Origin: Ilumatobacteraceae bacterium
Lineage (GTDB): Bacteria; Actinomycetota; Acidimicrobiia; Acidimicrobiales; Ilumatobacteraceae
Assembly: GCA_021299715.1 (NCBI GenBank)
Contig: JAJTEL010000002.1
Location: 372,001 to 436,000 of the forward strand
DNA: 64,000 bases
Reading direction: 5' to 3'
Part shown: piece after piece, positions 1 to 64,000 of the stretch
Position numbering within the stretch: position 1 is the stretch's first letter
Layout: every line of letters starts with the position of its first letter
Made by a program: the position numbers and the translations under genes
The notes under the pieces: generated by a model
Database searches by the model: none
The model's input: the letters and a program-made list of their open reading frames with translations, nothing else
Told to the model about the DNA's origin: nothing

Positions 1-104
1 ATTGAAGAAGACACCATTCGAATGAGGGAACGAGAGTTGCACATTTTGTGTGACCACCATTGGAACGGCCCAGCGCCACACGGATTCAGACAGGACCACA
101 ACGA

Positions 105-1388
105 ATGATTGCTTCAGCTCCAACCACAATTGATTGGTGGATGCTCTTTGCCATCGGAGTCTTGCTGCTGGTGCTCATTGTGTTGTCCATCGCCGAGATG
201 GGTCTTTCTAGGGTTTCAAAGCCGAAGGCACAAGCCTTGGCAGATTCGGGTGCACGGGGTGGTGCCGCACTGCTTGCCTTGGTCACTCAACCAGAACGCT
301 GGGTGAATCCGCTTTTGCTGTCAGTGAATGTCTGTCAAACAATTCAGGCGACGCTCACGGGTGTTGTTGCTGGCCGATTGTTCGGCGCTGTTGGTGTGGC
401 TGTTGGTGTTGTTCTGAACGTAGTTGTGTTTTTTGTGTTCGCCGAAGCAGTCCCAAAGACATACGCCGTGTTGCATTCTGATCGTGCAGCTTTGTCTACG
501 TCGCGTCTGGTGTCGTTGCTTGTTGCCTTCTGGCCGCTACGAATGGTGAGTCGAGCGCTTATTGGTCTGACCAACATCGTGGTGAAAGGCAAGGGGCTGG
601 AGAAGGGTCCATTCATTGGTGAACAAGAGTTCCTTGGCATTGTGGAAGCCGCCGCCGAAGAAGAAATCATCGAACATGAAGAGCGCGAACTGATTGAGTC
701 CATTATTGAGTTCGGTGACACAGTTGTTCGGGAGATTATGCGGCCTAAGCCCGACATCATCAGTGTTGATGCGGGTTCGTCGATAGACGATGCGTTAGAC
801 GAAGCCTTCGAGCATGGTGTCAGCCGCTTGCCTGTCATGCGTGAAGACGACGAAGGCAACGAAGACGTTCTGGGAATCATTTATGCCAAAGACCTCATGC
901 GCCGCATACGCGCAGGGGAAGGTGGGCTCACCGTTGATTCATTGGTGAGGCCAGCAATTGTTATTCCGGAAAACAAACCAGTCGCGAAGTTAATGCGCGA
1001 GATGCAACGCGAACACTTCCATATGGCAATAGTCGCCGACGAGTACGGAAGCATCGTGGGTCTTGTCACATTGGAAGACTGCTTAGAAGAACTTGTTGGC
1101 GAAATTGTGGATGAGCACGACGATGAGGTTCCCGTTGTTCGTCAATTGCCAAATGGAGAGTCGCTGGTTGACGCGGGTATGGCAATTTCCGAGTTCAACG
1201 ATCACTTCCGATTGAAATTGGAAGACGACGAATTCGACACAGTAGGTGGCTATCTCTTCGGAACTCTTGAGCATGTTCCGGTTGTGGGTGAGTCCATTCA
1301 GGTCGACGGTTGGCGAATTGTGGTGGAAGCACTAGAAGGCCGTCGCATTACCGAAGTTCGTTTAAAGCCTGTCTTGGACGACGACTAA
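105..1388 (+). CDS. CorC/HlyC family membrane protein (CNNM + CBS pair)
   Basis: Predicted inner-membrane protein of the CorC/HlyC (CNNM) family, whose members are linked to Mg2+/Co2+ efflux. An N-terminal CNNM (DUF21) region with about four hydrophobic segments (residues 8-165) precedes two CBS motifs (about 205-330, including PDIISVDAGSSIDDAL and MAIVADEYGSIVGLVTLEDC) and a C-terminal CorC/HlyC domain that ends in RITEVRLKP. The order and length (427 aa from this start) are normal for the family. I chose the ATG at 105 because the first membrane helix begins soon after it. A TTG at 60 would add 15 residues, and neither start has a clear ribosome-binding site. The end overlaps the convergent menE by 4 bases. 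Family assignment is firm; the transported ion is not known. Confidence 0.9.
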   Translation: MIASAPTTIDWWMLFAIGVLLLVLIVLSIAEMGLSRVSKPKAQALADSGARGGAALLALVTQPERWVNPLLLSVNVCQTIQATLTGVVAGRLFGAVGVAVGVVLNVVVFFVFAEAVPKTYAVLHSDRAALSTSRLVSLLVAFWPLRMVSRALIGLTNIVVKGKGLEKGPFIGEQEFLGIVEAAAEEEIIEHEERELIESIIEFGDTVVREIMRPKPDIISVDAGSSIDDALDEAFEHGVSRLPVMREDDEGNEDVLGIIYAKDLMRRIRAGEGGLTVDSLVRPAIVIPENKPVAKLMREMQREHFHMAIVADEYGSIVGLVTLEDCLEELVGEIVDEHDDEVPVVRQLPNGESLVDAGMAISEFNDHFRLKLEDDEFDTVGGYLFGTLEHVPVVGESIQVDGWRIVVEALEGRRITEVRLKPVLDDD

Positions 1389-2521
1389 CTGGCATGTGCA
1401 ATTAGTTCGGCTCGCTTTGGTTTACCAAGAGCCGTGCGCGGAATACTGGTAACCACATGAAGAGCCTGCGGTGCGCAATGCGCGGGAAGTGTTGATTTCA
1501 CAAACTCTCTCGCCTCAGACAAGTTGAGTGTGTGGCCGTCGTGTAGCACCACCCATGCAGTGACTGCATGACCCCACTGAGCATCGGGAACTCCACCAAC
1601 ACAGACATCGGCAATTGACGGATGCGTACCAAGAACGTCTTCAACTCGTTCTGGCCACACGTTTTCGCCACCTGAGATAATGAGGTCGCCCTCTCGTCCT
1701 TCCACGTTCAGTAAGCCGTTTTGGAAAGTTCCCATATCTCCGGTGCGGAACCAGCCAGAGTTGTCTAACGGAGAATGACCGTCTCTGTAGCAACGCAACA
1801 GCATTGGTGCGCGCAACCAGATGATTCCGTCTCGTATGTCAATCTCGACGCCCGTTAGCGGCGTTCGGTTGTAGACAACACCACTGCCTGTTTCGGTGAG
1901 CCCGTATGTGACGATGCAATTGTCGGGCAATGATGCAGGTGGTTTCGATCCGCCGAGGACAATGGAACGAAACAGGCTGGGATTAACGCGTTGAAGTGCG
2001 GTGGCAACAAGGGACACCAGAGTTGCGCCATTGAGAGCGGCATCGTTGTAGGCATCGACAGAAAATTGTGGTGCTGTGATGAGCGGAGTTCCCATTACGA
2101 GAGATCGAAGGACAACACTGAGGCCACCAACATGAGCAGGTGGCAGACACGCAAACCACACATCGGAACGGTCGACGCCCAAGCGAGCCGATGTGGCACG
2201 GGCACTAGCTTCAATGGCTGCGTGGGTGAGAACTACACCTTTGGGTAAACCCGTTGTGCCGCTAGTGGCAACAACGACGGCATCGCCAGGTTCAACAGGG
2301 CGACCATCAACGCGCGCATCGTCGCTTCCGTCGAAAACGAGGGTGGGCTGAATGATCTCTAGAACGCGTGCTCGCTCTGGCGCAGGGAGGCGTTGGTCCA
2401 ACGGAAAGATGGCGTCACCGTTGTCCCATGCTCTCTTGATGCGGTCAACCATGGCCTGTCCACATGGCACATCGAGGCAGACCAGTTCGTTCACACATTC
2501 AGCGTATGTCCCGTGCGACAC
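1385..2521 (-). CDS. menE: o-succinylbenzoate-CoA ligase (MenE)
   Basis: Acyl-adenylate-forming enzyme that converts o-succinylbenzoate to its CoA thioester in menaquinone synthesis. The AMP-binding P-loop reads ATSGTTGLPKGVVLTH, followed by YGLTETGSG, the hinge region GREGDLIISGGENVWP and the C-terminal lysine motif RTALGKPKRAEL. At 378 aa it is short for the superfamily but close to the short actinobacterial MenE proteins I know. The men neighbourhood (menA, menH, menD, menF) supports MenE over a generic acyl-CoA ligase. It starts with GTG at 2521, only 7 bases from the divergent menA ATG, so neither gene can carry a leader of normal length between the two starts. Confidence 0.88.
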   Translation of the reverse strand: MSHGTYAECVNELVCLDVPCGQAMVDRIKRAWDNGDAIFPLDQRLPAPERARVLEIIQPTLVFDGSDDARVDGRPVEPGDAVVVATSGTTGLPKGVVLTHAAIEASARATSARLGVDRSDVWFACLPPAHVGGLSVVLRSLVMGTPLITAPQFSVDAYNDAALNGATLVSLVATALQRVNPSLFRSIVLGGSKPPASLPDNCIVTYGLTETGSGVVYNRTPLTGVEIDIRDGIIWLRAPMLLRCYRDGHSPLDNSGWFRTGDMGTFQNGLLNVEGREGDLIISGGENVWPERVEDVLGTHPSIADVCVGGVPDAQWGHAVTAWVVLHDGHTLNLSEAREFVKSTLPAHCAPQALHVVTSIPRTALGKPKRAELIAHAS

Positions 2522-2528
2522 TTGACCA

Positions 2529-3437
2529 ATGAGTTCTACGCCGTCACCTTCGTCACTGGGTTGGAAGAAATGGGTACTTGGTGCTCGTCCGCGTACCCTT
2601 CCCGCCGCCGTCGTGCCAGTCGCAGTAGGCGCAGCAAGTGCTTCTGCAGTAGATGAACCTGTGTGGTGGCGTGCGTTGGCGGCACTGGTGGTCAGCCTGG
2701 CACTGCAGGTGGGTGTGAACTATGCAAATGACTATTCAGACGGAGTTCGTGGAACCGATGAAGAGCGCGTGGGACCACTTCGACTGGTGGGATCAGGTGT
2801 TGCCACTGCGACAGCAGTAAAGCGCGCTGCATTTCTATCGTTTGGCATTGCCGCGGTCGCTGGTCTGGTGCTTGCGCTCACCACAACGCTGTGGTTATTG
2901 CTGATTGGTGTTGCATCTATTGCAGCTGCGTGGACATATACAGGCGGTCCGCGTCCGTATGGGTACGCAGGTTATGGCGAAGTATTCGTTTTCGTCTTTT
3001 TTGGCATCGTGGCAACAGTGGGTACCGAATACGTCACGGCGGAAACGTTCTCGGCGACAGGTTGGGTTGCGTCAATTGCAGTGGGGGCCTATGCGTGCGC
3101 GTTATTGGTGATTAATAACCTGCGTGATATTCCCGGCGACACTGTGGCGGGCAAACGAACCCTGGCCGTCAAGATAGGAGATGTTCGCACCCGCAAACTG
3201 TTTGCAGTTTTAATTGTCGTTGCCTTTGCAGCAATCACTGCTACATCGTTCACGGCTGGTGTGTTTACGTTATTCGGTTTGGTTGGTGTGATCGCCACGA
3301 AACCAGCTCTCGATGCGGTGGCGCGTGGCGCACAAGGCAAAGATCTCATCATTGTTCTCGGAGCCGTAGGTAAAGCCCAATTAATTCTTGGCATTACGTA
3401 TGCCGCAGGAATTCTGTTAGCGCTGAGTTCGTTGTAA
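2529..3437 (+). CDS. menA: 1,4-dihydroxy-2-naphthoate polyprenyltransferase (MenA)
   Basis: UbiA-superfamily integral membrane enzyme that attaches the polyprenyl tail to 1,4-dihydroxy-2-naphthoate, giving demethylmenaquinone. MenA signatures are visible: GARPRTLPAAVVPVAVG near the N terminus, the first Asp-rich motif NYANDYSDGVRGTD (about residues 66-79), and the second motif NNLRDIPGDTVAGKRTLAV (about residues 195-213). Eight or nine hydrophobic helices span the 302 residues. The ATG at 2529 is the only reasonable start before the conserved GARPRT segment. The 3' end overlaps the convergent menH by 21 bases. Both the assignment and the pathway role are well supported. Confidence 0.92.
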   Translation: MSSTPSPSSLGWKKWVLGARPRTLPAAVVPVAVGAASASAVDEPVWWRALAALVVSLALQVGVNYANDYSDGVRGTDEERVGPLRLVGSGVATATAVKRAAFLSFGIAAVAGLVLALTTTLWLLLIGVASIAAAWTYTGGPRPYGYAGYGEVFVFVFFGIVATVGTEYVTAETFSATGWVASIAVGAYACALLVINNLRDIPGDTVAGKRTLAVKIGDVRTRKLFAVLIVVAFAAITATSFTAGVFTLFGLVGVIATKPALDAVARGAQGKDLIIVLGAVGKAQLILGITYAAGILLALSSL

Positions 3438-4169
3438 CCAGTTGTCTAATACAGCAGCGCAGCCCGCAGGGTCTTCAAGATGCACTGTGTGGCCCACGTT
3501 TGGGTGAATGTGCAGTTCTGAATTAGGCAGTAATGAATGAAGCCGTTCGGCGATGGCACTGAATTTTTTATCGTTCTGGCCGGCTATGACTAGAACGGGT
3601 ATTGCGAGTGTGTGTAGAGAATTCCACACTGGTTGTTGAGTGCCTGTACCAGCACGGCGCAAAGACGATGCCAGCCCGGACGCGCTATTCGTTAATCGCT
3701 CGTTGATACGCGCATTCTCGGTGCTCAGCCCAGCGAACATGGGATTTGCAAGCCATTCGGGAATGAAGGCTTCAACACCAGCGTCTTCAATGTGAGTGGC
3801 AAGGGCTTCATCACTTGCCACGCGTTGGCGGCGTTCCTCTTCGGTGTCTAAGCCTGCTGTGCCACTAATGAGAACAAGTCGGGTGAAGGCCTGTGGGTAG
3901 GCGATGGCTGCGGTGAGAGCCATGCGAGCCCCCATTGAATAGCCCACCAGAGTTTGTTGACTGACGAGTGCGACGAGTTCGTCTGCAGTTTCAGTAAGCG
4001 ATAGTGATAGGTGAGAGTTTCCGTGATCGGGCGCGTCAATCAATGTGGCGCACACAGGGGTTGTCATGTGGTGTAAGAGCGGTAGCCATGAATTGCCGGT
4101 TTGTGTAAAACCGTGAACAAAGGCGAGTGGCTCGCCAGTACCAACAACGCGAGTGGCAAGTGACGTCAC
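3417..4169 (-). CDS. menH: MenH-like alpha/beta hydrolase (SHCHC synthase)
   Basis: Alpha/beta-hydrolase-fold protein, probably 2-succinyl-6-hydroxy-2,4-cyclohexadiene-1-carboxylate synthase, the step after MenD. The oxyanion-region motif HGFTQTGNSW and the nucleophile elbow GYSMGARMAL (Ser78) resemble MenH. A catalytic Asp (IAGQNDKKF) and His (NVGHTVHLED) lie near the C terminus as expected. The GTG start at 4169 overlaps the stop of the upstream dsbA-like gene by 4 bases (GTGA), so the two are probably translated together. MenH function is inferred from fold plus position among men genes; a generic hydrolase cannot be excluded. Confidence 0.78.
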   Translation of the reverse strand: MTSLATRVVGTGEPLAFVHGFTQTGNSWLPLLHHMTTPVCATLIDAPDHGNSHLSLSLTETADELVALVSQQTLVGYSMGARMALTAAIAYPQAFTRLVLISGTAGLDTEEERRQRVASDEALATHIEDAGVEAFIPEWLANPMFAGLSTENARINERLTNSASGLASSLRRAGTGTQQPVWNSLHTLAIPVLVIAGQNDKKFSAIAERLHSLLPNSELHIHPNVGHTVHLEDPAGCAAVLDNWLQRTQR

Positions 4170-4834
4170 TTCGAGAGGACTCGTTCAAGCACTTGTACAA
4201 ACACGTCAACATCCTGGGCGCCGGGAATCATGTACTTGCCATCGATGACAAAGCAGGGGACCCCGGAAATTTCCATATCGAGCGCTTGTTGCAAATCGCT
4301 TCGTACATCGTCAATACCTTCCCCAGCCTCTAGCCATGTGCGTAGCGCTGAAGAATCAAGACCCACGTTTGACGCAGCCTGAAGAACCACATCAAGATCA
4401 CCAACGTCTTGCCCGTTGGTGAAGTACGCAAGAAGGAGGGCTTCTTTCATTTCGTTCTGTTTTGATGCTCCGTGAGTGGAGAGCACCCAATGAAGGGCGC
4501 GGTGGCACAAAATGGTGTTGGCCCGTAATGCGATATCCATGTTGAACTCAATGTTGTCGCTGGCGGCCACACGGGTGACGTGGTTCAAGATTTGCTCAGC
4601 GCGCTCTGTGCCGCCGAACTTCTTGGCATATGCCTCGACAACGGGCGTGGGAGCGCCCACGGGGGCGGTGGGGTCAAGCTGGTAGGCGCGAAATTCCACT
4701 TCTATGGGGTCTGTGACACCCTTCTCGCGAAGTTGTGCCACGGCGGTCTCAAAACGGCGCTTGCCTATAAAGCACCATGGACACACCACATCAGACCAAA
4801 TTTCAACCTTCACAGGTGACACGATAGGTGCCAT
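4166..4834 (-). CDS. DsbA/FrnE-like thiol oxidoreductase
   Basis: Thioredoxin-fold protein of the DsbA/FrnE (2-hydroxychromene-2-carboxylate isomerase-like) family. The redox motif CPWC is at residues 18-21, directly after the first strand (VKVEIWSDVV). The C-terminal thioredoxin cis-Pro region reads SGVPCFVIDGKYMIPGAQ. No signal peptide is visible, so it is probably cytoplasmic. The start is the ATG at 4834 (222 aa), preceded by GGAG five bases upstream; a longer reading would add 35 unsupported residues inside menD. This ATG and the menD ATG share the palindrome CATG on opposite strands. It is coupled to menH by a 4-base overlap. The substrate is unknown. Confidence 0.85.
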   Translation of the reverse strand: MAPIVSPVKVEIWSDVVCPWCFIGKRRFETAVAQLREKGVTDPIEVEFRAYQLDPTAPVGAPTPVVEAYAKKFGGTERAEQILNHVTRVAASDNIEFNMDIALRANTILCHRALHWVLSTHGASKQNEMKEALLLAYFTNGQDVGDLDVVLQAASNVGLDSSALRTWLEAGEGIDDVRSDLQQALDMEISGVPCFVIDGKYMIPGAQDVDVFVQVLERVLSK

Positions 4835-6515
4835 GAGTACTCCAGGCGACACCGCAGCCACTTTCTGTGCCACCTTGGTGGATGAATGGCTCTCCCTGGG
4901 CATCACGCAGGCCGTCATCGCACCGGGTAGTCGAAGCACTCCGTTGGCCGTGCAATTGGCTGCTCGTAAAGAATTCGCGGTTCATTTGTTTCATGACGAG
5001 CGAAGTGCGTCATTTGCTGCACTTGGCATTGGCGAAGCCACGGGAATACCAGCAATTCTGTTGTGCACTTCTGGAACTGCCGCAACTCATTTCCACGCAG
5101 CGGTTGTGGAAGCCCATCAGGCGAATGTTCCACTCATTGTGTGCACGGGCGATAGGCCTCCAGAGTTACGAGATGTTGGTGCTGCACAAACCATCGATCA
5201 AACCAACTTGTTTGGTTCTGCGGTTCGGTGGTTCCACGACCCCGGAGTGCCGTCAGATGACGCGTCACATACATGGCGTTCGCTGGCCGCGCGTACGGTG
5301 TCTTTGTCGTGCGGTGAACGACCCGGACCAGTTCATCTCAATCTTCCATTCCGTGAACCGTTATTGGGAACTGCATCGCCGTTACCCGACGGTCGTCACA
5401 ATGGGTGGTCAACGGTTGTGGCGGCGCATTCAGTGTCCGCTGAACTCGTTGCTTCTTTCGCAGCAGACATATCGGGCAAGCGCGGCATATTTATTGCTGG
5501 CCGTGGTGCAACGTCGTCGGTGCTGGAACTAGCACAACACATGGGTTGGCCCGTGTTTGCCGACCCTCGCAGCGGACTTCGAGTGTGTGAACCGAATGTT
5601 GTTGTGGCCTTCGACCCTATTTTGCGCAACAGCGGTTTTGCAGACTCTCATGTTCCCGATGTTGTGGTGCGTGTGGGCGACCCACCCGCATCGAAAGTGA
5701 CGGCACAGTGGGTTTCTCGTCATGGAATACCGGTTGTACAGGTGCAATCAACATCAATGGTGACAGATCCAGATCACTCCACGCAGCGAACATATATTGC
5801 GCCTATCGATGAATTGATGACTGCAGTGAAGGCCAATGTGTCTGCATCTGCGAGTAACTGGGCGGCGCAGTGGAATGCTGCAGAGACTGTTGCTCAGAAT
5901 GCCATCTCGCAGTGGACACAAAAAGAATGGTCCGAACCTTCTATTGCACGAACAGTCACCGATTCGCTGGCTGCAGGGTCGCATTTTGTTGTGTCGTCGT
6001 CAATGCCCATTCGGGATGTTGAATGGTTTGGAACAGTCACCCCGCATGTCACAGTTCATTCAAACAGGGGAACAAACGGCATTGACGGTGTCACGAGTAC
6101 CGCTGTAGGTGTTGCGCTAGCAACTCAACGGCCTGTCACCGTGCTCATCGGTGACGTTGCATGTCTTCATGATTCAAATGGTTTGTGGGGTCTTGCTCAA
6201 CGCAACGTCACCATGAAGATCGTGGTGACCAACAATGACGGCGGCGCCATTTTCTCGTTCCTGCCCCAAGCAACGCAGGTAGATGAAGCCACATTTGAGT
6301 TGTTGTACGGCACTCCGCACGGCGCTTCATTTGAACACCTTGCGGCAACACACGGCATTCGATACGAAAAGGCAACCCACCCTGAATCGCTTCTGGCCGC
6401 GTTGCATTCCGATGGAACATGCCTCATTGAAGTACCGCTAGTTCGTTCGGTGAATGTTGGGCAACACGACGCGTTAAATGCAGCGGTCGTAGCCGCTGTG
6501 TCTACGGTCGAATAA
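4833..6515 (+). CDS. menD: SEPHCHC synthase (MenD)
   Basis: Thiamine-diphosphate enzyme that joins isochorismate and 2-oxoglutarate in the first committed step of menaquinone synthesis. The N-terminal PYR domain has APGSRSTPLAVQLA and the conserved stretch GDRPPELRDVGAAQTIDQ. The C-terminal PP domain has SNRGTNGIDG and the ThDP/Mg2+ motif beginning GDVACLHDSNGL and ending VTNNDGGAIF. The ATG at 4833 (560 aa) fits the family N terminus; readings that start earlier run backwards through the divergent dsbA-like gene. The 3' end overlaps the convergent menF by 14 bases. MenF, on the opposite strand, would supply its isochorismate. Confidence 0.93.
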   Translation: MSTPGDTAATFCATLVDEWLSLGITQAVIAPGSRSTPLAVQLAARKEFAVHLFHDERSASFAALGIGEATGIPAILLCTSGTAATHFHAAVVEAHQANVPLIVCTGDRPPELRDVGAAQTIDQTNLFGSAVRWFHDPGVPSDDASHTWRSLAARTVSLSCGERPGPVHLNLPFREPLLGTASPLPDGRHNGWSTVVAAHSVSAELVASFAADISGKRGIFIAGRGATSSVLELAQHMGWPVFADPRSGLRVCEPNVVVAFDPILRNSGFADSHVPDVVVRVGDPPASKVTAQWVSRHGIPVVQVQSTSMVTDPDHSTQRTYIAPIDELMTAVKANVSASASNWAAQWNAAETVAQNAISQWTQKEWSEPSIARTVTDSLAAGSHFVVSSSMPIRDVEWFGTVTPHVTVHSNRGTNGIDGVTSTAVGVALATQRPVTVLIGDVACLHDSNGLWGLAQRNVTMKIVVTNNDGGAIFSFLPQATQVDEATFELLYGTPHGASFEHLAATHGIRYEKATHPESLLAALHSDGTCLIEVPLVRSVNVGQHDALNAAVVAAVSTVE

Positions 6516-7713
6516 GAGCCGACAGCATCGCCTGAAACTTGGCTTGAGTCTCGGCTAGTTCGGCAAGCGGCTCACTTTCGGCCACGATGCCACCCCCTGC
6601 AAACAAGCGAGCATGCATTCGGTTGTCGCTGAGTTCTGCGCAGCGAATGGTGACGGCAAAAGTTCCGTTTCCGTCGGCGTCTACCCAGCCAACTGCTCCG
6701 CCATAGTTTCCTCTATTGAATCCTTCATGGCGTGTAATGAGATCTATCGCTTCTTTTGACGGAGATCCGCCAAGTGCCGGAGTGGGGCACAGAGCTCTGA
6801 CCAGTTGAAGAACATTCGGCACAGGTTCAGCAAGTGCGCCTTCAATGGCTGTTCCCAAGTGTTGAACGTTGGCTACCGGCACAATGGACGGTTCTGCTTC
6901 CCAGTCCAGATACGAACAATGTGGAAGCAAGGTGTCGTGAACCATGTCGATGACAACTCGGTGTTCAATTTGGTTCTTTGTGCTGGCGATGAGTTCTGCA
7001 GCAAGCCGAGCGTCGGTGTCGGGATCCCCCGTGCGTGGGGCTGTTCCGGCCAACGGGTGACTTCGAACAATTCGGCCGTCCACTTGAATAAGAAGTTCTG
7101 GAGACGCGCCAATCATGTTTCCCACGCAAAATCGGTAGCTAGACCCAAATGACGAACGAAGCCGAAGCAACACTCCGTGAATATTGAAAGGAGTATCGCT
7201 AGTGACATCGACGTCGCGCGCAATGACAGCTTTGTGAATATCGCCGCGCCGTACCGCATCACGAGCCGCTGTGACGGCCGCCAAGTAGGTGTCAATGGGA
7301 GTTGCGGGCTTCACGGAATACGAACCCGCCGATGGAGTGGCTGTAATTGGTTGAAGTGCAGAGGAGAGAACAGATGAAACGGCGTTGTCGTTGATGTCGT
7401 CGTCTGTAGCGCCAATCAATGTCAGCGTGCGGGAACCATCGTCGTGCACACTGAACGTTGCGTGAGGAAGAAAAAATGTGGATGGAGAAGATGGAAGAAA
7501 GGGAACGAGTCCGAATGCAAGCGGGGCTCTCTTTAGGGAGCCATCTGCTTGTTGAAGCGAAGACAAAAGGTTTGAAATATCACGGTCGTTTGCGAGAGCA
7601 ACAATTCCGCGTGCGGCATGGCCGGTGTTGTTACGAACAAAAAGGAATCCATCGCCGTTGCACACATCATTCAGGTCGAATGATTGGTCGACAGGAACGA
7701 CACGATATTTCAT
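6502..7713 (-). CDS. menF: Isochorismate synthase (MenF)
   Basis: Chorismate-utilising enzyme that converts chorismate to isochorismate for MenD. The C-terminal chorismate-binding domain (about residues 140-400) contains AVIARDVDV, SPELLIQVDGRIVRSHPLAGT, HLGTAIEG, PTPALGGSPSKEAI, RGNYGGAVGWVD and GGGIVAESEPLAE. No anthranilate-synthase-type feedback motif stands out. Length is 403 aa. Its ATG at 7713 overlaps the stop of ubiE by 4 bases (ATGA), so ubiE and menF are translationally coupled. Position opposite menD favours the menaquinone role over siderophore synthesis. Confidence 0.9.
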   Translation of the reverse strand: MKYRVVPVDQSFDLNDVCNGDGFLFVRNNTGHAARGIVALANDRDISNLLSSLQQADGSLKRAPLAFGLVPFLPSSPSTFFLPHATFSVHDDGSRTLTLIGATDDDINDNAVSSVLSSALQPITATPSAGSYSVKPATPIDTYLAAVTAARDAVRRGDIHKAVIARDVDVTSDTPFNIHGVLLRLRSSFGSSYRFCVGNMIGASPELLIQVDGRIVRSHPLAGTAPRTGDPDTDARLAAELIASTKNQIEHRVVIDMVHDTLLPHCSYLDWEAEPSIVPVANVQHLGTAIEGALAEPVPNVLQLVRALCPTPALGGSPSKEAIDLITRHEGFNRGNYGGAVGWVDADGNGTFAVTIRCAELSDNRMHARLFAGGGIVAESEPLAELAETQAKFQAMLSALIRP

Positions 7714-8435
7714 GCAGTGCGCGTGCCCACCATTAATTGTGTGAGGCCACCAGACAGTTGATGATGTGTCGCATCGGTGAAACCAGCTGCTCGTAGTTTC
7801 TCTACGAGAGTCTTTCTGTCGGGCAAATACGCAACGCTTTTTGGAAGGTATCGGTACGCGGGGCCATCGCTAAGCAATGCACCAATTCGCGGAACAATCT
7901 TGCCAAAGTAGATGTTGTTCCCAAATCGGATGATGGGGTTGTGTGGAACGCCTACATCGAGCAATGCAACTCGACCACCAGGGCGAATGGCTCGAGCACA
8001 CTCTGCGAAGAATTCGTCGAGGTTCACCAAGTTGCGAAGTGCAAAACCACAAATAATTCCGTCCACCGAACCGTTTGGAACTGGAAGATGAAGAATGTCG
8101 GCTTGCGCTCTGGGTGCTCCGCTTCGGTCATTCGACAGCATGCCAAATGACAAGTCCATCGAAACTGGCGTAAGACCGGCACGACGAAGATCGACACATA
8201 AATCTCCGGTACCTGATGCAAGGTCCAACACAAGTGAGCCCGGTGCTAGTTGAAGGTCTTTCACCGCGCGTCGCCTCCAGCGAACATCGAGACGAAAAGT
8301 CATGATTCGATTCACAAGGTCATACCGAGGCGCGATTGCATCGAACATGTTGCGCACCATGCGTTGCTTGTCTTCACCCTCAGGCAGGGCCTGGGTGTCC
8401 CAGGATGACTTGCCGGACGAATCAGATGTGCTCAC
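7710..8435 (-). CDS. menG: Demethylmenaquinone methyltransferase (UbiE/MenG)
   Basis: SAM-dependent methyltransferase for the last step of menaquinone synthesis. UbiE hallmarks are MVRNMFDAIAPRYDLVNRIMTF-type N-terminal residues, the SAM loop LVLDLASGTGDLCVDL, FALRNLVNLDEFFAEC and RPGGRVALLDVG, and the C-terminal pair YLPKSVAYLPD and HHQLSGGLTQLMVG. I chose the GTG at 8435 (241 aa) because a TAGCCT box lies 7 bases upstream, the leaderless arrangement seen elsewhere here. An ATG at 8468 would add 11 residues. Longer readings run antisense through the acyl-CoA dehydrogenase gene and are rejected. It precedes menF with a 4-base overlap. Confidence 0.9.
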   Translation of the reverse strand: MSTSDSSGKSSWDTQALPEGEDKQRMVRNMFDAIAPRYDLVNRIMTFRLDVRWRRRAVKDLQLAPGSLVLDLASGTGDLCVDLRRAGLTPVSMDLSFGMLSNDRSGAPRAQADILHLPVPNGSVDGIICGFALRNLVNLDEFFAECARAIRPGGRVALLDVGVPHNPIIRFGNNIYFGKIVPRIGALLSDGPAYRYLPKSVAYLPDRKTLVEKLRAAGFTDATHHQLSGGLTQLMVGTRTA

Positions 8436-8442
8436 AGATGAA

Positions 8443-8448
8443 AGGCTA
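8443..8448 (-). promoter_or_regulatory. Putative leaderless -10 box of menG
   Basis: On the minus strand TAGCCT is followed by 7 bases and then the GTG at 8435. This matches the TANNNT-N6/7-start pattern seen at several other genes in the window. There is no Shine-Dalgarno sequence in front of this GTG. Confidence 0.4.
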
Positions 8449-8546
8449 TTGGGATATCTCTGAACCATTGGGTTCTTGACTCGCAGTCTTTGGTCACGGG
8501 GCAGCAGAATGGGTGGAACGCCACGTGTTGAAGGGGAGACACCGCC

Positions 8547-9785
8547 ATGATTGATTTCACGCTTGCGCCAGAACATGAAGAAATTCGTTCTCGAGTGCGC
8601 GACTTTGTTGACAACGTCATTAAGCCTGCAATGGAGCCCTACGGTCACCGTGACGAAATGGAACCAGAGATGCGCGCCGCCTATGTTCGCGATCTCATCG
8701 AGTTGCGTCACAAAGCAGTAGAGGCTGGCTTGTGGTTGCCTCACATGCCCAAAGATGTTGGCGGTATGGGTCTTGGCCACGTTGCGCTGGCAATGGTGCA
8801 AGCAGAAGCGGCAAAGACTCGCGTGGGCCCTTGGGTGTTCAACTGCAACGCACCAGATGAAGGAAATATGCACACCCTGCTTCATTGGGCAACCGATGAA
8901 CAGAAAGAGAAATATCTAAAGCCACTCCTGAAAGGTACGTCGTCGTCGTGTTTCGCAATGACCGAACCAGAAGTTGCTGGTTCTGATCCCACGCTCATTA
9001 AGACGCACGCAATCAAAGACGGAGATGAGTGGATCATTAACGGACATAAGTGGTTCATCTCTGGTGCACGACGAGCAAAGTTCGCCATTCTTATTGCACG
9101 TACAGAAATGGATGTCCCCCCTGGATCTCGTGGAGCCAACACCGCATTTCTCATTGATCTTCCAACAGAAGGTTGGAACGATGTTCGTGAAGTGGAAACC
9201 ATGCATGGTTCAACGGGTCACTCAGAGATTGTTATTACCGATTTGCGCGTGCACGACAGCCAAATTCTTGGAGGTCGTGGCAACGGACACCGTTTGGGTC
9301 AATATCGTTTAGGTCCCGCTCGTCTTGCGCACTGTATGCGATGGGTTGCCCAGGCAGAGACTGCGCTCGACATGATGGTGGACCGTTCACTAAAGCGCTA
9401 TAGCCACGGTTCGTACTTGGCAGAAAAGCAGGGCGTTCAGTGGATGATTGCTGACTCTGCAATGGAGCTGTACCAGTGCAAGTTGATGATTTTGCACGCC
9501 GCATACAAAATTGACAAGGGCGAAGATTTCCGAACGGAAGTCTCTATGGCGAAGCACTTTGTTGCAAACAGTCTGAACCGAATTATTGACCGTGCCATTC
9601 AGGTGCATGGCGCATTGGGCTATTCAACCGACACTCCACTTGCCAACATGATGCAGAACGCTCGTTGGGCAAGGTTTGCCGATGGCGCCGACGAAATTCA
9701 TCAAATGCGTATTGCCGAAAACACCATAAAGGCCTTCACCGACACAGGGACGACCCGCAAAGCCACTGGCGATTTGCCGGTTTAG
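8547..9785 (+). CDS. Acyl-CoA dehydrogenase family protein
   Basis: FAD-dependent acyl-CoA dehydrogenase that would introduce the alpha-beta double bond in an acyl-CoA. The N-terminal domain begins FTLAPEHEEIRSRVRDFV. The flavin/substrate segment CFAMTEPEVAGSDPTLIKT is near residue 131, and the C-terminal helical domain ends with QVHGALGYSTDTPLANM and ADGADEIHQMRIAENTI. At 412 aa it resembles the ACAD10/11-type branch. A good ribosome-binding site (AAGGGGAG) lies about 8 bases before the ATG. It sits beside an acyl-CoA ligase, a luciferase-like oxidoreductase and a MaoC hydratase, which suggests a catabolic cluster. The chain-length preference cannot be read from sequence. Confidence 0.9.
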   Translation: MIDFTLAPEHEEIRSRVRDFVDNVIKPAMEPYGHRDEMEPEMRAAYVRDLIELRHKAVEAGLWLPHMPKDVGGMGLGHVALAMVQAEAAKTRVGPWVFNCNAPDEGNMHTLLHWATDEQKEKYLKPLLKGTSSSCFAMTEPEVAGSDPTLIKTHAIKDGDEWIINGHKWFISGARRAKFAILIARTEMDVPPGSRGANTAFLIDLPTEGWNDVREVETMHGSTGHSEIVITDLRVHDSQILGGRGNGHRLGQYRLGPARLAHCMRWVAQAETALDMMVDRSLKRYSHGSYLAEKQGVQWMIADSAMELYQCKLMILHAAYKIDKGEDFRTEVSMAKHFVANSLNRIIDRAIQVHGALGYSTDTPLANMMQNARWARFADGADEIHQMRIAENTIKAFTDTGTTRKATGDLPV

Positions 9786-9788
9786 TTC

Positions 9789-11429
9789 TTAGTGTGCTGC
9801 GTCCGCAGCTATTTGTTTCGCCCATCTGTAGTCGGCTTTGCCGGCTGGCGAGCGAACAATTGCGGGCACGAAGACAAACGCCTTAGGCAGTTTGTAACGC
9901 GCGATGTGATTCTCTGCTTCTGTAAGTAGCGATGCTTCATCTTGAGTTGCGCCGTCTTTCAAACGGACAATGGCAACCACTTCATTGCCCCAACGTTCAC
10001 TTGGGCGACCGGTGACGACGCAGTCGTACACGCTTGGGTGTGCCTTCACCGCGGCTTCGACTTCTTCTGCAAAAATCTTTTCTCCACCTGAGTTAATGGT
10101 TACCGAGTCACGACCGTGAAGCTCAATAATGAGATCGGCAGTGACCCGCGCACGATCGCCGGGGACTACGTAACGCACACCGTCAACAACGGGGTAGGTC
10201 TTTTGAGTCTTGGCTGCGTCGTTCAAGTATCCAAGGGCTAAGCGACCGCTTTTCGCAAGCCACCCCAACTCTTCGTGTCCCGGTTCGAGAACTCGTGTCA
10301 TGTCTTCGGACAGAATGTGGTTTTGTGGTGCTAGGGGAAATGTTCCGGTGCTTGCAGAGTCACCCGCCGACACTTGCGACAGTTGGCCGCCTGCTTCGGA
10401 TGATCCAAGACCGTCGACCATCATGATCCAAGGAAGATATTCGAGAAATTCTTTCTTTAAGTGGGCGGACAATGCTGCGCCACCAGACAAGATTGTAAGA
10501 AGCGATGACAAATCGCGTGTGTTGTCTTTCAGTCCGTCTAATAAGGGTCGAGCAAATGCATCACCAACGATCAGCAGGAAATTCGCTTTTTCTTTTTCGA
10601 CTAGGCCCCAAATGTCTTCAGCGTCAAGTCGATCTGGTTGGGACTGAACAATGATGGTGCCACCCGATAACCACGTACGCATGGCTATCCAGTGGCCAGC
10701 ACCGTGCATAAACGGCGGGCTAGGTAAGGATCGCAAGGCGCCAACGGCTTCAAGTAAAAACTCGTCCACAGTGGCAGCAGTTTTTGATCCGCCAAAACAC
10801 TCAACGACGGCGTCAGCGTTTCGCCAGAGGACTCCTTTTGGCATACCCGTGGTGCCGCCGGTGTACAGGATGTAGAGATCGTCGCCGTGGTATCCCGCTG
10901 AAGGTTTCGACGTGGGGGATTGTTGCAATGCATCCTCGTACCACACAGCGCCGGGCAAGAGTTCGTTATGTGAAGAATCGGGAACCTGCAAGATGACGCG
11001 AAGATGTGGAAGAGCAGCACGAACTTCTTGAAGCAACGGAGCAAAGCGCGAGTGAACCACTATTGCTGATGCTTGGGAATCGGTTAATAGATATTGCAGT
11101 TCTTCGGCAACGTAGCGATAGTTCACGTTGAAGGGGGCAACGCGGGCCTTCCATGAACCGAGCATCGCTTCTAGGTATTCATTGCCATTGTGCAAGTAGA
11201 TGGCAAGGTGATCTTGTCCGGTTTCCCATCCTTTTAGAGCGGTGCGTTCCGTGTGACAGCCAAGTCCTTGTGTCGCAAGATAGTTCGCTAACTGTCGTGT
11301 TCTGTCCGTGATTTGCTGCCATGTGAATCGCCTATCTCGGAAGATGAGACATTCTTCGTCGGGTCGAGTGGCTGCAATGGCCTCGTGTAGTTCGGGATAA
11401 CTGAGAGTGGCAGGTGGGAACGCGGACAT
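9789..11429 (-). CDS. Acyl-CoA synthetase (AMP-forming)
   Basis: Fatty-acid or other carboxylate CoA ligase of the acyl-adenylate superfamily (FadD-like, 546 aa). The AMP-binding P-loop is YTGGTTGMPKGVLWR, the domain hinge is around LHGRDSVTINSGGEKIFAEE, and the C-terminal catalytic lysine region is RSPAGKADYRWAK. No membrane segment is seen. It converges with the acyl-CoA dehydrogenase gene (3 bases between stops), consistent with a shared substrate. The start at 11429 gives the expected N terminus (LSYPELHEAIAATRPDEECL). The exact acid substrate is not predictable. Confidence 0.88.
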   Translation of the reverse strand: MSAFPPATLSYPELHEAIAATRPDEECLIFRDRRFTWQQITDRTRQLANYLATQGLGCHTERTALKGWETGQDHLAIYLHNGNEYLEAMLGSWKARVAPFNVNYRYVAEELQYLLTDSQASAIVVHSRFAPLLQEVRAALPHLRVILQVPDSSHNELLPGAVWYEDALQQSPTSKPSAGYHGDDLYILYTGGTTGMPKGVLWRNADAVVECFGGSKTAATVDEFLLEAVGALRSLPSPPFMHGAGHWIAMRTWLSGGTIIVQSQPDRLDAEDIWGLVEKEKANFLLIVGDAFARPLLDGLKDNTRDLSSLLTILSGGAALSAHLKKEFLEYLPWIMMVDGLGSSEAGGQLSQVSAGDSASTGTFPLAPQNHILSEDMTRVLEPGHEELGWLAKSGRLALGYLNDAAKTQKTYPVVDGVRYVVPGDRARVTADLIIELHGRDSVTINSGGEKIFAEEVEAAVKAHPSVYDCVVTGRPSERWGNEVVAIVRLKDGATQDEASLLTEAENHIARYKLPKAFVFVPAIVRSPAGKADYRWAKQIAADAAH

Positions 11430-11464
11430 AGAGGAACGATAACCTCGGCACGAAAGGAGGGACT

Positions 11465-12439
11465 ATGTCGAACAACCCCCATGCCCCAATCTTCGGAGTC
11501 TTCATTCCTCAAGGATGGAAAATGGAACTAGCCGGAATTGAGGGTGCCGAGAACAAGTGGAACACCTCGGTGAACATTGCAGTCCTTGCAGAAGAACTCG
11601 GATTCGACTCCATTTGGGTGTACGACCACTTTCACAACGTTCCAAAACCGGCACATGAAGCTGTCTTTGAATGTTGGACCACCATTGCCGCCATCAGTCA
11701 ACGAACCTCGCGAATTCGCTTGGGTCAAATGGTGGGGTGCAACAGCTATCGCAATCCGGGACTGCTAGCAAAGATCACGTCCACTGTCGATGTCATCTCT
11801 GGTGGTCGTCTCGACTGGGGTATTGGGGCTGGCTGGTACGAAAACGAATACAAGGGATACGGATACGAGTTCGCAAAGCCATCAGACCGCATTGGAATGT
11901 TACGTGAGACCGTAGAAATCGTGAAGTCCATGTGGACACAACCAGAAACCTCCTATGACGGCAAGTTCTACAAGATGTCGCGAGCCCACTGTGACCCGAA
12001 GCCGCTGCAACAACCCACACCCCCCGTATGGATTGGTGGCGGTGGAGAGCAGCTCACGTTGCGAGTTGTTGCCGAGCATGCCGATGTATCGAACTTCGGA
12101 AGTTCGTTGGACGAATTCATTAAAAAGCGTGAGATTCTGAAGGGTCACTGCAAGACAGTGGGCCGCGACGAAGACACCATCCGCAAGACAATCTCTAGTG
12201 AAGTCTTCATCCGCGAGACGGAAAAAGAGATTGAACAGGCCGGATCAAAAAATCCGTGGGGACTCGCAGCAGATCAGTGGCGCGAAAAAGCCTTAGTCGG
12301 TACGCCTGAACAGGTCAGCGAAAAAATCCAGAAGTACCTAGATGCTGGTTGCACGGGTTTTATTCCGTGGTGTCCCGACTATCCGAGCACGGAAACCATA
12401 GAACTGTTTGCAAAAAAGGTCATTCCTAACTTTCGTTAG
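11465..12439 (+). CDS. LLM-class F420-dependent oxidoreductase
   Basis: Luciferase-like TIM-barrel oxidoreductase, probably F420-dependent as is usual for actinobacterial members, though the cofactor is inferred. Visible family features are GFIPQG-type residues at the N terminus (IFGVFIPQGWKMEL), AEELGFDSIWVYDHFH (about residues 39-54), RIRLGQMVGCNSYRNPGLLA, the conserved barrel stretch GRLDWGIGAGWYENEYKGYG and PVWIGGGGEQ. A strong ribosome-binding site (AAAGGAGG) lies 5 bases before the ATG. It is divergent from the acyl-CoA ligase. Length 324 aa is standard. Substrate unknown. Confidence 0.88.
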   Translation: MSNNPHAPIFGVFIPQGWKMELAGIEGAENKWNTSVNIAVLAEELGFDSIWVYDHFHNVPKPAHEAVFECWTTIAAISQRTSRIRLGQMVGCNSYRNPGLLAKITSTVDVISGGRLDWGIGAGWYENEYKGYGYEFAKPSDRIGMLRETVEIVKSMWTQPETSYDGKFYKMSRAHCDPKPLQQPTPPVWIGGGGEQLTLRVVAEHADVSNFGSSLDEFIKKREILKGHCKTVGRDEDTIRKTISSEVFIRETEKEIEQAGSKNPWGLAADQWREKALVGTPEQVSEKIQKYLDAGCTGFIPWCPDYPSTETIELFAKKVIPNFR

Positions 12440-12451
12440 GAGGCGCCGTTC

Positions 12452-12913
12452 TTAGCCTGCGTAGTAACGGAAGATCACTTCTGCAACGCACGATGGCTTC
12501 GATGAACCCTCAGTTTCAAAAGTGGTTTCGATAGTGACTTGTGCGCCGCCAGCAATGTCGTCGACGGCCAACACCTTGACTCCGGCACGCAACTTTGCAC
12601 CTACGGGTACTGGTGCCATAAATCGAACCTTGTTTGCGCCGTAATTGACGCCCATGGCGACACCGCCAACGGAGAAGATTTGTGGCAACAAAACTGGTCC
12701 TAGGGAGAGTGTGAGGTACCCGTGAGCAATAGGTCCGCCGAATGGTGACTGGGCCTTGGCGCGCTCTGGGTCGGTGTGAATCCATTGCTGGTCGCCGGTG
12801 GCGTCTGCGAATAACTGAACGCGGGCCTGGTCGATAACCATGTATTCGGAGTATCCGAGGTGCTCACCAACGAGGGTTTTTAGGGCTTCAAGGCTTTCAA
12901 TGTGACGTGTCAT
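12452..12913 (-). CDS. MaoC-like (R)-enoyl-CoA hydratase
   Basis: Hotdog-fold MaoC dehydratase-domain protein that probably hydrates enoyl-CoA. The hydratase signature is visible as DATGDQQWIHTDPERA (catalytic Asp and His, about residues 33-48), followed by GPIAHGYLTLSLGPVLLPQ and VNYGANKVRFMAPVPVG. At 153 aa it is a single hotdog domain and would work as a dimer. Its position next to the acyl-CoA dehydrogenase, ligase and luciferase-like genes supports a beta-oxidation-like role. It converges with the luciferase-like gene with 12 bases between stops. Confidence 0.88.
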   Translation of the reverse strand: MTRHIESLEALKTLVGEHLGYSEYMVIDQARVQLFADATGDQQWIHTDPERAKAQSPFGGPIAHGYLTLSLGPVLLPQIFSVGGVAMGVNYGANKVRFMAPVPVGAKLRAGVKVLAVDDIAGGAQVTIETTFETEGSSKPSCVAEVIFRYYAG

Positions 12914-12947
12914 GCCTATGAGTGTGTCACACGTGCGGGCTGGGTGG

Positions 12948-13391
12948 TTAACGCAGCCAATGCTTGACGTAGTTCTGGGTCATTGAGTGGAGAAGAAGGG
13001 CGCAGAGGGCAACCTCAAACATGAGGTTCACATAGCTATTGCCCACGATGACGTCTTTCCACGACACGAAGTCTGCGAGGGTCAGCTTGAAAATTGCCCG
13101 AAGAATGAACGGCGAGAAGGCGGCGATGAGCGACAGATACCAGCCGAATAACTTTCCGTTGGCCATAAAAAACGCACCTGCTGGAAAACAAAGGATGAAG
13201 GCGAAGGTGAGAAGGGCATAGAACCCGCCTTGCATCCGCATGTATCCCTCGATGTCATTTCGGTCGAGAAAGCGCAGAAATGAAAAAACTCCATCGATGT
13301 AGAGGAGAAAAGTGGCGATGGAGAGAGTTTGCGGTTGCATGCGGTCGAACCACTTGCGTGCGTCGAGATTCTTGAATGCGTTCTGAAGCAT
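12948..13391 (-). CDS. Small multi-pass membrane protein of unknown function
   Basis: I do not recognise a family. The 147-residue protein has about four hydrophobic segments (roughly residues 25-42, 55-78, 82-105 and 120-140). It starts with a soluble stretch rich in charged and aromatic residues (LDARKWFDRMQPQTL) and ends basic (NYVKHWLR). No catalytic motif, cysteine pair or signal-peptide cleavage site is apparent. It is transcribed away from era; the region between them holds an inverted repeat at 13402-13423. Frame and composition look genuinely coding. Confidence 0.7.
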   Translation of the reverse strand: MLQNAFKNLDARKWFDRMQPQTLSIATFLLYIDGVFSFLRFLDRNDIEGYMRMQGGFYALLTFAFILCFPAGAFFMANGKLFGWYLSLIAAFSPFILRAIFKLTLADFVSWKDVIVGNSYVNLMFEVALCALLLHSMTQNYVKHWLR

Positions 13392-13401
13392 GTCTTAAGT
13401 A

Positions 13402-13423
13402 TTGCGCATGAAAACCTGCGCAA
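13402..13423. promoter_or_regulatory. Inverted repeat between membrane protein and era
   Basis: TTGCGCA at 13402-13408 is the exact reverse complement of TGCGCAA at 13417-13423, separated by 8 bases. It begins 10 bases upstream of the minus-strand start at 13391 and about 40 bases upstream of era, where an operator could sit. No T-tract follows, so it is not a terminator. Confidence 0.4.
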
Positions 13424-13449
13424 GTGTTCCACTGACCTCTATTTGTCAC

Positions 13450-13455
13450 TACCCT
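13450..13455 (+). promoter_or_regulatory. Putative leaderless -10 box of era
   Basis: TACCCT is followed by exactly 6 bases and then the GTG at 13462, with no Shine-Dalgarno sequence. The TANNNT-N6-start spacing would place the transcription start at or next to the start codon. Confidence 0.5.
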
Positions 13456-13461
13456 GTGACT

Positions 13462-14301
13462 GTGCGCAGCGGCTTTGTCACCTTTGTTGGTCGTCCCAAC
13501 GTAGGGAAATCAACTTTGGTGAACTCCATCTGTGGGTCCAAGGTGTCCATCGTTTCGAATAAGCCGCAAACCACTCGCACCAGAGTTCGCGGTGTTCATC
13601 ACACCGCCGACGGTCAGATTGTTTTTGTTGACACTCCTGGAATACACAAGCCCATCACCGCATTAGGTGAGCGGGTGAACGCAACGGCACTCGACAGCGT
13701 GAACGATGTAGATGTTGTGTGTTTGCTGATCGATGCGTGTAAACCATTTGGTCGTGGTGATCAGTGGGTGGCCGATCACATAGACATTCGAAATGCATTC
13801 GTCGTTGTCAATAAAACCGATAAAGCAAGTCGCGAGCAGTTGTTTGCACAACTACAAGCGGTATCGGTGTTGGAAGCCGCAGAGTATTTTCCGGTCTCGG
13901 CTGTGACGGGTGAAGGCGTCCCTGAACTGTTGGCAGCACTCATGCAGAAAATGCCAGAAGGGCCGGCGTATTACCCCGAAGACATGGTGTCCGACACCGA
14001 CGAAGCGCAATGGGTGGCAGAACTGGTACGAGAACAGTTGCTGGCGGTACTGAAGGACGAACTTCCATATTCAGTTGCCACGCGTGTGACCGAATGGGAA
14101 TGGCCGCGGGTGCGATGTGAAATTTTGGTCGAGCGCGAGAGCCAAAAAGGCATGGTCATTGGCAAGGGTGGAGAACTGTTGAAGAAGGTGGGGCAAAATG
14201 TGCGACACCAAATGGCGCCAGGTGCCTTCATTGAGTTGCACGTTGTGGTGGACAAAGACTGGCAACAAAAGCCAGACCGGTTAGAACGTCTGGGTTACTA
14301 A
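13462..14301 (+). CDS. era: GTPase Era
   Basis: Ras-like GTPase that binds the 3' end of 16S rRNA and helps assemble the 30S subunit. G1 is GRPNVGKSTLVN, the switch region is QTTRTRVRGVHH, G3 is DTPGIHKP and G4 is NKTD. The C-terminal KH domain contains RESQKGMVIGKGGELLKKVG. From the GTG at 13462 the protein is 279 aa, normal for Era. A second GTG lies at 13456, but only 13462 has the TACCCT box at the 6-base spacing. The stop abuts the convergent dinG-like gene with no gap. Confidence 0.94.
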   Translation: MRSGFVTFVGRPNVGKSTLVNSICGSKVSIVSNKPQTTRTRVRGVHHTADGQIVFVDTPGIHKPITALGERVNATALDSVNDVDVVCLLIDACKPFGRGDQWVADHIDIRNAFVVVNKTDKASREQLFAQLQAVSVLEAAEYFPVSAVTGEGVPELLAALMQKMPEGPAYYPEDMVSDTDEAQWVAELVREQLLAVLKDELPYSVATRVTEWEWPRVRCEILVERESQKGMVIGKGGELLKKVGQNVRHQMAPGAFIELHVVVDKDWQQKPDRLERLGY

Positions 14302-16191
14302 CTACTTCTTTGCGGTGATATCGCGCAAGAACTGTTCTACTTCTGCGCGCTCTCGTGTGCGCGTCATTGGTGGGAGTGCAGCAATGAGGGTTCGCCAATA
14401 GTTCTTGGTTGCCAAACGATTATCGAGAACAGCAACGACACCCATGTCGTCGGCGGTGCGAATGAGGCGCCCTGCTGCTTGCGCAAGAGAAGTTGCTGCA
14501 ATGGGAAGGTCAATCAGTGTGAACGCTTTGTCTCGGCCAACGGCTTCGCGACGAGCTTCGAGAAGTGGGTCGTCGGGGCGAGGGAACGGAAGTTTGTCGA
14601 GAATCACCAGAGACAACGTACGGCCAGGCAGGTCTACCCCTTGGAAAAAAGACTGAGACGCAAAGATGCACGCGTGTTCGTCTTCCATGAACATCTCAAT
14701 GATGCGCTGACGTGAATAATCGGATGGGCTGAGAATGGGGAAAGGAACGCGTTGACGAAGGGCTTCGGTGGCTTCATTAAGCGCTTTGTTGCTGGTGAAG
14801 AGCGCAAGCGTTCGTCCGCCTGCCGCAGTGATGAGTGACTCGAGTTCATCGTGCACAAATGGTGTGAACTGAGGAGAGTTGCGGTCTGGGAAGTTGGGCG
14901 AGCAATACAAGCGGGAGTTGCGCTCGTAGTCGAAGGGTGAATCGACGGTGAGTACTTCGGTGCCTTCGAGGGGTAGTCCTACGCGCTCTGGCATGGCAGA
15001 CGGAACCGTGGCGCTTGTGAGAATTGCGACATGTGAGTCCCACACGTTTTTCTGTAAGACATCGCCAACATGAAGTGGGCTGAGGCGGAGAGATGGGCGC
15101 TCTGGTGACCCTTCGACATAGGCGACGTATCCCGTAAATGTGCCCAACGCAAGATCGAGTGACTCGACCAGACGAGCTCCTTGCGTTTGTGCTCGATAAA
15201 TACGTTGTTGCGTTGCTTCGTTATCTGTTTTTACGTCTCGCAGTGCACTGATGATGGTGTTCACTTCAATGCGCACAAGTGACAAGGTCTCCAAAATATT
15301 TGAAGGAAGTGGTGAAGGGAGTCGCTGTCCTGCAAAAGGAGAAATAGTTCCGGAGAACCGTAAGCCGAACTCTTCGAGTGAATTGGTGAGTGTGGGGTCG
15401 GCCATGACTTTTCGCACAGATGATGCAAAGGAAGTGATTCGCCCATTGGACAACATTGTTCCGACAGTGTCGCTGAGAACAGCTTCTATTTGGTGAGCCT
15501 CGTCAAAGATAACGACGTCGTGTTCGGGAAGAATGTTGCCGCCACTGGCGATGTGGGTTCCGTACAAATGGATGTTGACCACCACCACATCTGCTGCCAG
15601 AGCCGCATCACGCGCACGCTCTGCGAAACAGTCGGCGCCGACCGGACACTTATTGCGACCTGGGCATTCGTCGACCGCGACACTGACCGCCTGTCGCGCT
15701 TTTTCGGATGGCATACGCGCCAGTTCTTCGAAGTCGCCAGTGGATGTTTTCTTGGCCCAGTCGACAAGCGTGTCAATTTCCTTGGCAACTCGGTCGGTTG
15801 TTTCTTCGAATTCAAGTTGGCCGCTGGTGTCTTTACGTTCACGAACACGCTGAAGGCAGATGTAGTTGCTGCGACCCTTTACCACTGCCCAAGAAAAGTC
15901 GACGCCGAGATGCTTCTGAAGTAAAGGAAGGTCGTTGCGATTTAGTTGGTCTTGAAGAGCTTTTGTTGCTGTGGCAACAACAGTCTTCTTTCCGTTCAAA
16001 ATTGCCGGAACTAAGTATCCGAGAGACTTGCCAGTTCCGGTTCCGGCCTGAATGATTGCGTTACGACCAGATGCAAGTGATTCTGCAATGGCATGCGACA
16101 TATCTATTTGGCCTTGGCGTTCCTCGGAACCTTCGAAAGTTGCGGTGACGCGACGCAGTGCTTCAATTGCTTCGTTACCAGCCCGCGACAT
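14302..16191 (-). CDS. dinG: DinG/XPD-type ATP-dependent DNA helicase
   Basis: Superfamily 2 helicase of the iron-sulfur DinG/YoaA/XPD group, probably acting on DNA repair or replication intermediates. Walker A is AGTGTGKSLGYLVPA (about residue 43 on), and the DEAH box is VVIFDEAHQIEAVL. Between them four cysteines (DECPGRNKCPVGADCFAERA and the preceding region) fit the Fe-S cluster position. C-terminal helicase motifs include LALFTSNKALNEAT, ASQSFFQGVDLPG and QAAGRLIRTADDMG. It lacks the exonuclease domain found in some Gram-positive DinG proteins. It begins 2 bases after the uppS stop on the same strand, so the two are probably cotranscribed. Confidence 0.88.
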   Translation of the reverse strand: MSRAGNEAIEALRRVTATFEGSEERQGQIDMSHAIAESLASGRNAIIQAGTGTGKSLGYLVPAILNGKKTVVATATKALQDQLNRNDLPLLQKHLGVDFSWAVVKGRSNYICLQRVRERKDTSGQLEFEETTDRVAKEIDTLVDWAKKTSTGDFEELARMPSEKARQAVSVAVDECPGRNKCPVGADCFAERARDAALAADVVVVNIHLYGTHIASGGNILPEHDVVIFDEAHQIEAVLSDTVGTMLSNGRITSFASSVRKVMADPTLTNSLEEFGLRFSGTISPFAGQRLPSPLPSNILETLSLVRIEVNTIISALRDVKTDNEATQQRIYRAQTQGARLVESLDLALGTFTGYVAYVEGSPERPSLRLSPLHVGDVLQKNVWDSHVAILTSATVPSAMPERVGLPLEGTEVLTVDSPFDYERNSRLYCSPNFPDRNSPQFTPFVHDELESLITAAGGRTLALFTSNKALNEATEALRQRVPFPILSPSDYSRQRIIEMFMEDEHACIFASQSFFQGVDLPGRTLSLVILDKLPFPRPDDPLLEARREAVGRDKAFTLIDLPIAATSLAQAAGRLIRTADDMGVVAVLDNRLATKNYWRTLIAALPPMTRTRERAEVEQFLRDITAKK

Positions 16192-16193
16192 GA

Positions 16194-16877
16194 CTATGCG
16201 TAGTGCCCACTGGCGAGTGCAAGTGCTTCGTCGAGTTGATTTTTATCGAAGTCGGGCCAGGTGCGTTCTGTGAAGAAGACACGCGCACCAGTGATTTGCC
16301 AGAGTAGGAAATTTGAGATTCGTGCTTCGCCGGACGTGCGCACCAGGACATCGACATGGGGCAACGTGGGGTCGTACAAATTTTGGGTGATAGATGCCGC
16401 ACTGACGGGCCCCGCCGCCATTGCGCGCTGAGCAGCCCGTACCAGTTCGGCGCGGCTGCCGTAATCGAACGCAATGGTGACTGTGAGGCCCGTGTTGTCT
16501 TGAGTGTCGGAAATTGCCTTGGCAATGGCCTTTTGCACGTAGACAGGAGTGCGAGAGCCTTTTTCGTTGAATGGACGACCTATCCAGCGTGTGCGCGCAT
16601 TTCGAGAGTTCATTTCTTCGGTACGAGCAAACAGGCGGCGATGTAATGACAGTATGTGGCGAACTTCGGTTCGAGGGCGTACCCAGTTTTCGGTGGAGAA
16701 CCCAAACGCTGTCAGCCAACCCACGGGACGATCGGCGGAGGCGCGAACGATGTCGGCCAAGGCTGCTTCGCCTGCGGTGTGCCCTTCGGTGCGCGGCAAC
16801 CCGCGGCGACTTGCCCATCGGCCATTGCCGTCCATGATGCACGCAACGTGAAGGCGCTGAGGGTTGGTTGAACTCAT
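16194..16877 (-). CDS. uppS: Catalytic cis-prenyltransferase (UppS-like) lacking C-terminal RxG motif
   Basis: Isoprenyl (undecaprenyl or decaprenyl) diphosphate synthase making the lipid carrier for cell-wall sugars. Active-site parts are present: MDGNGRW with the catalytic Asp at residue 16, EGHTAG (His33), FGFSTENW (58-65) and VRTSGEARISNFLLWQ (179-194). The end is abnormal. Where UppS normally has AYAEL with a metal-binding Glu six residues after the Trp, this protein has ITGARVFF with Arg199. After WPDFDKNQLDEALALASGHYA it simply stops, with no RRxRRFGG tail. The ATG at 16877 (227 aa) is clear. It is divergent from an inactive-looking paralogue that keeps exactly these lost features, so the two probably form a heteromer (inference). 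It is followed by dinG. Confidence 0.9.
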   Translation of the reverse strand: MSSTNPQRLHVACIMDGNGRWASRRGLPRTEGHTAGEAALADIVRASADRPVGWLTAFGFSTENWVRPRTEVRHILSLHRRLFARTEEMNSRNARTRWIGRPFNEKGSRTPVYVQKAIAKAISDTQDNTGLTVTIAFDYGSRAELVRAAQRAMAAGPVSAASITQNLYDPTLPHVDVLVRTSGEARISNFLLWQITGARVFFTERTWPDFDKNQLDEALALASGHYA

Positions 16878-16956
16878 GGTGTTGACCACCCTAGTAAGGG
16901 GGAGCGTCTTCTCGTATGCAAGCGACTCAGCCAGCGTGGCGTGGGAGACTAGATGT

Positions 16957-17577
16957 ATGCCGAAGTCGTCCACGCTTACCCAGCCCGGATTGGGCCATGT
17001 GGTTGTTGCGGGAGGCACTCCTGCTGAATGGTTGGAAATGTCGGCGGAAAAGTGGGACGAAAGGCTTCGCGCTGTGGCACGAGCAGCTGCCGCAGAGGGC
17101 GCACATTGGGTGACTGTCGTACCTCATCACGGTCCTGATTTTTCAGCAGAAGAGTTAAGCGCGTATGCACATCTCATGACATCGGTAAACAAAGTTGCTC
17201 CGGTGTCTGTTGCCCACGGTTCTCGTTATGTGTGGCAGCGGGATGCATCGCTGCACGTCATTGTGGATCCCATGGCGAGCGGACACAATCGATTTGCTGC
17301 AACTGTTGAAGGCCTCCGATCTGCCGGAGTCGCCCCTGAATCGCTTAATGAAGAAATGTTGTCTCAAGCAATTTTGGCTCCGGCAACGGAAGAACCTGAC
17401 TTGGTGGTTGTGCTTGGGCCGGCCGACCGAATTCCTGAATCCATGGTGTGGGAACTGGCATACAGCGAATTGGTGTTTATTGATTTGGAATGGGAAAAGT
17501 TTGAGTCCAGCCATCTGGAACTTGCCATCGATGACTTCAACAGACGACATCGTCGATTTGGCGGGCTTGATTCGTGA
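16957..17577 (+). CDS. NgBR-like non-catalytic cis-prenyltransferase subunit (predicted)
   Basis: Divergent homologue of UppS, 206 aa. The N terminus GHVVVAGGTPAEW aligns with HVACIMDGNGRW of the neighbouring enzyme, but the catalytic Asp is Gly20 and the P-loop residues are gone. FSTENW is replaced by VVPHHG, and RTSGE by VLGPAD. By contrast the C terminus is canonical: ELAYSELVFIDLEW keeps the metal-site Glu (Glu171), and FNRRHRRFGG supplies the RxG motif (R200-F-G202). The segment PDLVVVLGPAD resembles human NgBR and yeast Nus1 as I remember them. The start is ATG 16957 with GGGAG 9 bases upstream. The stop overlaps recO by 4 bases (GTGA). Predicted regulatory partner of the divergent uppS product; function inferred. 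Confidence 0.75.
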   Translation: MPKSSTLTQPGLGHVVVAGGTPAEWLEMSAEKWDERLRAVARAAAAEGAHWVTVVPHHGPDFSAEELSAYAHLMTSVNKVAPVSVAHGSRYVWQRDASLHVIVDPMASGHNRFAATVEGLRSAGVAPESLNEEMLSQAILAPATEEPDLVVVLGPADRIPESMVWELAYSELVFIDLEWEKFESSHLELAIDDFNRRHRRFGGLDS

Positions 17578-18293
17578 GTACGTATCGCGACCACGCCATT
17601 GTGCTGGGGTCCCATAAATTTGGCGAAGCAGATCGTGTTGTGGTGTTGCTGTCACAAACTCACGGAAAAATTCGGGCTGTGGCAAAGGGTGTTCGAAAGA
17701 CCAAGTCATCAATTGGTGCTCGGTTGGAGCCAATGAGTCACGTTGATTTGTCTCTGCGTTCAGGTCGAGAACTTGACACCGTCGACCAAGTAAGGCTCAT
17801 TCATCCCCACCAGAATTTGCGTGACGATTTTGATCGACTTCGTCAAGGGTTAGCAATGGTGGAGGCCGTCAACAAGGTGACCCCCGACAAAGACCCAGTG
17901 CCACATTTGTATGAATTGTTGTCTCGTGCATTGCACGCACTGAATGAACGCAATTCGCCTCTGATGCTTGCAGCATTCTTCTGGCGTCTCATCTCAATTG
18001 AAGGACAAACTCCTCAACTTGACGAGTGCGTGGGGTGTGGTGAGTCAGGGGAGTTATCAACATTCGATGTTGTGGAAGGGGGCGCACATTGCGCGTCCTG
18101 TGGTTCAGGGCTTCCTGTGTCATCGCGTGCTCTCAGCATTCTTCGAGACATCTTGGGTGGTCGAATGAACGACGCACTCGCCCTAGAGGAGTCACCTGCA
18201 GTCATCGAGGTGAACAATTTGGCCATGGAAGCCATGGAAGCTCACCTAGAAAGACGATTGAAGAGCCTCGGTGTGTTTGACCGCCACTTGTAG
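17574..18293 (+). CDS. recO: DNA repair protein RecO
   Basis: Recombination mediator of the RecFOR pathway that loads RecA on gaps. The N-terminal OB fold begins YRDHAIVLGSHKFGEADRVV and includes GKIRAVAKGVRKTKSSIG (about residues 30-47). A helical domain follows, with a zinc motif CVGCGESGEL and CASCG at about 146-170. Length 239 aa is normal. The GTG start overlaps the stop of the NgBR-like gene by 4 bases. In mycobacteria recO and uppS are adjacent, so the upstream gene sits in the usual uppS place. The stop codon TAG is also the first part of a TAGGCT box before glyS. Confidence 0.92.
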   Translation: MSTYRDHAIVLGSHKFGEADRVVVLLSQTHGKIRAVAKGVRKTKSSIGARLEPMSHVDLSLRSGRELDTVDQVRLIHPHQNLRDDFDRLRQGLAMVEAVNKVTPDKDPVPHLYELLSRALHALNERNSPLMLAAFFWRLISIEGQTPQLDECVGCGESGELSTFDVVEGGAHCASCGSGLPVSSRALSILRDILGGRMNDALALEESPAVIEVNNLAMEAMEAHLERRLKSLGVFDRHL

Positions 18294-18304
18294 GCTTGCT
18301 CTTC

Positions 18305-19612
18305 ATGCCCGCTAAAGACCTCGACCAGATCGTCAATCTGTGCAAGCGCAGAGGATTCGTCTATCCAAGCGCAGAGATCTACGGAGGCTTCCGGTCTTCC
18401 TACGACTACGGCCCACTGGGGTCGCTCATGCTGCGCAATGTGAAAGACGCGTGGGTGCGCACCATGGTGCAACAACGTGACGATGTTGTTCTTATAGATG
18501 CGGCCATTTTGGGGCCACCACAAATCTTCGAGGCATCTGGTCACTTGGCTAATTTCTCCGACCCATTGGTCGACTGCACCGTGTGCAAACGACGTTTCCG
18601 TGAAGACCATTTAGAAACGCGTGACTGCCCGCAATCGATGAAGGGCTGCCAGTTCACCGAGGCGCGCGCATTCAATCTCATGTTCAAAACCACGGCTGGT
18701 CCCATCGAAGGAGCCGGCGCCGACGTTTACTTGCGCCCCGAAACAGCGCAAGGCATGTTCGTTAATTTTTCTAATGTGCTTCAAACCAGTCGTAAAAAAC
18801 CACCATTCGGAATTGCTCAGGTGGGGAAGAGTTTCCGTAATGAAATCACTCCTGGAAATTTCATCTTCCGTACTCGTGAGTTCGAACAAATGGAACTTGA
18901 GTTCTTCGTACCACCAGCCGAAGGTCCCAAATGGTACGAGTACTGGTGCCAAGCACGCCTTGACTGGTACGTCGAACTGGGTATTCCTCGCGACATGTTG
19001 CGTATTCGTGCGCACGATGCAGATGAGCTGTCTCACTATTCGGCGGGAACAAGTGATGTTGAGTTCTTGTTCCCCTGGGGCTGGGGAGAACTTGAAGGTA
19101 TTGCTCAGCGCACAGACTTCGACCTCACGCAACACTCCAAGGCATCAGGTCAAAAGTTGGAATTTTTCGATCAGTCCACCAATGAGCACTACATCCCCTA
19201 TGTAGTCGAGCCAGCCGCTGGTGCCAACCGCACGATGGCAGCGTTCTTGTTGGCGGCCTACGACGAAGATGTTGTGAACGACGAGACCCGTACCGTGTTG
19301 CGTTTGCATCCACGATTGGCGCCTTACAAAGTTGCTGTGTTGCCGTTGTCGAAGAAAGACACTCTGACACCTTTGGCACGTCAAATCTTTGGGTCTTTAT
19401 CGCAGAAGTACATGTGTGAGTACGACGAGACGCAGCAGATTGGCCGCCGTTATCGCAGGCAAGACGAAATTGGTACACCACTGTGCATCACGGTGGACTT
19501 CGACTCGTTGGAAGATAACTCAGTCACTATTCGTCAACGCGATACCACCGAGCAGGTTCGTGTTCCCATTGCCAATCTCGAAGCCGAAGTAGCGCGTCTG
19601 CTGGGCTTTTAG
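18305..19612 (+). CDS. glyS: Glycyl-tRNA synthetase, dimeric type
   Basis: Class II aminoacyl-tRNA synthetase that charges tRNA-Gly, of the single-chain alpha2 type. Visible are YPSAEIYGGFRSSYDYGP at the N terminus, the Cys region CTVCKRRFREDH, YLRPETAQGMFVNF, motif 2 FRNEITPGNFIFRTREFEQ and motif 3 EPAAGANRTMAAFL, then a C-terminal anticodon-binding domain (from about residue 335, VAVLPLSKKD). The ATG at 18305 (435 aa) starts MPAKDLDQIVNLCKRRGF; a TTG at 18296 is less likely. A TAGGCT box overlapping the recO stop lies 8 bases before the ATG. Confidence 0.94.
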   Translation: MPAKDLDQIVNLCKRRGFVYPSAEIYGGFRSSYDYGPLGSLMLRNVKDAWVRTMVQQRDDVVLIDAAILGPPQIFEASGHLANFSDPLVDCTVCKRRFREDHLETRDCPQSMKGCQFTEARAFNLMFKTTAGPIEGAGADVYLRPETAQGMFVNFSNVLQTSRKKPPFGIAQVGKSFRNEITPGNFIFRTREFEQMELEFFVPPAEGPKWYEYWCQARLDWYVELGIPRDMLRIRAHDADELSHYSAGTSDVEFLFPWGWGELEGIAQRTDFDLTQHSKASGQKLEFFDQSTNEHYIPYVVEPAAGANRTMAAFLLAAYDEDVVNDETRTVLRLHPRLAPYKVAVLPLSKKDTLTPLARQIFGSLSQKYMCEYDETQQIGRRYRRQDEIGTPLCITVDFDSLEDNSVTIRQRDTTEQVRVPIANLEAEVARLLGF

Positions 19613-19655
19613 GTTCCACTAGGGCGAGCGGTTACACGAGCCACTAGTTTGAAAG

Positions 19656-19675
19656 TGCTGACGTTGTCATCAGCA
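19656..19675. promoter_or_regulatory. Inverted repeat upstream of the small monooxygenase-like gene
   Basis: TGCTGA at 19656-19661 and TCAGCA at 19670-19675 are exact reverse complements with 8 bases between them. The element ends 20 bases before the ATG at 19695, between promoter and ribosome-binding site, where an operator could act. No T-run follows. Confidence 0.4.
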
Positions 19676-19694
19676 TTCAATTTTGGAGAACATC

Positions 19695-20000
19695 ATGAGC
19701 CAGATCAGCCTTATCGTGAAATTGCCCGCAGCCGAAGGAAAGGGCGCGGAGCTCGCCGAAGCATTCAAGGCTGCGTTTGAGCACGTCAACAAAGAAGACG
19801 GCACGCGTTATTACATCTTGCATGCAGATGCAGCAAACGCCGACACATTGTGGGTCTACGAGATGTACGAAAACCAAGATGCAGCGAATGCACATATGGG
19901 TGCCGACTGGTTTGGACCGTTCAGCAAGTCACTTGCGCCGTTCATGGGCGGTCGTCCAGAGATGAACTTCCTTACACCAATCGCAGGCAAGGGTCTGTAA
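19695..20000 (+). CDS. ABM-domain (antibiotic biosynthesis monooxygenase-like) small protein
   Basis: A 101-residue dimeric alpha-beta-barrel type protein. It begins SQISLIVKLPAAEGKGAEL, then ALKAAF-type helix residues, TRYYILHADAANADTLWVYEMYENQDAANAHM, and ends FMGGRPEMNFLTPIAGKGL. The pattern of a beta strand, a helix and WxYExYxxxxAxxxH is typical of the ABM/YgiN family. Members include quinol monooxygenases and heme-degrading enzymes, but many have no known activity. The ATG at 19695 has GGAG 6 bases upstream. An inverted repeat precedes it. It lies 12 bases before trpC but may not belong to that operon functionally. Confidence 0.82.
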   Translation: MSQISLIVKLPAAEGKGAELAEAFKAAFEHVNKEDGTRYYILHADAANADTLWVYEMYENQDAANAHMGADWFGPFSKSLAPFMGGRPEMNFLTPIAGKGL

Positions 20001-20012
20001 GACCTCTTACAT

Positions 20013-20792
20013 ATGGCAGCTACGTATCTCGACGCGATTCTCGCGCACCATCGTGAACGAGCTGCTGCAGACAAACGATCACTCGACGTGCTGGTAGACC
20101 AGGCCCGTGCGTGCGTTCCTCCTCGTGGATTTATCACGGCGTTGCGAAACACTCCGCACCTGGCAGTGATTTCTGAGTTCAAGCGTAAATCTCCGTCAAA
20201 AGGCGTGTTGAACGCAAACATGCAACCAGACGTTGTTGCGCGCTTGTATCAGGCAGGTGGCGCCAGTTGTTTAAGTGTTCTTACAGACGCACCGCATTTC
20301 GGTGGTTCCGTAGACGACCTGCAACAAGCACGTTCTGCATGTGAACTTCCTGTTTTGCGCAAAGACTTCACGGTGGACCCTCGAGATGTATGTGATGCAC
20401 GAATCATGGGAGCCGACTGTGTGCTGTTGATTGCAGCGGCATTAAGCAAGACTCAGTTGTCGGAATTTCTTTATCTTGCACACCATGTAGATATCGATGC
20501 GCTTGTCGAAGTACACGACGAGTCAGAACTAGCGGTTGCACTGGAATGTGGCGCTTCGTTGGTTGGCGTGAATCAGCGCGATTTAGTTACCTTCTCGGTC
20601 GATCACGAACGTGCTGTCCGTATGGGATCTGCCATTCCCGCAGCGTGTGTGAAGGTGGCCGAATCTGGAGTACGTGGGCGAGCCGACGCCGAATCTCTTC
20701 GGGCGGCCGGGTACGACGCTGTCTTGGTGGGCGAACACTTGGTGACAAGTGCGTCTATTACCGATGCTGTCACTGAATTGTGTGTTCCGTAA
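20013..20792 (+). CDS. trpC: Indole-3-glycerol phosphate synthase (TrpC)
   Basis: TIM-barrel enzyme converting CdRP to indole-3-glycerol phosphate in tryptophan synthesis. Signatures are AVISEFKRKSPSKGVLN (substrate Lys), SVLTDAPHFGGSVDDL, PVLRKDFTVDPRDVCDARIMGADCVLLI (catalytic Lys), VGVNQRDLVTF and KVAESGVRGRADAESLRAAGYDAVLVGEHLV with phosphate-binding Gly residues. Length 259 aa is normal. It is the first of four tryptophan genes in order C-F-B-A; trpE, trpG and trpD are not in the window. Confidence 0.95.
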   Translation: MAATYLDAILAHHRERAAADKRSLDVLVDQARACVPPRGFITALRNTPHLAVISEFKRKSPSKGVLNANMQPDVVARLYQAGGASCLSVLTDAPHFGGSVDDLQQARSACELPVLRKDFTVDPRDVCDARIMGADCVLLIAAALSKTQLSEFLYLAHHVDIDALVEVHDESELAVALECGASLVGVNQRDLVTFSVDHERAVRMGSAIPAACVKVAESGVRGRADAESLRAAGYDAVLVGEHLVTSASITDAVTELCVP

Positions 20793-20821
20793 GTTCCACC
20801 ATTCAGTGGTCTCTGTAGCAG

Positions 20822-20827
20822 TACGGT
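20822..20827 (+). promoter_or_regulatory. Putative leaderless -10 box of trpF
   Basis: TACGGT followed by exactly 6 bases and the trpF ATG at 20834; no Shine-Dalgarno sequence precedes the ATG. Transcription would start at or next to the A of the ATG. Confidence 0.5.
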
Positions 20828-20833
20828 GACACT

Positions 20834-21487
20834 ATGTTCGTCAAAATCTGTGGCATTACCAATGAAGACGATGCGCTTCTTGCGGTGGCCCTTGGTGCCG
20901 ACGCGGTGGGCTTCATCTTTGCCCCGTCGGTTCGTCAAATTGCGGCGCAGAAGGTCTACGACATCACTCGGAGGCTTCCGCCAGAAGTGCTCACTGTTGC
21001 CGTCTTTCGTGACGAACACCCGAAGCGCGTCATTGAATTAGTGCATAACAGCGGCGTGAAAGCGGCTCAGTTACATGGCCATGAGCGCCCGGAAGATGTT
21101 GCTGCGGTTGCTCAGCATGTGCGTACTGTGATTAAGGGTGTGTCTGCTGGGGGCGTTGACGCAGCAAACGCCCTTCAGTTCCGAACCCCATACGTCTTGG
21201 TAGATGCTCCTGCACCCGGATCGGGGAAGGTCTTCGACTGGCATTTGGCTGCCGAGGTTCCAGAAGGAGTGAATCTCATTTTGGCGGGCGGTTTGACCCC
21301 AGAAAATGTGGCCGCTGGGATTAAGCAAGTGAACCCCTGGGGTGTCGATGTCAGCAGTGGCGTGGAGAGTGCGCCAGGCAAGAAAGACCCCCTTTTGCTG
21401 AAGAGATTCATTCAGGCGGCGCGAGAAGCCGAACCACCAAAGTTCGATGGTGGAACCAATGCGCCATATGACTGGATGGATGAGTGA
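20834..21487 (+). CDS. trpF: Phosphoribosylanthranilate isomerase (TrpF)
   Basis: TIM-barrel isomerase of the tryptophan pathway. The N-terminal KICGITNEDDALLAV carries the catalytic Cys (residue 6 region). DAVGFIFAPSVRQI, KAAQLHGHE, VDAPAPGSGKVFDW (catalytic Asp), LAGGLTPENVAAGI and the phosphate-binding VDVSSGVESAPGKKD follow. Length 217 aa is typical. A dedicated TrpF is notable because many actinobacteria lack trpF and use the bifunctional PriA instead. The gene has its own likely leaderless start 41 bases after trpC. Confidence 0.95.
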   Translation: MFVKICGITNEDDALLAVALGADAVGFIFAPSVRQIAAQKVYDITRRLPPEVLTVAVFRDEHPKRVIELVHNSGVKAAQLHGHERPEDVAAVAQHVRTVIKGVSAGGVDAANALQFRTPYVLVDAPAPGSGKVFDWHLAAEVPEGVNLILAGGLTPENVAAGIKQVNPWGVDVSSGVESAPGKKDPLLLKRFIQAAREAEPPKFDGGTNAPYDWMDE

Positions 21488-21514
21488 GGAGTCACGCTGA
21501 ATCGGTGATGTGAT

Positions 21515-21543
21515 TTGGTCTCTTTCGTGGTGGAATCTAGGAA
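21515..21543 (+). promoter_or_regulatory. Putative promoter of trpBA
   Basis: TTGGTC at 21515-21520 and TAGGAA at 21538-21543 are separated by 17 bases, a good -35/-10 spacing. The predicted start of transcription falls next to the second candidate trpB ATG at 21552. Confidence 0.35.
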
Positions 21544-22709
21544 TGAGCATCATGGTCACCCCCGGCGCCGATGGTCGCTTCGGCGAATTCGGCGGACGTT
21601 TTGTCCCAGAGACACTTGTTCCTGCGTGTCAGGAACTTGAAGAAGCGTTCCACGATGCCTGGAATGATCCGTCATTTCGTGATGAGTTGAATCAGGTACT
21701 TCGCGAGTACGCAGGTAGGCCCAGCATGCTCACCGAGTGTTACAACCTCAGCGAACAACTAGGTATTCGTCTTATCTTGAAGCGTGAAGATTTGAACCAC
21801 ACGGGCTCACACAAGATCAACAACGTTATTGGCCAAACACTTCTCGCCAAGCGCATGGGAAAGAAGCGCATTGTGGCCGAGACCGGAGCTGGACAGCACG
21901 GTGTTGCATCGGCAACCGCGGCTGCTCTTATGGGTCTTGAGTGCAAGGTGTACATGGGTGCTGTCGACGTTGCTCGCCAAGAGCTCAACGTGTTCCGTAT
22001 GCGCCTCTTAGGTTCAGATGTTGAAGCCGTTACGTCTGGAAGCCAAACGCTAAAAGATGCGGTGAATGAAGCCATGCGTGATTGGGTGGCCACTGTTGAA
22101 TCAACGCACTATTGCCTCGGTTCGGTCATGGGTCCGCATCCGTACCCCTACATGGTGCGTCAGTTCCACCGAGTCATCGGTGACGAGGCGTTTACTCAGT
22201 GCAACGACTTGTTAGGAACACATCCAGATTTTGTCGTGGCGTGCGTGGGTGGTGGGTCAAATGCCATGGGAATCTTCTCTGGGTTTGTCGACACGCCCGC
22301 TCGTCTCATCGGCGTAGAGCCTGCAGGTGGCGCAGCAGTGAATCGTGGACAACCCGGCGTGGTGCATGGCATGAAGAGTTATCTCATGCAAGACGAATAC
22401 GGTCAAGTGCAGGAAGCACACAGCATCTCTGCTGGTCTTGATTACCCCGGAGTGGGTCCGGAGCATTCCTACTTAGCATCAATTGGCCGCGCCGAGTATC
22501 CAACGGTGACAGACGACGAGGTGATTGAAGCATTCCAAGTGATGTCCCGCACAGAAGGAATTATTCCTGCTCTAGAGTGCGCACACGCCATGGCCTGGAT
22601 TATCCGTGAAGCACCATCAATGAAGGGCAAGACAGTTCTGATGAACTTGTCGGGTCGTGGCGACAAAGACGTTGGCCAAATGATGAACATCCTCGGCGGA
22701 TTGAAGTGA
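21543..22709 (+). CDS. trpB: Tryptophan synthase beta subunit (TrpB)
   Basis: PLP enzyme that condenses indole with serine. [13 protein letters not shown] at the N terminus, the PLP lysine in [14 protein letters not shown], the phosphate-binding loop [12 protein letters not shown] and [19 protein letters not shown] identify the canonical TrpB1 type. The start is ambiguous: ATG 21543 (388 aa) or ATG 21552 (three residues shorter), the latter 8 bases after a TAGGAA box. Its stop overlaps the trpA GTG by 4 bases (GTGA), so the two subunits are made together. Confidence 0.95.
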
Positions 22710-23485
22710 GTGGTCGCCTTCAGAACGCGTTAGAGGCACGTATATCGGCAGGTGGAAAGTGTCTTGTTCCGTACATCACCGGCGGATACCCCGGCTGGGA
22801 AGACGCGGTTCGTGCATGTGCAGCAAACGGAGCCGATGCCATCGAGATTGGTCTGCCATTTTCTGATCCCGTGATGGACGGCCCCATTATTCAGGAGGCA
22901 TCTCAGGTTGCGCTCGACGCGGGTGCCACGCCAGTGTCCATTCTTCACGGAGTTCGCACTCTCGATGTTGGTATTCCGTTGGCAGTGATGTGTTATTACA
23001 ACACCGTCTTTCATGCAGGCCATGAACGTTTCGCCGCCGATCTTGTTGCGGCAGGTGTGTCGGCTGCAATCATTCCCGATCTTCCCCTCGAAGAGTCTGG
23101 TGAGTGGACCGCCGCAGCAGATGCCGCGGGAGTGGAAACGGTGATGTTGGCTGCACCCACTGCGCCAGATGACCGTTTGCCAAGAGTGACGGCACGGGCG
23201 CGCGGATTCGTGTACTCGGTGGGACTTCTAGGAGTTACTGGCGAACGTTCAAGCCTTGCGGGTACTGCCACTGCGTTAGCGGCTCGCGTGAAAAAAGTGA
23301 CGACTATGCCGGTGTTGGTGGGTGTGGGTGTCTCTAATGCTGACCAAGCGGTTGAGGCAAGCAAAGTTGCCGATGGTGTCATCATGGGAGCCTCGGTGGT
23401 GCGTCGAATGATCGAAGGCGGCGCCGATGCAGTGGGCGCATATGTTGCAGAAGTGCGGGCCGCACTCGATTCCGAAAAGTGGTGA
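22706..23485 (+). CDS. trpA: Tryptophan synthase alpha subunit (TrpA)
   Basis: TIM-barrel subunit that cleaves indole-3-glycerol phosphate and channels indole to Trp[20 protein letters not shown] holds the catalytic Glu and Asp. [52 protein letters not shown] and [29 protein letters not shown] follow in family order. Length 259 aa. The GTG start overlaps the trpB stop by 4 bases. Confidence 0.95.
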
Positions 23486-23486
23486 C

Positions 23487-23804
23487 ATGAACATCTTTGG
23501 GGGAGACGCGTGCGAGTTGTGCGAAGCCGCACGGATGTCTGAATGGTTCTTTGAAGATGACGAATGCTGGATAGCCGAGTGTGAGAGTTGTGGTGTGCCT
23601 ATGGTGGTGTGGCGAACGCATGACCCTCATCCACCAGAAGACGTGAAACAGCGTCTTCACGACAAATTGGAAATTGTGGTGGACACTCATTTTGAATTTG
23701 AAATGCGTATTGACGACAACATGCGCACCATTCCCGATCACTATCACGCTCATGCCCGCCCCAAAGGTGGCTTCTATGGTCACGGACTGCGTCGCAAGAA
23801 CTAA
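23487..23804 (+). CDS. Cys/His-rich small protein, HIT-like C terminus, function unknown
   Basis: A 105-residue soluble protein starting one base after the trpA stop. It has CELC at residues 9-12, then C27 and CESC at 32-35, arranged like a zinc-binding knuckle pair. PMVVWRTHDPHPP follows in the middle. Near the C terminus is DHYHAHARPKGG, whose HxHxH spacing recalls the HIT nucleotide-hydrolase motif, but the protein is shorter than HIT enzymes, so this is only a resemblance. The ATG at 23487 follows a weak purine stretch. Its TAA stop forms the first three bases of the TAATCT box before bcp. Confidence 0.7.
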   Translation: MNIFGGDACELCEAARMSEWFFEDDECWIAECESCGVPMVVWRTHDPHPPEDVKQRLHDKLEIVVDTHFEFEMRIDDNMRTIPDHYHAHARPKGGFYGHGLRRKN

Positions 23805-23807
23805 TCT
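23802..23807 (+). promoter_or_regulatory. Putative leaderless -10 box of bcp
   Basis: TAATCT, whose TAA is the stop codon of the upstream gene, is followed by exactly 6 bases and the ATG at 23814. It supports ATG 23814 over the GTG at 23808 as the bcp start. Confidence 0.5.
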
Positions 23808-23813
23808 GTGTTC

Positions 23814-24263
23814 ATGTTGAAACCAGGTTCAAAGGCTCCGAAAATTGAGTTGCTTGATCAGAATGGCAAACCATTTTCTCTTGCCAAATTGGGAAAGAAA
23901 AAGGTGTTGGTGTACTTCTATCCCAAGGCCGATACGCCGGGGTGCACAACGCAGTCGTGTGGCTTGCGTGACATTTTGGGCGACATCGGCCGAACAGCAG
24001 TGGTGGGAATCAGTCCCGACACGCCAGCCAAACAGAAGAAGTTCGACGACAAGTACGAACTCGGTTTTCCGCTACTTGCAGATACCGAGCACACTGTCGC
24101 TGAGGCGTACAAGGTGTGGAAAGAAAAATCGATGTACGGACGAAAGTACATGGGAATTGAGCGCTCAGCATTTCTAATTCACGACGGCATCATTTTGGAA
24201 GCGTGGTACAAGATCTCTCCAGCGGATACGCCAAAGAACTTGCTGAAGGCATTGGGCAAGTGA
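23814..24263 (+). CDS. bcp: Thioredoxin-dependent peroxiredoxin (Bcp/PrxQ)
   Basis: Atypical peroxiredoxin that reduces hydrogen peroxide and organic peroxides. VLVYFYPKADTPGCTTQSCG contains the peroxidatic Cys in the PxxxTPxC motif, with the PrxQ-type resolving Cys five residues later. VVGISPDTPAKQKKFDDKY and FPLLADTEHTVAEAYKVW follow. Length 149 aa is standard. The start ATG 23814 is chosen from the TAATCT box. The TGA stop overlaps the fabZ GTG by 4 bases, so the peroxiredoxin is coupled to a fatty-acid synthesis gene. Confidence 0.92.
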   Translation: MLKPGSKAPKIELLDQNGKPFSLAKLGKKKVLVYFYPKADTPGCTTQSCGLRDILGDIGRTAVVGISPDTPAKQKKFDDKYELGFPLLADTEHTVAEAYKVWKEKSMYGRKYMGIERSAFLIHDGIILEAWYKISPADTPKNLLKALGK

Positions 24264-24688
24264 GTTCCTTCCCCAATCCCATCGATGTGTTGCCGCATCG
24301 GGCTCCCTTTCTTTTTGTTGATCGTGTCAGTGCGCTTGTCTCGGGTGTGAGCGCAACGGGTCATTGGAAACTCACCGGAGATGAATGGTTCTTCGAAGGA
24401 CATTTTCCTGGACGCCCAACGTTGCCGGGGGTTCTGATGTGCGAAGCAATTGCCCAAGTTGGTGCGTACTGCGTGCTCACTTCTCCAGACCATGCAAATA
24501 AGTTGCCGCTGTTCGGCGGCATCGACGGTGCAAGATTTCGCAAACAAGTTGGTCCCGGTGACGAACTTGAGCTTGTTGTTGAACTTGGTCGTATGAGCGC
24601 TCGTGCAGGTAAGGGCGCTGGTAAGGCATTGCTGAACGGCGAGATTGCTTGCGAGCTTGATCTCATGTTCGTCTTTGCCGACAAATAA
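24260..24688 (+). CDS. fabZ: 3-hydroxyacyl-ACP dehydratase (FabZ)
   Basis: Hotdog-fold dehydratase of type II fatty-acid synthesis. VLPHRAPFLFVDRV carries the catalytic His, EGHFPGRPTLPGVLMCEAIAQVG the catalytic Glu; GIDGARFRKQVGPGDEL and the C-terminal GEIACELDLMFVFA complete the fold. From the GTG at 24260 the protein is 142 aa, the usual size. It is translationally coupled to bcp. The other fab genes are convergent, about 0.6 kb downstream on the minus strand, so regulation may differ. Confidence 0.92.
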   Translation: MSSFPNPIDVLPHRAPFLFVDRVSALVSGVSATGHWKLTGDEWFFEGHFPGRPTLPGVLMCEAIAQVGAYCVLTSPDHANKLPLFGGIDGARFRKQVGPGDELELVVELGRMSARAGKGAGKALLNGEIACELDLMFVFADK

Positions 24689-24717
24689 ATCCTGCTTCTC
24701 GCAACAATGCGCGCATC

Positions 24718-24723
24718 TACAGT
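24718..24723 (+). promoter_or_regulatory. Putative leaderless -10 box of the acetyltransferase gene
   Basis: TACAGT followed by exactly 6 bases and the ATG at 24730, with no ribosome-binding site. Same geometry as at trpF, bcp, uvrA and rapZ. Confidence 0.5.
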
Positions 24724-24729
24724 TCAGTT

Positions 24730-25296
24730 ATGACGTGGTTACGTTCAGACATCCCCACTCGAATTGAGTGCGACGAACTGATTATTCGTCGGTACGAACG
24801 CAACGATGCCGCGGCACTCGTTGACGCCGTTACAGAAAGCGTCAATGAACTTTCACTGTGGATGCCATGGGCGAAGTATGAGCCACAGACTGTCGTGCAA
24901 CGAGAAGAACTCATTGACACGTGGAACAACGAATGGGCGCAACGCACGAACTTCACAATGGGTATTTTCATCAACGACGTGTGCGTTGGGGGAACAGGCT
25001 TGCACCTTCGTGGGGAACAGGGTTCGTTAGAGATTGGATACTGGGTGCGCAGTAGTCATGTTGGGCGAGGGATTGCGCGACGGTCTTCAAGAGCGCTCAC
25101 TACGGCCGCTTTTTCTCTCCCCGAAGTGTCTGTTGTTCAGATTGCCCATGACATGGCAAACGTGCGATCTGGGCGAGTGCCAGAGTCGTTAGGTTTTCAG
25201 ATGGTTCAAGAATCGGAACGCACTCCAGAAGCGCCCAACGAAGTGGGAAAAGTGCATCTGTGGTCGATCACGCGGGACGAGTGGAAGCAGAGTTAA
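24730..25296 (+). CDS. GNAT-family N-acetyltransferase (RimJ/RimL-like)
   Basis: Acetyl-CoA-dependent acetyltransferase of the GNAT fold, closest in layout to the RimJ/RimL ribosomal-protein acetyltransferases. It starts with a strand-and-helix region ELIIRRYERNDAAALVDAV. GTGLHLRGEQGSLEIGYWVRSSHVGRGIARRSSRAL contains the acetyl-CoA loop (V/GRGIA), and ESLGFQMVQESE is the usual C-terminal ExxGF motif. The segment ANVRSGRVPESLGF replaces the common N-x-x-S-x-R-v-x-E-k-x-G-F. 188 aa. The substrate is unknown. The end overlaps the convergent fabF by 4 bases. Confidence 0.88.
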   Translation: MTWLRSDIPTRIECDELIIRRYERNDAAALVDAVTESVNELSLWMPWAKYEPQTVVQREELIDTWNNEWAQRTNFTMGIFINDVCVGGTGLHLRGEQGSLEIGYWVRSSHVGRGIARRSSRALTTAAFSLPEVSVVQIAHDMANVRSGRVPESLGFQMVQESERTPEAPNEVGKVHLWSITRDEWKQS

Positions 25297-26477
25297 GAGG
25301 CTGGCGCAATGATGACGGAGCCGTTGTGCCCGCCAAAGCCGAAGTTGTTCGAGATAGCAGGGCCTGGTGTCCATTCGCGGGCAGCACCGTGAACAAGGTC
25401 GATGGTGAGAGACGGATCTAGATCTGTTGTACCTGCAGTTGGCGGAATGAGTTTGTGCTCAAAAGACAACAGAACCTGCGCCGCTTCCAGTGCTCCGGCA
25501 GCGCCGAGGGCATGACCAGTGACTCCCTTGCCGCTTGTGATGGGTACAGCGCGTTCTCCGAACACCGCAGTAACAGCCTGAGCTTCTGCGGCATCGTTCA
25601 GCGGTGTTGAAGTGCCGTGTGCGTTTACAAGCGCAATATCTGATGCTGTAAGTCCGGCATCTTCGAGGGCCAACTTCATGCACGCGATTGCACCTGTACC
25701 GCCCGGCGCCGGAGCCGTGATGTGATGGGCATCGGCGTTGCTTCCCGCTCCCAAAACTTCTCCAAGAATGGTTGCGCCTCTCGCCACTGCAAGGTCGTAG
25801 CGCTCGAGGATGAACACCGCCGCACCTTCACCCATAACAAATCCGTCGCGCTTTGCATCGAATGGCATTGAAACACCCGTTGACGACAACGCCGTCATGT
25901 TTCCGAAACCAGCAAGTGATGTTGCAGTGGCGGCGCATTCGGCCCCGCCCGTTGCAACTGCATCACAACGGCCCCATGCAATAAGTCGTGCCGCATAGCC
26001 AATGGCATGAGTACCTGCGGCACACGCCGTGCAGATGGTTTCGTTCGGGCCCTGAAGTCCGTACCTCATAGAGATGGCGGCACCCGATGCATTTGCCATC
26101 ATCATTGGAACAAGGAATGGTGAGACTCTGCGTTCACCCTTTTCGAGACGAACTTGAACCTGTTCTTCAAGGGTGTGAAGCCCGCCAATTCCGGTGGCAA
26201 AGATTGTTCCGAAACGTGCTGGATCGATGTTTAAGGTTCCAGCCTGTGCGAAGGCCTCTGCTGCGGCTGCAAGCGCATACTGCTCTACCTGGTCTGCACG
26301 ACGTGCATCTTTGGAGCTTTCAAAATAGGGAAGCGGATCCCAATTCTCAATGGCAGTCGATTTGGTTCCGCTTATGCCTGGACCAAGAAGGCCTTTCCAA
26401 TACGCATCTTTGCCGAGACCACACGGAGCGACGACTCCGTAGCCTGTGATGGCAACGCGATGACCTGCACCAATCAT
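25293..26477 (-). CDS. fabF: 3-oxoacyl-ACP synthase II (FabF)
   Basis: Condensing enzyme for chain elongation in type II fatty-acid synthesis. The Cys-His-His triad is visible: nucleophile in ETICTACAAGTHAIG, first His in ALVNAHGTSTPLND, second His in GKGVTGHALGAAGALEA. The N-terminal VAITGYGVVAPCGLG and the terminal NNFGFGGHNGSVI are family signatures. Length 394 aa is slightly short of the typical 410 but complete. It is the last gene of the fabD-fabH-fabG-acpP-fabF series, 20 bases after acpP. Confidence 0.93.
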   Translation of the reverse strand: MIGAGHRVAITGYGVVAPCGLGKDAYWKGLLGPGISGTKSTAIENWDPLPYFESSKDARRADQVEQYALAAAAEAFAQAGTLNIDPARFGTIFATGIGGLHTLEEQVQVRLEKGERRVSPFLVPMMMANASGAAISMRYGLQGPNETICTACAAGTHAIGYAARLIAWGRCDAVATGGAECAATATSLAGFGNMTALSSTGVSMPFDAKRDGFVMGEGAAVFILERYDLAVARGATILGEVLGAGSNADAHHITAPAPGGTGAIACMKLALEDAGLTASDIALVNAHGTSTPLNDAAEAQAVTAVFGERAVPITSGKGVTGHALGAAGALEAAQVLLSFEHKLIPPTAGTTDLDPSLTIDLVHGAAREWTPGPAISNNFGFGGHNGSVIIAPAS

Positions 26478-26497
26478 GTTGAGGGGCTCGTGATTGT

Positions 26498-26734
26498 CTA
26501 GATCTTGCTCATGATGAGGTCGAACGCTTGTCCAACCGTGGTGACATCATTTAGATCTTCTTCGGGAACTTCAATTCCGAATTCTTCTTCAAGTTCCATC
26601 ACCAACTCGACCACATCAAGTGAGTCGGCGTCGAGGTCGTCGGCAAATTTTGCTTCGCGAGTAACTTGAGAAGCCTCTACACCAAGTGTTGCCACTGCAC
26701 ACTTCACGAAACGATCGAAATTTTCTTGGCTCAT
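26498..26734 (-). CDS. acpP: Acyl carrier protein (AcpP)
   Basis: Small acidic carrier (78 aa) that holds growing acyl chains on a phosphopantetheine arm. The attachment motif is DADSLDVVELVMELEEEFG, with the Ser in DSL at about residue 39. EVPEEDLNDVTTVGQAFDLI is the usual C-terminal helix region. The ATG at 26734 is preceded by a strong AAGGAGG. Position between fabG and fabF fits. Confidence 0.95.
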   Translation of the reverse strand: MSQENFDRFVKCAVATLGVEASQVTREAKFADDLDADSLDVVELVMELEEEFGIEVPEEDLNDVTTVGQAFDLIMSKI

Positions 26735-26796
26735 GGGGCCCTCCTTGACTTGGTGTCTATTTTCGCACAGCACATGGGCTGAAGTTGTTCTTTTGA

Positions 26797-27501
26797 TTAG
26801 TGACCCATACCCAAACCGCCATCCACAGGGATGACCGCACCGGTGATGTATCCACCATCTGGTCCGGCGAGAAAAGCAACCACACCCGCAATTTCTTCGG
26901 GGGATGCCATACGGTTCAAGGGAACAGCATTGGTGAGTTCTTTCAAGCGGTCCTCTCCGAGCGCCGCTGTCATGTCTGTTGCCACAGGGCCTGGCGCAAT
27001 CACGTTGACCGTGATGCTGCGAGAACCAAGTTCTCTTGCCAAGCTCCGTGCAAAACCGACGAGCCCTGCCTTTGACGCGGCGTAATTTGCTTGGCCCGCC
27101 GAACCCAAGAGACCTACAACCGACGACATCAGAATGATGCGTCCTGAACGTGCTTTCAGCATTTTTGGTGTTGCTCGCTTTACCACACGAAATGCTGCGG
27201 TGAGATTTGCATCAATTACTGCGGAGAAGTCAGCTTCGCTCATGCGTAACAGCAGTGTGTCTTTTGTAATTCCCGCGTTAGACACAAGAATTTCTACTGG
27301 ACCAAAGTGCTCTTCCACTGCGGTGAAAGCAGCATCAACGTCGTCGGCATTTGTGACGTCGCACTTCACTCCAAAGAACTCTGGCGGGGGTGGAGAAGAG
27401 TTGTACGTCACCGCGACCTTGTCTCCAAGTGCCGCAAATCGTTGAGCACATGCAAGTCCGATTCCGCGTGAACCGCCGGTGATGAGGACAACCCGACTCA
27501 T
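26797..27501 (-). CDS. fabG: 3-oxoacyl-ACP reductase (FabG)
   Basis: Short-chain dehydrogenase that reduces 3-oxoacyl-ACP with NADPH. The cofactor loop is ITGGSRGIG, the NAG motif VSNAGITKD, catalytic Ser in ILMSSVVGLLGSAG and Tyr-Lys in NYAASKAGLVGFA. APGPVATDMTAAL and GGYITGAVIPVDGGLGMG close the protein. The start is the ATG at 27501 (234 aa), which overlaps the fabH stop by 4 bases (ATGA). A longer form would add 4 residues only. Confidence 0.94.
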   Translation of the reverse strand: MSRVVLITGGSRGIGLACAQRFAALGDKVAVTYNSSPPPPEFFGVKCDVTNADDVDAAFTAVEEHFGPVEILVSNAGITKDTLLLRMSEADFSAVIDANLTAAFRVVKRATPKMLKARSGRIILMSSVVGLLGSAGQANYAASKAGLVGFARSLARELGSRSITVNVIAPGPVATDMTAALGEDRLKELTNAVPLNRMASPEEIAGVVAFLAGPDGGYITGAVIPVDGGLGMGH

Positions 27502-28448
27502 TGCGCACCCCATTCAAGAATTGCGCTTGCAGCGGTCATGCCTGCACCGAAACCCACAAGCAGAACAAGGTCGCCTTGCTTCGGTTTTGTCTGACCAAGA
27601 TCGGCAAACAATGCGAGTGGAATTGATGCTGAAGATGTGTTGCCAGTTTCCTGCAGAACAACAGCGGCTTTGCTCATGGGGATACCCAATCGATCACACG
27701 CAGCAGAAATGATTCGAATATTCGCTTGGTGGGGAACGATGACTGAAATGTCATCGGCAGTAACGCCTGCATGAGCCATTGACTTCTGTGCACTATCGAC
27801 CATGATGCGAACAGCCCGACGAAAAACTTCTTTTCCTTCCATCTGGATGTTTCCGCCTATTTCGGCGTACAAGATCTCTTCGGCACTGCCGTCGGCATCT
27901 AGGTCCCATCCCAAGAGATGCCCGCGTCCAGACGTTGCTTCTAACACTGCTGCGCCCGACCCATCGGCGAAAAGAACAGCTGTGTTTCGGTCTGTCCAAT
28001 CTGTAATGCGAGCAAGAGTGTCTGTGCCAATAAGAAGTACTCGTTCTGCTCCCATTGCAATGAGGCCGTGTGCATTAACCAGCGCGTACACAAAACCAGA
28101 ACAAGCAGCGTTGACATCGAAAGCACCACAACTGAGTCCAAGCAAATTCTGAACTGTTGCAGATGTTCCTGGAACTGTTCTGTCGGGCGTTGTGGTGGCA
28201 AGAATGAGCGCATCGATGCTTGACGGGTCTACACCAGCCATTTTCATTGCTGCAGCGCCGCTGATGGCACTTAGTTCGGATGTAGAACCACCAATGTGTC
28301 GTCGTTGAATGCCAGTACGTTCGCGAACCCACTCGTCATTTGTGTCCATTGTTTTGGCTAAGTCGTCGTTTGTAACAACTTTGTGGCCAAGAGCTGTGCC
28401 CCAACCGGTGAAACGGGCGCCACGCACATGATCTGGAATTTTTGGCAT
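27498..28448 (-). CDS. fabH: 3-oxoacyl-ACP synthase III (FabH)
   Basis: Initiating condensing enzyme that joins an acyl-CoA primer to malonyl-ACP. Catalytic Cys lies in FDVNAACSGFVYALVNA, His in SVIVPHQANIRII and Asn in VLQETGNTSSASIPLA. The N-terminal substrate-recognition stretch is DEWVRERTGIQRRHI. From the ATG at 28448 (AGGA 9 bases upstream) it is 316 aa, normal. It lies between fabD and fabG with an 11-base gap and a 4-base overlap. Confidence 0.93.
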   Translation of the reverse strand: MPKIPDHVRGARFTGWGTALGHKVVTNDDLAKTMDTNDEWVRERTGIQRRHIGGSTSELSAISGAAAMKMAGVDPSSIDALILATTTPDRTVPGTSATVQNLLGLSCGAFDVNAACSGFVYALVNAHGLIAMGAERVLLIGTDTLARITDWTDRNTAVLFADGSGAAVLEATSGRGHLLGWDLDADGSAEEILYAEIGGNIQMEGKEVFRRAVRIMVDSAQKSMAHAGVTADDISVIVPHQANIRIISAACDRLGIPMSKAAVVLQETGNTSSASIPLALFADLGQTKPKQGDLVLLVGFGAGMTAASAILEWGAQ

Positions 28449-28458
28449 GGGTGGTGTC

Positions 28459-29634
28459 CTAGTGGGTCCGTAGCCAAGCAATTGGCTGATGAGCAGTCAC
28501 TCGTTCGCCTTCAACAGCGATGTAGTTCTGAACAATTCCTGCAAAGGGAGTGCGAACTTCCGTGTCGCCAACATGGCCAATAACTAAACCAACGCTGATA
28601 GTTGTTCCAACGCCAATGTTTGGAGCAGGCGTGAACACTCCGGCCGATGGGCTGACCACAAGTCGCTCCACTGCGAAAAGATGTTCACCCTCAACCTGGG
28701 TTGTGGCGACAGGAGACGACGCATCTACCCATTCAATGAGTTTGTCTAATTCTTCCGGAGTGGCCACGCTGACAGTTCGCGCATTGTCGACTGTGCGTTT
28801 TGCCATTCCGGTAAGCACTCCGCCAGGTCCAAGTTCTACAAAACCGGTCACTCCGGCTTCAGCCAAAGTCAGTAAACAATGCTTCCAGCGAACAGGGCTA
28901 GACAATTGAGCCGAGAGAAGTGATGACCACTCTTCTCCGTTCGCGTGCGCCAACGCATCAACATTCGAAATAACAGGAACTTCAATGTCGCGCGGTGCGG
29001 CCAAAGCAATGGCAGTCCGCAAACGATCGCGTGCGGCGGTCATGAATGGTGTGTGGAACGCACCGGAGACTTGCAAGGGCATGATCTTTTTTGCACCGAG
29101 TTCTTTAGCATGTTCACCAGCTGCGGCAACGGCGGTGGGTGAACCTGCGATAACTACTTGTCCAGGCGCATTGAAGTTAGCCACCCACACATCTGCGTCA
29201 GCGCGCCGACAAGCAACCTCTACAAGGTCGTCGTCTAGGCCAAGGACTGCGGCCATCGTGCCGGGGCTTGCCATTCCTGCTTCGTGCATTGCGTCTGCTC
29301 GTTCCACGACGAGTCGTACGCCATCTTCAAATGACAGTGCACCAGTTGCAGTGAGTGCCGTGTATTCACCAAGACTGTGGCCGGCGCAGTAACTGGGCTC
29401 AATACCCAAACGTTCAACCGCGTCGAGAACCATCAGGCTTGAGACGAACGTGGTGAGTTGGGCGTTGCGGGTGTCCTTCAACTCCTCTGCGTCGGCGTCT
29501 AACAACAGCGCACTGACATCTCGACCAGCCACCTCGGAGGCTTCGTCAACTAATTCCCAGCTGTCGTGGCCCACCCACGGACGACCCATGCCGGGACGCT
29601 GAGAGCCTTGGCCGGGGAATGTAAACGCGAGCAT
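28459..29634 (-). CDS. fabD: Malonyl-CoA:ACP transacylase with C-terminal biotinyl/lipoyl-like domain
   Basis: FabD transfers malonyl from CoA to ACP. The N-terminal 290 residues are canonical: TFPGQGSQRPGMG, the nucleophile elbow YCAGHSLGEYTAL, SGAFHTPFM with the catalytic His, and ELGPGGVLTGM. An extra C-terminal domain of about 75 residues follows. Its pattern (VVSPSAGVFTPAP, then VGTTISVGLVIGHV, then TPFAGIVQNYIAVEGERV) looks like a biotinyl/lipoyl carrier domain, but the hairpin that should read AMKM is GHVGDTEV and has no lysine. It is therefore probably a non-modified interaction domain (inference). 391 aa; first gene of the fab operon. TAAGGT lies 9 bases before the ATG on its strand. 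Confidence 0.9.
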   Translation of the reverse strand: MLAFTFPGQGSQRPGMGRPWVGHDSWELVDEASEVAGRDVSALLLDADAEELKDTRNAQLTTFVSSLMVLDAVERLGIEPSYCAGHSLGEYTALTATGALSFEDGVRLVVERADAMHEAGMASPGTMAAVLGLDDDLVEVACRRADADVWVANFNAPGQVVIAGSPTAVAAAGEHAKELGAKKIMPLQVSGAFHTPFMTAARDRLRTAIALAAPRDIEVPVISNVDALAHANGEEWSSLLSAQLSSPVRWKHCLLTLAEAGVTGFVELGPGGVLTGMAKRTVDNARTVSVATPEELDKLIEWVDASSPVATTQVEGEHLFAVERLVVSPSAGVFTPAPNIGVGTTISVGLVIGHVGDTEVRTPFAGIVQNYIAVEGERVTAHQPIAWLRTH

Positions 29635-29716
29635 GGTGGAAAAACCTTAGACCCACAGGGTCTTCGTGGGTGGTTACCTCTCAGTAGCCATCTCGGCGAT
29701 ACGCTCTTAGACCCTG

Positions 29717-29799
29717 GCCCGAGTGGCGGAATGGCAGACGCGACGGATTCAAAATCCGTTGTCCGTGAGGGCGTGTGGGTTCGAGTCCCACCTCGGGCA
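29717..29799 (+). tRNA. tRNA-Leu (anticodon CAA)
   Basis: A full class II cloverleaf can be drawn. Acceptor GCCCGAG (29717-29723) pairs with CTCGGGC (29792-29798), with discriminator A29799. The anticodon stem ACGGA/TCCGT encloses loop TTCAAAA, giving CAA. A long variable arm (GTCC-GTGA-GGGC) and T arm (GTGGG-TTCGAGT-CCCAC) mark it as leucine. CCA is not encoded (CCCAG follows). A GTG in frame with the next gene begins 5 bases after the discriminator. Confidence 0.95.
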
Positions 29800-29804
29800 C
29801 CCAG

Positions 29805-30119
29805 GTGATTCATACACTCACTCCGATGGGTCAGCGACTACTTCAACGCAAACTTGCGCAAGCCTCAGGGCGACTGCGCGAACTTCGTGAAGAACTACGA
29901 GTCGTCGAAGACCAAAAGAGCCAGCTCGTCGACGAAGCCGACGAGCTTTCGTTGCGTGCCCTCGTATCAGAGACTCCGGCGGCAGATTACGAATATCGCC
30001 AGGCGAAAAAACATGCAGATGCAATTGTTCGCCATCACGCTTCTGTTGTCGCTGAAATTGCAGAACTAGAGAATCGCATTAACGAGCTTCTCGATCGAAT
30101 GAAAGAGAGCCGATCATGA
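29805..30119 (+). CDS. Gre-factor N-domain-like coiled-coil protein
   Basis: About 104 residues, almost entirely charged helix, predicted to form an antiparallel coiled coil. The opening LTPMGQRLLQRKL resembles the LTPEGYxxLxxEL start of GreA. The later AADYEYRQAKKHADAI followed by AEIAELENRINELL resembles its NAEYHAAKE...RIAELE turn and returning helix. There is no C-terminal FKBP-like Gre domain. I chose GTG 29805 because it keeps the LTP segment. The ATG at 29826 is possible and has TACACT 7 bases upstream. The stop overlaps the ANTAR regulator start by 4 bases (ATGA), so the two are made together. The Gre relation is my inference and needs a profile search. Confidence 0.65.
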   Translation: MIHTLTPMGQRLLQRKLAQASGRLRELREELRVVEDQKSQLVDEADELSLRALVSETPAADYEYRQAKKHADAIVRHHASVVAEIAELENRINELLDRMKESRS

Positions 30120-30694
30120 CCATTCGTGTTGTCATCGCTGAAGATGAAGCAATTATTCGACTCGATCTAAAAGAAACTCTCGAAGAAGAGGGTTACGACG
30201 TCGTTGGTGAAACTGGCCGTGGCGACAAGGCCGTCGACCTAGTTCGAGAATTGCGACCCGACCTTGCCATCTTGGATATCAAGATGCCTGGCATGGATGG
30301 CTTGGAAGCAGCACGACTGATTACCAAAGACAGAATCTGTGGCGTGTTAGTTCTGACAGCTTTTTCCCAACGTGAAGTGATTGAAGAAGCACGCGACGCA
30401 GGTGCGCTTGCCTACCTTGTCAAGCCTTTCCAAAAGAGCGACCTCATTCCCGCTATCGAAGTAGCCATTGGTCGCTTTCGTGAAATGCAGGCCCTGAACG
30501 GTGAAGTTGAAGTTCTTGGTGAACAACTAGAGGCACGCAAGTCCATCGATCGCGCAAAGGGCGTGCTCATCGATGCCCACAAAATGTCGGAGGCCGACGC
30601 GTACGGCTTCATTCAGCGTGGCGCTATGAACCACCGCACAACCATGAAAGCCGTTGCTGACATGATTGTGTCTGGCGAACTAAAGCCCGACTAA
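30116..30694 (+). CDS. ANTAR-domain response regulator (PdtaR-like)
   Basis: Two-component receiver fused to an RNA-binding ANTAR domain, expected to control gene expression by antitermination. The receiver (residues 1-120) has the acidic pair AEDEAIIRLD, phosphoacceptor Asp in LAILDIKMPGMDGLEA, the conserved Thr in LVLTAFSQ and Lys in YLVKPFQKSDL. The ANTAR part (about 130-190) has RKSIDRAKGVLIDAHKMSEADAYGFIQRGAM. 192 aa. It precedes polA, as Rv1626 (pdtaR) does in Mycobacterium tuberculosis as I recall. No histidine kinase is adjacent. It is coupled to the coiled-coil gene upstream. Confidence 0.9.
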   Translation: MTIRVVIAEDEAIIRLDLKETLEEEGYDVVGETGRGDKAVDLVRELRPDLAILDIKMPGMDGLEAARLITKDRICGVLVLTAFSQREVIEEARDAGALAYLVKPFQKSDLIPAIEVAIGRFREMQALNGEVEVLGEQLEARKSIDRAKGVLIDAHKMSEADAYGFIQRGAMNHRTTMKAVADMIVSGELKPD

Positions 30695-30708
30695 GAAAGA
30701 GGTACGTC

Positions 30709-33393
30709 ATGCTCCTCATGGCGCTAGACGGAAACTCACTTGCATATCGTGCTTTCTTTGCATTGCCCGAAGACATGTCGAACGCAAGCGGACAAGTGAC
30801 GAATGCGGTGTATGGCTTCACCACAATGTTGCTCACGTTGGTGAAAGATCACAAGCCTGACGGTCTTGTGGTTGTGTTTGACAGACCCGAACCTACTTTT
30901 CGTCATGAAGCGATTCCCGAATACAAGGCGCAACGCGAAAAGGCCCCAGAGACACTCATTCAGCAACTGGGAATAATTCGTGAACTTCTCGACGCTCTAG
31001 GAATTCGCTGGATTGAAATGCCTGGCTTTGAGGGAGACGACCTCATCGCCACAATGGCAAGCCGTGCCGAAGCCGAAGGTAACGATGTGATCATCGTGAC
31101 TGGTGACCGCGATAGTTACCAGTTGGTTCATGATCCACATGTTCGTGTTTTGTACAACAAACGTGGAGTCAGCGACTACGCGTTGTACGACGAAGCGGGA
31201 ATTTTAGAACGCACCGGAGTAACACCTGCTCTCTATGCCGACTATGCAGCCCTTCGAGGAGATCCAAGCGACAACTTGGCGGGAATTCCTGGCGTTGGAG
31301 AAAAGACTGCTGCAAAGTTGATGATGCAATACGGCAACATTGCATCGGTAGTTGCTGCAGCCAATGATCAAACACCGAAATTGAAAGCCGGGCTGTTAGA
31401 GCACGGCGAGCGCGTGATACGTAACGCCCAAATGATGGTGCTGCGTCGTGATGTACCACTAGATCTGAATTTCAATGAACTTGCTCCACAGCCCGATGTG
31501 GTCGCATCGTCAAAGTTGTTCGATTTTCTCGAATTCAAAACCATGTCGAAGAGACTGAAAGAAACCATCACTGCACAAGGGTGGAACGTTCGTGGGTCTG
31601 TGACAGAGCCTGTCGACACCTCATCAACGACCGATTTGAATCTTGTAGTCAATGAGGTTGTCAGAGTTTCCTCTTCCAAAGAGTTCATCAATCTCTTTGC
31701 GAAACAAACAGAATTGGTGCTGGCTCCACATTTTGAAGGCGAGCCTGGCCGCTCGTCGTTGTTGGGAATGTCGTGTGTCGTCGATGCGGCAAACGGACGC
31801 GTTGCGTACATTCCGATGTCGGTTTTTTCAGATGCAGACGTACGCGACCTCGTCACCACAACACCACTGGTCATGCACGATGCCAAACCCGTCATGCGTG
31901 TCTTGCTGCAAAGTGGCATCGACCTGCGCGGCTTAACGTTGGATACGGCCATCGCTACCTATCTCATAGACCCATCGCGTTCCGGATACACCATCACCGA
32001 AGTCGCTCTGAACGTGTTGGGTGCAGAAATTGGTGTCGTTTCCGAATCTGATGGGCAGTTCGATTTCTCTGGTGCTTCCGATGCGGCCAGTGAATCCGTA
32101 TGTGTTGAATCGGCCTTGGTGACAGCAGCATTGGCCGATGTTCTTCGTGCGCAACTTTCCGATGTGGGGAACATTTCCCTGTACAACGACATCGAGAATC
32201 CGCTCGTGCGGGTCTTGGCAAAGATGGAACACATTGGGGTGGCGGTAGATCGCGCTGCACTAGAAGCCATTCGCACCAAACTCACCGATGAGACGGTGGA
32301 GTTAACAGCCAGTTTGCGATCAATTGTAGGTCGAGACTTCAACATCAACTCTCCAACGCAGTTGCGAGAAATTCTCTATACCGAGCACGGCCTGACTCCA
32401 GGAAAGAAAACGAAGACTGGTTACAGCACCGACGCTGCCACCTTGGAGAAATTGCACGACGAGTGGCCAGAGTTCATTGGTCCACTGCTTCGTTTCCGAG
32501 AAGTGGAGAAGCTGCGATCAACATACGGAGAAGGCTTGTTGTCGGAAGTTCAATCCGATGGTCGCATACACGCAACGTTCCATCAAACGGTTGCGCGAAC
32601 AGGTCGTCTCAGTAGCGATAAGCCCAACCTTCACAACATTCCTGTACGCACCGACGAAGGAAGAGTGTTTCGCACTGCATTCGTGGCACCGCAGGGGTCA
32701 GAACTGTTGGTGGCTGACTACAACCAGATTGAGCTGCGCTGCATTGCCCATTTGGCTAATGACCCAGGACTCATCTCGGCGTTTGAAGCGGGGGAGGACA
32801 TTCACAAAGCCACGGCGGCTCGCGTGTTTGGAGTTCAACCAAGCGACGTCACGCATGATCAGCGTTCAAAAGCAAAGATGGTGTCATACGGTCTTGCGTA
32901 CGGAATGGAAGCGTACGGTCTTAGCCAACGCTTGGCTATCCCGGTAGATGAAGCAGCAAATATTTTGAATTCATATTTTTCTGCGTTCCCCAATGTGAAG
33001 CAGTACATGGACGATGCAGTTCTTGAAGCGCGCAAGCTGGGTTACACGGAGACCTTGTTTGGTCGGCGTCGCCCCATTGAGGAATTGCGAAGCGACAACT
33101 TCCGAGTACGTCAAGCAGGGGAAAGACAGGCCATGAACGCAGCCATTCAAGGATTGGCTGCGGACATTTTCAAAATCGCTCTTGTGCACATCGACAAATT
33201 GTTGGATCAAGGAAACTTTACGTCACGAGTTGTTCTTCAGGTACACGATGAAGTCATAGTTGAGGTTCCCACTAACGAGAAGAAAACAGTAGGCCCACTC
33301 GTTTTGCAGGCCATGCATGATGCTGCGTCTTTGCGAGTGCCGTTGGAAGTGAACGCCGCATGGGGTCCCACCTGGGCCGAAGCAAAGGCGTAA
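30709..33393 (+). CDS. polA: DNA polymerase I (PolA)
   Basis: Repair and Okazaki-fragment polymerase, 894 aa. The 5'-3' nuclease domain (about 1-290) contains FEGDDLIATMASRAE, VTGDRDSYQL and LRGDPSDNLAGIPGVGEKTA. The central 3'-5' exonuclease-like region (about 310-485) lacks the DxE motif (LVLAPHFEGEPG instead), so proofreading is probably lost. The polymerase domain has motif A VADYNQIELRCIAHL, the motif B region RSKAKMVSYGLAYGM and motif C QVHDEVIVEV. A ribosome-binding site (AGAAAGAGG) precedes the ATG. It is the first of a DNA-repair and housekeeping block that continues to uvrC. Confidence 0.96.
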   Translation: MLLMALDGNSLAYRAFFALPEDMSNASGQVTNAVYGFTTMLLTLVKDHKPDGLVVVFDRPEPTFRHEAIPEYKAQREKAPETLIQQLGIIRELLDALGIRWIEMPGFEGDDLIATMASRAEAEGNDVIIVTGDRDSYQLVHDPHVRVLYNKRGVSDYALYDEAGILERTGVTPALYADYAALRGDPSDNLAGIPGVGEKTAAKLMMQYGNIASVVAAANDQTPKLKAGLLEHGERVIRNAQMMVLRRDVPLDLNFNELAPQPDVVASSKLFDFLEFKTMSKRLKETITAQGWNVRGSVTEPVDTSSTTDLNLVVNEVVRVSSSKEFINLFAKQTELVLAPHFEGEPGRSSLLGMSCVVDAANGRVAYIPMSVFSDADVRDLVTTTPLVMHDAKPVMRVLLQSGIDLRGLTLDTAIATYLIDPSRSGYTITEVALNVLGAEIGVVSESDGQFDFSGASDAASESVCVESALVTAALADVLRAQLSDVGNISLYNDIENPLVRVLAKMEHIGVAVDRAALEAIRTKLTDETVELTASLRSIVGRDFNINSPTQLREILYTEHGLTPGKKTKTGYSTDAATLEKLHDEWPEFIGPLLRFREVEKLRSTYGEGLLSEVQSDGRIHATFHQTVARTGRLSSDKPNLHNIPVRTDEGRVFRTAFVAPQGSELLVADYNQIELRCIAHLANDPGLISAFEAGEDIHKATAARVFGVQPSDVTHDQRSKAKMVSYGLAYGMEAYGLSQRLAIPVDEAANILNSYFSAFPNVKQYMDDAVLEARKLGYTETLFGRRRPIEELRSDNFRVRQAGERQAMNAAIQGLAADIFKIALVHIDKLLDQGNFTSRVVLQVHDEVIVEVPTNEKKTVGPLVLQAMHDAASLRVPLEVNAAWGPTWAEAKA

Positions 33394-33399
33394 CTCTTC

Positions 33400-34155
33400 A
33401 TGTCTAGTGAGGTGGGGTCGCATTGGTTTGAGTCAATGGCCGACCACATGGGTCCTGCATATTTGCGCTACTCATTTACGAAAGGCACGACGCAAGAGAT
33501 TGACCACATTGTGTCGGTGCTGGGTCTTGCTCCGGGCATGCGGGTGCTTGATGTCGGATGTGGGCCAGGGCGCCACGCATATGAACTAGCGCGTCGGGGT
33601 ATTGCAGTTCACGGAATAGATATCAGCCAAACATTTGTGGACCTTGCCCAGCTGTCCGCACCCAGCGGTGCAACATTTGAACGGATGGACGCTCGCGCTC
33701 TGACGTTCAACAATGAATTCGACGCCGCAATTTGTTTGTGCCAAGGAGCATTTGGTCTTATGACGGCGAATGGTCATGACATTGATGTTCTGCGGGGCAT
33801 ACGTCGGGCACTGAAGGACGGCGCCGGCATGGCTCTGTCCGCCTTCAATGCGTATTTCGCCGTGAAGTATTTCGAGCAAGCCACGTTTGACGCCGGAACT
33901 GGCGTCAGTCACGAAGTCACCGAGATTCGCAATCAAGAAGGGGTGGGCCAGACCGTCGACCTCTGGACTGGTTGCTACACCCCACGAGAGCTTCGAATCA
34001 TGCTGGCAGCCTGCAATTTTGAGCCCCACAGCATCTCAAGCGTGGACCCTGGCGCTTACCGAGAAGCCCCCGCCTCCACTGAGAGTTCAGAGTTTCTGGT
34101 GATAGCGTTTACTTCGCCCTTCCGCCGGGAGGGTGACCTTTCAGGTCCCCACTGA
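33400..34155 (+). CDS. Class I SAM-dependent methyltransferase
   Basis: Rossmann-fold methyltransferase of unknown substrate, 251 aa. The SAM-binding loop is VLDVGCGPGRHAYELARRG, with acidic residue GIDISQTFVDLA and motif II-like FDAAICLCQGAFG. A C-terminal part (YTPRELRIMLAACNFEPHSI) is typical of small-molecule methyltransferases. The ATG lies 6 bases after the polA stop. It interrupts the polA-rpsA adjacency seen in other actinobacteria. Two GC-rich hairpin-like segments lie near its 3' end, before rpsA. Confidence 0.87.
   Translation: MSSEVGSHWFESMADHMGPAYLRYSFTKGTTQEIDHIVSVLGLAPGMRVLDVGCGPGRHAYELARRGIAVHGIDISQTFVDLAQLSAPSGATFERMDARALTFNNEFDAAICLCQGAFGLMTANGHDIDVLRGIRRALKDGAGMALSAFNAYFAVKYFEQATFDAGTGVSHEVTEIRNQEGVGQTVDLWTGCYTPRELRIMLAACNFEPHSISSVDPGAYREAPASTESSEFLVIAFTSPFRREGDLSGPH
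34117..34133 (+). other. Hairpin in the segment upstream of rpsA
   Basis: CCCTTCC at 34117-34123 can pair with GGGAGGG at 34127-34133 (one G-U pair) around a GCC loop, within the last codons of the methyltransferase gene and 55 bases before the rpsA start. It could lie in the rpsA leader or mark the end of the upstream message; no T-run follows it. Confidence 0.35.
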
Positions 34156-34187
34156 TACGTATTTATCCATCTCGAAAGACCACATCC

Positions 34188-35486
34188 TTGTCCGACGCAA
34201 CACTCACTTCCGCCCCTATGGGAACATTCGACGCGGAAGGTAACTACACACCTCGCCAAATCACAGAACGTGATCTCTCCACCAGCTTCGCAGATGCCAT
34301 CGATGGCACCATGGTGGAACTTAAAGACGGACAACTTGTCACCGGTACCGTCGTCAAGATCGACCGCGACGGAGTGTTGCTTGAATTCGGATACAAGACC
34401 GAAGGTGTTATCCCAACGCGCGAACTGGCAATCAAGAACGATGTCAACCCGCACGACGTTGTTGCACTCGGCGAAAAGATTGAGGCGCTTGTTCTTACTC
34501 TCGAAGACAAAGAAGGACGCCTTGTTCTTTCAAAGAAGCGTGCCCAGTACGAAAAGGCCTGGGGCGAAATTGAGCGCAAGAAGGAAAACGACGGCGTTGT
34601 TCACGGAACAGTCATCGAAGTTGTCAAGGGTGGACTCATCGTCGACATTGGTCTGCGCGGCTTCCTTCCAGCATCGCTTGTAGAACTTCGCCGCGTACGC
34701 GACCTTCAGCCATACATCGGCCAAGTCATCGACGCAAAAATCATCGAACTCGACCGCAACCGCAACAACGTTGTGTTGTCTCGTCGTGGATTCTTGGAAG
34801 AGAACCAAAAGGAAACTCGCGACGACTTCCTCAACAACCTCAAGTCTGGCGAGATTCGCCACGGCAAGGTGTCGTCGGTGGTTGCATTCGGTGCTTTCGT
34901 CGACCTCGGTGGCATGGACGGACTCATTCACGTGTCCGAGTTGTCATGGAAGCATGTTGAGCACCCATCACAAGTCGTACAAATTGGTGACGAAGTCACT
35001 GTTCAAGTTCTCGATGTCGACTTCAGCCGCGAGCGCATCAGCTTGTCACTGAAGGCAACACAACAAGACCCATGGCAAGAGTTTGCAAACAGCCACGAAG
35101 TCGGACAACTTGTTTATGGTCGCGTGACAAAGCTTGTTCCATTCGGTGCATTCGTTCAGGTGGGCGATGGCATCGAAGGCCTCGTACACATTTCGGAAAT
35201 GTCGGCGCATCACGTTGAAGCCGCAGAGCAAGTTGTTGCACCAGGTGAAGAGTTGTGGGTTAAGATCATCGACCTCGACCTTGCTCGTCGTCGTATTTCT
35301 ATCTCCATTAAGCAGGCCGCTGAAGGTGGCGAACTTGCCGCTGAGTATCAGGGCCAGTTCCAGGTGGACGAGCACGGCAACTGGGTGGGCGGAGACGACT
35401 CCGAGCGCGAAGCTGCATGGGCTGAGTACTACAAGGAATACGGTCAGCCTGGCGAAGCCGGCGCCGAAGCACCTGCTGCTGAATAA
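34188..35486 (+). CDS. rpsA: 30S ribosomal protein S1
   Basis: Ribosomal protein S1, which holds mRNA on the 30S subunit. Four S1 OB-fold domains are visible near residues 48-115, 135-200, 218-287 and 303-373, each opening with a G-x-V segment (VTGTVVKIDRDG, VHGTVIEVVKGG, RHGKVSSVVAFGAFVDLG, VYGRVTKLVPFGAFVQVG). This is the usual number in actinobacteria. The tail is acidic and Gly/Ala-rich. I chose TTG 34188 (432 aa) because GAAAG sits 9 bases upstream. The ATG at 34218 would remove ten residues. The polA-rpsA-coaE order is conserved in Mycobacterium. Confidence 0.95.
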   Translation: MSDATLTSAPMGTFDAEGNYTPRQITERDLSTSFADAIDGTMVELKDGQLVTGTVVKIDRDGVLLEFGYKTEGVIPTRELAIKNDVNPHDVVALGEKIEALVLTLEDKEGRLVLSKKRAQYEKAWGEIERKKENDGVVHGTVIEVVKGGLIVDIGLRGFLPASLVELRRVRDLQPYIGQVIDAKIIELDRNRNNVVLSRRGFLEENQKETRDDFLNNLKSGEIRHGKVSSVVAFGAFVDLGGMDGLIHVSELSWKHVEHPSQVVQIGDEVTVQVLDVDFSRERISLSLKATQQDPWQEFANSHEVGQLVYGRVTKLVPFGAFVQVGDGIEGLVHISEMSAHHVEAAEQVVAPGEELWVKIIDLDLARRRISISIKQAAEGGELAAEYQGQFQVDEHGNWVGGDDSEREAAWAEYYKEYGQPGEAGAEAPAAE

Positions 35487-35497
35487 GGCGTCGTTAC

Positions 35498-36166
35498 GTG
35501 ATCCTTCTGGGCCTGACCGGTGGGATTGGTTCGGGTAAATCAACAGTGTCTTCGTTGCTCGCAGAGCACGGAGCCGTCATTATTGATGCCGACGCCATCA
35601 CTCGTGAACTCCAATCCACTGGTGCTCCGCTACTTACAGTGCTTGCGGAACGCTTCGGTGACACCATCATTGCTAGTGATGGTTCACTAGATCGCGCGGC
35701 ACTTGCGGCCATAGCATTTTCTGACCCCGAAGCGTTGAAGGATCTCAACAAGATTGTTCATCCGGCTGTGGCGGCAGAGATGGATAGGCGAATGAAAGAA
35801 GCCGACAAGAGCGCATGGTGGTGCCGTGTGTTGCCGGCATTGAAGAAGCACAAAGTTGTTGTTCTCGACATTCCATTGTTGGCAGAGAATCCCCGCAAAG
35901 GTTTGTGTGGAGTCATCGTGGTTGACGTTCCGGTTGAACTTGCAATTGAACGCTTAGTCAAATTCCGATCCATGAACGAAGACGATGCCCGCGCGCGTAT
36001 TGCGAAACAAGCATCTCGCGAGAAGCGTTTAGAAATCGCCGACAAGGTCATCGACAATTCGGGGGATATGCAATCGCTGGCCGCTCAGGTTGACCAGGTG
36101 TGGCAGTGGGCATGCTCCTTGCCGCCAGCGAAACCCGACGCGGGTGTTCGCACAAACAACGGCTGA
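35498..36166 (+). CDS. coaE: Dephospho-CoA kinase (CoaE)
   Basis: Last enzyme of coenzyme A synthesis, phosphorylating the 3'-hydroxyl of dephospho-CoA. P-loop [20 protein letters not shown], substrate Asp in [30 protein letters not shown] and [14 protein letters not shown] are in family order. 222 aa from the GTG at 35498. There is no C-terminal GrpB-like domain of the kind found in mycobacterial CoaE. It lies 11 bases after rpsA and 25 bases before the uvrB GTG. Confidence 0.94.
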
Positions 36167-36179
36167 CAGAACCGCTCTG

Positions 36180-36185
36180 TACGAT
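36180..36185 (+). promoter_or_regulatory. Putative leaderless -10 box of uvrB
   Basis: TACGAT followed by exactly 6 bases and the GTG at 36192; no Shine-Dalgarno sequence. No LexA-type palindrome is seen close by. Confidence 0.5.
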
Positions 36186-36191
36186 TCTCCC

Positions 36192-38213
36192 GTGACGTCA
36201 TTTCAGGTTGTATCCGACTTTGCTCCGGCGGGTGATCAACCGAAAGCCATTGCTGAATTAAGCGCAGGTATTGAAGGTGGTGAACGCTTCCAGACTTTGC
36301 TCGGAATCACCGGATCAGGCAAGTCGGCCACCATTGCTTGGACTATCGAGAAAACACAGCGTCCTACGCTCATTCTTGCCCCGAACAAAAGCCTTGCTGC
36401 GCAGCTAGCTCAAGAGATGAAGGAATTCTTCCCACATAATCGGGTGGAGTTCTTTGTTAGTTACTACGACTACTACCAGCCAGAGGCATACATTCCGTCA
36501 AGCGACACGTACATCGAAAAAGACTCATCCATCAACGAAGAGATTGACAGATTGCGTCACTCCGCAACGGCTGCCTTGCTCACGCGACGCGACACCATTG
36601 TTGTGGCAAGTGTGTCCTGTATTTACGGTATGGGTGACCCCGAGGAGTACAAGGGTCAATTGCTCGAAGTACATGTTGGCGTCGACTACGACCAGCGCAG
36701 CATGTTGCGTCGATTAGTAGACCTGCAGTACGACCGCAACGATATGACGCTTGGTCGTGGCAACTTCCGAGTACGTGGAGACACCATTGAAGTGCATCCT
36801 GCATACGAGGAAAATGTTGTTCGCATTGAAATGTTCGGCGACACCATCGACAGAATCACCATGATTGACCCGCTCACTGGTGAGACCTTGTCAGAGCCTT
36901 CCGAACTACTCATTTTCCCTGCAACTCACTATGTTGCGGGTGACGACAGACTGCGCAAAGCCATTCGCGGCATCGAAGACGAGTTGCAAAAACAACTTGC
37001 CCTTTTTGAAAGCCAAGGCAAACTTCTTGAGGCTCAACGGTTGCGTATGCGGACCCAATATGACTTAGAGATGATTCAAGAGATGGGTTATTGCAATGGC
37101 ATCGAGAACTACTCAATGCATATCGATGGCCGTCAACCCGGAGAACCACCGTTTACCTTGCTCGACTATTTCCCCAAGGACTACTTGCTCATTATCGATG
37201 AAAGCCACGTGGCAGTTCCACAGTTACACGCTCAATTCGCCGGAGACAGAAGCCGCAAAGACACGTTGGTAGAGCACGGATTCCGTCTCCCCAGTGCACG
37301 AGACAACCGACCACTTCGATTTGAAGAGACATTTGAACGAATTAATCAGTGCATCTTTATGTCGGCAACTCCGGCTCCGTTCGAACTCAAGCACAGCACC
37401 AAGGTTGTAGAACAGATTGTTCGCCCTACGGGTCTTGTAGACCCAGAAGTCATTGTTCGTCCCACGAAAGGCCAAATTGACGACATCATTGAAATGGTTC
37501 GTGGCCGGGTGGAGGTGGGGGACCGAGTACTCATCACCACGCTTACAAAGAAGATGGCAGAAGATCTTACGGAGTACCTGTTGGAACAAGGTTTGAATGT
37601 TCGCTATCTGCACTCCAACATCGACACATTGCAGCGAATAGAAATTCTTCGTGGTCTACGACTTGGTGAATTCGATGTATTGGTGGGCATCAACTTGCTG
37701 CGTGAAGGTTTGGACCTTCCTGAAGTGTCATTGGTGGCCATTCTCGATGCCGACAAAGAAGGATTTTTGCGCAGTGAAACGTCGCTCATTCAGATGATTG
37801 GTCGTGCGGCACGAAATGTTGCTGGCCAAGTGGTGATGTATGCAGACAAAGTGACCCCATCCATGGAACGCGCTATTGGGGAAACCAAACGACGTCGCGA
37901 GACTCAAATTGCATACAACCTGGAACACAACATCAACCCGCAAACTATTCGCAAGGCTGTCGGAGACATCTTGTCGGTCTTGACAGGTGGCGATAATACG
38001 GCGCCGGTTCCAGGGAAGGGTGTTCGCCGTAACCGTGAACGGGACAAAGTTCAGAGAGAAATTAAGTCCATGCCACAGCAGGACATTGCTCGTCTTATAC
38101 AGACTCTTGAAGACGAGATGAATCAAGCAGCCACCGAGTTGAAATTCGAGTATGCCGCACGTCTCAGAGACGAAATTAACGACCTACGGCGTGAACTTCG
38201 TGACGCTCGTTAG
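36192..38213 (+). CDS. uvrB: Excinuclease ABC subunit UvrB
   Basis: Damage-verification helicase of nucleotide excision repair, 673 aa. Walker A is [13 protein letters not shown]. The beta-hairpin and its surroundings are [20 protein letters not shown], and Walker B is [13 protein letters not shown]. Helicase motifs include [19 protein letters not shown] and [27 protein letters not shown]. The C-terminal UVR domain [20 protein letters not shown] binds UvrC. The GTG at 36192 is chosen because the protein then starts at the normal place ([19 protein letters not shown]) and a TACGAT box is 6 bases upstream. Confidence 0.96.
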
Positions 38214-38221
38214 CAACTAGG

Positions 38222-38227
38222 TAGCCT
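38222..38227 (+). promoter_or_regulatory. Putative leaderless -10 box of uvrA
   Basis: TAGCCT followed by exactly 6 bases and the uvrA GTG at 38234, inside the 20-base gap after uvrB. It suggests uvrA is also transcribed separately from uvrB. Confidence 0.5.
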
Positions 38228-38233
38228 CGTACC

Positions 38234-41206
38234 GTGGCTGAGAAAATCATCGTTCGGGGTGCGCGCGAACACAACCTAAAAAACATCAGCCTGGAACTTC
38301 CACGTGACCAACTCATTGTGTTCACTGGGCTTTCCGGAAGTGGTAAGAGCTCTCTGGCGTTCGACACCATCTACGCAGAGGGTCAACGCCGGTATGTAGA
38401 AAGTCTGTCTGCATACGCGCGTCAGTTCTTAGGCCAAATGGACAAACCCGATGTCGATGTTATTGAGGGACTGTCCCCGGCAATTTCAATTGATCAAAAG
38501 TCTGCTTCGCGAAATCCGCGGTCGACCGTGGGAACAATTACCGAGATCTACGACTATTTGCGACTGTTGTATGCGCGAATTGGAATTCAGCATTGTCCTA
38601 CTGACGGAACAAAGTTGCAGCGACAGACACCCCAGCAAATTGTCGACCGAATCATGACTTTGGAAGAGGGAACTCGATTTCAAGTCTTGGCTCCCGTTGT
38701 TCGCGGACGCAAAGGCGAGTACGACACATTGTTGGCAGACCTTGCTGGGCAGGGTTTTGTTCGTGCTCGCATAGATGGTGAAGTACGAGACATAGCTGAG
38801 TTCTTGGCGTCTGGCGAGAAACTTGCTCGTTACGAGAATCACAGTATCGACATCATCGTCGACCGTTTGGTACGCAGAGACGACATTGAACGCCGTCTTA
38901 CAGACTCTCTTGAGACGGCCCTGAAACTTGCTGATGGTGTAGCTGGGGTTGAGTTAGTGGCGAAAGACGGTTCAGATAGCGAAACACTGACATTCAGTCA
39001 GCACCTTGCGTGCCCGAAGTGCGGGTCCAGTTTCGACGAGCCTGCGCCACGTAATTTCTCATTCAACTCTCCGTATGGCGCGTGTGAGAACTGTGACGGG
39101 CTTGGAACAAAGTTTGAAGTTGACGCAGAACTCGTTATTCCCGACAACTCAATGAGTTTGGCCGAGGGGGCAATTGCTCCGTGGCGCAGTGCACACACCG
39201 CGTACTTTCATCGCATGTTGGGCGCAGTCGCCGAGCAAGAAGGCATCGACATGGACAAACCATGGTCAAAGATTTCGGCGAAGCATCAGAAACTTGTCTT
39301 GCACGGAAAATCCGGTGCCATGCAGGTGAAGTACCGAAACCGCTTCGGAAAAGTTCGTCAATTCAGCACACAATACGAAGGTGTCATCCCTTGGATTAAG
39401 CGTCGTCATGCAGATGCAGAAAGTGACTGGACCCGCGAACAGTTCGAAACGTACATGCGTGAAGTGCCGTGTCCGGCGTGCGAAGGTGCACGTTTAAAGC
39501 CATCCACTTTGGCCATCACCATTAATGACCGAAATATTTCTGAAGTGTGTGACATGTCTATCGGAGATTCAGCCGCATTTTTGGCTGGTCTTACGCTGAG
39601 TCAACGCGATGCCATGATTGCCGAGCGCGTTACCAAAGAAATTAACGCGCGTCTTGGTTTTCTCTTAGACGTTGGTCTCGACTATCTCACCTTGTCACGG
39701 TCGGCTGGAACATTGGCTGGTGGGGAAGCGCAACGCATTCGTCTGGCCAGCCAAATCGGATCAGGTCTTGTAGGAACTCTCTATGTGCTCGATGAGCCCA
39801 GCATTGGTTTGCACCAACGCGACAACCGTCGCCTTATTGAAACATTGTTGCGATTACGCGACCTTGGAAACACTGTCATTGTTGTTGAACATGATGAGGA
39901 GACCATTAAGGAAAGCGACTGGATTGTCGACATTGGCCCTGGAGCAGGTGAGCACGGCGGAGAAGTCGTCTACAGCGGTCCCGTTCCCGGAATTTCGAAA
40001 GCAAAAGATTCTGTCACTGGCCGCTATCTCACTGGCGCTGCATCTATTGAGGTTCCCCAGAAACGTCGTACGCCATCGGGTGACGTTATTACTGTGCGCG
40101 GTGCGCGCGAGCACAACTTGCGAGATATCGACGTAGAGATTCCCCTCGGTTGTTTTGTTGCGGTGACTGGTGTTTCAGGAAGCGGAAAGAGCACTCTCAT
40201 TCGCGACATCTTGCTGCCGGCCATGATGCAACGCATCTACAAGAGCAAGGAAGCACCAGGTCGCCATCGAGCAGTCGACGGTATCGACGCAATTGACAAA
40301 GTGATCGACATGGATCAGTCTCCAATTGGTCGTACACCACGTTCCAACCCGGCCACCTACACAGGCGTGTTCGATTCCATTCGAAAACTATTCGCCGCGT
40401 CACCCGAAGCAAAAGTGCGTGGGTATCAGCCCGGTCGTTTTAGTTTCAACGTGCAAGGTGGGCGCTGTGAAGCCTGTTCAGGCGACGGAACCATAAAGAT
40501 TGAAATGCACTTCTTGCCCGATGTGTATGTGCCGTGTGAGGTCTGTAAAGGGGCGCGATACAACCGCGACACACTCGACATCACCTTTAAAGGCAAGAAC
40601 ATTGCCGAAGTGCTCGACATGCCCATCTCTGAAGCCTTGGACTTCTTCTCAAATCAGCCCACAATCGCGCGCCACATGCAAACTCTTGTAGACGTTGGCC
40701 TGGGTTATGTACGCCTTGGCCAATCAGCGCCCACATTGTCTGGTGGTGAAGCGCAACGAGTAAAACTGGCCAGCGAATTGGCGAAGCGTTCTACGGGTCA
40801 CACCATGTACTTGTTAGACGAACCCACCACAGGTTTGCATTTCGAAGATGTTCGTCGTTTGCTTACGGTTCTGTCGCGCTTGGTAGACCAGGGAAACACA
40901 GTTCTTGTCATTGAACACAATCTCGATGTCATCAAAACTGCCGATTGGCTTATTGATTTAGGTCCAGAGGGCGGCAGTGGCGGTGGTTCCATTGTGGGTA
41001 CCGGAACCCCGGAAGATATTGCGAAAACAGGCTCTAGCCACACAGGTCGATTCCTTGCACCACTTTTGGGAATGCCCCCAGCAAAGACCGTTTCAAAATC
41101 TGCGGCTAAGAAAGTGCCAAACGCTTCTCAAAAGTCAGTTTCTGCGAAGAAGACAGTGGTGAAGAAAGCGCCAGTGAAAAAGGCTGCGGCGAAGCCGAAG
41201 AAGTAA
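38234..41206 (+). CDS. uvrA: Excinuclease ABC subunit UvrA with lysine-rich tail
   Basis: DNA-damage sensor ATPase of nucleotide excision repair, 990 aa. Two ABC modules are clear: Walker [18 protein letters not shown] and [19 protein letters not shown]; signatures [13 protein letters not shown] and [13 protein letters not shown]; Walker [15 protein letters not shown] and [14 protein letters not shown]. Zinc cysteines [14 protein letters not shown] and [17 protein letters not shown] are present. The last 45 residues or so are an unusual Lys/Ala-rich tail ([26 protein letters not shown]-type repeats), resembling the basic tails of mycobacterial HupB or topoisomerase I. It probably adds non-specific DNA binding (inference). 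uvrC starts 2 bases downstream. Confidence 0.96.
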
Positions 41207-41208
41207 TT

Positions 41209-43083
41209 GTGGCTGTTCAGCGTCCTGCCGTCGGTTCCATTCCCACGCAACCAGGGTCGTACCAGTTCAAAGATGAACATGGCCGCGTCATCTATGTAGG
41301 AAAGGCAGCGAATCTTCGTTCGCGTCTACAGAGTTACTTTCAAGACCAAAGCCAAATGCACCCACGAACCGCGTCAATGGTGAATGCGGCCCACTCGGTG
41401 GAATGGATTGAGGTGCGCAACGAGGTTGAGGCATTAATGCTGGAGTTCTCGCTCATTAAGCAGCACCGTCCTCGTTTTAATGTGCGCCTTCGCGACGACA
41501 AGAGTTATCCGTTCTTGGCAGTCACCACCGATGAAGAGTGGCCGCGTGCTGTGGTCATGCGTGGCACCAAGAGAAAGGGCACTCGTTATTTTGGCCCTTA
41601 CCCACACGCATGGGCCATTCGCGAGACACTCGATTTGTTGTTGAGAACCTTCCCAGTGCGTACGTGTTCACAAGGCAAGTTCAATCAGCATCAGAGACTT
41701 GGTCGCCCGTGCTTGCTGTTTCATATCGAGAAATGCTCTGGTCCTTGTGTGGGAGAGATTTCTGCCGAGCAATACACCGAACACGTGCGTCAACTTCTGT
41801 CTTTCCTAGATGGCGACACCGATGAAGTGGTGTCGTTGCTGCAGAGAGAAATGGCCGACGCTTCACAAGCGCTGGAGTTTGAACGCGCCGCGCGGCTACG
41901 CGATCGATTGGGTGGCGTGATGCGCGCAATTGAGAAGCAGCAAATGGTGGGCGAGCGTGATGAAGATTTGGACATCATTGGAATTGCCGACGACGATCTT
42001 GAAGCAGCCGTGCAGGTGTTCTTTGTGCGCAAAGGCCGCGTTGTAGGACGTAAGGGATTCATTCTTGACAAGGTGGAAGATCTTTCTCCCGGCGGTTTAG
42101 TCGATCGGGTCTTAGAAGAGATGTATGGCGATCAACCACCACTTGGTATTCCATCTCATGTGTTGGTGCCGGTGATGCCTGACCATGCCGAGACATACGC
42201 CGAATGGTTGAAACATCTTCGTGGTTCCCAGGTTGTCTTTCGAGTTCCACAACGTGGAGACAAGCGCGAACTTCATGAAACAGTCACGGTGAACGCTCGC
42301 GAAGAGTTTGTTCGTCATCGCCTCAAACGAGCGAGTGACCACAATTCTCGAAGTCGTGCGCTCTCCGAACTTCAAGACCTTCTGATGTTGCCCGAAGCCC
42401 CATTGCGAATTGAGTGCTACGACATGGCGCACCTGCAGGGAACCGATTACGTCGGTTCGATGGTGGTCATGGAAGATGGCCTTCCCAACAAACGTGAGTA
42501 TCGGCGTTTCAAAGTGAAAGATGTTCCGGGCAACGACGATTACGCAGCAATGCGTGAGGTTCTGCATCGGAGACTTTCTGCCTACGTTGAAGAACGCGAC
42601 CAACCGGTAGGCGAGCGTGGTACCAAGCCAGGAAAGTTTGCCTATCCGCCGCAGTTGTTGCTGGTGGACGGCGGCAAAGGACAATTAGGTGTGGCAATGG
42701 AAGTTATTGCCGAGCTTGGTCTCTCCGACGAGATCCCGGTTGCTTCGTTAGCAAAGAAGTTTGAAGAGGTTTACATTCCTGGGCAGCAAGAGCCGGTTCG
42801 CATCCCACGGGGCACAGAAGGGCTCTTTATGTTGCAACGCATTCGTGACGAGGCGCATCGTTTTGCCAACACTTTCCATAGAGAGTTGCGTGGCAAACGA
42901 ATGGTGTCGTCGTCTCTCGATGGCATAGCCGGACTTGGTGAGGCGAGAGCGAAACGCCTCGTGAAGGAAATGGGCGGTGTCAACGCCGTGAAGAAGGCTT
43001 CTTTAGAAGATTTGACAATGCTGACATGGTTGCCCGAACAGGTTGCTCAGGCCATCTACAACAAGTTCCACGCAGAATCGTAA
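41209..43083 (+). CDS. uvrC: Excinuclease ABC subunit UvrC
   Basis: Dual-incision nuclease of nucleotide excision repair, 624 aa. The N-terminal GIY-YIG-like nuclease has PGSYQFKDEHGRVIYVGKA (residues about 16-34). The UVR motif, SQALEFERAARLRDRLGGVM, lies near 215-235. The RNase H-like nuclease has IECYDMAHLQGTDYVGSMVV and LLLVDGGKGQLGVAMEV. The C-terminal helix-hairpin-helix is LDGIAGLGEARAKRLVKEMGG. The GTG start is 2 bases after the uvrA stop. Its TAA stop doubles as the first bases of the TAAGGT box for the next gene. Confidence 0.96.
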   Translation: MAVQRPAVGSIPTQPGSYQFKDEHGRVIYVGKAANLRSRLQSYFQDQSQMHPRTASMVNAAHSVEWIEVRNEVEALMLEFSLIKQHRPRFNVRLRDDKSYPFLAVTTDEEWPRAVVMRGTKRKGTRYFGPYPHAWAIRETLDLLLRTFPVRTCSQGKFNQHQRLGRPCLLFHIEKCSGPCVGEISAEQYTEHVRQLLSFLDGDTDEVVSLLQREMADASQALEFERAARLRDRLGGVMRAIEKQQMVGERDEDLDIIGIADDDLEAAVQVFFVRKGRVVGRKGFILDKVEDLSPGGLVDRVLEEMYGDQPPLGIPSHVLVPVMPDHAETYAEWLKHLRGSQVVFRVPQRGDKRELHETVTVNAREEFVRHRLKRASDHNSRSRALSELQDLLMLPEAPLRIECYDMAHLQGTDYVGSMVVMEDGLPNKREYRRFKVKDVPGNDDYAAMREVLHRRLSAYVEERDQPVGERGTKPGKFAYPPQLLLVDGGKGQLGVAMEVIAELGLSDEIPVASLAKKFEEVYIPGQQEPVRIPRGTEGLFMLQRIRDEAHRFANTFHRELRGKRMVSSSLDGIAGLGEARAKRLVKEMGGVNAVKKASLEDLTMLTWLPEQVAQAIYNKFHAES

Positions 43084-43086
43084 GGT
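43081..43086 (+). promoter_or_regulatory. Putative leaderless -10 box overlapping the uvrC stop
   Basis: TAAGGT contains the uvrC TAA stop, is followed by exactly 6 bases and then the ATG at 43093. Confidence 0.45.
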
Positions 43087-43092
43087 TGCAAC

Positions 43093-43824
43093 ATGTCGGA
43101 CAATGGTTTGTGGGACCAACATGCTCAATGGTGGATTGATGGTTTTACAGGTGGCGTCGATCCTGAGTACGAAGAACAAATTATTCCTTTGGCTACAGAA
43201 GAACTCGACGGTTTCCACACCATTCTCGATGTGGGCTGCGGAGATGGCCAGATTGCGCGAGCACTCGCACGTCAAGGTTCAACTGTGTTGGGTATCGACC
43301 CAACGGAACTTCACATCGCTATCGCGCGTGAACGCGGCGGGGGACCCACGTACCAGCTTGGTTCGGCCACGTCGTTACCCGTGGCCGACAACTCGCAAGA
43401 TGCCGTAGTCGCATGCCTAGTGTTCGAGCACATCGACGACGTTGACGGCGCAATTGCAGAAGTTGCACGGGTGTTGCGCCCTGGCGGCCAATTCAGTTTC
43501 TTCCTGAACCACCCGTTATTGCAGACACCAGGAAGCGGATGGATTGATGATCACATCATTGATCCTCCAGAGCAGTACTGGCGTATTGGTCCTTACCTGG
43601 TGGAGACTGAATCTGTTGAAGAAGTAGAAAAAGACATCTACATCCGTTTCCTTCATCGACCCTTAAGCCGCTACATCAACTCTCTCATCGCACACGGTTT
43701 ACGTCTTGAGCGCATGGTGGAACCGAGTCCACCGCAGGGCTTCTTGGACAGGGCACCCGAGTATTCGCTTGCCCACACCATTCCACGGTTGTTGTACTTA
43801 CGCTCCGTGAAGATGAGCCAATAA
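43093..43824 (+). CDS. Class I SAM-dependent methyltransferase
   Basis: Rossmann methyltransferase, 243 aa, with SAM loop ILDVGCGDGQIARALARQG, acidic residue GIDPTELHIAIA, LPVADNSQDAVVACLVFEHIDDVDGAI and LRPGGQFSFFLNHP. The C-terminal half (DDHIIDPPEQYWRIGPYLVE and ISRYINSLIAHGLRLERMVEP-like residues) resembles methyltransferases acting on small molecules or quinones; the substrate is not predictable. It lies between uvrC and rapZ, where it is not part of the usual gene order, and has its own probable leaderless start. Confidence 0.87.
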   Translation: MSDNGLWDQHAQWWIDGFTGGVDPEYEEQIIPLATEELDGFHTILDVGCGDGQIARALARQGSTVLGIDPTELHIAIARERGGGPTYQLGSATSLPVADNSQDAVVACLVFEHIDDVDGAIAEVARVLRPGGQFSFFLNHPLLQTPGSGWIDDHIIDPPEQYWRIGPYLVETESVEEVEKDIYIRFLHRPLSRYINSLIAHGLRLERMVEPSPPQGFLDRAPEYSLAHTIPRLLYLRSVKMSQ

Positions 43825-43829
43825 ATGAG

Positions 43830-43835
43830 TAACCT
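43830..43835 (+). promoter_or_regulatory. Putative leaderless -10 box of rapZ
   Basis: TAACCT followed by exactly 6 bases and the rapZ GTG at 43842, no ribosome-binding site. Confidence 0.5.
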
Positions 43836-43841
43836 TCGCCT

Positions 43842-44696
43842 GTGACTGACATCTTGGTTGTAACCGGATTATCTGGAGCAGGTCGGTCCCAGGCTGCAGA
43901 CGATTTAGAAGATCTTGGTTGGTTCGTCGTTGACAACTTGCCCGTCGTGCTTATTGACAAAGTTGTAGAACTTTCGGGCGAAGCCGGTGGTGAAATTACG
44001 AAGTTATGTCTGGTGGTTGGTCATGCTCGTCATCAGGCCGCCATTCTCGATGCTGTGGGAAGTCTGCGTCAGCAGGGTCACACGGCGCGCATTCTGTTCT
44101 TAGAGGCATCCACGCGAGAACTTGTTCGTCGTTATGAAGCAACACGGCGGAAGCATCCGATGAGTGATGGTGTGTTGGGACTTGAATCGGTCATCGAGCA
44201 TGAACGGACCGCTATGAGTCCTGTGAAGGCAGTTGCTGACCTACTTATTGACACCACAGGATTGTCTGTGCATCAACTTCGTCACCAGCTGGTTCAACTG
44301 TTCGGTCCTGAGAACCCCGGAGACTCTTTGCAGTTGTCATTCAGTTCGTTTGGGTTTAAACATGGGGTCCCAATTGACGCAGACATGGTGCTCGATGTTC
44401 GCTTCTTGCCAAACCCTCACTGGGACGAAGCACTACGTCCGTTTAGTGGGCTCGACGAAAGTGTGCGCGACTTTGTTCTAGGCCAGTCGCTAGCAGAAGA
44501 ATTTCTAACCCGCGTGCAGGAACTGCTGCATCTCATTGTTCCCGCTTATGTTTCTGAGGGTCGTAGTTATCTCACCATTGCAATTGGCTGTACAGGTGGT
44601 CGCCACCGCTCGGTGGCAATGGCCGAAGAGATCGGTCGTCGTCTGACCGCTGCCGGTCACCATCCTCGCATTACCCACAGGGACATCAATCTGTAG
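43842..44696 (+). CDS. rapZ: RapZ/YvcJ family nucleotide-binding protein
   Basis: P-loop protein of the RapZ (YvcJ) family; in Escherichia coli RapZ controls glucosamine-6-phosphate synthase through small RNAs, while the actinobacterial role is unclear. Walker A is GLSGAGRSQAADDLEDLGW (Arg in place of the usual Lys) followed by FVVDNLPVVLIDKV. The C-terminal domain has SFGFKHGVPIDADMVLDVRFLPNPHW and the metabolite-binding motif IAIGCTGGRHRSVAMAEEI. 284 aa from the GTG at 43842. In most actinobacteria yvcK and whiA come next and then gap; here gap follows directly. Confidence 0.92.
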   Translation: MTDILVVTGLSGAGRSQAADDLEDLGWFVVDNLPVVLIDKVVELSGEAGGEITKLCLVVGHARHQAAILDAVGSLRQQGHTARILFLEASTRELVRRYEATRRKHPMSDGVLGLESVIEHERTAMSPVKAVADLLIDTTGLSVHQLRHQLVQLFGPENPGDSLQLSFSSFGFKHGVPIDADMVLDVRFLPNPHWDEALRPFSGLDESVRDFVLGQSLAEEFLTRVQELLHLIVPAYVSEGRSYLTIAIGCTGGRHRSVAMAEEIGRRLTAAGHHPRITHRDINL

Positions 44697-44726
44697 GCAA
44701 ATCTCATAGGGCGAACGGTCACGAAC

Positions 44727-44732
44727 TAGGGT
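44727..44732 (+). promoter_or_regulatory. Putative -10 box of the gap operon
   Basis: TAGGGT lies in the 94-base gap before gap, giving a predicted leader of about 50 bases that contains a possible stem GGGGTG (44736-44741) / CACCCC (44750-44755). No convincing -35 box. Confidence 0.3.
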
Positions 44733-44790
44733 CGTGGGGTGGCTATCGACACCCCCGCCACGGGTTTCCTCAGTGAAAGGACGAACTGTC

Positions 44791-45789
<999 letters not shown>

Positions 45790-45801
45790 GAAGAGTTATT
45801 T

Positions 45802-46917
45802 ATGTCGCGTGTTCCCACTCTTGAGGACTTGGGAGATGTGTCGGGCAAACGAGTTCTCGTTCGTACTGACTTCAATGTTCCGATGGAAGGCCCCGACGAT
45901 GCGCGGGTCATTACAGACGATTTTCGTATACGTGCTGCACTTCCCACCATTGAATGGTTGACATCTCGCGGTGCTCACGTTGTGTGTGCCAGCCATTTGG
46001 GCCGTCCGAAGGGCGTTCCAGTAACCAAGTATTCAATGGAGCCAGTTCGTGCTCGTCTGGCTGAACTTGCGCCTGGTGTTGAACTTCTAGAAAACCTGCG
46101 TTTCAACGCGGGTGAAGAAGCCAATTCACCGGAGTTCGTGGCGAGTTTGGTGAAGAACATCGACATGTATGTGAATGATGCGTTTGGTGCTGCGCACCGA
46201 GCCCATGCATCAATAGTGGGGCCTCCACAAACGCTTCCATCCGCAGCAGGGCGACTGCTGCAACGCGAAGTAGAAGTACTAGGTGGATTGCGCGACAATC
46301 CGAAACGTCCGTTTATTGCGGTGTTAGGCGGAGCAAAAGTCAGCGACAAGCTGGGAGTTATTGAGTCGTTGCTTCAGGTGGTGGATTCGTTAGTGATTGG
46401 TGGGGGAATGTGTTTCACGTTCCTCGCCGCACAGGGCTATCCCGTTGGCGCTTCCATTTGTGAACTCGATCAAATTGCTACGTGCAAAAAACTGTTGGAC
46501 AGTGGCAAGTCCATCCATTTGCCTGAAGATTTAGTTGGTCTAGACGCCAACGGAAATTTCGCAACGTTTGGTCTTCGTTTACCTGAAGGTGCTAAGGGTC
46601 TAGATATTGGTCCGGGAACAGCAGCAGCCTTCTCCGATGTCATCATGGACGCTCGAACAGTTTTCTGGAATGGGCCAATGGGCATGTTCGAAGATGAACG
46701 CTTTGCAGCAGGAACACGTACCGTTGCTGAAGCGGTTGCTGCTACGAAGGCTTTCACCATCGTTGGCGGTGGTGATAGTGCCGCAGCGCTCGCCCAATTC
46801 AAGTTGGACGATGAGGTCGATCATGTTTCTACCGGCGGTGGTGCATCACTTGAACTCTTAGAACTGGGCGACCTGCCTGGTCTTGCTGCGTTACGAGGAG
46901 CACCTAATGTCCGCTAA
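45802..46917 (+). CDS. pgk: Phosphoglycerate kinase
   Basis: Glycolytic kinase, 371 aa, somewhat shorter than the usual 390-400. N-domain substrate residues are RVLVRTDFNVPMEG and CASHLGRPKG; LLENLRFNAGEEAN follows. The nucleotide domain has VLGGAKVSDKLGVIESLL, IGGGMCFTFLAAQG, FWNGPMGMFEDERFAAGT and GGGDSAAAL...HVSTGGGASLELLE. AAGAAGAG lies before the ATG. Its last 11 bases overlap tpi. Confidence 0.95.
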   Translation: MSRVPTLEDLGDVSGKRVLVRTDFNVPMEGPDDARVITDDFRIRAALPTIEWLTSRGAHVVCASHLGRPKGVPVTKYSMEPVRARLAELAPGVELLENLRFNAGEEANSPEFVASLVKNIDMYVNDAFGAAHRAHASIVGPPQTLPSAAGRLLQREVEVLGGLRDNPKRPFIAVLGGAKVSDKLGVIESLLQVVDSLVIGGGMCFTFLAAQGYPVGASICELDQIATCKKLLDSGKSIHLPEDLVGLDANGNFATFGLRLPEGAKGLDIGPGTAAAFSDVIMDARTVFWNGPMGMFEDERFAAGTRTVAEAVAATKAFTIVGGGDSAAALAQFKLDDEVDHVSTGGGASLELLELGDLPGLAALRGAPNVR

Positions 46918-47689
46918 CTCTCGACGTCCGCTCATTAGTGGCAACTGGAAAATGCATCAAAATCATTACGAAGCAATTCAGTTCATGCAGAAACTTGCAT
47001 ACCTAGTGGGCAAAGACGATTTCGAGGCAGTCGATGTCTCGGTGCATCCACCTTTTACCGATATTCGTAGTGTTCAAACACTGATTGAAGCCGACAGTTT
47101 GCGTTTTTTATTGGGTGCTCAGCATTGTCACTTTGAGGAAAAGGGAGCATTTACCGGTGAGGTCGCGCCGTCTTTTCTTGCAAAGTTAAACGTGAAATAT
47201 GTGATCTGTGGCCATAGCGAACGTCGCGAAATCTTTGGCGAAACCGATGAGATGGTGAAGAGCAAAGTGAAAGCCATTCTTGCCAGCAATATGACGCCCA
47301 TCGTGTGTGTTGGTGAGACACTCGACGAACGCGAGTCTGGTTCTACAACTGAGAAGGTGGTCGGGCAGGTTCGCTCCGCTCTGTCGGCATTGTCTCCGGA
47401 GCAGGTTGCTTCTCTTGTTGTTGCCTATGAGCCCATTTGGGCTATTGGTACAGGAAAAACAGCGACCACAGAAGACGCTCAAGAAGTGTGTGCCGCCATT
47501 CGTCGAGAGGTGTCTGTCTTATCGGGTGCCGACGCAGCAAACAGCATTCGTGTTCAATACGGGGGCTCAGTAAAGGCCGCGAACATCGCCGATCTCATGT
47601 CTCAACCAGATATCGATGGGGCGCTTGTCGGTGGCGCAAGTCTTGACCCGGACGAGTTCGCTCGTATTGTGCAGTACCGTTTGCATTAG
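46907..47689 (+). CDS. tpiA: Triosephosphate isomerase
   Basis: TIM-barrel enzyme interconverting the triose phosphates, 260 aa. The substrate Lys is in ISGNWKMHQN, catalytic His in VICGHSERREIFGE and catalytic Glu in VVAYEPIWAIGTGKT. The phosphate loop is YGGSVKAANIADL and GALVGGASLDPDEFA. The ATG at 46907 has GAGGAG before it and overlaps the end of pgk by 11 bases. Confidence 0.95.
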   Translation: MSANSRRPLISGNWKMHQNHYEAIQFMQKLAYLVGKDDFEAVDVSVHPPFTDIRSVQTLIEADSLRFLLGAQHCHFEEKGAFTGEVAPSFLAKLNVKYVICGHSERREIFGETDEMVKSKVKAILASNMTPIVCVGETLDERESGSTTEKVVGQVRSALSALSPEQVASLVVAYEPIWAIGTGKTATTEDAQEVCAAIRREVSVLSGADAANSIRVQYGGSVKAANIADLMSQPDIDGALVGGASLDPDEFARIVQYRLH

Positions 47690-47697
47690 GGGTACTT

Positions 47698-48693
47698 ATG
47701 TCGGCAACATTTACAGACACTGCTACGTTGGCAAGCGATGGCACTGTTGGTGTGGTCATTGAAGGCAAGTCGCCACGACAACTCGCGTGGATGCGGTTCC
47801 GTCGGGACAAATTTGCACTCGCCGCCGCCGGAGTCATTTTGTTCTATATCTTTGCCGCGGCTTTCGCGCCCGTCATTTGCGCAGTTCTTGGAATTAGCCC
47901 TTACGAGTTAGATGGCGATGCATTGAACGACTTTGGTCTTCCAAAGGGCGCATTTGGTGGTATCTCTAGTGAACACTGGTTGGGTGTCGAGCCCGGCACT
48001 GGTCGTGACATTCTGGCCAGACTTCTCTATGGCGCTCGCGTGTCGTTGCTTGTGGGTTTTTTGGGAACACTTCTCACCACCACAATCGGCGTGATGATCG
48101 GCATCTTTGCTGGTTATCGCCGTGGAAAAGTTGACGCCGTAGTGGGGCGATTCATGGATCTCACATTGGCGTTTCCTTCTTTCTTGCTCATCATCGCTCT
48201 CACTCGTCCGTTTACCCAGCGTCTCGAGTCGTTGGGTGTGCCTGAAGGAAACCCGGCTCGCCTGACCTACATCGTGTTGGTACTTGCAACGTTCGGATGG
48301 GTGTATGTGGCCCGCGTTGTTCGCGGCCAAACGCTGTCTCTTCGCGAGCGCGAGTTTGTAGAGGCAGCGCGGGCAAGCGGGGCGGGAACTGGGCACATCG
48401 TGTTCAAGCAGTTGTTGCCCAATTTGTGGGCGCCCGTCATTGTGATCGTTTCATTGAGCCTTCCTGGGTATGTAGCAACCGAGAGCACCTTGTCTTTCCT
48501 GGGACTTGGAATGTTGCCCCCAGCGGCCTCATGGGGCGTCATGTTGGGGGACTCGGTGAAGTACTACCGAGCAGATCCCACCTACCTCTTCATCCCTGGG
48601 GTGGCCCTCATCGTCCTGGTCTTGGCCTTCAACATTTTGGGGGATGCCGTTCGCGACGCCCTCGACCCCAAGGCCGACCGCCAGACCCTGTAG
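47698..48693 (+). CDS. Peptide/nickel-type ABC transporter permease (DppC/OppC-like)
   Basis: Inner-membrane permease of a family-5 peptide importer, 331 aa. After a cytoplasmic N terminus (SPRQLAWMRFRRDKFALAAAG), six hydrophobic helices follow. WLGVEPGTGRDILARLLYGARVSLLVG is the OppC/DppC signature, and FVEAARASGAGTGHIVFKQLLPN is the EAA loop that contacts the ATPases. The ribosome-binding site AGGGG precedes the ATG, 8 bases after tpi. With the four following genes it makes a complete importer, in the unusual order C-A-B-D-F. Confidence 0.9.
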   Translation: MSATFTDTATLASDGTVGVVIEGKSPRQLAWMRFRRDKFALAAAGVILFYIFAAAFAPVICAVLGISPYELDGDALNDFGLPKGAFGGISSEHWLGVEPGTGRDILARLLYGARVSLLVGFLGTLLTTTIGVMIGIFAGYRRGKVDAVVGRFMDLTLAFPSFLLIIALTRPFTQRLESLGVPEGNPARLTYIVLVLATFGWVYVARVVRGQTLSLREREFVEAARASGAGTGHIVFKQLLPNLWAPVIVIVSLSLPGYVATESTLSFLGLGMLPPAASWGVMLGDSVKYYRADPTYLFIPGVALIVLVLAFNILGDAVRDALDPKADRQTL

Positions 48694-48766
48694 GACGGAA
48701 AATCTTTCTTTGTCGCCACGGTGGTTATGAATGTTTCTCATCTCTACTAAGGTGAGTTTCATTCAT

Positions 48767-48784
48767 TAGACCCATCCGGGTCTA
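48767..48784 (+). other. Hairpin just upstream of the binding-protein gene
   Basis: TAGACCC (48767-48773) and GGGTCTA (48778-48784) form a perfect 7-base-pair stem with an ATCC loop, directly before the GGGAGGAAAT ribosome-binding site. It may protect the 5' end of a processed binding-protein message. Confidence 0.55.
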
Positions 48785-48797
48785 TTTGGGAGGAAAT

Positions 48798-50519
48798 ATG
48801 ACTAAGCGTCGAATCATCGGTGCCGTCAGCTTTGCTCTCGCTGCATCAGTCCTTGCCGCAGCGTGCGGTGGCGGATCAGACAGCGGTGGCGGAGATGGCG
48901 AAGCCAAAAAGGGCGGAACAATCCGCATCTTGACCAGTGGTGAGCAAATTGCACACCTTGACCCACAGCGAAACTACACAGGGTCCGATCTTGCTTTTGC
49001 AGGAACAACCATGCATCGTTCGCTCACTAGTTACAAGTACGAAGAAGGTGACGCCGGTTCAGAAATTGCCGGTGACCTTGCGACCGATACTGGTACCGCA
49101 TCTAACGAAGGTAAAACGTGGGCGTTCACGCTTCGCGATGGAATTACTTTTGAAGACGGTTCAGCAATCACGTGTGCAGACGTTGCGTACGGCGTTTCAC
49201 GTTCGTTTGCAACAGATGTCATTACGGATGGACCAACCTATGCAATCAGCTACATCGATGTTGCTGATTATCCAGGTCCGTACACCGCCACTGCCGAACA
49301 GCAGGCTGCGTATGACAAGGCTGTGGCATGTGAAGGCAACACCATCACGTTCAATTTGAAGAACCCAGTTGCTGACTTCAACTACACCACAACGTTGCTT
49401 ACTTTCAGCCCAGTGCCGAAGGCAAAAGACAATGGCGAAAAGTACGACATGAATCCAGTGTCCTCTGGTCCATACAAGATTGAAAGCTACGAAGTTGGCA
49501 AGTCCCTTGTATTGGTGCGTAACGAAAATTGGAACGCAGATTCTGACGAACTTCGTAAGGCGTATGCAGATTCAATCGTCTACGAATTCGGTCTTGAAGA
49601 AGCAACAATCGACGAGCGCATGATTGCCGATGCAGGTGATGATCAGTTCGCAGTGTCTGAAGGTATTCAGCCAGAAAACCTTCAAACCATCTTTGAAAAT
49701 GGTGATGAGGCTCTGAAGGCTCGTTCGGTTGACTACTACGACCCATATGTGTCTTACACAAACCTCAACAACGAGAACCTCTCTTGTTACGAAGTGCGTA
49801 AGGCCATTTACTTGGCTCTCGACCGTGAAGCTCTTCGTAAAGCCGGCGGTGGTCCATACACCGGTGACTTTGCCGACGGTTTCGTTAAGCCAGCGCTTGC
49901 ACTTGACTACGCAAAGTCGACAATGCCAGAGGGTTACAACACCGATGGCAGCGCCAACGTCGAGGCCGCGAAAGCTGCTGTAGCGGAAGCCGAAACCAAG
50001 TGTCCAGATGTTGTTGCCCGCGCAAAGAGCGGACTGAACTTCTACTACCCGGATACCCCAACATGGCAGAAGTCATTGGCTATTTGGCAGGACAACCTTG
50101 GTGCTATTGGCTTCAAGCTCAAGCCTGAGGCTGTCGAGCCCAGCCAGTACTGGCCAACAGTGATGAACCCAGAAACCGATTACGACATCGCTCGTGGTGG
50201 CTGGGCTCCAGACTGGGCTAATGCTTCAACGGTTATTCCAGAACTGTTCACCACCGGTGGCGGATTCAACTTGACCCGTAACTCCAAGGACGCTGACTAT
50301 GCAGAGTTCGAAGGACTTGTGAATGCAGCAAAGGTCAACCTTGACCGAGTTGCACAAGGCAAGCAGTGGCAAGAGTTGAACCAGTATGTGGTGGACCGCC
50401 TGTGGGCACTTCCTGGCTCTTTCTTAAAGGCTCAGAGCATTTGGGGCTCAAAAGTGGGTAACACCTTCCAGTGGGGCCCATTCGGAGCGTTCTGCTTCGG
50501 CAACCTCTACGTCAAGTAA
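48798..50519 (+). CDS. Peptide ABC transporter substrate-binding lipoprotein (SBP_bac_5)
   Basis: Extracytoplasmic binding protein of the DppA/OppA family, 573 aa, anchored as a lipoprotein. The signal is TKRRIIGAVSFALAASVLAAACGGG with the lipobox LAAAC and the mature Cys at about residue 24. A Gly/Ser-rich linker follows. Family features are GGTIRILTSGEQIAHLDPQ, FTLRDGITFEDGSAITCADV and SSGPYKIESYEVGKSLVLVRN, then the C-terminal lobe with WAPDWANASTVIPELF. A strong ribosome-binding site (GGGAGGAAAT) suggests high expression. Hairpins flank the gene. The ligand cannot be told; oligopeptides are most likely. Confidence 0.93.
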   Translation: MTKRRIIGAVSFALAASVLAAACGGGSDSGGGDGEAKKGGTIRILTSGEQIAHLDPQRNYTGSDLAFAGTTMHRSLTSYKYEEGDAGSEIAGDLATDTGTASNEGKTWAFTLRDGITFEDGSAITCADVAYGVSRSFATDVITDGPTYAISYIDVADYPGPYTATAEQQAAYDKAVACEGNTITFNLKNPVADFNYTTTLLTFSPVPKAKDNGEKYDMNPVSSGPYKIESYEVGKSLVLVRNENWNADSDELRKAYADSIVYEFGLEEATIDERMIADAGDDQFAVSEGIQPENLQTIFENGDEALKARSVDYYDPYVSYTNLNNENLSCYEVRKAIYLALDREALRKAGGGPYTGDFADGFVKPALALDYAKSTMPEGYNTDGSANVEAAKAAVAEAETKCPDVVARAKSGLNFYYPDTPTWQKSLAIWQDNLGAIGFKLKPEAVEPSQYWPTVMNPETDYDIARGGWAPDWANASTVIPELFTTGGGFNLTRNSKDADYAEFEGLVNAAKVNLDRVAQGKQWQELNQYVVDRLWALPGSFLKAQSIWGSKVGNTFQWGPFGAFCFGNLYVK

Positions 50520-50540
50520 GAGAAAACTCATACTCGGAAG

Positions 50541-50571
50541 GAGGGGACACCGTCACAGACGGTGTCCCCTC
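50541..50571 (+). terminator. Strong hairpin after the binding-protein gene
   Basis: GAGGGGACACCGTC (50541-50554) and GACGGTGTCCCCTC (50558-50571) form a perfect 14-base-pair stem with an ACA loop. The following TGACCTTTACTGAC is not a clean T-run, so it is more likely a partial terminator or 3' mRNA stabiliser between binding protein and permease than a full stop. Confidence 0.65.
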
Positions 50572-50615
50572 TGACCTTTACTGACTAATTTGGTTTATAG
50601 GAAGGGGAGGGACCA

Positions 50616-51605
50616 ATGCTTTTGTTCGTGACACGTCGAATTCTTTTTGCGTTGGCACTGTTGTTGGCCGTCTCTTTCTTCACCTACATGTTGTTCGCAA
50701 TGTTGCCCGCTGATCCGGCGGCATTAACGTGCGGCAAAAATTGCAAACCAGAAATTATTGAAGCCAACCGTGTGCGGCTTGGATACGACAAACCTCTCCT
50801 AGAGCAGTACTGGCTGTTCATCAAGGGCTTCTTTGTAGGTCGCGACTATGGAGTAGGGGCAGCAGCCTTCTCGTGCCCTGCACCATCGCTTGGATATTCA
50901 TTCAGCCAACACGAGTGCGTGACTACTTTGATTGCTCGTACCTTCCCCGTCACTTTCTACTTGTCGCTCGGTGCATTCATTTTGTGGATGACCTTAGGAA
51001 TTGGCTTGGGCACGATTGCTGCGCTGAAAAGGGGACGGTGGCAGGACAGAGCAGCCACCACATTTAGCGCTGTCGGAGTCAGCCTTCCCACCTTCTACAT
51101 CGGTCTCCTAGTTTTGTTTTCGTTCTGTATTTGGCTTCGTATTCTTCCGTTCCCGTCATACGAGTCGCCTTTTGAAGATCCACTGTCATTTCTCACCACA
51201 ATGATTCTTCCCTGGACAACGTTGGCTGTTTTGTCTGCTGCCGGATACACACGTCTCACACGAAACGGAATGTTGGAAGCAATGAACGAAGATTTTGTTC
51301 GTCTAGGAATTGCTAAGGGTCTTCGCCGTCGAACAATTATTCGCAAATATGTCCTTCGTTCGGCTTTGGTTCCCATTGTCACCATTGCAGGCTTAGATTT
51401 CGCGGCACTGTTGGGCGGGGCAATCATTACCGAAAGTGTCTTTTCACTGCCAGGAATGGGTCGTATGTCCATCAGAGCTGTCGTTGAATCGGACCTACCG
51501 GTCCTAGTGGGAACCACCATGACGGCGGCTGTCTTTATTGTTCTGGCAAATGTTGTAGTCGACGTCTTGTATGGCGTCCTTGACCCACGTGTGCGATCAA
51601 AATGA
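50616..51605 (+). CDS. Peptide ABC transporter permease (DppB/OppB-like)
   Basis: Second permease of the importer, 329 aa, six membrane helices starting with RRILFALALLLAVSFFTYMLF. It has the DppB-type MLPADPAALTCGKNC segment and an EAA loop VRLGIAKGLRRRTIIRKYVLRSALVPI near the C terminus. Between helices 1 and 2 is an enlarged external loop with four cysteines (TCGKNC and FSCPAPS...HEC), unusual for DppB; disulfides are possible. A strong ribosome-binding site (GGAAGGGGAGGGA) precedes it. The stop overlaps dppD by 4 bases. Confidence 0.9.
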   Translation: MLLFVTRRILFALALLLAVSFFTYMLFAMLPADPAALTCGKNCKPEIIEANRVRLGYDKPLLEQYWLFIKGFFVGRDYGVGAAAFSCPAPSLGYSFSQHECVTTLIARTFPVTFYLSLGAFILWMTLGIGLGTIAALKRGRWQDRAATTFSAVGVSLPTFYIGLLVLFSFCIWLRILPFPSYESPFEDPLSFLTTMILPWTTLAVLSAAGYTRLTRNGMLEAMNEDFVRLGIAKGLRRRTIIRKYVLRSALVPIVTIAGLDFAALLGGAIITESVFSLPGMGRMSIRAVVESDLPVLVGTTMTAAVFIVLANVVVDVLYGVLDPRVRSK

Positions 51606-52627
51606 GTAACAGCCCACTCTTGTCGGTGTCGAACCTCTGCGTGTCGTTCAATACTCCCGATGGAGTTGTTCAAGCAGTGAACGATGTTTCGTTTGATTTA
51701 TTTCCAGGTCAGACGTTGGGAATTGTGGGGGAGTCCGGTTCTGGTAAGTCGGTGACTGCGTCTTCGCTCTTGCGTCTGAACAATTCTGTTACCTCTACAA
51801 CTACTGGTTCTGTTCAACTTGAAGGACGCGATGTATTGACAGTGGACGAGCCCACCATGCGTTCAATTCGTGGTCAAGACATTGCCATGGTCTTTCAAGA
51901 TCCGCTCTCGGCGTTGAATCCGTATTACACCGTTGGCGATCAGATTGCCGAGGCGTACATTATCCATCACTCATCAGCAACGAAAGATGACGTTCGGGCT
52001 CGAGTGTTGGAAATGCTCAAGAAAGTAGGCATTCCAAATCCTGAAAAGCGCATTGATGAGTATCCACATCAATTCTCCGGGGGCATGCGACAGAGAATTG
52101 TTATTGCTATTGCGCTAATCAATTCTCCGCGAATTCTCATTGCCGACGAACCAACGACTGCTCTCGACGTAACAGTGCAGGCACAGATTTTGGACCTCAT
52201 GCTTGACCTACAAAGAGAGACGGGGATGGCCATTATTCTCATCACCCACGACTTGGGTGTGGTAGCCGAAGTGGCTGACTCAACGTTGGTGATGTACGGC
52301 GGGCGAATAGTTGAACGTGCAACGGTGAGCGAGATATTCGCTACTCCCACACATCCGTATTCATGGGGCCTTTTGGGTGCAGTGGGAAGTCTTGATACAA
52401 GTACCCGCGGACATCTCACCACGATCCCAGGCACACCACCATCACTCATTTCTCTTCCGACTGGATGTTCGTTTCATCCACGTTGTGCGTATGCCAAAGA
52501 CACCGGCAGCAGATGCACAACAGAGGTTCCTGAATTGCACAAGGTCTCCGGCACGTCATCGTCGTCGGCATGTCATATGAGCGATGCTCAGCTGGTTTCT
52601 CTTGGTGCTCGCGGAGACACACTATGA
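51602..52627 (+). CDS. Peptide ABC transporter ATP-binding protein (DppD/OppD-like)
   Basis: First ATPase of the importer, 341 aa. Walker A VGESGSGKSVTASSLLRL, Q-loop FQDPLSALNPYYTVGDQI, ABC signature FSGGMRQRIVIAIALI, Walker B ILIADEPTTALDVTVQAQI and the switch His in LITHDLGVVAEVAD are intact. The C-terminal oligopeptide-transporter extension with cysteines (TGCSFHPRCAYAKDTGSRC) may bind an iron-sulfur cluster, as in some DppD proteins. It overlaps its neighbours by 4 bases on both sides. Confidence 0.93.
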   Translation: MSNSPLLSVSNLCVSFNTPDGVVQAVNDVSFDLFPGQTLGIVGESGSGKSVTASSLLRLNNSVTSTTTGSVQLEGRDVLTVDEPTMRSIRGQDIAMVFQDPLSALNPYYTVGDQIAEAYIIHHSSATKDDVRARVLEMLKKVGIPNPEKRIDEYPHQFSGGMRQRIVIAIALINSPRILIADEPTTALDVTVQAQILDLMLDLQRETGMAIILITHDLGVVAEVADSTLVMYGGRIVERATVSEIFATPTHPYSWGLLGAVGSLDTSTRGHLTTIPGTPPSLISLPTGCSFHPRCAYAKDTGSRCTTEVPELHKVSGTSSSSACHMSDAQLVSLGARGDTL

Positions 52628-53634
52628 AACAGGCTGCCTTAGAGGCCCACAATGTCATCAAGTATTTCCCTACAGGACACTCCGGAATTCTTGGTCGACC
52701 CACGAACGAAGTCAAAGCCGTAGACGGAGTGTCATTTTCCATTGCACATGGTGAAACGCTTGGTGTTGTCGGAGAATCTGGTTGTGGCAAATCAACGCTG
52801 GCGCGTGTGGTGACTCGTCTTATTGACGCAACGTCTGGAGAAATTCTGATGGACGGGGAGTCCATCTCACACTTGTCGGGAAAGAGCCTTCGCATCGCTC
52901 GACGTAAATTACAAATGATCTTTCAAGATCCGTATGCATCCTTAAACCCCCGACACAGCGTGGGGCAAATTATTTCGTCGCCACTTTCTGTGCAAGGAAT
53001 CTCTCCGCCACAAGGAGTAAAGGCTCGTGTACAAGAATTAATGGAACTTGTTGGCCTTAATCCTGAGCATTACAACCGATATCCGCATGAATTCTCGGGT
53101 GGGCAACGACAACGAATCGGCATAGCGCGGGCACTGGTGTTGGAACCCACAGTGCTTGTGGCAGACGAACCCGTGTCTGCTCTTGACGTCAGTATCCAAG
53201 CTCAAATCCTGAATCTGCTGGAAACTCTCCAAGCAGAGCTCGGTCTGACCTATATGTTCATTGCGCACGACTTGTCTGTGGTTCGTCACATTGCCGACAA
53301 TGTCGCCGTCATGTATCTGGGCAAGATTGTTGAAATGGGTTCGGCGCAGTCTGTGTACACCCAACCTGGACACCCTTATACATCGGCACTCTTGTCTGCT
53401 GTTCCGGTGGCCGATCCCACTCGCCGGGGACGCGACGGCCGTATTCGGTTAGAGGGTGATGTGCCTTCGCCCATTGATCCACCGTCTGGATGCCGTTTTA
53501 GAACCCGCTGTTGGAAGGCCACAGATCTGTGTGCCTCGACTGAGCCCCTGCTCGCAGACCAAGGGAATGGACACCTGGTGGCATGTCATTTCCCCATGGA
53601 GACCCCAGTGACCTTGGGGAACACTCAGCCCTAA
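52624..53634 (+). CDS. Peptide ABC transporter ATP-binding protein (DppF/OppF-like)
   Basis: Second ATPase of the importer, 336 aa from the ATG at 52624, which overlaps the dppD-like stop by 4 bases (ATGA). Walker A VGESGCGKSTLARVV, Q-loop FQDPYASLNPRHSVGQI, signature FSGGQRQRIGIARALVLE, Walker B VLVADEPVSALDVSIQAQI and His in FIAHDLSVVRHIAD are complete. The C-terminal cysteine pattern (SGCRFRTRCWKATDLC) matches its partner. An upstream reading would add 18 residues inside the previous gene and is rejected. Confidence 0.93.
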   Translation: MKQAALEAHNVIKYFPTGHSGILGRPTNEVKAVDGVSFSIAHGETLGVVGESGCGKSTLARVVTRLIDATSGEILMDGESISHLSGKSLRIARRKLQMIFQDPYASLNPRHSVGQIISSPLSVQGISPPQGVKARVQELMELVGLNPEHYNRYPHEFSGGQRQRIGIARALVLEPTVLVADEPVSALDVSIQAQILNLLETLQAELGLTYMFIAHDLSVVRHIADNVAVMYLGKIVEMGSAQSVYTQPGHPYTSALLSAVPVADPTRRGRDGRIRLEGDVPSPIDPPSGCRFRTRCWKATDLCASTEPLLADQGNGHLVACHFPMETPVTLGNTQP

Positions 53635-53652
53635 GGGGTAACCTCAATAACC

Positions 53653-53889
53653 GTGCGTACCGTGATTCTGTATCTCTCGTTGGTTATCAACGTGGTGTCC
53701 ATGTTTGCTCTCATCGTTGGCGTGTTGCTTCATAGCGGCCAGGGCGGTGGTCTTTCAGACATGTTTGGCGGCGGCGGAGCAGGTCTTGGCTCAGCAGCAG
53801 CAGAGAAGAACCTCAATCGCATTACCACTGTGTTTGCCACAGTTTGGCTCTTTACGGTTATTGCGCTCGCGTTCTTGCTTCAGAACTGA
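53653..53889 (+). CDS. secG: Protein translocase subunit SecG
   Basis: Small SecYEG subunit, 78 aa, with two membrane helices (about residues 4-25 and 55-76) joined by the conserved loop HSGQGGGLSDMFGGGG. It starts at the GTG at 53653. TAACCT lies 8 bases upstream. In other actinobacteria secG follows tpi directly; here the five transporter genes lie between them. Confidence 0.93.
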   Translation: MRTVILYLSLVINVVSMFALIVGVLLHSGQGGGLSDMFGGGGAGLGSAAAEKNLNRITTVFATVWLFTVIALAFLLQN

Positions 53890-53932
53890 CCCTTTGGGTT
53901 CGGCAGAGTTCATCGGTAAAGTGAAAGCCCAC

Positions 53933-54019
53933 GTCGAAGTGGCGAAATAGGCAGACGCACCAGTTTAAGGGACTGGCGCCCGTGAGGGCGTGGGGGTTCA
54001 AGTCCCCCCTTCGACACCA
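53933..54019 (+). tRNA. tRNA-Leu (anticodon AAG)
   Basis: Class II cloverleaf with encoded CCA. Acceptor GTCGAAG (53933-53939) pairs with CTTCGAC (54009-54015), discriminator A54016, CCA 54017-54019. The anticodon stem CCAGT/ACTGG encloses the loop TTAAGGG, so the anticodon is AAG. The alternative register that would give TAA cannot form the stem. The long variable arm (GCCC-GTGA-GGGC) and T arm (GGGGG-TTCAAGT-CCCCC) are good. A34 would need editing to inosine to read CUC. The pyk ATG starts at the next base. Confidence 0.9.
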
Positions 54020-55372
54020 ATGCGATTAACCAAAATTGTTGCAACCCTCGGGCCGGCCACGTCGTCGGTAGACGGTATTCGAGGTCTGGTTAACGCCGGA
54101 GCATCAGTTTTTCGTTTGAACTGTTCTCATCTGTCCACCGACGAACTGGCAAAGTCCATCACGTTGGTACGCGAAGCTGCGCCAACATCGGCAATTTTGG
54201 TTGACATTCAAGGACCAAAACTTCGCTTCGCTCAAGACTCAATCGATCTTGTTGACGGAGCTCTTGTCTCACTGTCGTTGAGTGACCTCGGTATTGAAAC
54301 TGGTGCCCGCGGGGGCTCCCGTGGTGTTGCGGTTGGGCACCGAATTCTTATGGATGACGGCCGGCTTGAAACGGTCGTGGAAGATATTGACGGCGAGACA
54401 CTGTCGCTGAGAGTTGTGCGTGGCGGCTTTTTAAAAAAGGGAAAGGGCGTCAATCTCCCTGACACCGAAGTGAGTGGTGGAGTCCTAGGCGATAAAGATC
54501 TTGCGGACCTGCGCGTCGCCCGGAAAATGGGTGTAGAAATCGTGGCCATTTCGTTTGTGCAATCACCGGCCGACATTGTTGCAGTGCGCGAACTTGTGGG
54601 TGAAAACATATTGGTCTTTGCAAAAATCGAGAGACCTCAGGCTTTAGAGAGAATTGACGAGATTTGTGCGGTGAGCGATGGTGTCATGGCTGCTCGTGGA
54701 GACCTTGGCGTTGAGACACCATTTGAAAGCGTTCCGGCGGCACAGAGCAGAATTGCTCTTAGTGCGTTACAGCGTGGAGTTATCTCCATTTGCGCCACGG
54801 AAATGCTTGAATCAATGACAACAGCAACACGACCAACGCGCGCCGAAGTGGCCGATGTTAGTGGTGCAGTGCGCGACGGTTTCGACGCGGTGATGTTGTC
54901 CGGTGAAACCGCAGTGGGTGCCTATCCGAACGAGACCGTGATGGCCATGGCACGCATTTGTGAGGCTGCCGAAAAACGAGTCTCCATGCCTAACTACTAC
55001 GCCGATGCAAATCCTGAGGCTGCTGCGGTCACTGCGGCTGCTACCGCTCTTGCAAAGAGAATCTCTGCTCATCTCATTCTCTCGGTCACCTTCACCGGTT
55101 TTTCTGCACGTCTTTTAGCGTCGTGCAGGCCGTCGTGCGCAATAGTTGCCGCAACGCCCGGAGTAGACAAAGCCCGACAGTTGAATATCTGTCGTGGTGT
55201 CTATCCAATGGTGGTAGCCCGAGACGGAAACATCACGTCTTCTATTGCTACGGCCGTTCAAGATGCACGAGCACTTCATCTGTTAGCGAGTGGCGACACC
55301 ATTGTTGTGTGCGCATCTCGACTGAATCCACGCTCAGATGCCGACACCATTTTGTTGCATATAGAACCCTAA
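54020..55372 (+). CDS. pyk: Pyruvate kinase
   Basis: Last glycolytic enzyme, 450 aa. It starts RLTKIVATLGPATSSVDGI, with substrate residues in SVFRLNCSHLS. The metal/phosphate region is FAKIERPQALERIDEI and GVMAARGDLGVETPFE. ATEMLESMTTATRPTRAEVADVSGAV and VMLSGETAVGAYPNETV are strongly conserved, and the C-terminal domain is shorter than usual. The ATG is the base directly after the CCA of tRNA-Leu(AAG), with no ribosome-binding site possible outside the tRNA, so tRNA processing would release a leaderless message. The end overlaps the convergent MFS gene by 4 bases. Confidence 0.93.
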   Translation: MRLTKIVATLGPATSSVDGIRGLVNAGASVFRLNCSHLSTDELAKSITLVREAAPTSAILVDIQGPKLRFAQDSIDLVDGALVSLSLSDLGIETGARGGSRGVAVGHRILMDDGRLETVVEDIDGETLSLRVVRGGFLKKGKGVNLPDTEVSGGVLGDKDLADLRVARKMGVEIVAISFVQSPADIVAVRELVGENILVFAKIERPQALERIDEICAVSDGVMAARGDLGVETPFESVPAAQSRIALSALQRGVISICATEMLESMTTATRPTRAEVADVSGAVRDGFDAVMLSGETAVGAYPNETVMAMARICEAAEKRVSMPNYYADANPEAAAVTAAATALAKRISAHLILSVTFTGFSARLLASCRPSCAIVAATPGVDKARQLNICRGVYPMVVARDGNITSSIATAVQDARALHLLASGDTIVVCASRLNPRSDADTILLHIEP

Positions 55373-56598
55373 GACATTGGTCGTAGATGCTTTTTAAACG
55401 TCAAGAAGTATCCGACGCTGACAAGCATTAACGCTCCACAAGCAGAGAACACCAGTGGGGCCGAGTCAATTCTGCGTGCGATAAAACCAACAGCTAATGC
55501 GCCCGCTGGTGCCAGTCCGCTCATGAGGAGTGAATGCAAGGCCATGACTCTTCCCATTACTTCTGGGGGTGTGTTGTTTTGAATAAGTGTCTGATTGAGG
55601 TTCATATAGAAGCCGCCACCGAGACCCCAGAGGAACAGGAACAGACCCATCATCGGTATGGAGTTTGACTGGCCGAGCAGAATTTGTACAGAAGATCCCC
55701 AGCACAGACCGCACATGAACCAGAGACCCTTGCGAATCATCTTGTGATTGAAACGCATTATGGCCATCGATGTGATGAATTGTCCGACACCTAAGAGAGC
55801 AAAGAGAGCTGTTGTTTGGCTTCCGGTAGCACCTGCTTGTTCTCTCGCAATCTGTGGCCCCAAAACAATCCATGGCGCCATCATGAACAGGGTGGAGGAT
55901 GAGAGCAAAACGTAGAGCGACCTAACAGACTCGTGACCATTAATGAAGCGGAGACCTTCAAAAATGTCTTCTCTAATTTTGCGGCGGACAGAATTTGGTA
56001 CTGCTGGAACTTTCAGTGGAATGAGGGCGATAAATCCGATGGTGTACAGCACTGCCTGCAACCAGAATGCCCCCTGAATTCCCCAGACTCTGATGACGGG
56101 GCCTGCGGTTGCAGGACCAATGATGAGGCCAATATTTGAACCGATGGTGCTGACTGCGATGGCACCAACGAGTTTGTCTTGCGGAACCAACGTGGGAATC
56201 ATTGCGCTTCGAACTGGTTGTCCAAGAGCGATAAAAATTCCCGCAATAAACGAACCCACGATTGCCCACGTTGTGGTGATGTGTCCAGTGGTCACCATGG
56301 CGGCGATTGCAATTGTGGTGGCCAATGCACCCAATTGGCTTCCCATGAGAAGTAAACGACGATCCATTCGATCACTCATGACGCCAACGGGAAGAGAGAT
56401 CAATAGTGCTGGCACTCCCATTACGAAGAGAATGACTCCGCTGATGTCAGAACGTGCACCTAGGTCCAGGGCTAGCCACACAAACGCAAATCGTTGGGTG
56501 CTCTGAACAAGAATGAACAGAAAGCTATTGGTCCACAGAAGACGGAAAGCTGGAATCCGGAGAAGTTCTGTTGGCTTAATGCTTGCGTTGTTCCCCAC
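55369..56598 (-). CDS. MFS transporter
   Basis: Major facilitator superfamily permease, 409 aa, about 12 hydrophobic helices. The inter-helix 2-3 motif is LPVGVMSDRMDRRLLLMG (the G-x-x-x-D-R-x-x-R-R motif), and helix 4/5 has ALGQPVRSAMIPTLVPQDKLVGAIAV, typical of the enterobactin-exporter-like (MFS_3/EntS) group. It starts with GTG at 56598 and no ribosome-binding site. Substrate unknown; drug or siderophore efflux is a family guess. It converges with pyk. Confidence 0.88.
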   Translation of the reverse strand: MGNNASIKPTELLRIPAFRLLWTNSFLFILVQSTQRFAFVWLALDLGARSDISGVILFVMGVPALLISLPVGVMSDRMDRRLLLMGSQLGALATTIAIAAMVTTGHITTTWAIVGSFIAGIFIALGQPVRSAMIPTLVPQDKLVGAIAVSTIGSNIGLIIGPATAGPVIRVWGIQGAFWLQAVLYTIGFIALIPLKVPAVPNSVRRKIREDIFEGLRFINGHESVRSLYVLLSSSTLFMMAPWIVLGPQIAREQAGATGSQTTALFALLGVGQFITSMAIMRFNHKMIRKGLWFMCGLCWGSSVQILLGQSNSIPMMGLFLFLWGLGGGFYMNLNQTLIQNNTPPEVMGRVMALHSLLMSGLAPAGALAVGFIARRIDSAPLVFSACGALMLVSVGYFLTFKKHLRPMS

Positions 56599-56634
56599 GA
56601 CCTATGTTCGCAGGTCTTGGTTGCGATAGAGCCA

Positions 56635-57822
56635 TTAGAGGCAGGAGTACAGAGAATCTATAAGTGCTCTGTTGCGAGGGTTTTGCCAGCGTGGTCCCAT
56701 CTGATTCATGACATAGCCAAATCCAACACGACTGACGGGGTCACAAAAGCCCACAGAGCCCCCAGCGCCGTAATGTCCGAATGCTTCGCTATGTGGCCCG
56801 AAGCCGCGTTCTGGAATGGGAATTTGAAACCCATGGGCAAAACGTGACACACGTTGGAGTACCACATCTAGTCCATGTGACACTTCAGTTGTGGCTTCGG
56901 CTAGGACCGAAGAGGGGAGAAGGTTCACGCCATTGTGCGATCCGCCGTACGCAAGGACTGTGTACATGGCGCTCACCCCCCTGGCGCTTGCATGCATGTT
57001 GGTGGAGGGAATCTCTGCCTGACGCCATTCGGTTGTGTTCACGGTTCCAGAACCGGACATACCCGGCGGATTGTTGTACGTATTGAACTGAAGCAGTTGT
57101 TCATCGGTCATGTCTGGCGGCGGAGATGGTGGCGACGTCGTGCCTGGCCATTCAAAGTCTGCGATTCGAGACAACACGGACGAGTCGCACCCAAGATGAA
57201 TATCAGCATTCAGTGGAGTTGCGATTCGCTCCCGTACGAGTTGTGCCACTGTCTTTCCTGTGGCCCGACGAAGAACCTCACCAACCAGAAACCCAAAGGT
57301 GTTCACGTGGTAACCATGAGCCGTGCCAGGCGTCCACCAGGGCTTTTCATTCGCTAGCGCAGTACACATGGCATCCCAGTCGTACATAGCGAAAGGCGGA
57401 AGCTGCTGGCGAACGGCAGGCAACCCGACTCGATGACCGAGTGCATCGCGGAAGGTGAGTGCGTCTTTGTCATGTGCGGCAAACTCAGGCCAGACATCGG
57501 CAATTTGAGTGTCGTATGAAATCTCGCCGCGGGCAACGCACTGAGCAGCCACCAGCGAGGTGACTCCTTTGCCTACCGAAAACGCATTAACTAATTGGTC
57601 CTCTTGCCATGCACGAGATCGTTGTGGGTCAGCGAAACCAGCCCACAAGTCGACGACACGACGACCATTAACGGTGATGCACACAGCACCACCAATTTCG
57701 TTATGTTCAACAAAGTTGTTGACGAACGCGTCACGCACAGCGTTGAACGCTGTGTCGCAGGATCCGTAAACGCTTGGTGCTTGGGTCAGAGCGCTGACTT
57801 CTCCAAGATGTGAACGCCACAT
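56635..57822 (-). CDS. Beta-lactamase-fold serine hydrolase (class C esterase type)
   Basis: Serine hydrolase of the class C beta-lactamase/EstB family, 395 aa, no signal peptide. The SxxK motif is SVGK in VNAFSVGKGVTSL (about residue 81), the Tyr motif is GYHVNTFGFLVGE, and the third motif is FGHYGAGGSVGFCDPVSRVGFGYVMN. Many such proteins are cytoplasmic esterases or transesterases acting on lipid or polyketide esters. The ATG at 57822 lies inside the 3' end of the thiolase gene (37-base overlap), so it is probably translated from the same message. Substrate unknown. Confidence 0.87.
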   Translation of the reverse strand: MWRSHLGEVSALTQAPSVYGSCDTAFNAVRDAFVNNFVEHNEIGGAVCITVNGRRVVDLWAGFADPQRSRAWQEDQLVNAFSVGKGVTSLVAAQCVARGEISYDTQIADVWPEFAAHDKDALTFRDALGHRVGLPAVRQQLPPFAMYDWDAMCTALANEKPWWTPGTAHGYHVNTFGFLVGEVLRRATGKTVAQLVRERIATPLNADIHLGCDSSVLSRIADFEWPGTTSPPSPPPDMTDEQLLQFNTYNNPPGMSGSGTVNTTEWRQAEIPSTNMHASARGVSAMYTVLAYGGSHNGVNLLPSSVLAEATTEVSHGLDVVLQRVSRFAHGFQIPIPERGFGPHSEAFGHYGAGGSVGFCDPVSRVGFGYVMNQMGPRWQNPRNRALIDSLYSCL

Positions 57823-58991
57823 GCCGATCCAAGGCCGATGACGTGTGCAAGACCCACTTTGGCACCTTCAATCTGACGAGGGCCGGCCTCGCCACGCAAG
57901 TGGTGACACACTTCCCAAATATTCGCAATTCCTGTTGCCGCAATTGGGTGGCCCTTCGATTCAAGACCGCCAGACACGTTGACAGGAGTAGATCCATCGC
58001 GCCAGGTTGCACCTGAATTGAAGAAATCTACGGCGCCACCTTCTTCGCACAACATGAGATTGTCGTAGTGAACGAGTTCTGCGGTTGCAAAACAGTCGTG
58101 AAGTTCAACGAGATCGAGATCCTGCGGCGAAACTCCGGCCTGCTCGTAGGCCTTCTTTGCTGCAATACGAGTCAGTGTGTTGACGTCGGGAAGTACTTGG
58201 CATGCTTCCTGATATGGGTCGCTAGTAAGCACAGATGCCGAAACCTTGATGGCTCGACGCTGTTGTTCCAAAGACATTGTCTTCAGTTTTGAACCACTCA
58301 CAACAACAGCCGCCGCTGCACCGTCACAGTTGGCAGAACACATTGAGCGTGTATTCGGATACGAAATCATGACGTCATTCATGATTTCTTCCAACGACAT
58401 CTTCTTCTGGTATGCCGCTAATGGGTTCAGGGTTGAGTGCGCATGGTTCTTTTCTGCAATCTTTGCGAACACTTCGAAGGTTGCGCCGCCGTACTTGTGG
58501 CCGTACTCCATGCCCACCTGGGCAAAAGTTCCGGGCATGTTGGCTGTTCCGATGTAGCCATCAACGTTTTGTACCGCGCCGTAGCGTCCGGAGGGCTTCC
58601 ACTCTTTGCCGGATCCCTTTGCACCCGCACCTGCACCGAGGAGACCAACACCTGCAAGTTTCTCTACGCCAACAGCAAGTCCCATGTCGCATTCTCCGGC
58701 CTTGATGGCCATGATTGCGGTACGAAGGGCTGTTGCACCAGTGGCGCATGCGTTTGACACGTTGTAGACAGGAATACCTGTTTGGCCAACTTGCTTTTGG
58801 ATCATCTGGCCAATTCCGCCTTGACCCATTAGGCAACCAGCAGCCATGACTCCCATGTCACGCATGGTGACTCCACCGTCTGCCAAAGCGGCGATGATTG
58901 CTTCACTTGCAAGGTCAACGGTGTCTTTGTCCGGGTACTTGCCGAACTTCGTCATATTGATGCCGAGGATGTAAATGTCTTCTGATGCCAT
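57786..58991 (-). CDS. Thiolase-family acetyl-CoA acyltransferase (SCP2-type)
   Basis: Thiolase-superfamily enzyme, 401 aa, of the SCP-x/lipid-transfer type that pairs with DUF35 proteins. The nucleophile is in VYNVSNACATGATALRTA. LVELHDCFATAELVHYDNL, SGGLESKGHPIAATGIANI with the catalytic His, and VIGLGSACGVHILEKS with the second Cys follow. All three catalytic residues appear present, so C-C bond cleavage by CoA is plausible rather than the retro-aldol reaction of Ltp2-like relatives. The ATG at 58991 is chosen because AAAGGA sits 7 bases upstream. Substrates are not predictable, perhaps steroid or branched acyl-CoA. Confidence 0.9.
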   Translation of the reverse strand: MASEDIYILGINMTKFGKYPDKDTVDLASEAIIAALADGGVTMRDMGVMAAGCLMGQGGIGQMIQKQVGQTGIPVYNVSNACATGATALRTAIMAIKAGECDMGLAVGVEKLAGVGLLGAGAGAKGSGKEWKPSGRYGAVQNVDGYIGTANMPGTFAQVGMEYGHKYGGATFEVFAKIAEKNHAHSTLNPLAAYQKKMSLEEIMNDVMISYPNTRSMCSANCDGAAAAVVVSGSKLKTMSLEQQRRAIKVSASVLTSDPYQEACQVLPDVNTLTRIAAKKAYEQAGVSPQDLDLVELHDCFATAELVHYDNLMLCEEGGAVDFFNSGATWRDGSTPVNVSGGLESKGHPIAATGIANIWEVCHHLRGEAGPRQIEGAKVGLAHVIGLGSACGVHILEKSAL

Positions 58992-59023
58992 GTTCATGTC
59001 CTTTGTTATAGATGTGTGAGTAG

Positions 59024-59422
59024 TTACGAAAGTGGTTCGAAGCCAAAGCCAATTGCTTCAGTTCCGTTGTCGTCGTCGCCGAGTGAGTAGGTAGCCAGTC
59101 GAACTTTCATACCCAGATGAACTTTTTCTGGTGTTGGGTCGACGTTAATGAGGTTGCCACGAACGCTTGTTCCACCGCAGTTCACAATTGCGGCAACAAA
59201 GGGAACGGGAACGCCTGGTGATGCGAACGTAACAATGGTGAAAGAACGAACTTCACCTTCGGTCGCAATGTCGACTTGTTTGAACGACGTTGCGAAACAC
59301 GAGGCACATGCGTTACGTCGATCGAAGAATCGAGCGCCACACGATGTGCACTCATTGGCCACTAGATGCGGGGACGGTGATAGTGCTAAGTAGTCAACGA
59401 GGGGGACTTGTGTCTTCGTCAT
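59024..59422 (-). CDS. DUF35 zinc-ribbon/OB-fold partner of thiolase
   Basis: A 132-residue DUF35 protein. The rubredoxin-like zinc ribbon is NECTSCGARFFDRRNACASCF (two CxxC pairs, about residues 23-43), followed by an OB fold (RSFTIVTFASPGVPVPFVAAIVNCGG). Such proteins bind the thiolase encoded next door and help hold the acyl-CoA. The ATG at 59422 has AGGAG 4 bases upstream. A longer reading runs antisense into the lactone oxidase gene and is rejected. The thiolase starts 32 bases downstream on the same strand. Confidence 0.9.
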   Translation of the reverse strand: MTKTQVPLVDYLALSPSPHLVANECTSCGARFFDRRNACASCFATSFKQVDIATEGEVRSFTIVTFASPGVPVPFVAAIVNCGGTSVRGNLINVDPTPEKVHLGMKVRLATYSLGDDDNGTEAIGFGFEPLS

Positions 59423-59527
59423 GGGGTCTCCTAGTAGGTCCGCGTATATCTCCACCCTATGTCTTCTGCGGGCACACAGGCGCAAGCGGAGCCGTCCCGG
59501 AGAGGGGTTTTGGGCTATGAATAGGGC

Positions 59528-60820
59528 ATGGCATACGTGTGGAAGAACTGGGCCGGGAACGAAACGGCTCGACCCCTGAGCTTTGGCTCTCCACACACCG
59601 AGGCCGATGTGGTGTCGCTTGTTCAAAGCGCACATGACGCGGGCCACAAAGTGAAGGTTGTGGGCTCTGGCCATAGCTTTACTCCTGCAGCAGTCTCCGA
59701 TGGCCACATGCTGTCTATCGGGGCACTCAAGGGCATTCGATCTATCGATCGAGAAGCGAAAACAGTGGTGGTAGGCGCTGGGACAACCCTGAATGAATTG
59801 AATTTCTTGCTTCACGCCGAAGGTCTCGCTTTGGCGAATCTTGGAGACATTGCGTATCAGACCGTTGCTGGCGCCATCTCAACATCTACTCATGGCACAG
59901 GGGTGTCGTTGCCCGGACTGGCAGCACAGGTTGTCGGTATGCGACTCGTCGATGGTGTGGGAAATGTTGTGGTCGCTTCCGCACACGAAAATGCGCACAT
60001 TCTCGATGTTGCGCGAGTATCGGTTGGTGCACTTGGAGTCATTACTGAATGCACCATCAAAGTGGTCGATGCATTTCGACTGCATGCGCATGAGATGCCA
60101 ATGAAATTGGATGATGTTCTGAACAACGTTGACGATTTGAAGTCGTCAAACGATCATTTCGAATTCTTTTGGATTCCACACACTCGGTGGGCGCTCACCA
60201 AACGAAACAACCGTACGACCGACGCTCTTCAGCCCCTGCCAAAGGTCAAGGGATGGATTGAAAAAACCTTCATGGAGAATTATGCATTCGGTGCCTTGTG
60301 TCGAATTGGACGCGTAAAGCCTTCGCTGATTCCTCGTCTTGCCACAGCGTTACCATCATCTGGGTCTCGAACGTATATCAACGACAGTTACAAGATCTTT
60401 GCCAGTCCGCGCCTTGTTCGTTTTTATGAAATGGAACATTCGTTGCCCGCTGAATGTGTTGCAGATGCACTGCGCGACATTCGGTCCATGGTGGAACGAA
60501 AGAAGTACATGTTGAACTTTCCCGTAGAGGTTAGGTTCACGGCTTCTGACGATGTTCCATTAAGTACGTCGTACGGCCGTCACAGTGCGTATATCGCTGT
60601 CCATGTCTATAAAGGCATGGAGTTTGAACCGTTCTTCCGCGACGTAGAAGACATTCTGCGGGGATATCAGGCTCGACCACATTGGGGCAAAGTGCACCAT
60701 CGAGATGCTGCAGAACTCGCAACCTTGTATCCGAGATTTAGCGATTTTCTTTCTGTTCGAGATGAGCTAGACCCCGACAGAACTTTTGCTAACCGCTACA
60801 CCGATCGCGTCTTTGGCTGA
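59528..60820 (+). CDS. FAD-linked aldonolactone oxidase (D-arabinono-1,4-lactone oxidase family)
   Basis: VAO-type flavoprotein, 430 aa. The FAD-binding PCMH domain has VKVVGSGHSFTPAAVSDGHML; the His in GSGHSFT is the usual covalent FAD anchor. GAGTTLNELN, AISTSTHGTG and GALGVITECTIKVV follow. The C-terminal ALO domain has FPVEVRFTASDDVPLSTSYGR and HWGKVHHRDAAELATLYPRF with the HWGK motif of gulonolactone/arabinonolactone oxidases. TATGAA lies 6 bases before the ATG, close to the leaderless pattern. The sugar lactone is unknown. Confidence 0.9.
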   Translation: MAYVWKNWAGNETARPLSFGSPHTEADVVSLVQSAHDAGHKVKVVGSGHSFTPAAVSDGHMLSIGALKGIRSIDREAKTVVVGAGTTLNELNFLLHAEGLALANLGDIAYQTVAGAISTSTHGTGVSLPGLAAQVVGMRLVDGVGNVVVASAHENAHILDVARVSVGALGVITECTIKVVDAFRLHAHEMPMKLDDVLNNVDDLKSSNDHFEFFWIPHTRWALTKRNNRTTDALQPLPKVKGWIEKTFMENYAFGALCRIGRVKPSLIPRLATALPSSGSRTYINDSYKIFASPRLVRFYEMEHSLPAECVADALRDIRSMVERKKYMLNFPVEVRFTASDDVPLSTSYGRHSAYIAVHVYKGMEFEPFFRDVEDILRGYQARPHWGKVHHRDAAELATLYPRFSDFLSVRDELDPDRTFANRYTDRVFG

Positions 60821-60823
60821 CGG

Positions 60824-63085
60824 CTACAAACAAATATCTTGAGGACGCACTGGGCATCGAGGAATGTCTTTGCCGATGGCATCACGAATGGCCGCCACAA
60901 TTGCGGGTGTCACCGAAATGCATGGTGGCTCACCAACACCTTTTGCCCCGAGTGGAGCCTGTGGGTCTGGTTCTTCGACGAGTCGCGCAACGACCACCGG
61001 AGCATCGAGTGCCGTGGGCAACAGATAGTCCGTAAAGCTTGGATTTCGAACCCGCCCATTTTCTACGATGATCTCTTCCATGACCGCAAGACCAAGTCCT
61101 TGGGCAATACCACCTTCAATTTGACCTAAGACAGACAGTGGATTGAGGGCTTTGCCAACGTCTTGTGTTGTTGCAATCTGAACAACCTTTACGAGGCCAA
61201 GTTCTGGGTCTACATCAACCACTGCGCGGTGAGCAACAAATGCAAACGCTACGTGGCAGTTTCCTTGGCCGTTCTCGTCGAGGTCTTCTGTGGGCCGATG
61301 ATGGTGTTCAAACTCTTCAGAGATTGTGACGCCCTGTGTGGCTTCATGCACTGAGACTCGCAGAGTTCCGACGGTGTCCACAATGTCGGTGTCATCGATG
61401 ATGAGTCGAATGGGATCCACCCCGTACTTGGCTCCCACATGTTCAAAGAGTCGTTCCCGTACTAAACGACAAGCGCCGTCTACTGCACCGCCGCTCATCC
61501 ATGTTTGACGAGACGCTGAAGTAGAGCCAGCCGAACCGATATTTGTGTCGATGGTGTCGCACACAACATCGTCTACACCCAGGACTGAACGCGCAATCTG
61601 TGGGGCCAACGTGACAAAGCCTTGTCCCACCTCGCTAGTGGCAAACTTCAGCGTTACTGCGCCGTCCTTCAGCGTGCAGCGAGCAGTGGAGTAGTCGTCA
61701 AAACCTTCGCTGTACATGATGTTCTTGATGCTGACGCCCCACCCAATTCCGCGACGGATGTGTTTGCGTTCAGAGGTAATGCCAGAGCCGCCGGGAAGAT
61801 GTAGTTCGTCGACGACGTCGGGAAGTGGCGCAGGAAGGGGAATTTCATTTGTCTCTCTAATGAGACGTTCCACCGGCGCAACGCTTTCCACCGTTTGACC
61901 AGTAATGAGCGTGTCACCTGTTTTCATAGCATTGATGAGGCGAACAGTGACGGGGTCAATTCCTGCAGCGGCGGCAATCTTGTCCATTTGGCCCTCGTGT
62001 GCAAAGCATGCTTGCACAACGCCGAATCCGCGCATGGCACCACACGGTGGATTGTTCGTGCGAACGGCATAACCGTCAACAATTGCATTGTGACAAACGT
62101 ATGGACCTTGCGTGTGCGTGACTCCATTAATGAGAACGGCCGATGATGTGGACGCATACGCTCCACCGTCGAAAACAAAACGGGCTTCAATCTTGATGAG
62201 TTTTCCGTTTTGGTCTGCGTGATGTCGCATCCATACCTTTGCAGGGTGGCGGTGGACATGGCCGAAGAAACTCTCTTCACGTCCGTACTGCATCTTGACT
62301 GGTCGTTTGGTGCGAAGTGCTAACAGCGCAGTGTGCACCTGAAGGCTGATGTCTTCTCGCGCACCAAATGCACCGCCAACGCCGCCGAGAACCAAACGAA
62401 CCCTGTTCTCTGGCAAACCAAGACACGCGGCCATTTGTTTTTGGTCCTCATGAAGCCATTGGGTGGCTACATGAACTTCTACGCCGTGTCCATCATGGTC
62501 GGGAAATCCGAGAGCGGCTTCAGTACCAAGAAACGCCTGATCTTGCATTCCGATGTCATAGGTTCCTTCAACAACAATCGGACCAGTAGCACTGACGTCG
62601 CCTGCAACAATTCGTTGATGACGTATGAGATTTCCATCGGGATGTATTGCGGGAACTGTTCCTGAGATGGCATCTTCTGGCTCTGACAGAACCGGCAACA
62701 ACTCATATTCAACTTTTATTGCAGCCAATGCTCGGCGACAAGTTTCTGGATGATCGGCGGCAACAGCAGCTATTGGCTCACCCATATAACGAACGATGTC
62801 GCGGGCAAAGACGGGTTGGTCTTGGCTGATGAGTCCGTACGTGGGAAGTCCCGGAACATCGTCGGCGGTAATGATGGTTTCGACACCCGTGATCTTCCAT
62901 GCTTCGCTGTAGTCAATAGAGATGATTCGCGCGTGAGCGTGTGGAGATCGCAGAGTCGCACCCCACAGCATATTTTCTGCATTGAGGTCTGATGTGAACG
63001 AGAAGTCGCCGCGTACCTTGGCTGCTCCGTCCGGGCGAAGCGCACTATTCCCAAGTACATCTCTTCGTGTTTTGGTAATTGTCAT
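60824..63085 (-). CDS. Xanthine dehydrogenase family molybdopterin-binding subunit
   Basis: Large catalytic subunit (753 aa) of a molybdenum hydroxylase. The N-terminal a/b hammerhead domain starts GAAKVRGDFSFTSDLNAENM. Molybdopterin motifs are GGVGGAFGAREDISLQVH and NPPCGAMRGFGVVQACFAHE. The active-site Glu is in PLGAKGVGEPPCISVTPAIV. The GAMRGFG stretch is of the XdhA/PucD type; the AYxCSFR motif of CO dehydrogenase is absent. The start overlaps the 2Fe-2S subunit stop by 4 bases. The purine or other heterocycle substrate remains open. Confidence 0.92.
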   Translation of the reverse strand: MTITKTRRDVLGNSALRPDGAAKVRGDFSFTSDLNAENMLWGATLRSPHAHARIISIDYSEAWKITGVETIITADDVPGLPTYGLISQDQPVFARDIVRYMGEPIAAVAADHPETCRRALAAIKVEYELLPVLSEPEDAISGTVPAIHPDGNLIRHQRIVAGDVSATGPIVVEGTYDIGMQDQAFLGTEAALGFPDHDGHGVEVHVATQWLHEDQKQMAACLGLPENRVRLVLGGVGGAFGAREDISLQVHTALLALRTKRPVKMQYGREESFFGHVHRHPAKVWMRHHADQNGKLIKIEARFVFDGGAYASTSSAVLINGVTHTQGPYVCHNAIVDGYAVRTNNPPCGAMRGFGVVQACFAHEGQMDKIAAAAGIDPVTVRLINAMKTGDTLITGQTVESVAPVERLIRETNEIPLPAPLPDVVDELHLPGGSGITSERKHIRRGIGWGVSIKNIMYSEGFDDYSTARCTLKDGAVTLKFATSEVGQGFVTLAPQIARSVLGVDDVVCDTIDTNIGSAGSTSASRQTWMSGGAVDGACRLVRERLFEHVGAKYGVDPIRLIIDDTDIVDTVGTLRVSVHEATQGVTISEEFEHHHRPTEDLDENGQGNCHVAFAFVAHRAVVDVDPELGLVKVVQIATTQDVGKALNPLSVLGQIEGGIAQGLGLAVMEEIIVENGRVRNPSFTDYLLPTALDAPVVVARLVEEPDPQAPLGAKGVGEPPCISVTPAIVAAIRDAIGKDIPRCPVRPQDICL

Positions 63086-63570
63086 GACTCAACTCCGTTG
63101 CGAGAGGCGATGACTGCGTCGACGGCAGCAAAAATTCGTCCGTAGCCGGTGCAACGACAAATATTTCCTGACAACGCTTCTTTTACTTCTAGTTCTGATG
63201 GTGAATGGTTCTGGTCGAGCAAGTGATGAACTGCCATGACAAGTCCAGGAGTGCAAAACCCGCACTGAACTGCGCCTTCTGTAATGAATGCTTCTTGGAC
63301 ATCTGTAAGCGTGCCATCTGAATTTAGACCCTCAACGGTTGCAATCTCACAATTCACTGCACTTGCGGCCATCACTAAACAACTACAAACTGACTCACCG
63401 TTAACAAAAACAGTGCAACTTCCACATTCGCCTTGCTCACAAGCACCTTTTGCACCTGGAAGACCGAGTCGTTCACGCAATACGTACAGCAGGCTCTCAC
63501 CAATCCACGCATCTGCTACCTGATGTTCAACTCCATTTACTGTGAGTGAATAGAACTCGGCTGAACTCAT
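63082..63570 (-). CDS. (2Fe-2S)-binding small subunit of molybdenum hydroxylase
   Basis: A 162-residue iron-sulfur subunit carrying two [2Fe-2S] clusters. The plant-ferredoxin cluster uses CEQGECGSCTVFVNGESVCSC (about residues 43-63), and the second uses QCGFCTPGLVMAVHHLLDQ with SGNICRCTGYGRIFAAV. Order and spacing match CoxS/XdhC-type subunits. It overlaps both neighbours by 4 bases, and electrons should pass from the molybdenum subunit through it to the FAD subunit. Confidence 0.94.
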   Translation of the reverse strand: MSSAEFYSLTVNGVEHQVADAWIGESLLYVLRERLGLPGAKGACEQGECGSCTVFVNGESVCSCLVMAASAVNCEIATVEGLNSDGTLTDVQEAFITEGAVQCGFCTPGLVMAVHHLLDQNHSPSELEVKEALSGNICRCTGYGRIFAAVDAVIASRNGVES

Positions 63571-64000
63571 GACTGAACTCCTCTTTGTACCAAACGTTGC
63601 GCAAGAACACCCACAGCATGACGTCGGTAGACCGCTGTAGAACGATGATCATCGATTGGCTTCGACTCTTGCGACACAAGTCGTCCAAACTCTTTTGCTA
63701 CGTCGTCAGAAACTGACCCGTCGGCTGCAAGATTTTGAGAAAGAAACTGCTCAGCATGTGGACACCGCAACACCGTGGGACCAACGCTGCCGAGAGCAAT
63801 TCGTGGGGATCCGTCTTGTAACGCAAAACAGGCAGAAGCAACGGAAATAACCATTGCATTGCGTACGCCCACCTTGGCGTACCCCTGTCGGCCATTACGG
63901 ATGGGGAGTGTGACGCCAAGAATGATTTCGTTTTGTTCTCGCGAATTCCTCTTTGGTCCCACCATGAAGTCCGAAACAGGTACATCTCGTGTTGTGTTCA
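63567..64000 (-). CDS. FAD-binding subunit of molybdenum hydroxylase (partial, runs off window)
   Basis: C-terminal part of a CoxM/XdhB-type FAD subunit. The frame stays open to the right edge of the window: residues TRDVPVSDFMVGPKRN lead into the visible part, so the true start lies beyond 64000. Family features are DFMVGPKRNSREQNEIILGV, GYAKVGVRNAMVISVASACFALQD and the C-terminal CODH-like domain with YRRHAVGVLAQRLV. Its stop overlaps the small-subunit ATG by 4 bases. It belongs to the same three-gene operon. Confidence 0.88.
   Translation of the reverse strand, partial: NTTRDVPVSDFMVGPKRNSREQNEIILGVTLPIRNGRQGYAKVGVRNAMVISVASACFALQDGSPRIALGSVGPTVLRCPHAEQFLSQNLAADGSVSDDVAKEFGRLVSQESKPIDDHRSTAVYRRHAVGVLAQRLVQRGVQS

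Follow-up and report, generated by a model that had tools for sequence, protein, structure and literature searches.

Two divergent genes in a bacterial family encode a putative heteromeric cis-prenyltransferase resembling DHDDS/NgBR

We consider two divergent genes in a window of 64,000 nucleotides, the whole stretch of Ilumatobacteraceae DNA analysed here, whose products keep complementary parts of one enzyme. From the residues that each protein retains and loses, together with the distribution of the two genes, their gene order and the selection on them, we put at roughly 85% the probability that the pair forms a cis-prenyltransferase that is an obligate heteromer and, in these bacteria, the sole synthase of undecaprenyl (or decaprenyl) diphosphate. 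In such an enzyme the minus-strand subunit (catalytic-type in what follows) would bind the allylic and homoallylic diphosphates and Mg2+ through Asp16, the P-loop Arg, FSTENW and RTSGE, and would hold the chain-length tunnel. The partner, which would be without an active site, would dimerise with the catalytic subunit through the usual UppS interface, and its C-terminal RRFGG, probably together with Glu171, would reach across and complete the single active site, the role that NgBR has for DHDDS. We infer that the two proteins associate physically, are active only together and share one active site per dimer, and likewise the product and its chain length. In a bacterial family of fresh and marine waters, the synthase of the lipid carrier for the cell wall seems to have been divided into two dependent halves, one bearing the catalytic site and the other the tail that the first lacks; animals and yeast made a similar division in the related enzyme of protein glycosylation.

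The catalytic-type gene, a UppS homologue with a complete cis active site, occupies 16194..16877 on the minus strand (227 aa, ATG at 16877), and the partner gene, a degenerate UppS homologue of NgBR-like make-up, occupies 16957..17577 on the plus strand (206 aa). The 79 bp between the two divergent ATG starts (16878..16956) are presumably the divergent promoter region; a sigma-70 promoter scan of this gap gave no match. Directly downstream of the catalytic-type gene, after 2 bases and on the same strand, lies a gene (14302..16191, minus strand) that synteny points to as a DinG/YoaA-family helicase; its product falls below the NCBIfam cut-offs, with YoaA as the best model (500.6 bits). On the other side, recO (17574..18293, plus strand, GTG start), likewise placed by synteny, overlaps the stop of the partner by 4 bases.

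The initial annotation had drawn attention to this pair, and re-reading both proteins confirms its coordinates and all the residues that it named; the split is no chance event, being seen again in related sequences, 110 of the catalytic type and 116 of the partner, all distinct. By sequence and alignment, the catalytic Asp16 (E. coli D26; codon 16830..16832, minus strand) stands in MDGNGRW, followed by FSTENW, RTSGE and then LLWQITGARVFF, in which Arg199 (16281..16283, minus strand) replaces the Glu found in UppS (E. coli E213). The C-terminus, LDEALALASGHYA, is without an RxG motif and stops right behind the last helix. The partner reads VAGGTPAEW, with Gly20 (17014..17016, plus strand) replacing the catalytic Asp, and its P-loop, FSTENW and RTSGE are all gone. 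It retains WELAYSELVF with Glu171 (17467..17469, plus strand) at the E. coli E213 position, and RRHRRFGG, in which Arg200-Phe-Gly202 (17554..17562, plus strand) form the RxG motif.

Both proteins belong to PF01255 by Pfam gathering score and predicted fold. The catalytic-type protein matches positions 1-208 of 219 with 206.6 bits, and the partner positions 138-219, the C-terminal part only, with 52 bits (cut-off 27 in both cases). Against TIGR00055, the model of the homodimeric UppS, the catalytic-type protein scores 189.3 bits, above the curated cut-off of 109.55, and the partner 48.5 bits, far under it. The predicted structure of the catalytic-type protein is a UppS fold that misses only the tail. 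An assembly or frameshift artefact was considered as a source of the split and is ruled out by its recurrence in more than 100 distinct sequences and in single-contig genomes.

Is the complementary loss of residues a property of the whole group? The relatives come from species genomes and from a scan of public contigs (the best 80 of 399 partner relatives). Pieces below 100 bits were removed before residues were counted, and 7 short catalytic-type proteins and 4 short partners were dropped; the alignment thus holds 110 of 117 distinct catalytic-type proteins (at least 200 aa) and 116 of 120 distinct partners (at least 140 aa). As a reference we use 30 normal UppS, mostly of other families of the order plus that of E. 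coli, whose numbering is followed. Among the catalytic-type proteins D26, N28 and R30 are present in all 109 that have letters there, and R39, H43, S71, E73, N74, W75, R77, R194, E198, R200 and S202 in all 110. None of the 110 has R242-x-G244 or Y211. E213 survives in 7, Lys, Ala, Arg, His and others standing in its place elsewhere, and these 7 proteins are still without Tyr211 and without the tail. The catalytic-type chains end 10-22 residues past position 226, those of normal UppS 20-44.

The partners present the reverse image. D26 occurs in 0 of 115, with Gly in every one; R194 is gone in 116 of 116, and S202 is changed to Pro in 115 of 116. Y211 and E213 are kept by all 116, and R239, R241, R242, F243 and G244 by all 115 that are readable. 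The spacing from E213 to R242 is 29 residues in 115 of 115 partners and in 30 of 30 normal UppS. By this reading of the alignment the pair has the design of a heteromer, a putative catalytic subunit without RxG beside a putative non-catalytic subunit with it. A mutual-exclusion test over all near-invariant UppS columns gives p = 0.14, falling to 0.023 when four gap columns are dropped; the blanket test is weak because both proteins also retain structural residues, and the complementarity argument therefore rests on residues of known role. Remnants of a tail were sought past the catalytic-type stop, and an RxG string within 30 codons was found in 24 of 112 translated sequences; we take these as chance, including one (L048) where RRFG lies behind the stop in a frame overlapping the helicase gene.

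For E. coli UppS we take the Glu of AYAEL to bind the metal. The initial annotation, which called this residue metal-binding, was right about its position and its loss, and the label itself has to be qualified, since in MtDPPS with substrate analogues the Mg2+ is held by Asp76, the phosphates and two waters, as described in the available part of the structural account (PMC6450523). The same part places the RxG Arg292 of MtDPPS in the counter-subunit, from where it contacts Asp76 and Mg-bound waters (PMC6450523). For the human enzyme, the portion at hand describes the RxG-bearing C-terminus of NgBR as crossing the interface into the DHDDS site, in which Asp34 holds Mg2+ (PMC7573591). Since RxG works in trans in both MtDPPS and DHDDS/NgBR, a catalytic-type subunit would need just what the partner retains.

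We turn to the distribution of the two genes. The family survey covers 115 genomes, each at least 85% complete, from 24 genera, searched with PF01255 and with a partner profile. Both genes, with no self-sufficient enzyme alongside, occur in 108 of the 115, and the pair is found in 22 of the 24 genera. Two PF01255 matches are seen in 105 family genomes and three in 3; the catalytic gene is in pieces over two contigs in G007 and G072, and in G132 a complete catalytic gene lies on one contig, a second contig having a partial copy next to the partner. The partner profile reaches at least 93 bits in 110 of the 115 genomes, among them G118, whose partner has an in-frame TAG. It scores 82.5 bits in G075, where the partner contains a TAG and unreadable letters and the catalytic gene adjoins it, finds no match in G128, and gives 87.7, 63.9 and 61.6 bits with the normal UppS of G119, G150 and G151. 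The partner stands alone in G070 and G080, and the catalytic gene in G128, each cut by a contig end. G119, G150 and G151, from two genera, have a single normal full-length UppS and are without the pair; no uninterrupted match to PF01255 positions 1-219 was found in the other 112 family genomes.

The initial annotation had made its reading depend on the absence of a second complete UppS. None is present in the window's own genome (92.8% complete), where PF01255 matches these two proteins and no other, nor in the single-contig family genomes G104, G108 and G110, which have exactly the pair and no third PF01255 protein. These single-contig genomes carry the argument for absence of a normal UppS, because drafts free of any match exist: 9 of the 28 genomes re-examined with PF01255 have none, one of them rated 100% complete. 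The nine (G413, G442, G175, G176, G201, G239, G264, G271 and G290) are Acidimicrobiia genomes, all at least 85% complete, and draft gaps are the likely reason. Within another draw that includes 37 family genomes, with completeness down to 62%, 5 genomes (63-84% complete) are without a match. MraY and UppP were found in the genome, so the cell needs an undecaprenyl diphosphate synthase, and the pair is the only PF01255 candidate found.

Outside the family the picture is that of one gene. All 24 genomes sampled from the order's other families have a single full-length UppS, and over 394 genomes of the class the partner profile exceeds 100 bits in family genomes only, some family partners scoring lower. 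The co-occurrence for which a survey of Acidimicrobiia had been proposed thus holds in one family (22 of 24 genera) and does not extend to the sampled class in general. Fourteen non-family genomes among the 28 re-examined have two PF01255 matches; as further heteromers they are ruled out, both proteins being full length in each, and 20 proteins from 10 of them have the Glu in 20 of 20 and RxG in 19, one protein of G162 reading R-T-Y-G. In a sample of the phylum PF01255 is matched in 109 of 110 genomes, in two of which (G556, G585) the UppS is in two pieces, and the pair occurs in 4, all four of the window's family. As a separate observation, two genomes of the same phylum (G571 and G591, genus g280) have a full-length UppS and an extra PF01255 protein matching positions 78-219 only, in an open frame of some 270 aa; this divergent paralogue is a possible other partner. 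Several of the pair-carrying MAG records bear the names Bifidobacterium breve, Ferrithrix thermotolerans or Acidobacteria in their titles, which clash with the genes present; such bins have probably been mislabelled.

The two genes lie on opposite strands, in different presumed operons, which we count against the heteromer; all 147 loci that contain the two (some genomes counted twice) show this orientation. The median distance between the starts of the aligned parts is 55 bp, and in five loci the two genes are 351 to 2266 bp apart. In L120 a 695-aa ORF (3831-5918), with many hydrophobic stretches, lies between the two genes and has no Pfam match at E 0.001; L100 has a similar gap. In L143 the intervening ORF (4782-5945, start uncertain) has a DinB superfamily match of 36.2 bits, and L138 has a similar gap. 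When the signal of glyS, recO and the helicase is removed, the distance correlation between partner and catalytic-type proteins is 0.447 (77 loci; 0 of 500 permutations), and the same test gives 0.155 for partner and recO, 0.139 for partner and helicase, and 0.383 for catalytic-type protein and recO. Given the last value the signal is not specific, and its support for coupling is weak.

Both genes are under purifying selection. The catalytic-type gene has dN/dS values of 0.014-0.173 in 15 genome pairs, and the partner gives 0.039-0.282 (14 values); some dS are above 1, and a few frames include codons ahead of the start. One could still regard the partner as a decaying duplicate, pointing to its mean column identity of 46%, its long branches and the in-frame stop in two drafts (G118, and G075, which also has unreadable letters). 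We give this hardly any credence, because its low dN/dS and its 25 invariant columns among 79 sequences contradict a pseudogene, all 79 sequences match PF01255, and the gene is retained in 22 genera.

It is also conceivable that the catalytic-type protein is a homodimer active alone despite lacking RxG, the partner being a regulator or having some other role. There is precedent in Methanosarcina mazei MM_0014, reported in the accessible part of PMC8131916 as an active homodimer without RxG that makes C25-40 products, and in human DHDDS, which alone has some, poor activity according to the part available (PMC7573591); the predicted UppS fold of the catalytic-type protein, missing only the tail, would suit such an enzyme, and we count the Glu213 still found in 7 of 110 against the heteromer. 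We nevertheless hold a self-sufficient homodimer to be unlikely: a partner under other selection is not expected to retain Y211, E213, R239, R241, R242 and G244 at UppS spacing in 115 of 115 readable sequences while giving up the catalytic residues, the pairing is near-universal across 22 genera, and C25-40 is short for a cell-wall carrier. A heteromer that makes a short Z-prenyl diphosphate or another product, with an unrelated enzyme making the cell-wall carrier, seems to us very improbable. The data do not reveal chain length, and one of the two full-length PF01255 proteins in the 14 other Acidimicrobiia genomes may be a short-chain enzyme; against this stand the three single-contig genomes with no third PF01255 protein, the presence of MraY and UppP, and the statement, in the excerpt available, that bacterial cell-wall carriers are products of the same enzyme family (PMC7839719). 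A heteromeric synthase of the cell-wall carrier is the reading that we prefer.

How might such a pair have come about? In the loci of the order, recO follows uppS on the same strand in 22 of 24, with nothing matching between them in 21, and a DinG-family helicase gene diverges from uppS in 6 of 24 (within the 1.5 kb seen). The usual order in the family is era+ helicase- catalytic- / partner+ recO+ glyS+. As recO comes after uppS in the order and after the partner in the family, the partner stands at the ancestral uppS site and the catalytic gene is the inverted newcomer. G119, of the same family, has helicase- / UppS+ recO+ (L154, 2803-6491), a one-gene locus that shows, in an extant lineage, the condition which preceded the split. 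In G150 and G151 (genus g48; L155, 5056-5826, and L206/L207) the arrangement is helicase- / recO+ with nothing between; their UppS is at another site, beside a polyprenyl synthetase gene, groups with the UppS of two other families (support 100/99), and was probably acquired by transfer. A tree of recO, glyS and the helicase, rooted on other families, shows the window's family as one clade, G119 together with G150/G151 (SH-aLRT 97), and a three-way polytomy at the family base. A single origin of the pair after the lineage of G119, G150 and G151 split off fits these data, which do not prove it.

In a tree of the C-terminal part (73 columns, no NgBR included) the partner falls inside the UppS of the order (SH-aLRT 81-93) on a long branch, none of its inner branches below the outer one being starred; this position agrees with its locus at the ancestral uppS site. 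The catalytic-type proteins form one clade (100/100) whose branch is long and whose placement is uncertain, and their gene may be either a duplicate or an import. Other Acidimicrobiia have a second UppS paralogue; descent from it was considered and is unsupported, as the catalytic-type proteins join neither paralogue. The profile comparison with the NgBR family, which the initial annotation had proposed, does connect the partner with solved NUS1/NgBR chains (E 2.5e-6 to 3.8e-5, positions 40-198 of 202), and places it closer to bacterial UppS (2.2e-20, against 2.5e-6 for NUS1). Because the nearest relatives of the partner are UppS and its locus is the ancestral uppS site, its likeness to NgBR/Nus1 is, as far as sequence can tell, most likely convergent. 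We think it likely, taking these observations together, that the family arrived convergently at a DHDDS/NgBR design in its sole essential carrier synthase: the inherited uppS would have become non-catalytic, and an inverted neighbouring UppS, duplicated or incoming, would have kept catalysis and lost the tail, the sister lineage keeping one gene.

Bacteria cannot make peptidoglycan without UppS, which the part of the review at hand counts as a homodimer in them (PMC7839719); a bacterial heteromer, if true, breaks this rule. It would also mean that this division of labour, whose advantage in eukaryotes is not understood, arose independently one more time. A close sister lineage that keeps a single gene within the same gene order, and a small pair without a membrane anchor, are useful material, and with such material at hand why the enzyme was split becomes a directly testable question.

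Compared with the homodimeric UppS (E. coli IspU, M. tuberculosis Rv2361c), the pair has PF01255, the fold and the active-site residues of the catalytic-type protein in common. The homodimers have both halves on each chain, their RxG also acting in trans (PMC6450523, available part), and here the halves are on two genes. The accessible text of one review counts the cis-prenyltransferases of bacteria as homodimers and gives heteromers for eukaryotes (PMC7839719), that of a 2025 plant review describes homodimers or heterodimers and mentions no bacterial heteromer (PMC13247534), and our search of titles and abstracts in the open-access literature found no bacterial heteromeric cis-prenyltransferase. 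M. mazei MM_0014 is without RxG like the catalytic-type protein, but it is a homodimer with a TLGG tail, and no degenerate partner is mentioned in the part of the paper available (PMC8131916). For the methanogen pair mentioned in the initial annotation as an archaeal precedent, a matching case is the MM_0618/MM_1083 heteromer of the same organism, a prokaryotic enzyme with C45-50 products (PMC8131916, in part), which we liken to the present pair by its description.

The closest likeness is to human DHDDS/NgBR (NUS1) and yeast Rer2/Nus1, in which, as proposed here, an active-site subunit without RxG is joined by a non-catalytic subunit that completes the site. This eukaryotic precedent stands, since the RxG tail of NgBR enters the DHDDS site (PMC7573591, available part). 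The human pair even has the same exchange of the Glu, with Cys in DHDDS (LLWQTSHSCLVF) and the Glu kept in NUS1 (FLPWHIRLTEIVSL), which ends in EQRLGK with its RLG. There are differences as well. The bacterial pair presumably makes C50-55 products and not long dolichols, and NgBR/Nus1 has an N-terminal membrane anchor (PMC7573591, as excerpted) for which the bacterial partner has no room, only about 13 residues preceding its first strand. What is new here is a pair that would work like DHDDS/NgBR, but with a partner that most likely arose from the bacteria's own UppS.
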